From positions 6,884,992 to 6,948,991 of the forward strand of contig NC_134441.1 in the NCBI RefSeq assembly GCF_030867145.1: a stretch of 64,000 bases of DNA, read 5' to 3'. This document shows, one piece after another, positions 1-64,000 of this stretch. Made by a program: the position numbers and the translations under genes. Every line of letters begins with the position of its first letter. The first letter of the stretch is position 1. The notes under the pieces are model-generated. The model saw only the letters and a program-made list of their open reading frames with translations. It searched no databases and was not told where the DNA came from. The stretch is from Opisthocomus hoazin. Lineage: Eukaryota > Chordata > Aves > Opisthocomiformes > Opisthocomidae.

Positions 1-2888
1 TCCTGCCTGTGAATGGCTTCCCAAACTGTTGTGTCTTTTGGCTGAAGTCCTTCAGTAAAATGACTTGAGAGCTTTGGTTTGAATAGAAAGCAGCCCTGGA
101 AACGGGCGTTGCACAGCTTTTAGCTATTCCTTGGCCTCTGGTCATGAAAGACCCCTCTTCACCCGAGCGCAGAGCTGACCGCTGGCCGTTGTTTGCTTTG
201 GCACAAGAGGGATGAGCGAAACATGCTGACCTGCTGGTTACGCGCTCTTTGTTGATCCTTTGCTCTTGTAAAACATTCTTATTTAGTTTACTGTTGAGCT
301 TTCTGGAGTATCGTAAGCCAAAACTGTAACCTAGAGGGGAATTTGGCGTATTCTGTTAATCACACTGACATGTGCTCTGAGCTCTTGAGAGCTCGAGATC
401 TTTCAGCCGTGACTGTAAGGCTACTCACTGCACGTTATCTGCCTTTGCCTTCTCGGATCTCCTTCCTGTGGCTGTGTGCCGCGCAGCAAGACCATCCCGA
501 CGCTTCAGGCGGTCCCAGCAGCGTGTGAACAGAGCACTGCGTTCTTGCGCGCCATGGGAAAGCTGCAGTGACTTCTTTTGAAACCTGACTGTGTAGCTTT
601 CAGCTAAGTCAGGGCCCTGCTACCCCTCATCGTAGTTTTTGGAGAGAGATTGTTTCAGTCCAGCTTAGTTTTTGATGAATATTTGCTGAGGCTTTTAAAG
701 TCCAATTTATGCAGTAGCAAGAAATAATAGCTGTGTAAAATGAAGTAGGTCAAAACGGGTGCTTAAAGATGATTAAAACTGAAAAAGCAGTTTTTTTCTG
801 AAAACTACTAGGCATGTGGTTCTGCTAGACTTGAAGTCTGACACCCCTCCTCTGGTATTCTTGCTGATAACTAACACATGTTATTCTCCTCTGTTATGAT
901 CTGACTAAGGGGGATACTCTCATTTTTGCATACTGTTCGTGGCAATTGCTCTGCCCGTGTGTTTATACTCTGGGCTAAAAACCATCTTGTATCCATGAAA
1001 AACGTTGTGAGAGGTTTCTTTTGAAATCAGCGCTGGTAGGTATTGAAGTCAGGCATGTCAGACTAGTATGAATGTGTCTTGACTCGGGCAGCTTTTATTT
1101 TTAAAGAACCCATGTGTCCTGCCCCGTTGACTGCATTTGCTTTGGGAAATCCCCTTTGTTTGCTGCGAGGGGAGCAGCCTTGTGACAGCAGTGGTACTTC
1201 CTTCCTTCCTCCCTTCCCCTCCGACTCTCTCTGACGTGGGGCAGGACTTTATTTCTTTCTCAGCCTCACCTCCTGACCTGCGAAGAATTGAAAAATACGT
1301 TATTTCCATAGCAGTATTTCTCCGAATGCCTGATGAAAATTTACAGATCTCAGTCTTGTGAAACCAATCTGAAAGTACGTGGCTTCTTGAAACCAAATGT
1401 TTCTTTTCCAAGAATTTTTTGCCATATATTCCCACCCCACAGTCCGATTTAGTTGGACCTGTTGTAAAGACTCCCCTTACTTTTCCCATTTCCTCCCCTG
1501 ATGTCCAATGCTAGACTTTTAATCCCTATGCTTTCTATTTCATTTGTCTATTCCTTAGGCAAATGCCTTTCATCCCCAGGTCTCAAAGCGCTTCAGCAGG
1601 AAGCTCTTGATCACCAGCCCTGTTTAACACAAGGGGAAACTGAGGTACAGCCCTGGAAGTGACCTGCCTAAGGTCACACAGGAGGTCAGTGTCAGAGCTG
1701 AGGTTTTAACCGATGTCTCTTGAATTTCAGGCTCATTGCCTGGGATTTCTGATACATTTCCTCATGAAGCAGCTTGAAAGGCTGGTTAATGTGTTTTTGC
1801 TCTGTCTGCATACGAGTATGTGATCTTCTGGTCGTTTTTTAGGGATAGCCAAGACCTAGCAAAAATACTGGAGGATTTTAGCTTCTGGATATCTGGATTT
1901 GGAGCCAAGTCCTTCCCCCTTCTCCCTCGCCTTTGGTGGTTGCCAGGAAATGATGGAGCTTTAAAGGGCTGGGGAGCTTTTTCCCACTGCGCTTTGGCAT
2001 TGCTTCATTTGGAAACTATTGAACCCTCAACCCCCACGTGTGCTGCTGGACCACTCCGTGTGCCGGGTGCCTGAGTGAAGGCTGGGGAGTACGTGAGCGG
2101 GAAGTGGGCAGAAAAGGGCTGGGATTTAACCTCTGCACAGCATCTGGATGAGTCAAAAAGTTGCTGGCTCATACCTTATATGAGTTGTTTTTTTAAGGAT
2201 GTAGCACTTGTATGACAAGTCAGTCCCTATGCAGACTTGGCAACCAAAAACTGGAGACTATTAGCCACTACCCCATTGAACAGCCAAGGTTGGCCAAGAC
2301 TACTTCTGCAAAGTGTCTGTGTACAGTGACATGTTGATGCTCTACAGATGAAACCAGATGCGCAGTGACAGAAAGAAGTCTTCTGCCATCATATTGGGAA
2401 AACAGACTTCAATATAAATACCTCACTTCTGATCCTACTGTCATACATTTCATTACCTTTCTGGTTTTTCACTGTTTAAGTGATGGGTTTGGCTCCTTTA
2501 TGGAAGGAGGTAAGGGAGAAAAATGGTTCACTTCTGTCCTGGTAGGATTTGAACCAAGGTTTGCTGGAGCTTGCTGGAGCCACTGAACTACTGGATATGC
2601 GAAGAAATAGGGAAATCAATTGCTAGCACTTGTAACCAGTATAATTTTGTCCTGGAAAAAAGTATTTTCTAGATGAAACTATTCAGCAAGTTAACCTAAA
2701 CTTACAAATTATTTTAATGGTTTGGGGTTTTTTCAGTTCATCCACCCCACAAGAAATAATTTACTTGACTTTGGTTTTTACAGGCGGCATTGGACATAGT
2801 CTCTTCCATAGCTTTATTCCCTGCTGAAGCAAGAGATATAAAGACTGTGTCGTTACTAAGCTTTATTCAAACTTTTCTTTCATTTCAG
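1..2888 (+). other. LOXL2 5' intron (or upstream) sequence
   Basis: No exon, RNA gene or convincing long reading frame was seen. Because the first coding exon begins with a splice acceptor, this is most likely the 3' part of LOXL2 intron 1. It holds a MIR-like SINE relic at about 1560-1740; the rest is unremarkable. Confidence 0.6.
1560..1740 (+). repeat. MIR-like ancient SINE relic
   Basis: The stretch ggggaaactgaggtacag, then aagtgacctgcctaaggtc and acacaggaggtcagtgtcag, followed by agagctgaggtttt, is the order and spacing of the MIR core and 3' half. Copies of this age (before the amniote split) persist in bird genomes at low density. Boundaries are approximate. Confidence 0.7.
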
Positions 2889-3328
2889 GACAGCCACACG
2901 GTACCTACCTGCACTGGCTGGCAGCTGCTAGCAGAGGACTTGGCTCTGAGAACTGTGAGCACTGAAAATGGAAAGATTCCTGGGTTTTACCCATAACCAC
3001 TGTTTCATCATGCTGTTCTTCATCTCCCTGAGCCCGCTGGGCTTTGCTCAGTATGAACACTGGCCCTACGTCCCTGGTTACCCTGAGCCACCCCCACAAG
3101 TGTACCAGCCCCCCCAGAGACCGGCAAACGTTCCCAAGATCCAGCTGCGGCTTGCAGGGCAGAAGAGAAAACACAACGAAGGCAGAGTGGAGGTGTTTTA
3201 CAGCGGCGAGTGGGGCACGGTGTGCGACGATGACTTCTCCATCCATGCTGCGCACGTGGTCTGCAGGGAGCTGGGCTACGTGGAGGCAGTGTCTTGGCTA
3301 CCGAGCTCAAAGTATGGAAAAGGAGAAG
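2889..3328 (+). CDS. LOXL2: LOXL2 coding exon 1 (start codon, signal peptide, first half of SRCR1)
   Basis: The exon starts after a pyrimidine-rich acceptor (tttcatttcag, AG at 2887-2888); 2889-2967 is 5' UTR and ATG is at 2968. It encodes residues 1-120: a short N-terminus, a hydrophobic core ([15 protein letters not shown]) with likely cleavage before QYEHW near residue 27, a Pro/Tyr-rich linker, then SRCR1 from about residue 60 ([19 protein letters not shown]). The donor is GAAG|GTAAGG, phase 1. The 5' acceptor shows that at least one further 5' UTR exon lies upstream, outside or undetected in the window. Confidence 0.95.
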
Positions 3329-6300
3329 GTAAGGTAACTCCAGAGCAGTGGTGTTGTGCTAGCTGTCTCTCCGACCCCCAGTAATTCTTGATCTGTCAGT
3401 CAAATTTAAGATGTAGTGATATTTAGTACAATGTAACTGAAATAACTTTCAGGTGAAGCAGTGTCTCTTTAAATCAGGGTCCCATTAGATTAAACAGTTT
3501 GAGATGTTTGCTTGTTTTGACTGAAATAAGTTAAGGAATGACAAGATGAAGAGCTGAAGGACAAGATCATGGTGTGTGAGCTCTGGCAAGGGATGCTTGG
3601 GAGCAGCTGGTGGTGGATGAGAGCAGGAGGCTCTTCAGCAGCCAGTGCAGTGAGTCGAAAGGGCAGCTGTGCCCACAAGTGTAAGGTGTAGGTGGTCCAT
3701 TTCCCTGTTCAAGCTTTCATTGCCTTGCGGCGAGTCAGATAGGACCTCTGAACCCTCCTTCCCCCGTTCTTTTTTTTTCCTCTGAGTTCTAAACAGACTG
3801 CCTATGCGATGCTACACAAATCTATCTTTGCCCTGTTAGCGTCTCTAGAAACACGTCTCATGTTCTGCAATGCAGACTAGCCTATGAAACCCCAAAGCAG
3901 TGTGCACGCTTCGTGTCCTATATAGGACTATATTTATAACAATCCTTTTGGACACTCAGGCTGTTTCTGGTGGGGAAAAACCATTCACCCCAAACTGTAC
4001 ATCCTTTCTGCTCTTTGAAATTGTACGTGATGGATGCGTGGCCAACGGCAGATTGCACCTCGTGCCCGAATACGTGCTGAACCAAGACTTTGAAAGGTGA
4101 ATGTTCGTGTTATAGCAATGAATTCTTAGAATCGTAATGCTTGAGAGAGAATAGCTCTGTAATAGTATATAACTCAACAATAGTATATAACTCAACAGCT
4201 TTACTTGTTGTCTTTTGATAGGCTGTTAGTTAAATGTTGACCTACAGAGAATTTTTTATGCAAACATCGAAGCCTGGCACGCTGTTGCTGTAACCCGCAG
4301 ACAGATTATTTCCCCTGCAGCAGGGATAAACGTGCTGTGTGTCTCTGACTTAGCACCACTCGTTAGTGCTCACACCTATAAACTTCCCCAGAAAAGAGCA
4401 AGCAGGCCTGAACAGTGACTTGACTGAAACGCGAAACCTTGAATGTTGTCCCAAGCTGTGGATTTTGGCTCTTGGGGCAGAGTAGGAGATTTCCGCGTGA
4501 GAAAGAGGCCGTGACATTTGAAAACAAACCAGAGCGATTGCCACGTGGTTTCACAGTAGTGAGCGTTCTCTGGATGCCAGAGTAGAGCTGGGTAAATCCT
4601 GACGCGGAGAGCCCGTGCAGGACGCGTTGTGCTTTCCTCAAGCCATGGAGCCAGGCTTTGCAGGAGCTCTTTCACTCTTTTTGCTCTCCTGTTTGGGGAG
4701 CATGGCAAGGGCTGGCAGATCCATCGTCTGGTGATGAACCAACTGAACTCGCTGGGGCTGCTGGAACAAAGCTGGGACAGCCGAGGGAAATGGCTACAGG
4801 ATCTCCTAGGGGCTCTGAAGGTCGGACAGTCCTTTCTGCCCAAAGGATGTGTTATCCTTCAGACAAGCAAAGTGTCTGGGATCCTAAAATATGCAAATTG
4901 CTTGTTGGCCCTTGTTCCCTGCAATTTAGGGGGCAAATCACAGGCAGCAGTGTGTGCCCAGCACGTTTCCAAAGGGCAAATGGGCACTTCGTAAAGGTGA
5001 ATCTCTGAGATGCTGTTGGGTCCTTTGCTCTCAGCTGCTGCTAGGAAAACATGACCTCAAGTTTGGAGGTGACACCTATTGATTTTTGTTGTCTTGTCAT
5101 CTTAAAAGTGAGCTGTGAGGGACCTGAATTGTTAAAATATAATATGTATATATGCATGTACATGCTCATGTGCATATGCACACATGGTTTGCTGGAGGGA
5201 CAGCAGTAATTACAGTCTGGAAACTGGATCTGGCAACTGGTTTTCAAAGAGCACCCAAATAACAGGAGGTTCCAATCAACAGTGGTTTGTTAAAGCTTTT
5301 GAGAAAGCCTGCTTTTGAAAAACTTAGGGCATGTAATCAAAACTTGGAGCTGTCTCCTACAAAAGAGTTAATGAGGATTCGATAAAGGAGAAATTATGTA
5401 AAGAGAAACCTTAAATACAGAAGGGATGATTTGGTGAGTATGATTAGAGGGCAAGGTCTAATCAGCCAAAGCGGGGGCACCCGGTGACACCGCTGCTCTG
5501 AAGTGGCTGTCATCAGAGGAGGTCAGTTATCACTGAGCGGGGCTGCAGTGGAGATCTGCCTCAGGCTGGTGGTATTATTTTATTACCATGCAGAGAAGGG
5601 AAAGGGAAAGCTGTGGGGCGGACCTGTTTGCAGTTGGATCGTTGATGTTCCTTAGCTTTTGATTCCAGCTTGTTTTAGTGGTAATCTCTTCCCCTAACAT
5701 AGTAAGAGCACAGCAGCCTTACTTGCTTTCCTATCAGCACAATCTAGATTTACCCTCTTCGTGAGTCTCAGTTCTATTTTCTTTCCCCTTCAGGGAAAAT
5801 TTGGATGGACAATGTCCACTGTAATGGCAAGGAGACCACCCTGGCAGCATGCACTTCAAATGGCTGGGGAGTAACTGACTGCAAACACACCGAAGACGTG
5901 GGAGTGGTCTGCAGTGAAAAGAGAATCCCTGGCTTCAAGTTTGACAACTCATTGCTTAACCAAATAGAGGTAAATGTGCTTAAAACTACCAGCTGCTGAT
6001 CACAAGAGCCTTCTGCAGACAGGGGTGCCTGCTACTACATGTTGTAGGTTATCCCAGCTGCACACTATGGTTAAAGCAAACTCCTGACAGTGCTTCTAGA
6101 TGCTGGCTAAAGATACAACTTTCAGATTTGAATTTCAGCTGTTCAGAGCATTGTATGTATAATAAGGAGAAAATATGCAATCAATTTTCAGGATTGAAAG
6201 CTGGTGTATTGTATTTCTAAAAATGTATTAGAGACACAGGATATGTGCTGTACTCATAGATCTTACACTTGGGTGACTTTGTTCTAGTACTAAATTACTG

Positions 6301-9300
6301 AGTTTGCTTTCCCCTGGTGCCTCCCTTTTGGTACTGGGAGCAATCTGGAGGTCTCTGGTGTAGCAGTGGGGGTCATCTGGTAGGGCTGGATTTGGAGGCG
6401 AATAGAGCTTACAACCATGGCTTGAAATGGGTTGATTTATAAGGAAAGATATAGCGAGATTTTTGCATAGTTTGACTAAGCAATGATGAGGCAACCACGA
6501 TAACTGTATGGAGATGTTTGCGGGAATGCGGGATTAGTACTGGAAGTGATGAAAGGAATTGAAGAGCGGAAAACATGGGCTGGTCGCTGGGGGAAAGGCT
6601 CTGGGCTGAGAATAGGTTAGGCTGCTAGGCTGAGGCTGAGACTCCTGGGGAAATAAGCAAAATGCTTGAATCGCCTTCCAGGGAACTTCTTCGATTTCTG
6701 CAGAATAAAGAGCTGGGGGAATGCTGGGCTGGAAAGAAGCGGAGCTGAGCTCTTCAAAGAGAAAAGAATATGGCCTTTTTTCCTTCAGCTTTTCAGGTTG
6801 GCAAGTGCTTGTGGTGACTCGGCTAACAGCCCCTTTGTTTCAGATGCTCTGATGTTTCAGTATGTGAATTCAGTGGTTGCCCTCGGTAAAAATTCATCAA
6901 AAGAGCCTATCCAGTAACCACAGTCAAATCATAGATTAAGCAAACGGGGAATCCAGGATGTATCGCATACCACAGTGCAGTTTCCATGGCTGAATCTTGG
7001 CTTTGTTCATGATCTGCAGCCTTCTTTATCACTTTAAAACAAAATTATTCTAGCAGTTACTTCACAGGCCCTGAGTTAGAAAGGGTCTCCCAGCATTTTC
7101 TTCTACCAGATTTTTCCATTGGAGGTTCACGCGGTGCAGCCTATTTGGTAGGGGAAGACGACGCTCGGTCCAACCTTTTGTTGCCCCGCTGAGGCTTTCG
7201 GAAGCACGTGGCATGGGGGGGCAGGCAGCATTCGGCTCCCGCGCAAGGGTGCAGGTACGGGATACGAGAGCTGAAATTCTCTCCCTTGCCCTGACCTTGC
7301 TTCGCTTGGCTAAGGAGGGAAAGCAGGCATTCCGGAGGGATCCCGAGCTGCCTCCATCAGTGGCACTGTTGTTGCTCGGGGAATGAGGCGAGATCATGGA
7401 ACATCAGTGCTGGCTTTGGCAGACGTGTGCTGCCACAAAGTGAATCCTCAAAACGGAGGCCTGGAAGAAAAGATGCTTTAGTCTAGACGGAGGTCACTTC
7501 ACTCTGAGATGCTTCAGATATTAATCATAAAAGCTTGGGAGGGCTCTGCTTTTCCATTAGCTAAGCACTGGAGTTTGACTAATGAGATGAACACACTGGG
7601 TAGTTGAGGGCTAGCTTGTGCTGATGCTGTGTGGGTGTTTAAGCTTCACGCAGGATAAGTAAAATGAATCATGAGACTGAAGCAGTTCATGTAGCAGAAG
7701 CCTAACACATCAACAGGATCACTCGGGAGAAATAGGTGTAAGAGAGGTCGTATTCCCCATGTTCTGGCAGCTCTTGGGAGCTGTGTATGGATGAAGGCGT
7801 CCACTGATGTGACAAGTAACAGCATTCACAGCAATTGCTAACAGGCACTGGTGACTAGGGACACTGAACTGGGGGGGGGAGGGAGTGGGGGTGTTTAGTA
7901 AAATAGAAAAATAGCTTTGTTTTGAAGTACCTGCACTAAGCTGGGAGCTGTCAGCCTGGTTGTCCTTGCGATTTGTCCTGGTGGTAGAAAATAGTGTTGC
8001 GTTTTCTGGGCAGTGGCTGCTGTCAGACCCGTGTCCGTGTGTGCGTGCTGCTCCCCTCCCTATTGCTGCCTGTATTTTTTGAACAACTTAGTACTGTACT
8101 GTTGCTTCTACTCTGGAAAACCAAGCTGATTTTTCTTATGGTTCCTAGAAGATCACTGGCAGCTGAAGGGTTCTTTTTCTGCTGGTTTCATTGCAGCAGG
8201 ATTAAGGCTAAAGATGATGTGCTATAAATTGTTAAGATGCCATTGTGGAAGTACTTTTAAGTCACAGCTAGCTGTCAAATGTTTAAACTCTCTCCCCCTC
8301 TCTCAGCTTTCCTACTCTTCTTAATCTTTGCTTTATCTCATGAGCAGCTGCTGTGACATAGTTTGAGTCAAAGATGATGAGCAGGGTTACTCATAGGGTC
8401 ATAAACCCCAAAACAGGGAGGTCAAAAGGCTTGTGTGAGAGCAAGTTGAAAGTCTTTGCCCTCTCTAACGTGCCTGGGAATTCTGCACATCATACCTCGC
8501 ATTCATCAGAGGAAACATCATTGTTTGGTAAGCTGCTGGGTGCTTTAGTCTGTAGCCCAAAGCTTCCCCAAGTGATGTTTTCTCTTTGGAATGAGATCAG
8601 GGCTTGAGGGGCTGGGAATTTTCTGCTGAGCAGCAATGCTGTGGTCAAGTCTCTCTGCCAGTCCTGCTGGCTTTGGCTATTACACTGACGGAGCTCAACC
8701 AGTACTTGTTTCCCACTGAGATGTCTGGTGGAAGATATTTCAGTTTACCCTTAAGCTGCTCTTAAAACCAAGCTTGACTCCAAATAGGCCTGGTGTAAGA
8801 AGATGCACAGAGCTGAAGTATTCAACGGCACCTTCCAGTGCTGCTTTCCCACACTAGCTAGCAACGACCATAATGATCCCCACGTGGATCTGACCGTTTG
8901 CAAACCGATGTTCTTACAGCCAGCAGATGAACAGGAGCCGGCGCTGATGTCGGTGGACGTTCATCTGTCGGGGTGTGAGCTGCGGCAGGCAGGAGCAGCA
9001 GTTTTATTCTGCTTTCCTGATGCAAGCATTGGGGGGGAAAGATGTGCTTTGTGCAGCCTGGTTAACCCATGGCCAAACGTGTGCCATCACACTTGGATTT
9101 CCTTTGCCTGTAACAGGGAGCTCTGTGTGTGCACTGCCAGGGACAGACAAGACCATCTTAAATTCATCATTTAGAAAGCGTCTTAAAGCCCCTGTAGTGC
9201 TAAGCTCTCTGGGTCTGCCAAGTGCTGTGAAGGTTTAGTGTGGAAAGCCAGCAGGTATAAGACAACATCTGACTTCATTCTGACAGGGCTCCAGCTCGGA

Positions 9301-12300
9301 GGGGCTGTGCAAACTGACGTTTGCTCAGATCTGGCCTTCCTTCCTCAAATCCGACAGGCAGAGAGTTCACACTCTTTTAAAAGCAACGTGATAGCCCTTG
9401 AGCTGAGTTTATTTTCATTGGACAACATACATACCTCTATTTCCCAGTTTGGAAATGCTGCAGATAAGTAGCATAGGATGAATTTTTCCATCACCATAAA
9501 CCACTTGGCTTATAGACATACGCTCAGACAGGCCTTTTCCCGTCACAGCTCATGCTTGGAGGGTGATGTCATATCTCTTCCTGTCCCCGAGCCTTTCCAT
9601 TCCCTGCCTCTTGGGAAGGGGCAGTCCCTGACCCTCACTTCTTTAAGACGAGTTGTCTGTCACAGGCCAGAGTGAAACGCTTCAGTCTAGGGTGAGTGAT
9701 GGAAGATCTGTGATAAGAAGGTGGGAGACAGGCGGGAAGAGGTTAATTCCTCCAACAAGACCAAGGCAGGTCTGAAATCTATCAGTCTCTTGCTAAAGGG
9801 CAGAGGAACAGCCATCATTCTTGCTCGCTATTTTCCGCTGCCGCTGCAGCTTTTAGCCTTGGGATTTGTTCAAAGGATTATTTCTTGGAGGGTGATGAAT
9901 GTGCAGAGCAAGACAGCCCTTCCGTGGGCTGCTGGCTGGTCAGAATTAGCCCGATACCCCTTTAGCTCAGCGGCTGCGTGAACACTGGAAGCTGCTCACC
10001 TTTTCAAAGCCAGGAGAGCAGCGTTTGTTCAATGCTGGCATGAGTGCAACGACATCGAGTGCATCTTACAGAGGTGCTTTTTCTCCCTCCTCTTTAAAGT
10101 CTGCAGGCTAAATAGACAGTTTCTCATTAATGGAGAGAGCAGGGCTTGTGGTTTGACTTAGTTATTGGCTCTTTGCCTCTGGGAGAATTAGTAGGGGAAA
10201 AGCAGGTATATATTCTGCTGGTCTTGCATCTTCTCTCTATTCCTACAGACCCGAGCTCTGGGAGAGTAAGCCACACAGCTTGAAAGGGTTAAAAAAGAAC
10301 CCCAGCAGCTGTGCTTGGAAGTGCTGCAAGTGTGTGGCTGAGCATGGCTGAGCCCAGTAATTGTATGTGGATGTAAAGGCTGCCCACAGCGGCGTGGATG
10401 GTTGGGAAATCGAAATTGCTGCTGGATTTGCTTCGTCGCTCCTCTATGGAGGCGGCTGCGCATCCAGCACGATGGGGCCAAAGCTGCTGTTAAAGTAACA
10501 CCATCGTTTAACTTGGAGTTTGATTTTTTTGCTTGTATTCCTTCCGTTTTAGCCACAGCCTGGAGTAAAAGCTCTGTTTTGTGTACTCTAATTCACATTG
10601 GTGGCTTGGTGTACAACTTGGGTCTAACCATGATGGCAGAGCACAATACCCTTATGCTTTATTCACAATGATGACTCTGGTAGGCATTACAGCGTGGCAG
10701 GCACATTGTGGGCGGTGTCTTGGGAGCTCCAAGGAAAAGAAAAGATTAATCATGTTGGCTTCAAGTGCTCAAAGCATATCCGAGAACACAGAAACAGCTC
10801 GTGGACTCTCCAATGGAGTTTGGGAGGGACAGACAGTAAGTGCTATAAATACATACGCTGAACCGCAACACTTCAAGCTTTGTAAAATATAACGAGTGGA
10901 CTCTGCTGCTTTACCCAAAGCCCTCCGAGCGCGCGGGGCCGTGTGTTGTCTCTCTGCCCCAGGTAAGCAGTATATCTGTTGTGCAGATGGGGCAGGGGGA
11001 GCCCGGAAGGGCCAGCTCCAGGAGCGCAGCAACTCGCCTGAAAGCACAGTTAAGCAGAGGGAAAGAGCTGGGAGCTGACTCTGTGCATCTGGGCTGCCCC
11101 GAGCTGCCCTCCTCCTTCTGCTCAGCTGTCATGGCAAAAGGTACAAAGATCAGGGTGAAATCGATGTAGAAGTGTGTGGTACAACTGTTGTTTCTTGTCT
11201 TGCAGTTTGCAAGTGTCTGAAAGTGGTCGGGTGGGTAGCATGGACCTGCTTTAAGGTTCCTTTATACGGTGCCAAAACCCGCAGTTTAAATGTGTGCACA
11301 GTCTCAAATGTTTTCCTAAGTCTTTACAGGATGCCAGAAGCTCTGAAATCAAAATGATTTAATGTGTGTTCACGAAACCATGAGCAGGGAATGCTGTCCC
11401 TGCTTTTTTGAACAGTACCTGTAGCCACTTCATGTTGTCCAAACACAGCACAGGCTCACCTGCAACTGCCTGACTGGGTTGACCAGCAATTTTAAGACCA
11501 CAGTAACTAACTCCTACCCTTAATATATTTTCTTAAATAAATGCAGGATAGGTATATTTTTTCAACCTATCCCTCAAAACATTCTTAACAAAATATTTGT
11601 TGTCCACCTTCTTCCTCTGCGTGCACGCACACGGGCTTCAAACAGGACATACTCTAAATATAAATTGCCGCAGCCGTTACAAGTTCACAAATAGACCTGG
11701 TACCTGAGACTAGCTCGTAGCTTTGGCCAGACGGTGGGCAGACGAGGTCTAGCTAAACATACCAGGCTGTGCTGCTATTTCTATCCTCCTTTTCCCTTCT
11801 GCGTGTATGTGAGGTATAAAAATCTCACTTCAGAGCCCTGTGGCTCCAAGGCTTTGGTTATAAGTGGGTTGAACAGTATTGTCCGAGTTTCTTAACCAAT
11901 GGGAAAGTGCTTTGCTATGTCCTGCTTGGGAGCTTTCAGTCGAATTGGGCTCTGTGGATGAGGCCATATAAAATGCTCCTGTATGCTGAGCTGCTGCTGA
12001 CTGGAAGGTGTAAGGAGGGGAGGAGGACAGGGACACTGTTTGTGGCTTGCCACACAGGTAAATCTTCCTCTTACCGAGCTTTCTGCTGTGCAAATCAGTG
12101 GAGACTCTCTCAGTACCGTGGGGAGTTGCAAATTAGCTCACCACCATCCGAGACTTCAGCTGTCCGTCTCGACCATCCAGCTCTCAAGAATGTTTGTCAA
12201 TGAAAGGTTTATTTCCCTGTTTGTTATGACAACACTGTTTTACCTTCTTTCCCCTTGGTGTAAATGTTTACTTCTCTAAACATAAGCCCATGTGTAACAT

Positions 12301-15300
12301 AAACGCTGCTGCTTTGTGGATCTCAGCATCTCTCCTGGAGCTAACTCCAGACAAATATTAAGCTGCTGTTGGGGTAAGCTATTGCGTTTCTTTAGTGCTA
12401 TAATTTTAAAGTGTGTGTGGTAGTTTGTAGCCGTTGCCTCAATGGTTTCTTTCTGATGGCTTGTGGCATGTCAGGGTGCTGGCTTGGCTGGGCAGAGAGC
12501 TGGCGCTTGCTGGCGAGCTGTGGGGCTGGGAAAGCAGCAAGGCTGGCGCTGGCTTGCTGCAGCTCCTCAGGGGCCAGAGCTGACCTGTTCGGCTCCTTGC
12601 ACTGCCTGTACCCAGGGCCTGAGTAGCTGACGGCTGTTGTGCTGGATGCAGTACCACTTCTCTGTTACCCAAGACAATAAACTATCTAACCAGCCCTGAG
12701 AACAGACTCTGAGCTTGTTCTGTTTTGCAGTGTGGAGGTCAGGTAATAAATTTGGCTAGCTTGCAGCATCTGATCCAGATTTTCTTTCTACCAAGCTACT
12801 TCAAAGCAGACAGACTGAAAGCTTTGCTTGCCATGAGACCCTTGGACCATGATGCACACAGAACAGCGCAGCTTCCTACTCTAAGCTAAGCCTCCCCCCA
12901 TGCCAAAGTATCTCCAGGGTTCAGTGCTCCTGCCTTCTCTCACTCGCTTTGGTCACCAGCGTTTCTTTTCCCCCGTGCTTTTCATTAGCCTGCTTTGCAT
13001 TGGCAATCATGAGGCTGCTGCTGGAGCGTTTCATGGCTTAGCAAAGGCCTCGGCTTTTGTGATTTATAATCTGCACTGCATTTGCCCCTGGACCCTAATC
13101 CCGAGTTGCCCTCTCATCCCTTACCCTTTTGTACTGCACAAACCCAGGACAAAAAGTGCTTGCTGTCCAATACTGCATGATGTTCCCAGGGGACGGCTGT
13201 GCCCCATAGGCAACCCCTCTTTGTCTTGCAGCATCTATTTTGCTGTGTTTATTTAACAGCTGGGACCTTGTTAGTGACTCAGAGGCACAGCTCCAGATGT
13301 TTAAATCAAAACAGATTCCACCCATTCCTATGTATGTGAAGAGATGGCTTTCTAAAAAGTCGTCTTCAGGGAGAAGACTTGGTAGCTGAGACTTCAGTGG
13401 AAGTGAGTGAAGGGTTTAAATGCAGGAGAGAAGATGCCTCTGGGATGAACAAAGTCTACGTGGAAAGATTTTGTGTTGTGTTCTTAAATGAACTGATTAT
13501 TTTCAATTCTTGTCCAAATTGCAGCCTTAATGTCTTGGTGTTTGGGAAGGCAAGAAATCCTGGAGCTCTGTTGTAAATGAAAAATGATATGGATAGGTTT
13601 CTGCATCTCATGAGCAGTGGGATAGGAAAGGAAAGAGTTTGAGTGGATCACGGGAATCTTACAGCAGAAGAGCAATGAATATGGACTAGCCAGTGACAGA
13701 GCACACAGGCTCCTTACGTTTGTTAAATTAAGGATCTGTGGTAAGAAGTGCAGCTTGGCTGAAGCCGTGTGTTTGTACAATCACCTGGCGACCAGCTAGC
13801 TGCCAGAGCCCCTACTGAATACCTCCGCTCTCCTGCCCCACCATCCTTAGCATCAGTCATGGCGATGGCTTTTAAGGAAAATAACGAAGTAAAACACACA
13901 GAAGCAAAATTCCATTCCGGTTCCCTTTCTGCCCGCATCCGAGTGGTTTCTGCGGCGGCAGGGGAGCGACGCGCAGCCCTAGCCGTGCAGAGCCGCGGGC
14001 CCCGCGCAGTTCTCTAGCTGGTTTCCCAGCCTCGTCGCTCAGCGCGTGGGCGTGCGTTTAAAGTGAGTGGTGAGATGCTCTTCCTAAGGAGCCCCTCTGA
14101 AAGCCCAGCTGCTGCGGTTTGCTTTCGGCCAGGAGCCGGTGATTCAGAGCCAGGGTAGCGTCGGCAGGCTGCGGAGTAGCAGCCGGGTTTCTAGGAACAG
14201 GATCTCCTCCCCGTATTGATTACTGTGCATCCTCGGGGCTGTCGCAAGAGGAAGGGGTACTGCTGAGCATGGGCGGTGGAGGAGGACAGAAGCGTGCTGT
14301 CCTGGGCACAATTGTTCTGCCAACGCAAAACAGATGGCAGAAGGGGAAAGAAAACGTTGTGAAAGTTGTGTCAGTTTTTGCAATCAGATTTGAAGCCATG
14401 GGGAAGCATTTGGTTCAGAGAGTGGAAACAAAAGCGGCCGAGGCTCATGTGAAAACTTTCCAAGCCAGGAATTCTTTTGTGAAAGCTCAAAAACCAAACC
14501 CCTTTCTTTTCACTGTCTCCGGGCAGGCCCTGGCTTTCTGAAGCTGAGATTCACTGGTGTTGTAATGGAGCGCGGCGCGTTGGCTGGTGGTGGGCTTTTG
14601 TGTGCAGGACTGAGGAGCAGCAGCAGCGCGGGTCTTGGACATGGCTCTTGGCGAAGAAAGGAGTGGGGCGGAGGGGAATACGGCCCAACCCAGAATAGTT
14701 TGATGGGGTTTTTTTCCCCCATCATTTTTATACTGATTTGTATTGTAGTAATGTTGGATGTCCCAGCCAAAATCACATTTTTGCTTTGGGCAAATACAGA
14801 TGCGAAGCCCTTGCTGTGGCGGCTTTGTGATTCCGGGCAGGGGAGGTGGGCTTAGCTTTGTCCTCCCTTTCCAGAAGGGGTGAGGAAGCGTGAGCGAGAG
14901 GCCGTAGGTAGCAGCAAGGAGGTGGGGAAGTGAGTTTGTGTGACTGAAATCACACAGGAGATCTGTGGCAGGGCTGAGCAGCATCTCTTCAGCCCTAGAC
15001 CACGGAGTTATTTTAGCTTCAGTCTAATTTTTATATCACTAGACGCAGTCGAGTGGCTGCAGTGAAGAGCAGGTTGATGTGGAAGCCAGTGTTGAATCTA
15101 GGAATAGATGTTCTACGCTTCCTTCCCCTGCCCTCCACACCTAGCTTTATCTGGCTTTGTTTCTCACACCTTTCAAGGCTAAAGAAGCTTAACAGAAGCA
15201 GGAGTAAAATGCCTTAGGATTTCTTATTGCTGGTGTTCTTACTCCCTTACTGGAGTTTGCCTGTGCCAGAATGGATGTCTGATGAAAGCAAAGCTTCAGC

Positions 15301-18300
15301 TTGATGAATGAGGCCAGGAGCGATGGAGCAGACCCGCAAACTCCCTGCACGGGGTCAGCAATGCAAGATGCGTCCTCTGAATGAGCAGCCTTCTGGAGAG
15401 CAGAAAGCAAAGGCAAGGGCTGATTCACCCTCAAGTATGTGGGTGGGATTTTCATAAGTGAAGGAGAGGTTGGAGATCCGGGTCTGAATGTTGCTAGTAG
15501 TAGCTGAATTGCAAGAGTCAGAGTTTAGGGGGGAAGGAGAAGGGCTGGCAGATACATCTCCACAGCTGTTGGCCTAAATAGGTGGAAATTGCGCAAGGCT
15601 AGCTGAGAAGGGGAGGACCATCATGTATGTTAACTCCTCCTGAGTTTGGTCTCTTGTGGGTAGAAAACCCCAGCAGCCTTTTCCCCTTGTATCAAGGGAG
15701 CTGAGCTGTGGGTTTGTGCGTGGTTTTCTCCCTGCTTTGTGCTCCTCAACCTCAGACTGAGCAAAACCATGTCCTGAGGGCTTTGGGGCTTGGGCCTCTA
15801 TTTCCCTACCTGTGATCTGGGGTGCAGTCAACCCAGCTGTGTTTCCTAGAGGTAGTATTGCTCTGGTGAATGGCTGCCTGGCTCCTGAAATATTGGTGAA
15901 TGCTCTGCTTTATGGTTGATACCGGAGGGTGGGAGCTTGGCAGACGTGCGTTTGCTTTCCAAATCGGTTGCAGATACTTGCTCTGTGATCCTCAGATGTC
16001 CTTCAGAGGGTTTCCCAGGTCTACCCTGCAGCTTCAGTGTATGGCCACAACCTGAGCACAAGCAAAGCTTTCAGAGACGAGGCTTCCCTGTTGATATGAC
16101 AGCGTGTTGTAGGCGTTTGTCTCCATGTGTACATAAAGTAAGCAGAGGATTATATTAAAAAAGTCTGTTCTAGTTATTAAGTATTGTTTGCTTCTGATTT
16201 TTGTGGAGTCTGTTTTTGCCATTAGCCCAGCTGCTCTACACGTTGCTGTTGGAAGATAAAATAGAAGTTTGCCTGTATTTGCGTTGTTGGATACTCCCCG
16301 TGTAACAAAAACGCTGCACTGAAAGGAAACCATTTAAATCTGCAGAGTTATGAGGAGAAAGCTCTCCACAGTCCTTTCTCCTAGAGAAAACTACAGTATG
16401 CTTATTTTGATCCTTTGTTCTTTAATCTTCCGATATAAAGCTGAGCTCTGCAGGATGTGGAATTGTTCTCAGACGTTTTGCTGTTTGTTCAGACTCAGTG
16501 CAAACCCTTGAGCTGCTGTCTCAAGAATTCTCTGCTCTAGACCTACTCTCTGTGAGCAGAAAGGGGACTGGATGGGGATTGGTTTTGCTCTCAGACAGAT
16601 CATGAAAATGTCACTGCCTGCCGGTCTGCTACAGCTATCTGAGGATTGAAATACCCTCGAGGGAATTAAATGATGGCTTATTCCTTCCTAGTTTGCTCCC
16701 TTTTTTTCCCTTTTCTTGGCAAATACAGGCAAAAACACGTGACAAAAGAGTTGGCTTCAGTAAAACACAATCCCAAGTCAGAGCAGGATATCTTTTTGTG
16801 TGTATGTCAGCATCTCTGAGGGAGGTGGGATGCCAGGATCCTTCACAGGGACCCCAGCCCTCCCACCCCTGCACTGGTCAGAGCTCTGCTGGAAACAGCT
16901 GTAGCAACTTGTTTTTATTTGCTAAGGTGCTGAACTAATTGCAAAAATAACAGGCAAATCATAAGGTACCTAACAGCAGCCACAGGCTTTCCTTTTTTCA
17001 AGAGGTGGGGTGGTTGTTTTTTTTTTTTGTAGCTTTGTGACTTCTCTCTCCCCTTCCCTCACTCGGTGAACTGGTTTGTTTCTGTCTTTGGCTGTTGCTT
17101 TGATGTCATAAATCCTGGTAAGGGCTTCTCAAATCCACCCAGGCTTTTTGAACATTAAAATATACCCCCTGCCTTGGAAAGTCTGTGACATACAGATGCT
17201 CAGAAGCTGCGGGGAATACGGCAGGGAAGAGCTGCCACACGTTGCCCTGCGCGGATGCCCTTCGCACTCTCTGCACCTTGTTTCTCCATCCGCGAAAGGA
17301 GGCTGCGGATTGCTGCTTCCTCTGCTCACCTCGGAGGCTTCGCAGGTTTGTCACCACCCTCCATCGCTGGGCAGACCTCGGATGGTGCAGCGGTGAGAAC
17401 AGCGATGTACGAACAATGACTAACCGGTGCAACGTGGGAATGGTGGTTCCGCTGCTTTGCGGTGGAAGCATCAGGCAGATGTTGAACATCTGGAGCGGCA
17501 CTCTGCATGATTCCAGTGGGGCTAGCAGCTGCTGTCATGCAGCTTCCTCACAAAACACAGGCGTCTTCAACACCATTCCCGAATGTGAAATCACGCTTGG
17601 TTCCGAGCGCTGCTCCTCTCCGTCGCACCGAGGACCGGCTGCGCCCTCCGGCTGATCTAGATTCAAGCAGAATGGAAGCGGCTGTCAAGTGAAAACCACG
17701 GGTGGATTTAACACGTTGCTGATGTCAGGTCTAGTCAGGGAAAATGTTCCATTTCAGTTATTTTAATATGCAGTAGGGCTGACACTGACGTAACTGCATG
17801 TAGCAAACATACTTAGGGCTTTATATAGGGTGGATATATCCCGCAGTCACAGATGGAAAAACTCACTTAGGCTGTCTCACCCGCTTTCTCAGCTGTCAAT
17901 GCAAATTTCTTCCTTAGTTGCTATCTTTTCTTTTGCTTTTCCAGTGCAATTTTAAGCTTTGCCTCTGTCCTTTGGGTTAATGCTTTTAACAGGCTTTTAT
18001 TAAAAACACTTTTAGATCTTCAGCAGTCAAAGCTATTTCCATATGGAGTTAAGGCTTTGATTACCTCTTGTTTCCCGGTGAAGGAACTCGGCAAGGTAGA
18101 GGGAGCAGAGAAACCAGGTGCTCTCTTGGGCAGCAGCGTGCTGTAGCTCCAGGTAAACATGCTTTGTCGGTGAAGTGAAGAGCTGGAAAAATTTCATAAA
18201 CTGCGCCAGGGGAAGTGTGAGTTACAGGCTTTGGAAACCAGCCTGGGGCGGCCTTCAGCGCGCAGAGGCTCTGCTCCCGACAGCACGTAGTCAAAAGCTG

Positions 18301-21300
18301 TGCGATATTTCGAGAGCAACTCTTTGTACTGCAAATAGACTTCCCTGACTGCATAGTAGGTGTACAAGTCTGCTCTTGCATTGGACCCTTTGACCCTGAA
18401 AGTGTCTCAGATGTAATAAACGTGGATAGTGTTGTGGTTATTTTTTCTTCTTGAGGGCTACAAGAGCTTTTAAAACCGAAGTCCAAACTCTGACCCCTGT
18501 ATGAGCAGCACTGTCCTACCGGGTAAATCACCAGGTCCTGTTTTCCAGGGTCACTGGGGGTGTCCCGTGGATGCTCCAGCCAAGATGCTGGAGCACCTGC
18601 AGCTGAAGGTGAGAGGAGGAATCGGTGATCTGCTTTGCTGTGAAACCGGGTGGTAACTGTAGACAATGAAAAACAAATTGGGGAGGGGGAAAGAAGAAAA
18701 GAGGGGAACATAAAAAAACCCCAGCCCTTAAGTGACTTGCCTCAGGTGGTTGCGGCAGGGCAGAGCCGTGGATGAGGAGGGGATGCGTGCCCCTCTGCCC
18801 ACCCCAGCGGCTGCTCCTCCGCGGCTGGGTCCCGCTTGCCTGCGGTCTGTGGGTCGCATCGGTGCTGGGGAAGCAGCCGGAGAGTGGATGTGCCAGATGT
18901 GTGGTTCGCAGGACTCTGCACGTCCTGCTGCGATCTCCCCGGTGTCGATACGTGTGTGCCGCTGCGTGGTGAGCAGAGGCCCGTGTCTCTTTAAAGCTCT
19001 GGGCATTTTTCTTTTGCAAGTGATTGAATTTGAGCAAGGGGAGGGGAGGATTCCTCAGTTCTGATGTAACCGCTAGCAGAACCATGTGGGTTTACACGTT
19101 TTTGACAAGAATAGGTCTCCTGGAAGCAAGTCATAAAATTTTCAGTAGCTCTTTTGTAATTGTTTGCCACAGTGGATATTTTCCAGTCAGCCTTTGCTTT
19201 GGGTCCCTGCAAGGTTTGTTTGCAAAGTGTCCTCACGTAGGCTCCAAATGTGAAATCCATTCAACCTTCGTGACTCATTTGCTGTCCCACGTAACGCTTC
19301 CATTGGAGGAGAAGCCCGGCTTGGGGAAGCAGTGAAATGCCAGTGTCAGCACATCGGCATCCCAGCTTTCACCGTGCCTGCCCAGGCGGGGTGGGAAGGG
19401 ATGAGATGGGGCTGGATGAGCCCCAGCGTCCCTCCCTGCACCCTGCCAGCACTCAGGTGGCCCTAGCAAAGCTGAGCTCGGTTCACTTCCGCAGTGGCCA
19501 AGAAAAAATTAAGATTACTCTGCTTCTGAAACAAGTACTTCAATGAATTTAGGTAACAAAGGAGATTTATTACATAGCCATTTGTAAAATAACGCCTTTT
19601 TATTTATTTTTTAATGAGAAAAAGCATCCTCTTTGGTAGGGCAGAGGATGGATTTGCACAAGGTGGAAAGGTTTGTTTGCTTCCCTGTTGTGTCTTTTCC
19701 TAAACAGCTCTTCCCTTCCGCCTCCCTCTGTTCAGCCGTAGCCCTGAGCAGGACTGGGTTTTGCTCCCCACCTTGAAGCTACGCAACCAGTTTCCTTGCA
19801 AGCCAGCATCACTTGAGTTTCTTTTATGCTTACAGAACATGAACATCCAGGTGGAAGATATCAGGATCCGTGCCATCCTCGCCACCTACCGCAAGCGGGT
19901 GCCTGTCACGGAGGGTTACGTGGAGGTGAAAGATGAGGGGACTTGGAAGCAGATCTGCGACAAGCACTGGACCATGAAAAATTCCCGAGTTGTCTGTGGC
20001 ATGTTTGGATTTCCGAGCGAGAGGAAATACAACACCAACGTCTACAAGTAAGAGCAGAGCTTTCTATGAGACACAAGCGTGTTTCTTTGAACACTTGGGG
20101 CCTTGTTCGAAAATGCAAATTGTCAAATGACACTGGAGACCTTGAGGTAGAAAAACCTCCAACTGCTTCATTCCTTCAGATCAGATTTTCCTTCTGTGTA
20201 AATATTTGAAATGTTAAGCATTTCCTCGCGCAGACAGGGGAGTCGTTTGATCCTCGCCGTTCCGGCTGAAGACCGAGTGCAGTATCAGTTGTAGTCTTTG
20301 ATAGGTCCTACAGTAGGAGAGGTGGACATTCAGCCCAAGAAATCTTTTTTTATTTCCCTATAACATAGTCATTTCCTTACCGGTGATGGGTTTAGGTTCT
20401 GTGTAGTGTGCAGGGGATGGTTGTGAGCAAACTGACCACGCTCTCCCAGTAAGCCTACCAGCTGCAAGTGAATCTAACCACCTACCCCATCCCTCTGCAG
20501 AAAACTGGCTGAAGGATCAGATCTGGTATGCGCCAAAAGCTCCGACCAAGTAATCCGGGAATAAAACAGGCCTTTGTTGTGCTTCATTGCCCAGGTTCCT
20601 CCTTCCTGCTACTGCATGCGATTCCTGGTCTCACACCTCTCGTGAGGTGTTTACCAGCCGCTGCGGCTCTCGCGGAGGCTCACCGTCCACGGGTGTCCAG
20701 CTGCCAAATCACCCACAGAGAAGCAATCTGCCCAGGGGAATATTTCCCAGTAAATCTCCCGCTGTTGCTAACCCCAGTTCAGCTCCTTTGGCACTGGCAA
20801 TTCCTCAGGGTCCCAGGCTGGAAGAGCTGCCGGCCGTCTCCAGCTGTGTGACTTGTTCTGTCCATTAAAGCCTGGCCTGCTCTGAGCTGAGTGCTGAGCT
20901 AAAAATGTCCGTCGTTCGTCCACGCTGCTCCTCCCAACCTCGCTCCTGCCTGCGCGTCTGAGGTGGTGCTTGTAGAAGGATGCAGCTTGGGGCAGTTGTG
21001 ATTTCAGTGCTGCTTTTTTCTTCCTATAATTGTGGATTGCTTTAAAACGAGGGAAGAAAATAGTGATCCAGAGGGAGCGTTGGGTCTTTTGGAGCCACAG
21101 GCTGAGCGGTTCAGGCTGTGTTTCCCGTTTCCTGAAAGCCAGGAGCTCTGGTCTTTGTTGTTGTCATCCCTTCAGCTTGCATTTTGTCACCAGCCTTCAT
21201 CACAGACATCATTCTTCCTACGCTGTTCCCTAGAAATAACGCACGAAAGCAGATGCAAAATAGTTTAAGTGAAATTCTGTCTCATTTCTTCCCTACACTG

Positions 21301-24300
21301 TGACCTATGGGGCCAGGAGAGCATCAGCTGGTTGGTTAGGGGGACAACTGAATTCTTCAGGCAGGAGTTGTGGTTTTCCTGCCTGCTCCTCTTGGCCTGT
21401 GCAACTGCCATTTCTAAAAGCTCCCTCTGGAACCGGCTGGCCACGTTTCATTTCTTTCATTAGCGAGATCGCGATCAATTGAAGAGGTCCTTGGGTTGGA
21501 ATAGCGTAAAGCCACATAGCAGCTCAAAGAATATAAGATAAGTAACTCAAGTGGAATTCTGTTTTCAGGCTTCCCAGGAAGGTGAGCAGTGAATTAGTAA
21601 TTGCTGTCAGGCGGTCTCATGTTTTGCCCTGGACACCAATTCGAGGAGCTTATGCTCCCATCAGTGCAGCATGTCTCCCTCTAACTCGGCTCCAAGATTC
21701 CCATCCCCTGCATCAGAGCAGGAGGGCAGAATAAATTACCTCTAGTAAGACAAAGTAGGTTTTTCCTGCTTCTCAGTTGTGGTGTTTCCAAGAAAAGCAT
21801 TAACTTTAGCAGCCGAAGCCATCTGCCTTAAATAAAAGGGTGCTTGGTAATCGTCCTGTCTCTTGCAACAGTACACGTAGAGATGGAAAAACTGAGGCAC
21901 GGTTGTTCAGCGTGACATTCAGCAATGCTGAAAATCCCATTCGCTGGAGCTGGAGTTAGGAATACGCAGTGCCTACAAACACCAGGCTTGGAGATCTCTG
22001 CTACCGACCCAGACGCTGCTGAGACAGCCTCGGTGCCCCAATACCTGCCTCACCTTTCCCTGGTTTTGGCAAGCAGTAACGGCTTGCCGGGCTCCCACAC
22101 CCACAGAAGGGTGTTTTGGAAAATATGCTGCACGTTATCCTGGGTTCCAAGAAGATGAGATGTCATTTTATTGGAAGGAAGAGTCTTGTAAAACTTTGTC
22201 AGGTAGATGGTTTTGTTTGGTTAGCATAGTTTGAAAAGCTGCGTTCTTTCTTGGGATATTTGCCTTTGAGCTTTGTGTTACTGGCAGATGCGTCACGTAC
22301 AACCAGCGTTGCTGGTGAGGGAAACCTCCCAGTTCTGGGCTGGGAACTTCAGAAGTAATTTTTGCTTCGTGACTGAGGTACTGCAACGATCACCACTGCA
22401 ACTGGCTCACCTGGGCCACGGGAGCTCTGCTCTCAGCTTTGCCGGTGCTCTCTGGTCGCGTCCTGTCCTGGGGAGGGAAGAGCTCATCTCTGGATGGGCA
22501 CTTGAACTAAACCCTCTCTCTACGTGTGTCTGAAGCCTCAGAAACGTTCTGCTCATTTCTCGGGCTTTGCTCTCCCTGATTTGTAAATACCCTTCTCCCA
22601 AGAGTGGATCCTTTCCTGCTCGTGCTCCGCAGCGGGGAGACGGGCTGGAGTCGGGTTTCTGCTGGCCGCGCTGCGAGTGCCCCCTTCCCACGTCCCCGGC
22701 AGTCCCACTCCCCGCAAACTGCAGCTTTGCTTGCTGAGCTAGCTGATGCTCTGCTCCGCTGCTGCACAACGGTGGGAGGTGAAATGATTTGCAGATGGGT
22801 CTTGCTTGAAAGAAAACAACTTAGTTCATTGTTGTTCTGGTGCCAGGGTTTTATTCCTGAATGTAACTTAGACTCTGCAGTTGACAGCACAATTTATGGT
22901 AGGAAATGAAACAAGCCTCTGTGTTGTTTCCATGTTCTTGTTCATTCTTCAAAGTGATTTTATATAGGCACCGCTTGTTAACTCCTCCTTCCAGTTCCTG
23001 CTCTGGTTGAGAAAGCAGAGTGGAATTAAATGCGTTTTACTGATGGAGAGAGAGAAGTTTGTGACCAGAGATACCTAAGGCGGAGAGATGGACCTGATGC
23101 TTTCTCGAGGTCTTACAGCTTTGTGATTTGTCAAAGAATGGGATGGAGGAGCTCAGCAGTTCCAGGATATCGAGACCAGCCCTGAGGAGAAGGATGGGGG
23201 TGCTGAGGGATTAAAAGCTGGCCGTGACCCGGCAGCGTGTGCTGGCAGCCCCGAAGGCCAACCGTGCCCTGGGCTGCATCCCCAGCAGCGTGGGCACAGG
23301 GCGAGGGGGGGGATTCCACCCCTCTGCCCCGCTCTGGTGAGACCCCCCGGGAGTCCTGCGTCCAGCTCTGGAGCCCTCAGCACAGAACAGAGCTGGAGCT
23401 GTTGGAGCGGGGCCAGAGGAGGCCCCAGCAATGATGCGAGGGCTGGAACCCCTCTGCTGGGAGGAGAGGCTGGGAGAGCTGGGGCTGCTCAGCCTGGGGA
23501 AGAGAAGTCACCAGGGAGACCTGAGAGCAGCTGGCAGTGCCTGGAGGTGCTGCGAGAGAGCTGGAGGGGGACTTGTGACAGGACAAGGGGGGATGGCTTT
23601 AGGCTGAAAGAGGGGAGATTTAGATTAGATATAAGGAAGAAATTCTGCACTATGAGGGTGCTGAGGCCCTGGCCCAGATTGCCCAGAGAAGCTGTGGCTG
23701 CCCCCTCCCTGGAAGCGTTTAAGGCCCGGTTGGATGGGACTTGGAGCACCCTGGGCTGGTGGAAGGGGTCCCTGCCTGTGGCAGGGGGGGTTGGCACTGG
23801 GTGGTCTTTAAGGTCCCTTCCAACCCAAACCATTCCATGACTCTATGATACTTCATTCAATGTCAGTCCAAACAGCATCTCCCAGTTTAACCAGTCTGCT
23901 CACAGCATTATAAACCTGGTCAGATGTGTAGGGCAGTTAGTCACTTTACGCTTGTAGTGGAAATCACCGTGGTTTGGGCTTTCCCTAGCAAAGCCAGGAT
24001 CTTAAGGGCTTTGGTAGTAGGCGGCAGGTCTGGCTTCTCCCTGAGGCTGAAGACAGCAAACTTGTTAACTTCAGTAAATGCTTCAAGAATTGGTCGAGCG
24101 TAGAAACTGCTCTCAGCACCAGAAATGTATGCTCACACCTCTGAGGAGTCCAGCAGCTTCTGTTTGCTGTGTTATAGGTGAGTTTTCCTGGGATGCATGT
24201 GTGTAACGGTTTGTTTTCTGCTTTCCTCGAGTCCCCTCTGACACACTCTTACGTAGCAAGGTTGCTTTAGCTAAACCCTTAGCCACTTCCCACAGCCCTT

Positions 24301-27300
24301 GGCCTTAACCTGTGCCTTTGTTTAAAGCTTAAGTGATGAAGGTCCATCTCTCCTGACCAGCCAAAACAGTTTGGGCTCCAGCTTGACCTGGAGTTGGCTA
24401 AACTCTCACAGCATGAGTGTTCACTCGCGCCTCTGCTGTAAGCAGCATTGCCTGTGGCTTATACCAAGGCCAGTGAGAGGTGGGTTGCACCCTTTCTGTG
24501 TCAAACAGTCAATACCAAGAATGCCCTGAGTTTCTATCTGTAAAGATCATCTGCATTCTACTTCTTTTTTCTATATATTTGGTCTGGGGAAACGAGGTGG
24601 GGCTTTCTCTGGCTATTCCTCCCCAGCCTAGCAAGGGCTGTTAATGCCAACCAGATGTTAATGCCTCATGAAATTTCCAGGATGAGGTCATTGTTTGCTA
24701 TTATAAGGCATCCCCGTAATTACTGCTCTAAGACAGGCTGTGTTTCTTGTCTGCTTTGGAGTTCGTGGAGCTCTCATCTGCGGAGGGCCCTCGGTGAAAA
24801 CGCTCCTCCGGGTTCTCACTTCCATGCTGAGCGCACAGAGTGAAAGGGTGGTGGAGCCGAGCTGGCTCGTGCTCGGAGGGTATGGAGTGGGGTCACTGAA
24901 CGCGGGCGCCTCGAGATGCTTCCCAGCGTGGAACGGATGCCGGAACCTGCCCCGCTGCTCTGCAGCCCAAGACAGCACTTAGCGTTCAACTGGGGCCTCG
25001 GTGCTGAGCTCCAGCAGTCCAAGGGCAGGTGCTTTCATGGATTTTTGGTAGACTTGTAGTATCCAGCGTCGTTTAATTAGAAGGAAGAAAAATCTTCAAG
25101 GTTTGGTCCAAATCGAACCAGATATTCTAGCTGAGAAGCGGCTGGCACTTTCTTTCTGCCTGCATCCTCTATGTTTTTACCTTTTTCTTTTAAAATTTTT
25201 AATTTCCCCTTCCTATTTCCCATTCATTCCCTGGCAGCTCTGGTGTGACAAACGTGGGGTTTGACAGCCAGTGTCTTACCCACAGGACAGGCAGGTTGCT
25301 TATCACCGCTCCGTGGGACAGAGCTCAGCCCTGCCCTGCTCTCCAGCACTGCTGGCGCAGCGTTTACCCCCGTCCAGTTATGCAATAACATCTCTGTCTC
25401 CTGCCCGACTGCGTTTGGCCCTGACCTCAACCCGGAGACGTTTGGTTCCAGAAAGGATCAGTCGGTGGCTGCGAGCCATCTGAGCCTAGGCAACTGCTGA
25501 GCTTGTCAGCGAAGCTGAGCAAGTGGAGGGGCAGAGGATAGTCCTCTCGAGCATCTGAGACGGGGCAAATCAGCCCACGCAGGACCACCGAAGGGCATCA
25601 GCTAAGAAAACCTCGGCCTGTCCAGTTTAGCTTCAAACCAACAACCTGTAACAGGTGCTTTGTCCCTTTACCAGATCCCGTTCGGGCTCTCTGTCCTGCA
25701 GGGACGTGCTACGGTTAATCGGAGTCTAAGTTCCACCCACCTCGCTGTGCCATTTCTCACAGCTCATCCTTGCGTCGCCGGGGCTGCGTGGCAGCCGGTC
25801 CTGGAATGAGGAGCCGCACAGGGACCTCGCAAAGCCACGTCAAGATCACAGCCGGGCGTCGGCTCCTCTGCGCCTCGACTTCTTTTTTAACTTCTCACAT
25901 CTTCCTTTTGATAATGTTCTGACCTATATTTTTGTTTTCTTGACTATTTTAGCTCCAATGCAGTCATCTGACAGCCTTGCAATGCAGTTAGGACAAAGCT
26001 GGATTACTTTCTTTTCTCATTTATCACACGTGCCCCTTCCCCCTTAGGAGTCCCTGGAGCCGCTCCAGGCAAGCGCTGCAGTTTGGGAGCAAGGAGCAGA
26101 AACTGCTGCCAATCTCCTCTGCTGTGAACTTGTCATCAAGGGAATTGCTCTTGTTCTCGGAAATTGCTTTTAGGCTCACAGTTGTTAACACCGCAGCTTT
26201 GAGAGAAGCTGGAGAGCCGTGGGCTGCTTCCCAGTCTGCCATCTTCTCACAGCTGACAGGTGATGGCCAGCGAAGCGAGCAGCTCGTTACGGGAGAGGTC
26301 TTTTGGGGGCCTCTCCTGTCGCAGCTCGCCAGCGTTATTTGCACAGGCCCTGTTTGTACACTGCCTCTTGAATGAACTGATCCCTGACCCCTGCGTAGCG
26401 GAGGGATCTCTCTTGCGTGTCTCCTTCGGGTGTGTAATTGCTGGTTCGTACTCTGGTCTTTACCTTGAGCAGATGACCTGCTTGCTCCCAGGTGACACCT
26501 CAACAGAGAGCCACTCTGTGTGTGAATGGAGCAGCCTTCAAATAACGCCGTTCAATCCGCATTTTATTTCAAGGCGGTTTTTTTCCCAAATGTAGCTACA
26601 TCAGTGCGGTTCTTACGGATTGCTAACTTCTCGTTTCCTTTCATTCCTCCAAGGATGTTTGCCAGCAGGAGGAAGCAGCATTACTGGCCTTACTCGATGG
26701 ACTGCAGCGGTAACGAGGCGCACGTCTCCAGCTGCAAACTGGGCAATCACCTCAACGTGGACACGGAGAAGAACGCGACGTGCGAGAACGGGATGCCTGC
26801 GGTAGTCAGCTGCGTCCCCGGACGCGCCTTTGCCCCCAGCAGCCACAGTGGCTTCCGAAAAGCCTTCAGGCAGGAGGTGAGCAGGGAGCAAACGCAGCCC
26901 GTCGAGTAGGAAAAGCCTGGGGCCGTAACTATTCCCCATCAGCTACTGGGGGCTGAACGTGTGTGTGCCCGTAGCCACAAACCAGCCGGTCGTCCAAATG
27001 TCCCCTCTTTGTATCCCTTTCCCGCTGCAATCCCAGCAGAGTTTCTGTCCTCGCAGATACGTGGTACCTCGCGCTCAGGGGGTGGGAGACCGGCTCGCCG
27101 CTCAGCTGGCAAGGCTGCGAGCTAGTAGTAAGAAAATACGTTGGTCACGTTTCTGTTGGAGCTGTTGTGTTCGTGCCAACTGAACGCGTGCCCAGCTGCT
27201 GCCGGGCTCTGCTGTTCCGCAGGCACTCAGCTCTGCTGGCTTGTTCCTCCCGTGGAGGCACGAGGGAAACGAGCTGCTGTTTCCGCTACCCCTCTATCTT

Positions 27301-30300
27301 CTGCAAAGAAACGCCCTGAGAGACTGGGAAAACAGGGCCTGTGGAAAAGCTGAAAAAGCTGTGCGTGTTTAGTCTAGCAAGGAGAGGGCTGAGCATAGCG
27401 TAAAAATTCCAAGATATGCAAAAGGCTGTTATGAAATGACCCCGGAGTCGGTTAGTGTCAGTGGGGCAGCTGAACGCGGCTCAGCCTAACGCGCGGCAAA
27501 CGTGGTTTAGGTTGCTGCCGAGGGAAATTTTCCAGCCGTAAGGTCTGTGCAGCCTTAGGACACAGGGGTGACCTCGGGGTCTGGAGGTTCTTTGTGCTGG
27601 GCAGAGGGTTTTTTTGCAGGGTGCATCGTAGCCTGCACCCTCCAGCCCTGTGCCTCTGTGGCTTTAGGAGAGGGCTTTCCCTTGGCCCCCAACAACACCT
27701 CCAGGCACTGCTGGAGTGGGAATAGTACAGACCTGTCCCTGGTTTGCTTGCCTGGAGTCTGGGCGCTTCTCTGCGCGAGAGCTTGCGGGATCTAGGCCTC
27801 AAAGGCGGAAGGTCTTGTAAATCATTGCTCCTCTTCTGAGCCACGCGTACTGCCAAGTAATTCCTTAAGCCTTTGTGTAGGCTTCGGGTGTCCTTCATGT
27901 GACCCCAGCCTGGAGAGCTGTATACGCTTCCAGTTTGGAAAAGTCAAGGTTTCTTTTGCTCTCTGACTGCTCAGATCTCATGGTGTTCCCACGCCTGCGG
28001 CTCCCACCTCAGCAGCGCATCTCCCGGGTGCAGCGGCCGGCTGCTCCGCACCAGGGAAAGGTGCAAGCCGTGCGCAGTAGGTGCCTGAGAGAAATGTAAG
28101 AAGGACAGAAATGAACGGAAGTGGCCCTGCCACTCGGCTGTGTGTTTCTGACCGCCATCTGCCAGATCGCTTGTTCCAGAGACAGTTTTCACGTGGCTTG
28201 CGCTGCGCGTTGGTCTCCTCGGCTAACCCGCGGCCCCTCTCTGGAGGTGCGTGCAGCAGATGCGTCCATCCAGCAGCTGAACCGCAGGCAGCAAGCGGGT
28301 GAGAGCGGTGCGACGGCTGGCTCGGCGCGGTTCCCCAGCCTCCTGCAAGGCTCCCGAGGGACGGGGTGTGAGAAGTCCGGCCTCTCCTGTGCGTGGCAGC
28401 ACGCTGCTGCCGCAGAACTGCGGGTGTGAAGAAGGCTCCTAAAGCAAAGCGCTAAAACTGCAGAGAACTACAGTGGCTCTCTTTATTTTCTGCCCACGTA
28501 CAGGGACATGAGAAATGTATGTCTGTGGTACCGTAAGTCTCAGCAGATGTAGATCTCCTCTCATCCTGAAGCAGAGGAAGTTCCACCTGAACCCGAGGAA
28601 GAACTTCTTCCCCCTGAGGGTGACGGAGCCCTGGCCCAGGCTGCCCAGGGAGGCTGTGGAGTCTCCTTCTCTGGAGATATTCCAGCCCCGCCTGGACACG
28701 GTGCTGTGCAGCCTGCTCTGGGTGACCCTGCTTGGGCAGGGGGTTGGGCTGGGTGACCCACAGAGGTCCCTACCAACCCCGAACATTCTGTGTGATTCAT
28801 CCCACACTTTTACCCTTTTGTATTATGTGCTGGTTGTTTTAAGGTGCCTCAGGGTAACACGTTTTGGGCCGCAGCTTACCTGCCGCCACATGAGCTCTAA
28901 AGCAGGGATGTTGCTTTGTTCCTGGGCAGGGGTAACACCACTTCTTGTCTGTGCCTTCCAGCAGCCACTGGTGAGGCTGAAAGGGGGAGCCAACACTGGC
29001 GAAGGACGCGTCGAAGTGCTGAAAAACGGGGAGTGGGGAACGGTTTGCGATGACAACTGGAACCTGGTGTCCGCCAGCGTGGTGTGCCGAGAGCTGGGCT
29101 TCGGGAGTGCCAAGGAGGCAATCACAGGCGCCAGGCTCGGGCAAGGTAAGGGCAGCGACTGCTCCCGGGACCGGTCGTGCCTTGTCCACCTCCAAGAACC
29201 CTTTCATGATTCACGGCAGTGTATTTTTGCTGGGATGTTTGTTTTGGGGACTAGGAATTTATTCCCTACCCTTAGGAAGTCTCTTGGGTCCAGGAGGTTG
29301 AGGCTGAACTGGAATATGTCACTTAGAAAAATCTTGAGATTCCTTGAAAGAAGTCTAGTAGCGATGAGTTTAACCTTTCTCTCAGACAGCTGTTCCAGTA
29401 ATTACTACCTCATTATCATGTCTACTGGTCTCAAATTCTCTTTCGGAGTTCTTTAGATCCGCATCATGGTGTAATGCATTGCTAGAAGGTTTCTGGCAAA
29501 AACGGTTCCTGGATCTAGGCTTCAAACACTCTCCAATTTAAGACCAGAACGTTAATTTAGCAAATTATAAATAGAAGGGCATTTGAACAGTTGAGAGCCA
29601 GGTTTGGGTTTGGATTTCCTGTATTTGGGAGTTGGTTCAGATCCCAAACTGTGGTAAAGGGTAACTCAAAGCCTAACGTACGCCTTCTCAAACCACCTTC
29701 TGATTCACATGCCTTGATCTCATGGTGTAAACCCCAGAGAAAACGACACCAAACCCTTTATGGTGAGACTAAATGAATGGGTGAAATTTCTTCAGCCCGC
29801 CATGGCTTGGAGAAGGGGAGGGAAAGGAACAACACGTGCAAAGCGCAGTGGTGGCGTCCACAATCTGGAAAGCTTTAGAATGCGACCTGTCCGTTGGATT
29901 TGCCAAAAGAAACCTTGCGGTGGGATGCAGGGAGCTGCTGATGTGCTTAGCTGCATCTAGGAAACGGCATCATCGTCACGGGGGGGAAGCGGCTGCCACG
30001 TGAGGGAGCAGAACACGCCGTTCCCTGCCAGCTCCCGCAGCCTGGAAACTCTGAGCAGCGGCTGCCGGTTCCCACACGTTGGCCTTGCTTTTAACGTTAA
30101 ACGCTGGCAATCAATCAGTGCCCCCGGCCGAAACTGTCCTCCGGGACGATGAGCTCTCGGTAGCTCCCTGCAGCAGCCGGCTCGTCACACTGCGGTAGGA
30201 AAAGGAGCTCTTTTGGCCCCAATTCACCTTCGTGCTCCCCTTGCACAGGGGAGTCTCCCAGCCGTTGAACTCTGTGTCCACCTGCGTGTTTACCCTGCTG

Positions 30301-33300
30301 TGTCCTGGTGAATTTGTGTGTTCAAAGACTAATTCGAAGGAGCAGTCTCATCATTGCTGTGTCGCGGATTCAGTTTTACAGGGTAAAATACATAAGGATG
30401 GACTACGTGTTAAATCAGTCTAGCAGTCTCAGCTAAGACAAAGTGACCTGTAGGAGATGAGTGCCTACCGTAGAGTTCAGGGTACGGAGAGGATGATTTA
30501 TTACCCCTTTTATAAATTGGTAACTGAGACCCAGATTAAACAATTTACGCTTATTCACACCAGAAACTGTTGAAAAGAAGACACTGAGCGCAGATCTCCT
30601 AGATACGTTCTTCACTGCGACGTCCTTGGAGGGAGAACATAGAAAAAAACTTGAAGCAGTAGATGAACATATACGTTGGTTATACAGTCCTAATCCTGTT
30701 CTTCTGTTAAAGGGAATGGCATGGGAGGAAATATAATTTTTACCACCATATCTCAGCACGTGCAGCAATGCAGTCTGGCTACAGTTCAGTGCCCAGGACG
30801 GCAGCGCTTACTGCCTCCGTGTGCCGTAAAAATTTTCCCCGAGAAGAGCAAACGTGCCAGGGTTACGTGGATCAGCGCTGTGGCCCGGCCCTCTCGCTTT
30901 GTCATTTCGTTGGTATGACTTTGTCAGGCTGTTTCAGTGGAGAATGTTGGACCGGATCCATCCCACCTTCTTGGTGCATCACCCTCCAATTCTGGTCAGC
31001 ATCAAGGCATTTCTCCTACTCGAAATGTTGGGCGGCTTGCAGAATGACTAGGTCAGTGTCACCGTTTCCAGATGTAGACCACAAACAGGGTTTTAATAAG
31101 AGAAGCAAAAAAGGCTAGATGCACATTCCCCAGCAGCCTCAGCCTAGGAGCCTGCTCTCACGTTGCACAGATCTCGTGTGATGGGTGGCTACAGGGCTGG
31201 CCGAGGTGCAAAAGGTGGCCAGAGCCAAATTAATTCTGTGGACGAGATTGATCTCAACACATTTACATCTCTGCCTTTGTTGTTCTCGCTGCCGTTGTCG
31301 GAAGGCAGCTCCAGGGTACATCCTGACTCGTTCCACCACACAGTTGTGGAAATATGCTAGAGAGCGGGGTTGTTTTTTTTTTTTCCGTTTTCTCTGTGCT
31401 CAGCAGAAGTCTGGGGAGGTGAGGGGTTCACCAGACGGATCATTAAACTGTCACCCAGGGTTAGGTCTCCGAGTCCCAGGTGTGCTGGCTGCCGCACAGA
31501 GTTAGCAACGCTCCAGATGGCGGTGGGAAGAGGCTTTTCAGCAGAAGGATCCCACCTACTATTAATAAATCCATTACCTTCTCCTGCCTTCCAGTGTCAG
31601 CCCTTTCCTTTGAACTAAAAGGAGCAGGCTTGAAGTCGGGTAAACTTTTCCTTTCCGACGGGTTCGTGGTGAGGGAGGCTGCTGGTCAGAGTCCAGTTGG
31701 CCATTCTGCCTCTAACTTTGGGCAGTTTGTGCCTTCTCTGGGCACAGAAGAAGAAGCGGAGCCCGCAGCCAGGGTGTCATCTCCGTGGTCTGTTCTCTGC
31801 CAGTTTGAAGGCTTTGAGACAGGTACAGCTCTAGCTCTGCGGAGCCCTCGTCGCTCGTGCTAGGATGAGAATAGCGTCGCAGGAATGAAAAATCAACAGT
31901 CGCTGTCAGAAATGGCAAGAAAAGAGTTGCTTTCCTACCTCCGCCCCACGGGTGGGTCAGCCTGGCCTCCGGCAGCCTGCCGCTGTGCGTTCCGACAAGG
32001 AGAACCCCAGACCAAACACCTATACCTGGTGTTGGTCGACCTCTTCCAGCTGCTGGGAACGGTATCGGTGGGTGGACGCTGCTTTCTTGGAAACATCTTC
32101 CATGGCTTTTGCCTTGCATCACCGCCATTGCCGTGCTGCTTCGGGCACTGCTGCGGCTCAGACAGAAGCGTCTGGCCGAGGGCCGCAGCGAAGCAAGCCA
32201 CTCGCAGGTCGGAGCACGGCGGCTGCCAGCATCTTGGTTACGCCACGTCGGGAGAGAGCACGTCGACAGCAAAGGTCAGAAGCATTTTTATTCTCAGCTC
32301 TTCCATCTCTGAAAGCTTCCTGAAAACTGCTGGAGACCAGAGGTTCTACATCTGCTGCTTGCGAGGATCTCCTGTCAGAACTATCCGGTGTGTTTCCATC
32401 AGCAATTCCTCACGGATTACATGGGCTCCAAGAAAGACTCTGGTTGTTCTTCTGTGATGAAGATTATCTGCTGGAACCTCTGACTCATCCCCCCCATAAT
32501 TCTACCTAACCAGCGTTGGGATCAGTTTGGAAACACAACCCGAGAGCGTTGCAGGCAGGGTTATTGCTGCTTTATCTGTGTCTCTTCTCTTGCTGTGTCT
32601 CTGGTGGAAAGGACGCTTGTCCGCAGCCCCTCACCCAGGGAGGCCCCAGGTTATTCAGTCTGGCTCCCGACGCCTGGACACCGATCTCTGCAGCTCGAGA
32701 TGGCGTTCGCGGTCTTGTTTCCACCAGCGTTGTTGGGGTCTGTAAGACAACCTGCCCAAGGCGTTGCACCGACTGCTTGCCCATCCCCGTGGCGGGTATG
32801 TGTTGTTGTCCCAGCAAACGTGTCTGTGTCCCACTTAAATGTCAGGGCTTGACTGGGAGCAGGTTCCAGCACACGGACCCAGCCAAAAGGCCATAATCGG
32901 TGAATTCCTCCAGCTGAAGTTTGTAAATTATGTAACAATGGAAATTTGGCATTTTCTGTGGTTTCTGCGTGCTTGAGTCCCAGAGACTTCTGGAAAGAAT
33001 TTCATGGTAAAATTATTAATAATAATCTTGCAGCTTTTTGTTTTATTTTTACAAGAAATCACTGGATTTTTTTCAGGATTACCATGTTTTGAATGCTGGA
33101 GGCCAGTGTGATGTCTGCAACGTATTAATAAACTGTTATTGGATATTTCTGCACCACAGAGCAGCATGGGCAGAAGGCAAGGACCCCTTTCTCTTTTCTG
33201 CTTCTCTTCCCCAAGGCATGGGTCCAATTCATCTAAACGAAATTGACTGTACGGGCTTCGAAAAATCGGTCACGGACTGCAAGTTCAACACGGAGTCGCA

Positions 33301-36300
33301 GGGCTGTAACCATGAAGAAGACGCTGCTGTGAGGTGCAACGTTCCAGCGATGGGCTTCCAGAATCAGGTGAGGGGCCAAGTGAGCGTGGGGAGGTGTCTT
33401 CCTCCTGGAGCATCGTCTGCCCTCCCTCACTGCACAGTGCAGGGCGTCGGGGTGGGAATCGTTTTGCCTAAGCCGTGCCTGTCCAATTTAGATTTTAACA
33501 TCTCCATTGTGTTGGACAGGAGGGCAAATAAGGATGATGCTCCCTTTTTGTACGGAGTTTTGAGATCCTCCCAGTATGTGACGGGGGTTGTGAATGAGTG
33601 AAGGGGCCCCTTCAGCTGCAACCTGTGCACTCCAGTGGCCCTGTAAAGCTGGTGCATGTCCCTGTCATGGTGGGATCTTGGCTGGGTCTGATGACTGTAG
33701 TACCTGGGTGGCTGCTGGCATGGGTGCTGCTCTCATCTGTGCCAGGTGGGGCTTAAAAACCAACTGCACGAAGCAGACACAGGTTCCTCTGAGTAAATGC
33801 TCCTGCCCAGGGTCCACAGGGAGTGTGTTATTCTCTTTCAGCTGCTGGGCTGCTTCCCGCCCATGGTGGGAGGTGAAGAACCAGACTGTATCACCCGGTC
33901 TGCTGGCAGATGAACCGAGGTTTCTGGGCTCAGCGACTTTAACCCTGAGCTTTGAGAAGACCCCGAGTGTTGCTCACCCATCCGTTGCATTTGCCCTGTA
34001 AAGTTTGCTAAGACATTTATTGAGTTTTTGTGCCCTGTAGCTGCGTCTGAGCGGTGGTCGTAACCCTTACGAGGGCCGGGTGGAGGTCCTGGCAGAGCGC
34101 AACGGCACTCTGAAGTGGGGCACGGTCTGCAGCGAGAACTGGAGCACCGTGGAGGCCATGGTGGTCTGCCGGCAGCTGGGCCTGGGCTTCGCCAGCCATG
34201 CCTTCCAGGTGAGGCCCCGGGCCCGTGTTTCAGCCGTGGTGGCACACGTGTGGTTGGGTAGGGGCTACTGGAGGAGGAGGAGGAAGGCTTCTTAAACAAA
34301 AAATCAACCCACAAACCACAGTATTCAGCTTCAAAACATGAGCTGGAGAGACCCTGAAGGCTAAACCTCGTTGCACAACAGCTATTGGAGGAAATTCGGA
34401 GCAGGAGGAGCTGTTGCAGCTCTGGGCAAAGCCGCTGTTTTTGTATGGCTCAGCACTCGGGTTTCCTGGGGACCCTGACTGCCTTAGCACTGGTTGGTAC
34501 ACGCAGTTTCTTGTCCCTCCCTCCTCAGGCTGACTGAAGTGTGGAAGCCAAGTTTAACCTGGTGTCAAAACACTTGAATACAATTTGATTTTGCTCCTGT
34601 GGTTACTTCTCCGTGCGGTGTGTACACCGCTGCGCAGTGGATGCTCGCTCCCCAAGCTCTTTGTGTTTCTTTCTCCTCTAATGGCAAACACCCTAAACCC
34701 TCCCTGCCTGCACACAGCTAAGAAGGGCGCTTAGTAAAGGGATAAAAGCTGCCAACCAACAAGCTTGGGGTAACCACAAAGGAATAAAGCGTTCTTTCCC
34801 AGCGCAGCTCTCTGGCGCAGTGAACGGCAGCCTGCTGTGCTGGCTGGAGGAAAGCAAGCAGCAGCCCTAAGAGCTGGGAGCAGGGAGGGCAACAGCGTCC
34901 CACCCAGCTCCCCGATGGGTGACTGGCACCAGGTGTAAGTGGCTGTGCTGGCCAATAACCCTGGCGCAAGATAATCTTCCGTACTGATGCATCCCTCAAA
35001 GATCACAAGGGGAAAGAGGGGCAGGCAGACCTAGGTGTAATGGTAGATTTTGAAAGGAAATATATAACCTCTGGGCCTTTATTGCAGCTCCCAGACACTG
35101 GGAAAACGGGGATTTGGGCTCCTAAAATAAACTGGTTTCTCCCTAGGACAAAGTAATCCCCTGCCAGAGCTTGTCATTTCGCTGTGCTCTGGGATTGCAG
35201 CCGCTTTGAGGCATTTCAGCTGAGAATCGGCAATCGCCAGCAGCTTTGGGGAAACTTAGGCTGAAATGGCCACTGAATAAACAAACTTCATGTGTGTTTA
35301 TATAGATGGAAGCCCGCACACAGAAAACAGTCTTAGATCAGTTCTGGAAAGACAATGATTTTCCCCAAAGTATTCCTGGAAATTGAAAACTTGAGCAAAC
35401 GAGTAAAATGTCGTTGCAGGGAGCGGAGGCTGTCGCCGTTCCCCAGGCCTGGGCTCCGGTTGGCTCTGCTGTGTTTTTGTGCTGTGTCTGGCCCGCTCAG
35501 CATCTAGATGCTGCTGCGACAAACCCAGGGAGAAATGGCATCTGTGCTGAGTGCCTGCTGGCTCTGGGCAGCGAGGAGCAGCGAGGCCGGGGGATGACCG
35601 ATGGCCTCGGCGTCCCCGGGGCCGGTGCCTGCCTGCAGAGAAAGTGGGAGAGACCGTCGGCAGGAACAGACAGGTCAAGCTCTGCATGGCCAGCGCAGTC
35701 CGGCAGCGCGGCTGTCTTTAAGGAATGACCAAACTGGGACGCAGGAGGACACGCTGGGCTCGTGGGCAGGCAGATTCCGACCAATTTAACTGGTATCTGT
35801 GGCCAGAGCGGGGACCTGCAGCTCCCCGAGGGGACACGCTGGGGTCAGATACCCAGCAGGTAGAAGGCTGGAGTTGCCCGTGCCGCTGTCGTAGCGATCC
35901 CCCCGTGCGAGCTGGTTCCTGCAGCTGATTTGCCTGCGTGGCTGCCAAGCAGAGCGCGAGAGCTGCGGGTAGCCATGTCCCTCAAACGCTGGCCTTTCCA
36001 ACTGCCTGGCTCTGTTGACACAGCCCTGAGAGTCCAGCAAGAAACAAGACATTTTTTCCCTTAGCTGAGACTGCCGGTATTTAGAACAGAAAAGGCCCTT
36101 CTGTGTATCCCGGCTGCACCATCTATGTGAGCATAAAGCTACACTGTGTAGAACAGGGCAGCCCTGTGTGCGGGTGTGCAAAGAGCGTTGCTAACAGGGT
36201 TAACAAACAGCCTGTTGCAATGGAAGCAACGGTACAGATGGGTTTTCTTTTCCTGGAAACGTGCTCCCAGTTTTGAGGCTAACATATCTTGTGGGGTTTT

Positions 36301-39300
36301 TTTTTTCATTCTTTCTCCCTTCCCCTTCTCCCAAGCTTTGCATTTGCAGCTTTGTCAGGTTTTAGTGTGCTAAGTTTTGTGCGTGGTGTTAGGTTGCGAG
36401 TTAATTTTCTGTCATTCCCACAAGTTTTGTAAAACTGGGTGATGAAGATGAGTAGCGAGCAGGGTTTGAAATTCCGCGCATTCCCCCCTCAGAACCAAGA
36501 GACGCACACCCCATCGGCCCAGGTACTCCTCAAATGCCTTGTTCCCATCGGCATTTCCAGCCTGGCTGTCCATTCTGCCTCCCCCCTTGCGCAGGCAGGC
36601 ACTTGAGCATTATTTCAGTATTTGTGGCCCTCCCGAGTGCACAGATGTCACAAGACAGTTTAGCTGCTGGGCATCTCTCCCAAAGGCACAGCCTAGATGA
36701 CTTAGAACAGCCTGAGGATGAATTCGTCAGCTGGATGGGCAGAGCAGGGTGGAAAAGTGAGTTTACAGCTGGATTAAAAACAAGCAAGAGATTTAAACCA
36801 GCTCACAGACAAGGAGGGAGATTTGCTTAACACTGGTCAGATGTGCAGGGCAGGGAACATGGTCAGCCTGGGTTCTGATCCCAGTCCCAGCATTCTGCCT
36901 ACCAGATTAATCAAACAGGCTCCGGCTTGTTCCCGAGTTACTCTGCTCCAGCATCCTTCGGCAACATCTGTCTCCTCGACAGCGTTGGGTTCTTGCGTTG
37001 ATCTTCCACGGAGGGAGAATGCAAGGTGCTGGGGGTTGAGTATTCCTCCAGCAGTCCTCTGAACGCTGAGGAGTGTGTGAAATGCCTTCTTCTGCCCTTC
37101 CGCCCAGGAAACCTGGTACTGGCACGGAGACGTCAGCGCTGACAACGTAGTCATGAGCGGCGTCAAGTGTTCGGGGACAGAGATGTCCTTGGCCCACTGT
37201 CGTCACGATGGAGCCGATGTCTCCTGTCCCAGAGGAGGTGGTCGTTTTGGTGCTGGTGTGTCCTGCTCGGAGAGTGAGTAACTCGGGTTTTACTTCATTT
37301 TGGTGTATGCGTTTGCCCTGAGATATGCAGGTGATTACCCGGAAATGTAAAATTTCCACTTACTAGAGTGATTGTAATTAAATTAAAGTAGATCCTTGCT
37401 GGTTTGAGCAGACAGGAAAGCTCTAAGACAAAGAGGCTCCTAAATAACGCTATTTAGAGAAACTTGACTTGCTGTTTTGGGGGGGACAGGAAAGCTCTAA
37501 GATAGAGAGACTCCTAAATATTGAGTCTTCAACTCCAGCTTTTCACGGCATCACAGGAGAAATGGGGTGGCTCACGCCATGCCTTGGACATGTCAAAACA
37601 GCGGCTAATTGCTGCTGATGGGGCAGCGAAGGGGCTGGCCCCCATCTCCGACAGACGCTTGTGGGGGTTTTTTTAGTAGCCCCTCAGTTAATTTCAAAGC
37701 TTTCCTCCCTCCTGGCAGCTGCCCCTGACCTGGTGCTCAACGCCGAGCTGGTGGAGCAGACAGCCTACCTGGAGGACCGCCCGATGTTCATGCTGCAGTG
37801 TGCGCTGGAGGAGAACTGCCTGGCCAGCTCGGCCGTCAACACCTCCGTCACGTCCGGGTACCGGCGCCTGCTGCGCTTCTCCTCCCAGATCCACAACAAC
37901 GGGCAGTCCGACTTCCGCCCCAAGAACGGCCGCCACGCCTGGGTCTGGCACGACTGCCACCGGTGAGTGCCGCGACGGCGGCTCTGCACCGTCGGTGCCT
38001 TCCTCCGTCCCTTTCTGCTGCCCTGGTTTGCTACGGGAGCACGGGGCTGGAACGCCGGAGCCGCGGCTGCGGAGCTGCGTGACGCATGGTAGGGCAGCTG
38101 CGACCCGCTGGCAGCAGAGAAACCAGCTTGTTAGGGTGGAAATTGTGGCTGGGAACTGGTATGTGAAGAAGAGAGGTGTGGAGCTCTCGTTGGGGGAGAT
38201 GTACGTGCGAGGGCAGCGTATCCATCAGCGTCTGCACACGCACGGACAGAGGGGAGCGTGAGCCCACGTCCCCACTGCGCGTAGAAAGACGCAGCCGTCT
38301 CAGCTGTTCCCTCACCTGGGAAAGGACTCAAGAACACGCTGTAATTCCACTTTTGTTTTTTTAAATGCATCTCCACTCCGCTCAAACTGTGTGGAGCTGG
38401 GAGATTGCTTTGTGCTTATTAGTAACAAACAGTAAATTCACCCCCAAAACCGCATCATTTTTCAGGGGGAAGCTGATGGTTTCTGCCAAAGTAAACCACG
38501 GGAGGAAAGAGAATTGGAACGAAGCCATCCAGATCCTTTGCTGCTGAAACGATGGCTCGTTACAAGGTTGATTTTCTCTAATTAGGGGTAAAAGGGAGCT
38601 GAGTAACTCAGTGCACAGCTCTTGAACTGCCCCTGCTGTAAGAATTTGCTTTGTGAAAACATTAGAGCAGCAAATCCTCAAATCTAACCGCCCCTTTCAG
38701 CCTCAGATCGCGGCGTGGGGCAGACGCTGGCCCCTTCCCCTGCAGCCAGGTTGGTTTGTAAGGTTCACAGGCACAAGCAGAGCTAAAACCTCGGCAGCAC
38801 AGAGCCGAAGGCCAAGAGGCAATGGTGTGTTCAGGGGAGGAGGAAGCCCGGGCCAGGGCAGTGTGTGTCTGCCCTGCTGGGAAGGGGCTGGGGGATACAT
38901 GGGTACCGCGAGGCTCCGAGCGCGTCGCGGGCTGGTTAAGGAGGAGGGTGCTTGGAGCTCCTTGGGAGAGATGGCGCGAGGTGAGGCTGGGAAGGGATCG
39001 GGAAGAGGCCGAGAGCCATCTGCGTGCTTTAAACTGGATTCTGTTTATACGGAGGAGGATGAACTCAATTCCTCTTCAATCTTTCCAGTCTGTAAACACC
39101 AGAGTGTAAACACCTCTCTGAATGATTCAGACATATTTCAGAAACTGAGTCAGACTTGAGAACCTCAAGCTTTTCTCAGAGGCAGCCAAACTAGACAGCC
39201 TCAAAGTCAACAGCTCAGCCACTGCAGAATGCCTCTTCTTGCCTAGCTGCCCAGCTCCATCACTGGGAGCTTCTGTTTCCTTGGCTTTTGATGTGGAAGT

Positions 39301-42300
39301 AGAATGAAAATGGGAAAGGCCTGGAGCAGGGAGTGAAAAGTGATTAACTTCTGGCAGGTGGCGATTTTTTTTTGGTTAGGGGAAAGGCAGGAGCAGGTAA
39401 GAAGAAACCCACTCTAGAGGAAAAATTTCCTCCCCTTCCTCCTTGCCCCTCCTTGATCTGTAACTACGTGTGCAGAGTGACGCTGCAGTAATGGTGGTTG
39501 GAAGCTTTTAAGCCACGATTATTTTTACAGCTGGAAGGAGAGGATTTCTGCACTTTTTTTTTAATTTTGTTAAACTCCTAAGGGATGGCTTTTGAATCAG
39601 GGCCTGTCTGTGCAGCTGCCTCGCTCCTCAGAGTTGAGCTATGCAGACGGGCTCTGGTGGCTTCTCTGCGCAGTGCTCCCACATGTGGGGGCACCCGCTC
39701 CGCTCTCCTGTTCCCCACAACGTGCTCACGCTGCGGGTTTGCTCCCGATTCCAAGGCTGGGATCAAATTCAATGCCTTGCATCAGCGTGACAACATTTAC
39801 GTGCCCAGCCTGACCGCGGGGAGCACGCAACTGTGTTTTAATCGGGTCCTTCCATCTGCTTCCCGCTCTGTGAGTCCCACGGACTTCAACGAGACCAAAG
39901 CACAGGCTTAATTTTTTGCTGAGCCAACAGCGTGGCATAGAAAAAAGTCAACACTCCCGAGCCCAACATCACCCAGACCCTGCCGCGGCCTAACTGTGCT
40001 GGTTTGGGGGGTACCACGCAGCCCGCGTGCTCGCTCCCGACTGCTGCTGCGCCCAGCAGCGTTCCGACCGCAGCCCAGCCCAGGCTGAGTTGACACTAAC
40101 ACCTCCCCGTTTATCATTATGAAACGCAGCATGTGTGAACCCAGCTGTTGGGTTGCTTAGATCTGAGCGGAGCGAGCGCCGAGAGAAGCTGGTTCCATCT
40201 GTTGGGAGTTTTCTGCCAATAAATTTACAGTCTGCCTCTTAAAAAATAAATAAAAATAGCCAGGTTGCTGCTCTGGGTACTCCAGCTCTGTTCGCAGCCT
40301 GCTGTTAAGGAGCAGGCGAAATATTTCTTGTTCTGGTGCATGACGTGGCCTCTAGAAGCGATGACCTGGCTGATGACATTTTTCCCTTCCTTGCTGTTAT
40401 AAAAGACGGTGTGATCCTACCACGGCTGGGGCAAGGCTCTCCCCTGGAACAGCTTTAGCGCTTGGTGTGTCAACAGATACCCGGGCCAGGAGCCAGTGTG
40501 AAGGCGGCATGGGCGAGGGTGCCACACGGGGTCATGCCCAGGGGAATATTTCCCGGCTGTGGTTTCTCTCGCTCTTCCTCCCGCGGCACCGCCTGGCCCG
40601 CAGCACTTCGCGCGGTGTCGTGTGTTTATCCCCGTGGCTGCGGGGAGGTGAAACGCCCGGCCCGAGGGATGCAGCAGCACAAAGACTCGAGCCTGGGCTG
40701 AGTCGCATCCGAGTTGTCGTGCCCTCGCCGCTGGGACACGCTGCGCAGCCCTGCTAATTCAAGGGGTGGCTGCTCTCCCTAAAGAGGACTCTCCCTGTCC
40801 GTACCTTGCAGGCACTACCACAGTATGGAGGTTTTCACCCACTACGATCTCCTGAACCTCAATGGAACCAAGGTGGCTGAAGGACACAAAGCCAGCTTCT
40901 GTTTGGAAGACACTGAATGCGAAGCAGGTAGATTTGCTGGGAACTTGTTGCTGTCCCCATACGGATGACTGGCCTCCAAGGTGCCATCCAAGTCCTGAGC
41001 AGGGCTAGAATGGGGCCTGACAGGAACCAGAAACCCGTCCCGAGGGTTATGTGTGTACGGAGTGGTCTTTGCAGGGATAAGAGAATCCCCAAAGGCCCCA
41101 CATGCTGTGGTTTTCAGCCCTCGGCTCCTTACATCCTTACTCTGAGCTGCTCTGGTTCCTGCAGAGCGAGAAACTCCAAACCGTGCCTCCGAGCGACGAG
41201 GCGGGGAAGGTGGCAGCTCCTCCCGTGCAGCGAAGCAGCACGTGTATTGCAATACAAGATGCTGAGCAAGACGCTGTTTTATTTAATCCCAGCCAAAACA
41301 CCGCGCCTGCCGCTTTTCGCTGTGGGAGCTGGCGAACGACTCGCCCTTCCTCCGCCGCGTCCGGGGGGGGGGAACTCCCAGCCCAGCTTGCTGTGGCTCT
41401 ATCACTCTGTGCCTTTAACTCTTCTCCTTCAGACGTGCAAAAACAGTACGAATGTGCCAATTTTGGTGAACAAGGGATCACAGTTGGATGCTGGGATGTG
41501 TACCGTCACGACATCGACTGCCAGTGGATCGATATTACTGACGTCCCACCAGGCGATTACCTCTTCCAGGTATGGGGAGAGAGGGTGTGAGACAGTGCCA
41601 GTGCTTTTATCTTACCCACTGGGGTGTCAGGAATGTGACTAACTGGTTTATTGTATGTATCCTACAGTACTATAAACTTCCAATTACAGAGATTATATTC
41701 CTAGAGTACCTAAAAGATAAAGAATTAGCTAACAGGACAACAGCGTTACCAGATCACATAGGTCCCAAGTGAAAAATCAGGGCAAATAATCCGAGCTCAG
41801 AGAGGACAATCTTGAGGAATCGGCATCCGGCTCACAGCCGACAGCCCTGCCCCATCCCCCTGCGGCTCACGTCGTTCACGGGCCGCAGGACACGGCACAG
41901 CACGTGCAACGCGCCGCGTCCCGCTGCCGTCTTGCGCTGAGCTTCTGGGCGGGCTGCAAGCAACGCTCGCTTCGCTTGGGGGTTCAACAGAGCTGTGGTG
42001 TCGGCAGGAGGAGGCAAGACTGTGCCTGCAGTTGGTTTTGTGCAAGTGGGCCGAGTTCTCTGGTCCTAAAAACAGCCACTGCGACTGGAGAGGAGCGAAA
42101 GGAAGAGGAATTATTTTTGTCTGCGCTGCTAGCGTGTGAAATGGAGAGAAGGTGTCTGAGGGTGTATCTTGGTGCATGGGGGAAGGTGTGATCTTGATCT
42201 GGCTTTAATGAAGTAGTTTCTGTCTCCTTGCAAAATGAGTTAGGATTTTCTGTTAAAAAAATGTATTATGGTGTAACAAACAAGCTGATTCTGCCTCAAT

Positions 42301-44077
42301 GTGACTAGTCAGTGACCAGTGACCAGTCTACCATTAAATAACTTTATGCTGTGTTGCTCCATAGGTTGTCATCAACCCAAACTACGAAGTCGCTGAATCC
42401 GACTACTCCAATAACGTGATGAAATGCAGGAGCCGGTACGACGGGCAGCGCATCTGGATGTACAACTGCCACATAGGTGAGAGCGACGTCGCCCAACGGC
42501 TGCGTCTCTGACCCTTCGCTAGCAGTGCCCCCCGCTGCCGTCGCCAAGCGCTCGGGTGCCACTTATCGCTTTGTGTAGGTGCTTGGAGAGATGAGATCCT
42601 GAGCCAGGCTGCACCCTGGTGCTGTTTGCCGTAGGCTGCTCAACAGCAGACACCAAAGTGTCTCTGTTACAGGGTCGGGTTGCAAAGAGTACGATGGGGG
42701 GATGGTTCCTCATGCCACCTCGTAGGTGTTGCTGGAGCAGCAGGCACAACGCTGGTACAACAGCTCTGCGAGACCTGAACAAAACCCCTCGGGCGGGGTA
42801 GAACGGGGACAATGGACGTCCCAGCTGTGTCTCCTATGAGGAGATGGGCAGTTTTCCCTCCCCAGACTGTCAGTGCACAAGCTCTCGTGCAATCTGAGGA
42901 CTTGTTCAGAGCGCCTGAGTAGGCCCAGGCAACCAACTCCACCTTCTTCCCAGCCTCAAATTATTACCAGCCTGGGACAGACCTCCTCAGACCCCACAGC
43001 TTCTCTTTTCTTGAGAGGCAAACCAGAAGGGTGATGTGTGGAGAAGAGCCCTCTGCTCGAGCCAGAAATGCTCTCCTGGCCTCTTGAATGTGAGGGGAAA
43101 ACTCTGCATTTGCTTGACTACGTGTAAAACATTATCATTTGGAATTTTTTTTGGTCTTGGAAATACCAAAGCCAAACCGGTTTAAAGTTGCTTTAATGGT
43201 AAAGCGTCAAGACCATTTAAAAATGGAATTAAGTTGGAGGCCCTGTAAGATAATTTATTTTCTTTGTTAAAAACAGTTTAACAGCAACTGCCTGCCAACC
43301 TCCAAATAAAACCAGCGGTGCAGACAATTTCCAGAGCTGGCTCAAGTTCTTCAAGGAGTGTTTTTCCTGAAAAAAGTCCATGTAACCACTGCTTTTTCTC
43401 ATTGATTTGTTGGAGTTTTTTGAAGAAAATACTTGCGTGTCACGCTTCAGACTGTGACCTAGTTCAGAAAAGCCAAACCCACTTCAGTTGGATGAACAGG
43501 CACTTAAGTGTTGGATGGGCTCTCCAGCCGAGCTTGAAAATATTTCTACTTAAAAATAAACGTATTTAGCTTTCAACTGTCTCTCAACTAGCAAAACACA
43601 AGGGCATGGTCCTGTTTCAGAAGGGTAAACAGAACCCACTCACCGCCAGCCTCAAGGAGGAGGCCAGGTCCTGCTGGTCAGCCCACGCTGTCTTTTGAAG
43701 CAACACAGGTTAGCAGTGAAATAGGGGGTAGCGTGTGGTCTGATCTTCCAAATACACAAGAGACTAGATCCAGTACTCCTGGGAATTCCTGACTGTTCCA
43801 GTTATGGTAAGACTTAATTAATGCTTAAGTTAATTAGCCCAGGAAAATCTCTGCTCTTCTAGTCCTTGCTTTGAGCCCTTCGTTTTCACAGCATCTTTTG
43901 CAGCTCACACAAACCCCCAGCGTGTTGTCGGCCTCGCGTCGCACGCTGCCTTTGCTCCCTCCTGCTCAACCCTGTGCTCTCTCTGTGAACTCCCCAGGTG
44001 GCTCCTTCAGTGAGGAAACGGAACAGAAGTTTGATCACTTCAGCGGACTCACAAATAACAAGGTGTCCACCAGATAG
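2968..44077 (+). CDS. LOXL2: LOXL2, lysyl oxidase-like 2 (whole coding span, 13 coding exons)
   Basis: Secreted copper- and lysine tyrosylquinone (LTQ)-dependent amine oxidase. The family oxidises peptidyl lysine in collagen and elastin to allysine for cross-linking; nuclear and ER roles are also reported for LOXL2. Joining 2968-3328, 5794-5969, 19836-20047, 26654-26876, 28962-29145, 33216-33367, 34041-34208, 37108-37273, 37719-37962, 40812-40927, 41433-41569, 42365-42476 and 43998-44077 keeps frame throughout and gives 2331 nt, 776 residues (human LOXL2 is 774). Seen: signal peptide about 1-27; SRCR domains about 60-161, 190-304, 328-427 and 437-546; catalytic domain about 550-753. The copper-ligand motif CHRHYH supplies His628/630/632, and the LTQ pair is Lys655 (GHKASF) and Tyr691 (WDVYRHD). 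N-glycosylation sequons fall at Asn290, Asn457 and Asn646. All introns are GT-AG. No disabling change was seen, so the gene looks intact and functional. Confidence 0.97.
3329..5793 (+). other. LOXL2 intron between coding exons 1 and 2
   Basis: Non-coding. Contains a perfect 18-bp tandem duplication at 4161-4196, an alternating purine-pyrimidine AT/GC stretch at 5144-5186, and an AT-rich, non-repetitive segment at about 5330-5470 that looks like a conserved element candidate. Confidence 0.8.
4161..4196. repeat. 18-bp perfect tandem duplication
   Basis: aatagtatataactcaac occurs twice head to tail without mismatch, in the first LOXL2 intron of the window. Confidence 0.9.
5794..5969 (+). CDS. 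LOXL2: LOXL2 coding exon 2 (second half of SRCR1)
   Basis: Acceptor ccccttcag at 5791-5793 and donor GAG|GTAAAT. It encodes residues 121-179 and finishes SRCR1: the Cys pattern in [32 protein letters not shown] is the SRCR group A C-terminal half. Enters in phase 1 and leaves in phase 0. Confidence 0.95.
14925..15005 (+). repeat. MIR-like SINE relic, partial
   Basis: gactgaaatcacacaggaga, tctgtggcagggctgagc match the MIR segment around 'ggtcacacag ... gtggcagagctg'. Only about 80 bp can be followed. Confidence 0.45.
18725..18780 (+). repeat. Possible MIR-like fragment
   Basis: cttaagtgacttgcctcagg followed by ggcagagccgtgg resembles the MIR 3' region, but the 'tcacacag' block is missing. 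Short and uncertain. Confidence 0.3.
19836..20047 (+). CDS. LOXL2: LOXL2 coding exon 3 (first half of SRCR2)
   Basis: Acceptor atgcttacag and donor TACAA|GTAAGA. It encodes residues 180-249 plus two bases. It follows a 13.9-kb intron, the longest in the gene here. Contains [20 protein letters not shown] and [12 protein letters not shown], the divergent SRCR2 seen in LOXL2/3/4. Confidence 0.95.
21875..21970 (+). repeat. MIR-like SINE relic, partial
   Basis: agatggaaaaactgaggcac, then a diverged middle, then gagctggagttaggaatac follow the MIR order (gatggggaaactgaggcac ... agagctgggattcgaac). Boundaries approximate. Confidence 0.5.
23175..23850 (+). mobile_element. CR1 LINE, 5'-truncated copy A
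   Basis: Follows the avian CR1 3' part in order: remnants of the ORF2 C-terminus (ctgcatccccagcagcgtgg; ctggagccctcagcacagaa; gaggctgggagagctggggc), the 3' UTR (ggctttaggctgaaagaggg; ggaagaaattctgcactatg; cctggcccagattgcccaga), and the terminus aaccattccatgactctatg resembling the CR1 terminal octamer repeat. No poly(A), as expected for CR1. The coding part is broken and inactive. Confidence 0.9.
26654..26876 (+). CDS. LOXL2: LOXL2 coding exon 4 (second half of SRCR2 and proprotein-convertase linker)
   Basis: Acceptor ttcctccaag and donor GGAG|GTGAGC. It encodes residues 250-324. Cysteines in [15 protein letters not shown] and VVSCVPG complete SRCR2; a sequon (KNATC) places a likely N-glycan at Asn290. 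The linker GFRKAFRQE holds the residues equivalent to the human Lys317-Ala318 extracellular processing site (here Lys319-Ala320). Confidence 0.95.
26877..28961 (+). other. LOXL2 intron between coding exons 4 and 5
   Basis: Non-coding apart from a truncated CR1 copy at about 28535-28812. Nothing else recognised. Confidence 0.85.
28535..28812 (+). mobile_element. CR1 LINE, 5'-truncated copy B
   Basis: Only the last about 275 bp of a CR1: cctgaacccgaggaagaact, ccctggcccaggctgcccag, ggtccctaccaaccccgaac, attctgtgtgattc. Ends about 150 bp before LOXL2 coding exon 5. Less diverged in the 3' UTR than copy A and from another subfamily by inspection. Confidence 0.88.
28962..29145 (+). CDS. LOXL2: LOXL2 coding exon 5 (first half of SRCR3)
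   Basis: It encodes residues 325-385 plus one base. Contains [29 protein letters not shown] and [14 protein letters not shown], the canonical SRCR opening. The acceptor is the tandem CAGCAG (NAGNAG), so the exon may start at 28962 or 28965. Donor CAAG|GTAAGG, phase 1. A CR1 copy ends about 150 bp upstream. Confidence 0.95.
29146..33215 (+). other. LOXL2 4.1-kb intron between coding exons 5 and 6
   Basis: Non-coding; frames of 100-190 residues around 31.4-32.9 kb overlap on both strands and show no family features. No repeat recognised apart from a T-run near 31373. Confidence 0.8.
33216..33367 (+). CDS. LOXL2: LOXL2 coding exon 6 (second half of SRCR3)
   Basis: Acceptor cttccccaag and donor CAG|GTGAGG. 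It encodes residues 386-436: [36 protein letters not shown], ending in MGFQNQ. The cysteine spacing completes SRCR3, the domain that carries Ca-binding acidic residues in the family. Confidence 0.95.
33368..34040 (+). other. LOXL2 intron between coding exons 6 and 7
   Basis: Short non-coding interval; nothing recognised in it. Confidence 0.85.
34041..34208 (+). CDS. LOXL2: LOXL2 coding exon 7 (first half of SRCR4)
   Basis: Acceptor tgccctgtag and donor CCAG|GTGAGG; phase 0 at both ends, 56 codons (residues 437-492). Contains [25 protein letters not shown] and [12 protein letters not shown], with the sequon ERNGT at Asn457. Confidence 0.95.
34209..37107 (+). other. LOXL2 intron between coding exons 7 and 8
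   Basis: Non-coding; no repeat family or RNA gene recognised. A T-run occurs near 36297-36306. Confidence 0.8.
37108..37273 (+). CDS. LOXL2: LOXL2 coding exon 8 (second half of SRCR4)
   Basis: Acceptor ccgcccag and donor GAGA|GTGAGT. It encodes residues 493-547 plus one base ([39 protein letters not shown]). Completes SRCR4 and leads directly into the oxidase domain. Confidence 0.95.
37274..37718 (+). other. LOXL2 intron between coding exons 8 and 9
   Basis: Holds a diverged 36-bp direct duplication (37411-37446 and 37485-37520). Otherwise featureless. Confidence 0.85.
37411..37520. repeat. Diverged direct duplication, 36 bp, 74-bp offset
   Basis: gacaggaaagctctaagaca...ctcctaaata at 37411-37446 recurs at 37485-37520 with about three or four substitutions. 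Probably a local slippage or segmental duplication in the intron. Confidence 0.8.
37719..37962 (+). CDS. LOXL2: LOXL2 coding exon 9 (start of amine oxidase domain)
   Basis: Acceptor cctcctggcag and donor CACCG|GTGAGT. It encodes residues 548-628 plus two bases ([47 protein letters not shown]). It holds the first copper-ligand histidine of the CHRHYH motif (His628); the intron splits the motif, as in the vertebrate family. Confidence 0.96.
37963..40811 (+). other. LOXL2 intron between coding exons 9 and 10
   Basis: Non-coding. Contains the second copy of the 20-mer described at 20729 (here 40535-40554). No recognised repeats or RNA genes. Confidence 0.8.
40812..40927 (+). CDS. LOXL2: LOXL2 coding exon 10 (copper ligands and LTQ lysine)
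   Basis: Acceptor accttgcag and donor GCAG|GTAGAT. It encodes residues 629-667 plus one base. Supplies His630 and His632 (HYHSMEVF), sequon Asn646 (NGT), and the LTQ lysine Lys655 in [16 protein letters not shown]. Confidence 0.96.
40928..41432 (+). other. LOXL2 intron between coding exons 10 and 11
   Basis: Short intron with a G-run near 41365-41372; nothing else seen. Confidence 0.85.
41433..41569 (+). CDS. LOXL2: LOXL2 coding exon 11 (LTQ tyrosine)
   Basis: Acceptor ttctccttcag and donor CCAG|GTATGG. It encodes residues 668-713. Contains [18 protein letters not shown] with Tyr691, the cofactor tyrosine, then [20 protein letters not shown], the most conserved stretch of lysyl oxidases. 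Confidence 0.96.
41570..42364 (+). other. LOXL2 intron between coding exons 11 and 12
   Basis: Non-coding; a short CAGTGAC-type tandem lies near 42309-42330. Nothing else recognised. Confidence 0.8.
42365..42476 (+). CDS. LOXL2: LOXL2 coding exon 12
   Basis: Acceptor tgctccatag and donor CATAG|GTGAGA. It encodes residues 714-750 plus one base ([36 protein letters not shown]), the cytokine-receptor-like C-terminal part of the oxidase domain. Confidence 0.95.
42477..43997 (+). other. LOXL2 last intron
   Basis: Non-coding. Contains AATAAA hexamers (for example 43555-43560) that precede the final exon; no terminal exon could be supported there. Confidence 0.8.
43998..44077 (+). CDS. LOXL2: LOXL2 coding exon 13 (stop codon)
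   Basis: Acceptor gaactccccag; encodes [18 protein letters not shown] through the last residues NNKVSTR, with TAG at 44075-44077. The length and sequence match the LOXL2 C-terminus, so the protein is complete. Confidence 0.95.
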
Positions 44078-45180
44078 AAGAGCATCGCCTCCCACCCCAC
44101 TATTTAAAGAAGCAAGGTTTCCTGCTTCAGTGATTTCCCTAACCACTGCACAAAAAAGAGAATCAAGCAAACAATCAAACTCTAAATTAGCAAGGTAAAT
44201 TATTTCCCAAAGATGCCTTCCTTCCCCTTGCAGGTGCTCAGAGCACCATGTGTCTCTTGTAACTCCAGCCCTTACTACTGCGGTAGTTAGAGGCAGGCTC
44301 TTCAACTCTACTTGGCTCTGTATCTTCACCATTCCAACCTTCTCCGTAAAGATTTCTCCCTCCACTTTGCAGTGCCATCTTTGTTCACAGATGTAGGTCC
44401 AGGCTGCAGCAAGCACAATCATCTGCCTTTGTCTGGGTACCAACAACCTAAACGTGTCTTTGCCATCCCGTTTCTTCAAGGCATTAATCTCAGTATCTCT
44501 AAGCTCTTTGACTCAAGCTCGAACGCACCATTTGTGACGCTGCTTCTCGAACACAGCTAATTCTCAGTCCTGCCGTGTCATTACTCCATTTTAGCAAAGA
44601 AACACAGGAAAGGAAAAAAAAAAATTGGAGCAGCTATTTCTGAGCAGAACAGTACAAAGCATAATTTAATACCGCAGTGAAACTCTTGTATTCAACAATC
44701 AACTCCCAACACAATCTCCGCAGCGGAGCAGCTAATGCCGAACTGCTTTCTACACGTGCATCGGGGCTCCACGAGCTACACCTCCCTTCTACCATCCAGA
44801 AGACTGCGCAGATCTCCTGGTGATGAGTCCACGGGACTGTGAATTTCCATTACGCAGTAAGCTATTCACCCAGTAGATTCTATGTACATCTAAACATTAC
44901 CTTCTAAGCTGGATATTCACTCTGTCTTTTCTTGAAAGGATTAACTTAGTTAAGGCATTGTATCATCGCTGTACCTTACAGAGGTGACTTCATGGCTTTC
45001 ATCATCAGGGATCTGGACCTGTGCTGTTGCAGACCCACCTGTGTAAGTCGTCTTTAAAAGGAGTTTTACACTTGGTAAATTCATAATGGTGCTAAGTGTG
45101 TTCCTCTGTTTGTTTGAGGACGCACGTTGCTACAGATTTTCAGACACAGCTACTTGAATAAAAACATTTTACCCAGACAA
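44078..45180 (+). other. LOXL2: LOXL2 3' UTR (probable extent)
   Basis: Non-coding sequence after the LOXL2 stop. The first canonical AATAAA downstream is at 45157-45162, followed by a T-rich stretch, so cleavage near 45175-45185 is the simplest reading. The end is inferred from the hexamer only. Confidence 0.55.
45157..45162 (+). terminator. Candidate LOXL2 polyadenylation signal AATAAA
   Basis: Canonical hexamer about 1.08 kb after the LOXL2 stop codon, the first on this strand between the stop and the convergent R3HCC1 3' end. AATAAA copies further upstream (such as 43555) lie inside the last intron. Confidence 0.55.
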
Positions 45181-45344
45181 ATGTTTTATATGCCATCTGT
45201 GTATTTCTACTCCATGAAAGTTTAGGGCCTTGTTCACAATTCCTGGTACGGAAGTTTTTTCTCCCTCTGTGTGTGTACGGAAGACTTCTACAAGCAGCTA
45301 AAGGTAACTGCGTACTTAGAGCTGGCTGTGTCCAGCGTGTGCTC

Positions 45345-45430
45345 TCCATAACCTACCTCACAGGGGTGTTGTGAGGCTTAAAGAATGCGGAAGTCTTTTG
45401 CTAATGCCTGTCAGAGTATTTCTATTGTTT
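45345..45430 (-). repeat. MIR-like SINE relic, reverse orientation
   Basis: acctacctcacaggggtgtt, gtgaggcttaaagaatg matches the reverse complement of the MIR 5'/core (cctcacaacaaccctatgaggt read on the other strand, then 'gattaaatgag'). Lies between the convergent 3' ends of LOXL2 and R3HCC1. Confidence 0.5.
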
Positions 45431-45812
45431 ATCCAGTGGTCCAGATGGTGGCATCTAGCAAAGGTTTTTAGCCTACTGTAAGGTGGAAAACTCCCTCGTG
45501 TTCTCAGGATGCCGGACTGTGTAGTAAAAGCAGGGTCTGAGATGTGCTGGGTGCTCTGCAGCTGCTGCCACAACAAGGGGCCCGCGGCAGCTCTCGACAC
45601 CAGGCTCTGGGCAAGCCAGAACTGGCAAGTTCTGGTTTTCTTTTCCAATCGGTGTATGACAACTTTCCTTGCCAGCAGTGCAACAAAGCAAGTCAGGATC
45701 TTTAAATGCTATGTAAATAAGGAAAAACCCTGAAAGCCACTTGCATTCAATGCTTGTCAGTTTTGTGGGATATTTTAACAATAACATTACAACAAAGCAA
45801 CTGTTAAACAGA

Positions 45813-45838
45813 TTTTTTTTTTTTTTTTTTTTTTTTTT
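45813..45838. repeat. T26 homopolymer
   Basis: A run of 26 T on the + strand in the interval between the two convergent genes. No SINE body was recognised next to it. Confidence 0.9.
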
Positions 45839-46174
45839 GGTCTCCTGCAGATGCTCTGCTCTTGCTTACAGCTGAATTTTGGCCAACAAGATACAATTCC
45901 CTTACTGTAATGCATTTTTTTTAAATTACACAGCAGGCTTTTCTGTAAGCAGCCTTACTTTCTGCAGGTGCCCCAGTGAGTAACAGACACTTTGAAACAA
46001 GGTAGGGCAAGATGCTCTCCGTACTGAAGAGCGAACAGCAGCCCTCACAGGCCCTGGCTCTTGAGCTCAAGATTTCATTAATAGTCAACTTTTTTCCTTT
46101 CCAACTTTAGAAACAAAAGACGGTGCTAATCCATAAGAGACCATCCCCGTGGCAACTCACTGTTCTGCATGCGG

Positions 46175-46180
46175 TTTAAT
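46175..46180 (-). terminator. Possible R3HCC1 polyadenylation signal (ATTAAA variant)
   Basis: The reverse complement reads ATTAAA about 45 nt after the R3HCC1 stop. It would give a very short 3' UTR; no canonical AATAAA was found on this strand down to 44077, so a longer UTR using another variant is possible. Confidence 0.3.
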
Positions 46181-46224
46181 AGCACAGCCACGCTCATCTA
46201 GACATCTTTTTTTAGCCATGATGG

Positions 46225-53900
<7,676 letters not shown>

Positions 53901-53984
53901 GCAGCGCAGCGCCAGGGTGGCAGCGGATGGAGGCCTGCGGAGGGACAGGGACACGTGGAGAGCTGGCCGCCAGCCTGCTGCACC

Positions 53985-55560
53985 CCATCCCTTACCCTGG
54001 GCACCCCAGCACCATGCATGTCTCTGTGCACCCCCTCAACTCCCCTGTACACCCCCCAGCATCCTATACTGCTCTGTGCACCCTACTGCACCCCATCCCT
54101 TTCCCTGGGCACCCCGTGCTGCCCTATGCACCCTGCTGCACCCCATCCCTTTCCCCAGGCACCCCAGCACCATGCATGTCTCTGTGCACCCCCTCAACTC
54201 CCCTGTACACCCCCCAGCATCCCACACTGCTCTGTGCACCCTACTGTACCCCATCCCTTTCCCTGTGTACCCTGCTGCACCCCATCCCTTGCCCTGGGCA
54301 CCCCGTGCTGCCCTATGCACCCTGCTGCACCCCATCCCTTTCCCCAGGCACCCCAGCACCATGCATGTCTCTGTGCACCCCCTCAACTCCCCTGTACACC
54401 CCCCAGCATCCCATACTGCTCTGTGCACCCTACTGCACCCCATCCCTTTCCCTGGGCACCCCGTGCTGCCCTATGCACCCTGCTGCACCCCATCCCTTGC
54501 CCTGTGCACCCCCTCAACTCCCCTGTACACCCCCCAGCATCCCACACTGCTCTGTGCACCCTACTGTACCCCATCCCTTTCCCTGTGTACCCTGCTGCAC
54601 CCCATCCCTTGCCCCGGGCACCCCGTGCTGCCCTATGCATCCTGCTGCACCCCATCCATTTCCCCAGGCACCCCAGCACCATGCACGTCTCTGTGCACCC
54701 CCTGAACTCCCCAGTACACCCCCAAGCATCCCACACTGCTCTGTGCACCCTACTGCACCCCATCCCTTTGCCTGTGTACCCTGCTGCACCCCATCCCCTT
54801 CTCTGGACGCCCCAGCATCGTCTATGGCTCTGTGCACCCCCTCAACTCCTCTACACACCCTCCAGCACCCCATGCTGCCTGGTGCACCCTGCTGCACCCC
54901 ATCCCTTTCCCCAGGCACCCTAACACCCCGTGCTGCCTGGTGCACCCTACTGCACCCCATCCCTTTCTCCGGGTACCCCAGCACCCCACATGGCTCTGTA
55001 CATCCCCTCAACACCCCTGTACACCCCCCAGCACCCTCTGCTGCACCCCATCCCTTTCACTGGGTAACCCAGCATCACCTCTGGCTCCGTGCACCCCCTC
55101 AACACCCCTGTACACCCCCCAGCACCCTCTGCTGCACCCCATCCCTTTCACTGGGCACCCCAACACCATATATGGCTCCGTGCACCCCCTCAACACCCCT
55201 GTACACCCCCCAGCACCCTCTGCTGCACCCCATCCCTTTCACTGGGCACCCCAACACCATATATGGCTCTGTGCACCCCCTCAACACCCCTGTACACCCC
55301 CCAGCACCCTCTGCTGCACCCCATCCCTTTCACTGGGTAACCCAGCATCACCTCTGGCTCCGTGCACCCCCTCAACACCCCTGTACACCCCCCAGCACCC
55401 CCCGCAGCGCCCCATCCCTTTCACTGGGCAACCCAGCACCACGTATGGCTCTGTGCACCCCCTCAACACCCCCATACACCCCCCAGCACCTCGTGCTGCC
55501 CGGTGCACCCCTCAACTCCCCCGCGCACCCCGCTACCACCCTCCCCATGCACCCCCCGCA
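53985..55560. repeat. C-rich minisatellite in R3HCC1 intron 1
   Basis: About 1.5 kb of tandem sequence built on blocks such as ctgctgcaccccatcccttt and caccccctcaacacccctgt. From about 55000 to 55460 the period is about 91 bp (equivalent points at 55008, 55099, 55190, 55281). From 54000 to 54900 the spacing of the 'accatgcatgtctctg' block is irregular (about 54011, 54169, 54358, 54678), which suggests a compound higher-order array. Strand-asymmetric: C-rich on +, G-rich on -. Confidence 0.95.
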
Positions 55561-56120
55561 CCCCGTACGGCTTTTTTGAACCGTTACCCCCTTCCCCGCG
55601 CACCCCCCGACCCCCCCAGCACCCCGGGACCCCCCCCGCACCGCAGGCCGCTGCGGGCCCAGGCCCAGCCCCCCCCCCCTTACCCCCAGCACCACGTGCA
55701 GCTTTCCGCACCCCGCTGCCCCCCCAACTGCCGCGCTGGGCTCTGCACCCCGTTTACCCCCCTCCTTCCCGACACCCCCGGCACCCCCCAACCCCCTCGG
55801 GGGGCCCTGCGCGGCCCCCCCTCCCCCCCCGGCGCTCACCGCCAGGCCCGGCCGAGCAGCTCCCGGGAGCGCCTGCGCCCGGTTCCGGCCCCTCCCGCCA
55901 GGCAGCGCCGCCCCGCCCCCCCCGGGGGGGCTGCGGGCTCGCGAGGGGGGGGGGAGGATCTCGCGGGGGGGGGGGGGGGGGGTAGGCCGCGAAGTGGGGG
56001 GGAGCGCGGGGGGCCTACGGTTGGGCCCAGGCAGGCGGCGCGGCCCTGGCCCCCGCAGCAGGCCCGGGGGTGGGGGTGTCACGTGGGTGAGCCCACGCGC
56101 GGAGCGGCCCCGCTCCAACC
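55500..56120 (-). promoter_or_regulatory. R3HCC1: R3HCC1 promoter and CpG island
   Basis: Dense CG dinucleotides, GC boxes (ccgccccgcccc near 55910) and the non-coding first exon ending at 55840 (GGCG|GTGAGC donor on the - strand), which splices to 53934. This is the usual TATA-less CpG promoter of a housekeeping gene. The exact start site cannot be read; about 55860-55930 is likely. Confidence 0.7.
55840..55930 (-). other. R3HCC1: R3HCC1 non-coding exon 1 (5' boundary approximate)
   Basis: The 3' boundary is set by the consensus donor GGTGAGCG at 55840/55839. Upstream on the - strand the sequence is GC-rich without an in-frame ATG, so the exon is 5' UTR. Confidence 0.6.
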
Positions 56121-56188
56121 CTGCAGCCCCCCCGCGAGGGGGGGGGGGGGGGGGCAGCTCCCAGGAGCAGCCCCCCCCCCCCCCCCCC
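55945..56188. repeat. G and C homopolymers upstream of R3HCC1
   Basis: G10 at 55945-55954, G18 at 55965-55982, G17 at 56138-56154 and C18 at 56171-56188. The last two flank cagctcccaggagcag and form a near-perfect inverted repeat of about 23 bp with a 2-nt loop. Both strands could also form G-quadruplexes. Such tracts are also frequent sites of assembly error. Confidence 0.9.
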
Positions 56189-57295
56189 AAGAGCTTTAAA
56201 ATTCTCGTTTTCCCTCCATTTCCCCAGCCCCGTTTCCCTAGGAATAAATAGAGGTTTTCGGTACCGGCCCAGGTCCCGCCAGCCCCAAAATCCCCGAGTT
56301 TTCACCCATTTCGGCCCCTGCTTCAGGGCGACCGCAGGCAGACGCAGCCTCTGCCGCTGCGAGCCAGAGTTTGGGGGTCACTCAGGGGAGACTGGGGTCT
56401 GGTTGAGGAGCACCAGGTGAAGGCAGCAAGGCAGGGGCTCGGCCTTTCTCCACCTGCTGACTTCCCCTTAATGAGTTAATGAGTTCAGCCTCGATCCTGG
56501 GGGACAACGTGCCCCGGGGGACGGTTTCTGGACGAGTCAGGGGCTCAAGAAATGGGAAAAATCTTGCCCAGAAGAGAACTGCGGGGGGCAGCGCATGGAG
56601 CGATGGCGTTCGGGGCATCCCCCCACGCTCCGCAGCGGAGCTGCTCCCGGCGGAGAAGTCGCCGCCGCTCAGGGAGCGAGGTGGATGAAAACGAATCACG
56701 GGGTTCGTTAGCGACGTGGTCAAACGTGACTAAGGACCTTCGTTGTTTCTCTTGGAGGAGCAGAAGGGGACCATGTCCGGGCTCCTTCCTGCACCCACGC
56801 ACGGCCGAGCCCCAGGCAGCATGGCTGGTACCTGGGAACCTCAGGAGATCCTCCTCAGCAGGATTAATCAGCAGACTGATTGCTCCAAATTACCGTGGGG
56901 ATGGAGAAAGCCAGGCCTGTGGTTTCACAAGAGCTTCTGCCAGGCTCCTCCAAGCACCCTGAGACCCTCCTCCAGCCCTTCAGCTGTGCCCAGAGCCGCC
57001 CTGGAGCCCAGCCCTGAGAAGAGCAGCTGATGTTTCCAATCCTCCCCTTCCTCTGCTAAGTCCAGTCCTCCTAAACCTTAAAAAATCACCTCAAGGGCAG
57101 CAGCCACCCCCTGTCCCACGCTGTCCCCCCGGTCACGCTGCTCCTGCAGCCCAGCCGGGGCAGGAGCGCTGGGCATGGCCTCTGCACCAGCCACCCGCAC
57201 GCAGTTGATTCCCGGAGTCTTCTGCCTGCCCCAGGCCGACACAGCAAAACGGGCATGGATTTCATGACTGTGAGACAGGCCCTCTGCCCAGCCTT
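56189..57295. other. Upstream flank of R3HCC1
   Basis: No exon or repeat recognised; overlapping frames on both strands (about 70-136 residues near 56.5-57.0 kb) lack any family feature. Confidence 0.6.
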
Positions 57296-57735
57296 AGAAT
57301 CATCAAGGTTGGAAGAGACCGCCAAGATCATCAAGTCCAACTGTCTACCCATCACTACCATGCCTGCCAAACCATGTCCCCAGGTGCCACATCTGCACAT
57401 TTTTTGAGCCCCTCCAGGGATGGGGACTCCACCACCTCCCTGGGCAGCCTGGTCCAATGCCTGACCACTCTTTCAGTAAAGAAATTTTTCCTAATGTCCA
57501 ATCTAAACCTCCCCTGACGCAACTTGAGGCCGTTTCCGCTCACCCGATCGCTGGTTACTTGGAATAACCCCCACCTCACTACAACCTCCTTTCACGTAGT
57601 TGTAGAGAGCGAGAAGGTCTCCCCTCAGCCTCCTCTTCTCCAGACTGAACAGCCCCAGCTCCCTCAGCCACTCCTCGTAAGACTTGTTCTCCAGACCCTT
57701 CACCAGCTTGACTGCTCTTCTCTGGACACGCTATG
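57296..57735 (-). mobile_element. CR1 LINE, 5'-truncated copy C
   Basis: The + strand starts with tagaatcatcaaggttggaa (reverse complement of a CR1 3' end) and runs through gcagcctggtccaatgcctg, tttttcctaatgtccaatct and ccagactgaacagccccagc to agcttgactgctcttctctg, i.e. a minus-strand CR1 truncated at 57735. Lies upstream of R3HCC1 in intergenic DNA. Confidence 0.93.
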
Positions 57736-60700
57736 GCCTTGCAGCACCCTTCCCAACCTATGTGGTTAGAAGCAGGGTGGCAATTTCCACCCTCGATGTA
57801 AGACACGAAAGCCCCGCTCCCCTTTTTCCTCTAGAGCCAGGCTGAGATGAACGGGAGCGACCTCCACCACAAACCACTATCAGGGCATGTGGTGCCACCA
57901 TCCTGTGTCTGCAAACCACGGCAGAGGTGGCAGCGGGTGCTGGCACAGCTCGGGGTGGCCGCGGAGCCCCGTTACGTCACCGCTGGCACTCACCCCCAAG
58001 CAGAGATGAACCACGGGCCTTCCTCTCCCTGGCAAACTCCAGCAATCTGCCGTGTCTCGTGGTAATCGCTCTAAACGTCTCCGGGGCGCTTGCTGCTCGT
58101 CATTGCAGCAGGAACTACATGGGGAAAAAAGAAAAGAGGAAAAACCCTGCCGAGGTTGAAGGAGCCTCCGTGTCCCCCGTGGAGGATGGGACCACGCGTG
58201 CTGCGACTTGAGAGAAACGGGATTTTTATCTGCACAGGGCTGGGAATGGAGGGGGAGAGCAGGCAAAGCACAGCAGTGCCCGGTGAGGGCCCCTGTCCAG
58301 AGCAGGGGCCAGGGGCAGCTCGGAGCCCCCGTACCCGGGCAGGCACCTCTGTCCCCAGCCAGGTGCCGTTCAGGTCCCCGCTCCCCAAACTCACACATCC
58401 TCAGGTTGGGAGCCGAGTCCCAGCCATCCCGACTGCTCACCTCCGAGTGACAGCAGGGTCCCATCAGCCCTGCCCCTTGTCTGAGCTCTCAGCCAGCTGC
58501 TGCCCCTTCCCTCTCAGGAGCAGCCTCCAAGTTCCACGTAAATTGAGATTTTAGTGCTCCTTTTCCCCTAGTCCCCGTGTAGCCAGGCTTAGTGAGAGCC
58601 TTTGGACACTCGAGTTGTGGCTGATGGGTCCTGGACGCCTCTCCCCAGTTAATGATCTCTCCCTTCGTGTAGCCAAGCACCTAATGAGACAATGTCAGGC
58701 CCTGGTACCTCCACAGCAGCTGAGGGACACTCAGAGCATTAAAGATGCCAGCTGGTTACCTTACTCCGCAGTCCAGCTGACACAGAATTGGATTTGAGCT
58801 CCTATTTACTCATTTCATTCTCATCTGGACTGCTCAGCGCTGACAGCCCAAAAACCCACCCGTCTTCACAGCCTGTCTGCGGGGCGAGCCAGTGCTGCTG
58901 CCCTCGGATCACCCACGGCAAGACCAGAGCTCCAGAAAGTGAACTGGCTTGCCCGGGATGACAGGGCAGAGGCAGAGCCAGCAACGGCACGCACGGGGCC
59001 TGACTCACGGGAGCAGCCCCAGGGAGGAACGAATTTCGCTCACCTCAAACACGGGCAGGGATGCAGCTCTACGCCGAACGGCTTTCGGACGGGAGGAGGA
59101 GGAGGACGCTTCCCGGTGGAACTGCAGAGGAGACCTGTGCAGGAAACCCACAGCAGGACAAAAAGCACCCCATTCCGAAGCCAGACGAAGAAGGTGTATT
59201 TTTGCCAAAGCAAGCCCGAGTTACACTGTTTTGGAGCTGTTTCTCCATTTCCCAGAGACCACAGAAATGTCTGTCACGTGCAGAGGCCCGTTCCATGACC
59301 TGGAAGTTTTTGGTTTAGCTCATTGTCAGCACCTCACCTCTTCTGATGCCAGGAAGGTCTCAGTCCCCCAGGCCACGAGCCACAGCAAGGGGTCCGGCCG
59401 GAGGGAGCTGGTGCACTGCACCGCTGGTCGGGGAGAGCCCCAGCGCTTTGGAGCTGGGGACTGTCGCATGTTCCCCAACACAAGTCAAATCCAGACAATA
59501 ACTGGACAAAAGGAAAAAAAAAAAAGGATCACATCATCTTCTCTGTCGTCTTTCTTTTGCAGGTTTACCCTGCAACCCATCCCAGGTAACAGCCACACGC
59601 TGAGCTACTTGTTTTTCTCCAATCTTTTTACAAACAGTCACGGATGAAGCCCCAGAACCTCGCCACAAGATAAGTATCAGTAAACTCTTCGAAACCACAG
59701 AGACCAGGACAGGACTGCTTCCAGAAAAGCTGGGTATTCTGACTGCCTCCAGGCCAGGAGTCCCGAAGGGAAGCGCAACCATACCACACGTGCTGCAACA
59801 CCCTGCTCTTAGTGTGGGGAATTATTACACAGACTGCAGCAAGGTTCACACAAAAGCAGGCGCGTTGGGCCTCCTAGAAACACGCCAGATGATCGTCCCC
59901 ATCTCAGAACACCACCTCCTTCTCTGAGTTTGGCTGTACCATCCTCCCAGAGCCGAAAAGCCCCGGGACTGCCTCGGTTTTGACAGCTAGCCACCACCGC
60001 CACCACCACGGGGAGATGGTTACACATGAAGTTGAGTCTTCTCAGCGCTTCCCCAGAAAAATCCAAGCATCGACCTTGGAGATACAGCGAGCTCTGCTCC
60101 CCTCCCACGCTGATTATGCTGTAACTTGACTATAATTGGGCTCTATTTAATAATTACCGTCACTCTGTAATTATCGCTTTCTGATTTTTCTCTTTGTTAA
60201 CATTTGCTGGGGAGGGGGAGAGGCTTTTCTGCTGCGCCAGAGAGCTAAAGATGTCTCGGATTCAAGACGACGTGGATGTGCCGCTTGCTGCGGCAGTGTT
60301 TAACCAGGCACCGATCAAAACACCTTTCTGAAGTCACTCGTGTCACAGCCGGCAGTGAAATGCTGGGGGCTGTTCACTCGCTGCTTCTACCCCCAGCTAC
60401 CCAGACACAAGCTCCCATACGCAGAGCAGAGGCTAATTAAAGAGTAGAGGTGAGCAAGGAGTGCTTCTTCAGCAGGCATTATTATTGAAATGAGACAGCA
60501 AGGGAGGCAGTGTGGAAGGATCCTTAATGAAATGGGGGAGGAAGGGAATTAGAGGGAGAACAAAGTAAAAGGGGGAAGAAACAGCCTTGGAAAAGGAGGG
60601 GGACCTGACTGATGGAAGATGCAGCGGAGGCGCAGAAACCAAAACAGCAATGTTCTTGCTTTAACATCTGATTTTCTCCTCCACCCTCAGAGTCTGCAGG

Positions 60701-61618
60701 GCTCAGACACCCTCATTCCCAAAGGCTCCAAGCAAAGCCAGCGTCCTGGGGCTAAAGCACAGTTTGTGTTCGTCCTAGCTGCGCACCTCCCGGCTCAGGG
60801 AGGCCAGCTCTTGCTCCAGCCTCCAGCAAGCCAAATCCTTCCCTGCAACACCTCCAGACAAGCTGCCACCAAGCACAGCCCCAGGGCTCCAGGAAAGGTG
60901 GCTGCATACCTGCCCAGACCTGCAGGATGATTTGCCTGAGCAACAGAGACAGAGGTGAGCACAAGAGAGCTGTCCTAGCCAGGCCATCACCTCCACCCTG
61001 CACAGCCCGCCAGAAACAGGGGGTTTTTCTCGCTAAAGGCTGCTACGCAGCACAGCACCGTCCCACCGAGCACCAGGCAGCATTACCCAGTTCTTATCAC
61101 CAAGCAAGCAGCTGAATTTGGCTCCTGCCCATTTGGCAGCCTCAGGCTGATGGCCTTCTGGACAGGGGCAGTGGCAAAACCAGCCTCTCCCCCCACGAGC
61201 ACAGCTGCGTTTTCACTTCACGGACTATGGAGGAGAGGCCCAGCAGACCACACAAGTCCACACAAGTCTGTGCTTTCTCAGCTGAAGTCACAAGAAAAGT
61301 GGAAATTTGAGCCCTTGCGTTTGTCTTTTGCAGAAAGTATTTTTCCATGGGTCAACGAGAGAGAGCGGTGACACAGATCTCTGCTGCCCACCTGCGCTGG
61401 ATCCGAAACTGCGAGGTACAGAAAACACATATCTGAACCCCTTGAGCCATCTGGAAAATCACTCCGGCTATTCCACATTTATCAATGCAAACTCCTGCCC
61501 AGACAGAGTACAATATCCATGTTATCCCCAAACTCCTCAGAAAATACACAACTGCAATAGTGTCCCTGCTTCCATCTCTCCCCGAGACCATCCCACCACC
61601 CCTTTTCCCAACGCCGTC
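57736..61618. other. Intergenic region between R3HCC1 and the D1-class receptor gene
   Basis: No gene supported. A weak MIR-like string (agtgaactggcttgcccggg, cagaggcagagccag) lies near 58935-58990. An AT-rich island with homeodomain-type sites covers about 60100-60560. The proximal part may hold the receptor's 3' UTR. Confidence 0.65.
60100..60560. promoter_or_regulatory. Candidate conserved non-coding element near the D1-class receptor
   Basis: AT-rich block in GC-rich surroundings with TAATTA at 60151-60156, 60168-60173 and 60434-60439 and related TAATTG/ATTAA sites. Not repetitive and not coding. Enhancer function is inference from composition and position only. Confidence 0.3.
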
Positions 61619-62983
61619 TCAATCGAACGCTTTGCTGGGGAAAGGTGTAATCTTCTCCAGCGAGACAGCCATTTCACACTCCACGTGCATCACTGCAGGC
61701 AAGGCACCCGCAGGGCAGGTGTTGCAAGAGGGCTCGGAGACCTGAGAAACCTTGTCAGAGGACACCTCGTTGCCTTCTGTCTGCAGAGCAGCATGGGGGA
61801 GAAGGTGGGGGTAGCTGAGGGTCACCAACTCCTTCTGGTACGTGGTGTCGTGGTGGTAGGAGACCAGCTCATTGCTGAAGTTCACTGTCTCCACTGCATT
61901 GCTGGGGCAAAGGTAGCCACAGCCCAAGATGGTTGCAAAAGCTCTGCGGAAGTCTGCGTTGAAGGCATAGATGATGGGATTGAGGGAAGAGTTGGCCCAC
62001 CCAAACCAGACGAAGATGTTGAAGACAGTCTCGCTGACACAAGGAAGCTCTCCTGGCTCCTGTACGTCAAGATCACAAAAGGGCACCATGCAGTTGAGCA
62101 CAAAGAAGGGCAGCCAGCAGAAGACAAAGACACCCATGATGATGGAGAGGGTCTTAAGGACCTTGGTCTCCTTCTTGAAGGAGTTCTTCAGGGAGGCCTC
62201 GTGAGGGCAGTCGCTGCTGTGGCAGCTTTGGGCATGTTCCACCGCCTTCTCCAGGGAGGAGATCCTGCGGATTTGCTGCTGGGCGATGCGGAAGATGCGG
62301 GTGTACGTCACGATCATGATGGCCACAGGGATGTAGAAGCTAATGAGAGAAGACGAGATGGCATAAGTCCTGTTGAGGCTGGAATCACAGTTTTCCTCCT
62401 CCCCGGTGATGTTAAAACCCGGCTCCTGTTGGCTAAGGAGGTCACGATCCTTGTGCCACTTCAGCTGCACAGGGATGAAGGAAATCAAGAGGGACAGTAG
62501 CCAAGCCACTCCGATCATGATGAAAGCCACACGCTGCGTCATCTTCCTCTCATAGCAGAAGGGGCTGGAAATGGCCCAGTAACGGTCCATGCTGATGATG
62601 CACAAATTGAGGATAGAGGCTGTGGAGCACATGATATCAAAAGCCACCCAAACATCACAGAAAGCCCCAAAGGGCCAGAACCCCACCACCTCAGCGACAG
62701 CCTTCCAGGGCATCACCAGTACAGCCACGAAGAGGTCGGAGACTGCCAAGGAGATAACGAAGAAATTGGTGACCTTAGAGCGCAAGTGTCTGAACTTCAC
62801 CACAGCTGCGCACACCAAAGTGTTGCCCAGGAGCGTGGAGAGGATGAGAAGGAAGAGTAAGGCAGCCATCACCACACGGAAGGACAACTCAGGGTTGCCT
62901 TCTTCTGCCCAGCTCTTCCCAGTGCTGGTGTCATTGATCACATCCTGCCCATCTCCTTCTGCAGAGGAGTAAAAGCCATCCAT
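61619..62983 (-). CDS. DRD1C: D1-class dopamine receptor, intronless; probably D1C (D1D) subtype
   Basis: Gs-coupled class A GPCR for dopamine, plasma membrane, cAMP-raising in the family. 454 residues in a single exon, as in all D1-class genes. Seen: N-terminal sequon Asn17; TM1 GN54; TM2 D83; Cys109; TM3 Asp116 (amine anchor); DRY 133-135; TM5 serines 211, 212 and 215 for the catechol; short third loop; CWLP 289-292; NPIIY 335-339; palmitoylation-type Cys355/359; long tail ending with the D1-type VSLEKI block. An in-frame TGA 36 nt upstream of the ATG (context ACCCATGG) supports the start. The N-terminus, extracellular loop 2 and tail differ from D1A and D1B, so I read it as a non-mammalian subtype: D1C (the chicken D1D) or, less likely, D1E. 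The symbol is provisional. The mostly tandem-free neighbourhood offers no paralogue. Confidence 0.9.
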
Positions 62984-64000
62984 GGGTTCCTCTTTATTCC
63001 AGTCCCTCGAGAGGTTTCACAGCTGTTCAAGTCTCCATCAGCATCCAAAACCCCTTTTTACTGCTCCACTGACATCTCAGAAGCACCAGCTACAATCCTC
63101 CCAGCTCTCACACCCAGGTAGACGATCCTGCACAAGGAAAAGGGCTTGAAGCTCTCGCTCCTCTCCAGATCTCCTGCTGACAGTGCGGCGTTTGGGTGTT
63201 TTCCCCTCTTTTGCCTCCCACCCCACTTTTCTTTCTTTGCAGCCTGCTGCTCACAAAAAGCCAGCGCTCACCTCCGGCACTTGAGCGAGCTGGGAGGGCT
63301 TTGCTGCAAGCCTTCCTCCCTCTCCTCTCGGGAGCTCTTCACCCCTTATTGATCTGGTGCCTGCTACGGAATCCCAGTCGATCCCTTCTGCACTGGCCAG
63401 GCTGGGACTTGCTGCCAGACGCAAGAGGGAATCTGAGCTCTCTCTGCTCTTGCAGACGGACCTTCCCTGCTCACGAAACGGACTGCTCTGCTGCCTGCTC
63501 TTCCCTCTGTTGCCACTTGCCTCTGGATTTCACTTGGGTGAGATCTCTCTCTGCTTGCACACCAGGTCCCTGACTCTCCAGGTCGGTCCTCTGTGAGCTA
63601 AGAAGAGCTTGGCATTGGGAATCTGCAGCTGACAGGGTAAGTTACTTGGGAATTAGGTGACAGGATTGAAGGGGTAAAATCACAAACATTCAAGTGGGAT
63701 TTGAGGGTCTTCAATGCAAATCATGATGGAAATTCATTATGCCTGACCTCCGAATAAGAGACGCCTAACTCACTGCACAGGCACCGAGTCACGGCTCAGA
63801 CATGACCCTAAGCCAGTCACTCCCCCCTGTCCCCAGCCGCAAGTGGTGCAAAACTGGCATTTACTTTCTACTGCAAAACACCTCCAAGTCCACAGGAGAA
63901 AAAAAATTGAAAATAAAAAAATAACACACACACACACAAAACCCCCTTGTACCAATCTGACAGTTTTTTCTTTCTGAAAGTATCAGACAAAGCACAGTTT
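62984..64000. other. Upstream region of the D1-class receptor gene
   Basis: Probably 5' UTR and promoter of the receptor on the - strand. No TATA box or clear 5' exon could be supported. A short (CA)n run lies at 63925-63939. Confidence 0.5.
63925..63939. repeat. Short CA microsatellite
   Basis: About seven AC dinucleotides next to an A-rich stretch. Confidence 0.9.

Follow-up and report, generated by a model that had tools for sequence, protein, structure and literature searches.

A probable DRD1E dopamine receptor gene flanked by CHMP7 and an R3H-domain gene in the hoazin genome

Introduction

Which D1-class dopamine receptor is encoded near the end of the window (the whole stretch of hoazin DNA that was analysed, 64,000 nucleotides), and does its position mark a gene that mammals have lost? 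The preliminary description proposed that the frame is neither D1A nor D1B, offered D1C(D) and D1E as the alternatives, and took the place to be that of a lost mammalian gene. The last of these points is likely right on published statements and is already in print: DRD1C and DRD1E were described in 2015 as lost in mammals, with their former positions plotted on human maps, and DRD1E was reported missing in only 7 of 43 bird assemblies (PMC4595791). Opazo 2018 assessed synteny in human, chicken, gar and elephant shark, and the legend of Fig. 2 of that work names a DRD1E synteny panel, though not the genes in it (PMC5900934). DRD1E in birds is thus already known, and both the gene described here and its location are as expected. 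We suggest that the window frame is, with high probability, an intact gene orthologous to DRD1E, the fourth of the D1-class dopamine receptors in vertebrates. Our contribution is twofold: the gene is assigned as probable DRD1E, and in the hoazin genome it is placed with CHMP7 on one side and an R3H-domain gene on the other.

Results

The receptor frame

The coordinates first reported for a 454-residue intronless frame are exact (Table 1), and we add the strand: the plus-strand translation of the interval contains stops, and the receptor reads from the minus strand over 1365 bases as 454 codons and a terminal TGA, with no other stop. The translation matches Pfam 7tm_1 (E 1.3e-69, 235 bits, cut-off 30.5), which places it among the class A (rhodopsin-like) GPCRs, and the closest solved chains in the PDB are human D1B (579 bits, the best) and human D1A (545 bits); with these scores the frame is far beyond chance. 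Asp116 and Ser211/212/215 are present at the residue numbers initially given for these D1-class hallmarks, and DRY is found at 133-135, CWLP at 289, NPIIY at 335 and VSLEKI at 440. The residues by which we recognise the D1 class (Asp3.32, three TM5 serines, DRY, CWxP and NPxxY) are all the same as in human DRD1. A wider comparison by alignment covered the catechol pocket, DRY, the toggle Trp, NPxxY, the extracellular disulphide and the tail cysteines, and all 29 of the 29 selected sites are identical to human DRD1. The alignment also agrees with the earlier observation that the N-terminus, the second extracellular loop and the tail are unlike those of D1A and D1B.

By analogy with its family, the encoded protein would be located in the plasma membrane and would bind dopamine through Asp116 and the serines at 211, 212 and 215. 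It would likely couple to stimulatory G proteins and so raise cAMP, as other D1-class receptors do. In situ analysis of the chick forebrain is reported to have given no clear signal for DRD1E (PMC11774857).

Table 1. Positions of the receptor gene, its neighbours in the window and the likely DRD1C gene
Feature	Position	Strand	Basis
Probable DRD1E reading frame (one exon, 454 aa)	61619..62983	-	frame, Pfam, tree, primers, site comparison
In-frame upstream stop (TGA), 5' bound of receptor frame	63017..63019	-	36 bases before ATG
SRCR exon piece, taken as LOXL2	28971..29147	+	Pfam
Presumed LOXL2 exon piece with lysyl-oxidase domain	41411..41575	+	Pfam; Lysyl oxidase homolog 2 as sole PDB match at E 1e-5
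Large open frame, presumed part of an R3HCC1 exon	50891..52474	-	open frame; no Pfam family at E 0.001
Presumed R3HCC1 exon piece covering most of R3H domain	52617..52745	-	R3H match
Exon piece with start of R3H match, taken as R3HCC1	53805..53897	-	R3H match
Likely DRD1C gene, very short N-terminus	L003 (G000:C6:61467647-61471948), CDS 1447-2808	-	chicken primer fit

D1-class loci and the tree

A protein search of the window's own genome (1.48 Gb, 415 contigs; the window itself lies on contig C28) gave 102 matches, the best candidates among which were scored. The top five rows represent four D1-class loci, namely the window gene and genes on contigs C22, C6 and C5, the last in two pieces. A search for relatives beyond this genome gave 6 pattern stretches on genome contigs and 2 on viral contigs, of which tblastn confirmed 0.

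The tree was built from nine rows: the four own-genome D1 genes, fragments of human DRD1 and DRD5, and three own-genome receptors to which we give the label adrenergic-like in this analysis. The D1 receptors cluster apart from the adrenergic-like three with a branch support of 100/100. Human DRD1 forms a pair with the C22 gene (100/100), and human DRD5 forms one with the C5 gene (89/98, under the 95/80 mark of the tree tool). Neither pair takes in the window gene or the C6 gene, and in these nine rows no grouping of the two with each other is resolved. The tree thus upholds the proposal that the window holds a D1-class gene distinct from both D1A and D1B.

Identity between the window gene and its C6 counterpart is 61.7% across all aligned columns. 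Gap-free identity to the genome's own D1A and D1B is 66.4 and 69.7% for the C6 gene and 75.1 and 76.6% for the window gene. The divergence ranking of Haug-Baltzell 2015, in which DRD1E is fastest and DRD1C next (PMC4595791), does not fit here, as judged from these sequences, since the C6 gene, the likely DRD1C, is more divergent than the window gene.

Naming of the genes by chicken primers

Primers and probes for chicken DRD1, DRD5, DRD1C and DRD1E are printed with their positions in PMC11774857, and the genes were named by matching these primers to the four own-genome coding sequences. The DRD1 primers match the C22 gene at the two positions published for them, with 3 and 1 mismatches, and the DRD5 primers match the C5 gene with 2 and 1 mismatches, at 222 and 937 (published 201 and 925). 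The forward and reverse primers of DRD1C match the C6 gene with 2 and 3 mismatches, at 140 and 818 (published 146 and 806). Altogether, 7 of the 8 primers fit their assigned gene with 3 mismatches or fewer. Shuffled coding sequences never gave fewer than 6 mismatches (four forward primers, 100 shuffles each), a control that demonstrates homology only.

The DRD1E forward primer matches the window gene with 2 mismatches at nucleotide 417, which is the published start of the probe. Because of common descent it also fits the other genes, C6 at nucleotide 345 with 3 mismatches, C5 at 420 with 4 and C22 at 375 with 5, and 2 against 3 mismatches is a thin margin if position is ignored. Within the primer site, the window gene carries a Cys codon (PFCYER), in place of which the remaining three genes of this genome all have Arg (PFRYER). 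Avian DRD1E (chicken MK138990.1), compared via primer and probe positions only, shares with the window gene both the location of this site and the Cys, but its reverse primer, which lies in the variable tail, finds no fit, with at least 7 mismatches in all four own-genome coding sequences. The marks that distinguish the window gene at the sequence level are nucleotide position and the Cys codon, together with the DRD1C primers going to C6, and its direct tie to DRD1E consists of one primer plus elimination. On the grounds of forward-primer position, Cys codon and the match of the DRD1C primers to C6, we conclude that DRD1E is the most likely identity of the window gene. The four loci, the tree (with its DRD5 pair at 89/98) and the primers together give this one genome a D1-class gene besides DRD1, DRD5 and DRD1C.

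The main competitor is DRD1C, the classical avian D1D. DRD1C is a D1-class receptor that, like DRD1E, occurs in most of the birds studied and is reported lost in mammals, and a published ranking in which DRD1E diverges faster than DRD1C would suit the window gene better as DRD1C (PMC4595791). We nevertheless consider this identification improbable. Both chicken DRD1C primers find their match in a separate locus, C6, whereas the window coding sequence shows 8 and 6 mismatches to the forward and reverse primer, respectively, and is not identified as DRD1C by them; the two primers encode the peptides NWFVLSL and CLLPFCQ, both of which occur in the C6 protein and are missing from the window protein. 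From the pair of names first put forward, D1E is therefore the most likely one by primer fit.

The neighbourhood of the receptor

Exon pieces with SRCR and lysyl-oxidase domains and a minus-strand gene with an R3H domain (E 1.3e-14) lie in the window, in agreement with the R3HCC1-LOXL2 neighbourhood of the preliminary description as far as the domains are concerned. We provisionally take the R3H-domain neighbour to be R3HCC1 from the R3H match, and we take the lysyl-oxidase gene to be LOXL2 from its sole listed PDB match and the human gene order CHMP7-R3HCC1-LOXL2. A search of 184 kb with a human CHMP7 probe gave 13 rows. Nine of them have E values of 7e-4 or lower and all fall within C28:6954566-6961673 on the minus strand; the other four lie elsewhere with E values of at least 2. 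The joined translations of the CHMP7 exons match Pfam Snf7 (E 3.6e-19). These exons lie 5.6-12.7 kb past the end of the window and on the receptor's strand, and the receptor is therefore located between CHMP7 and R3HCC1, about 7.7 kb from the R3H pieces and 6.6 kb from the nearest CHMP7 match. The genes recognised run in the order LOXL2 (+), R3HCC1 (-), probable DRD1E (-) and CHMP7 (-). The interval originally named for the receptor is thus the correct one, with CHMP7 exons on one side and the R3H-domain gene on the other.

The R3H piece matches nowhere else in the hoazin genome (2 rows, both within the window) and, being single, yields no evidence of paralogy. When the literature was searched with R3HCC1, LOXL2 and receptor terms, R3HCC1 was named among the best 20 of 206 matches only by PMC8554124, which concerns Huntington's disease.

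Overlapping large minisatellite arrays with periods of about 50, 91, 158, 189 and 320 adjoin the R3HCC1 pieces at 54001-55531 and are traversed by open frames of several hundred codons. A tandem repeat at 49164-49327 consists of five copies of 33 bases with 90% matches. Three segments (23619-23738, 28581-28697 and 57391-57498) resemble the end of what we take to be a CR1-type LINE reading frame.

A single exon might also point to a retrocopy or to a non-functional copy in decay, the function of the frame is predicted here from sequence, and the budgerigar DRD1E has been judged a genuine loss (PMC4595791). Such an origin is very unlikely for the window gene: D1-family genes are described as single-exon (PMC2904815), the frame is intact and retains 29/29 of the selected sites, and CHMP7 and the R3H-domain gene flank it on both sides.

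Discussion

Of DRD1 and DRD5, it is DRD5 (D1B) that comes closest to the window gene, for the C5 gene is its nearest row by both path and identity (67%), the highest identity of any other row. It is nonetheless a different locus, and the window gene stands outside the DRD5 pair and has a shorter second extracellular loop. DRD1 (D1A) shares every one of the 29 selected sites, but it is found at the C22 locus and differs in N-terminus and tail, and the window gene stands outside its pair too. An additional copy of D1A or D1B is hence scarcely credible, in spite of the closeness to the C5 gene and the best PDB match to human D1B, because the C22-DRD1 pair (100/100) and the C5-DRD5 pair (89/98) both exclude the window gene.

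The assignment of the window gene as probable DRD1E has two consequences. First, the CHMP7-R3HCC1 placement in one more genome gives a defined interval in which receptor remnants can be sought in mammals. Second, DRD1E is told apart from DRD1C, the gene as which D1D is treated in PMC11774857; the older name D1D still denotes a separate subtype beside D1C in a 2021 review, in the available text of which the term D1E occurs 0 times (PMC8541398).

The two genes also raise the matter of their common origin. We give an even chance to the proposal that DRD1E and DRD1C are partners from whole-genome duplication, and did not arise by a later duplication in the ancestor of jawed vertebrates. That the four D1 regions belong to a quadruplicated linkage group has already been published (PMC4595791), and the duplication-partner reading, if true, would speak against the scheme proposed in Opazo 2018 (PMC5900934). 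Open frames of at least 30 codons from the flanks of the two genes, taken over 184 kb on C28 and 120 kb on C6, were compared and gave 229 rows. Among the best 25 of these 229, the receptor ranks first and is the only recognisable gene shared; the remaining 24 look like interspersed repeats, because few segments match many places. The proposal draws on the genes that share a contig with each receptor: the window gene, the likely DRD1E, lies on C28 together with LOXL2 and an adrenergic-like receptor, and the likely DRD1C on C6 is accompanied by an adrenergic-like receptor and, 2.7 Mb away, by another lysyl-oxidase family gene. We note that the lysyl-oxidase family has five places in this genome (L021-L025), the window's own (L021) included, and that the C6 member is presumably LOXL4.
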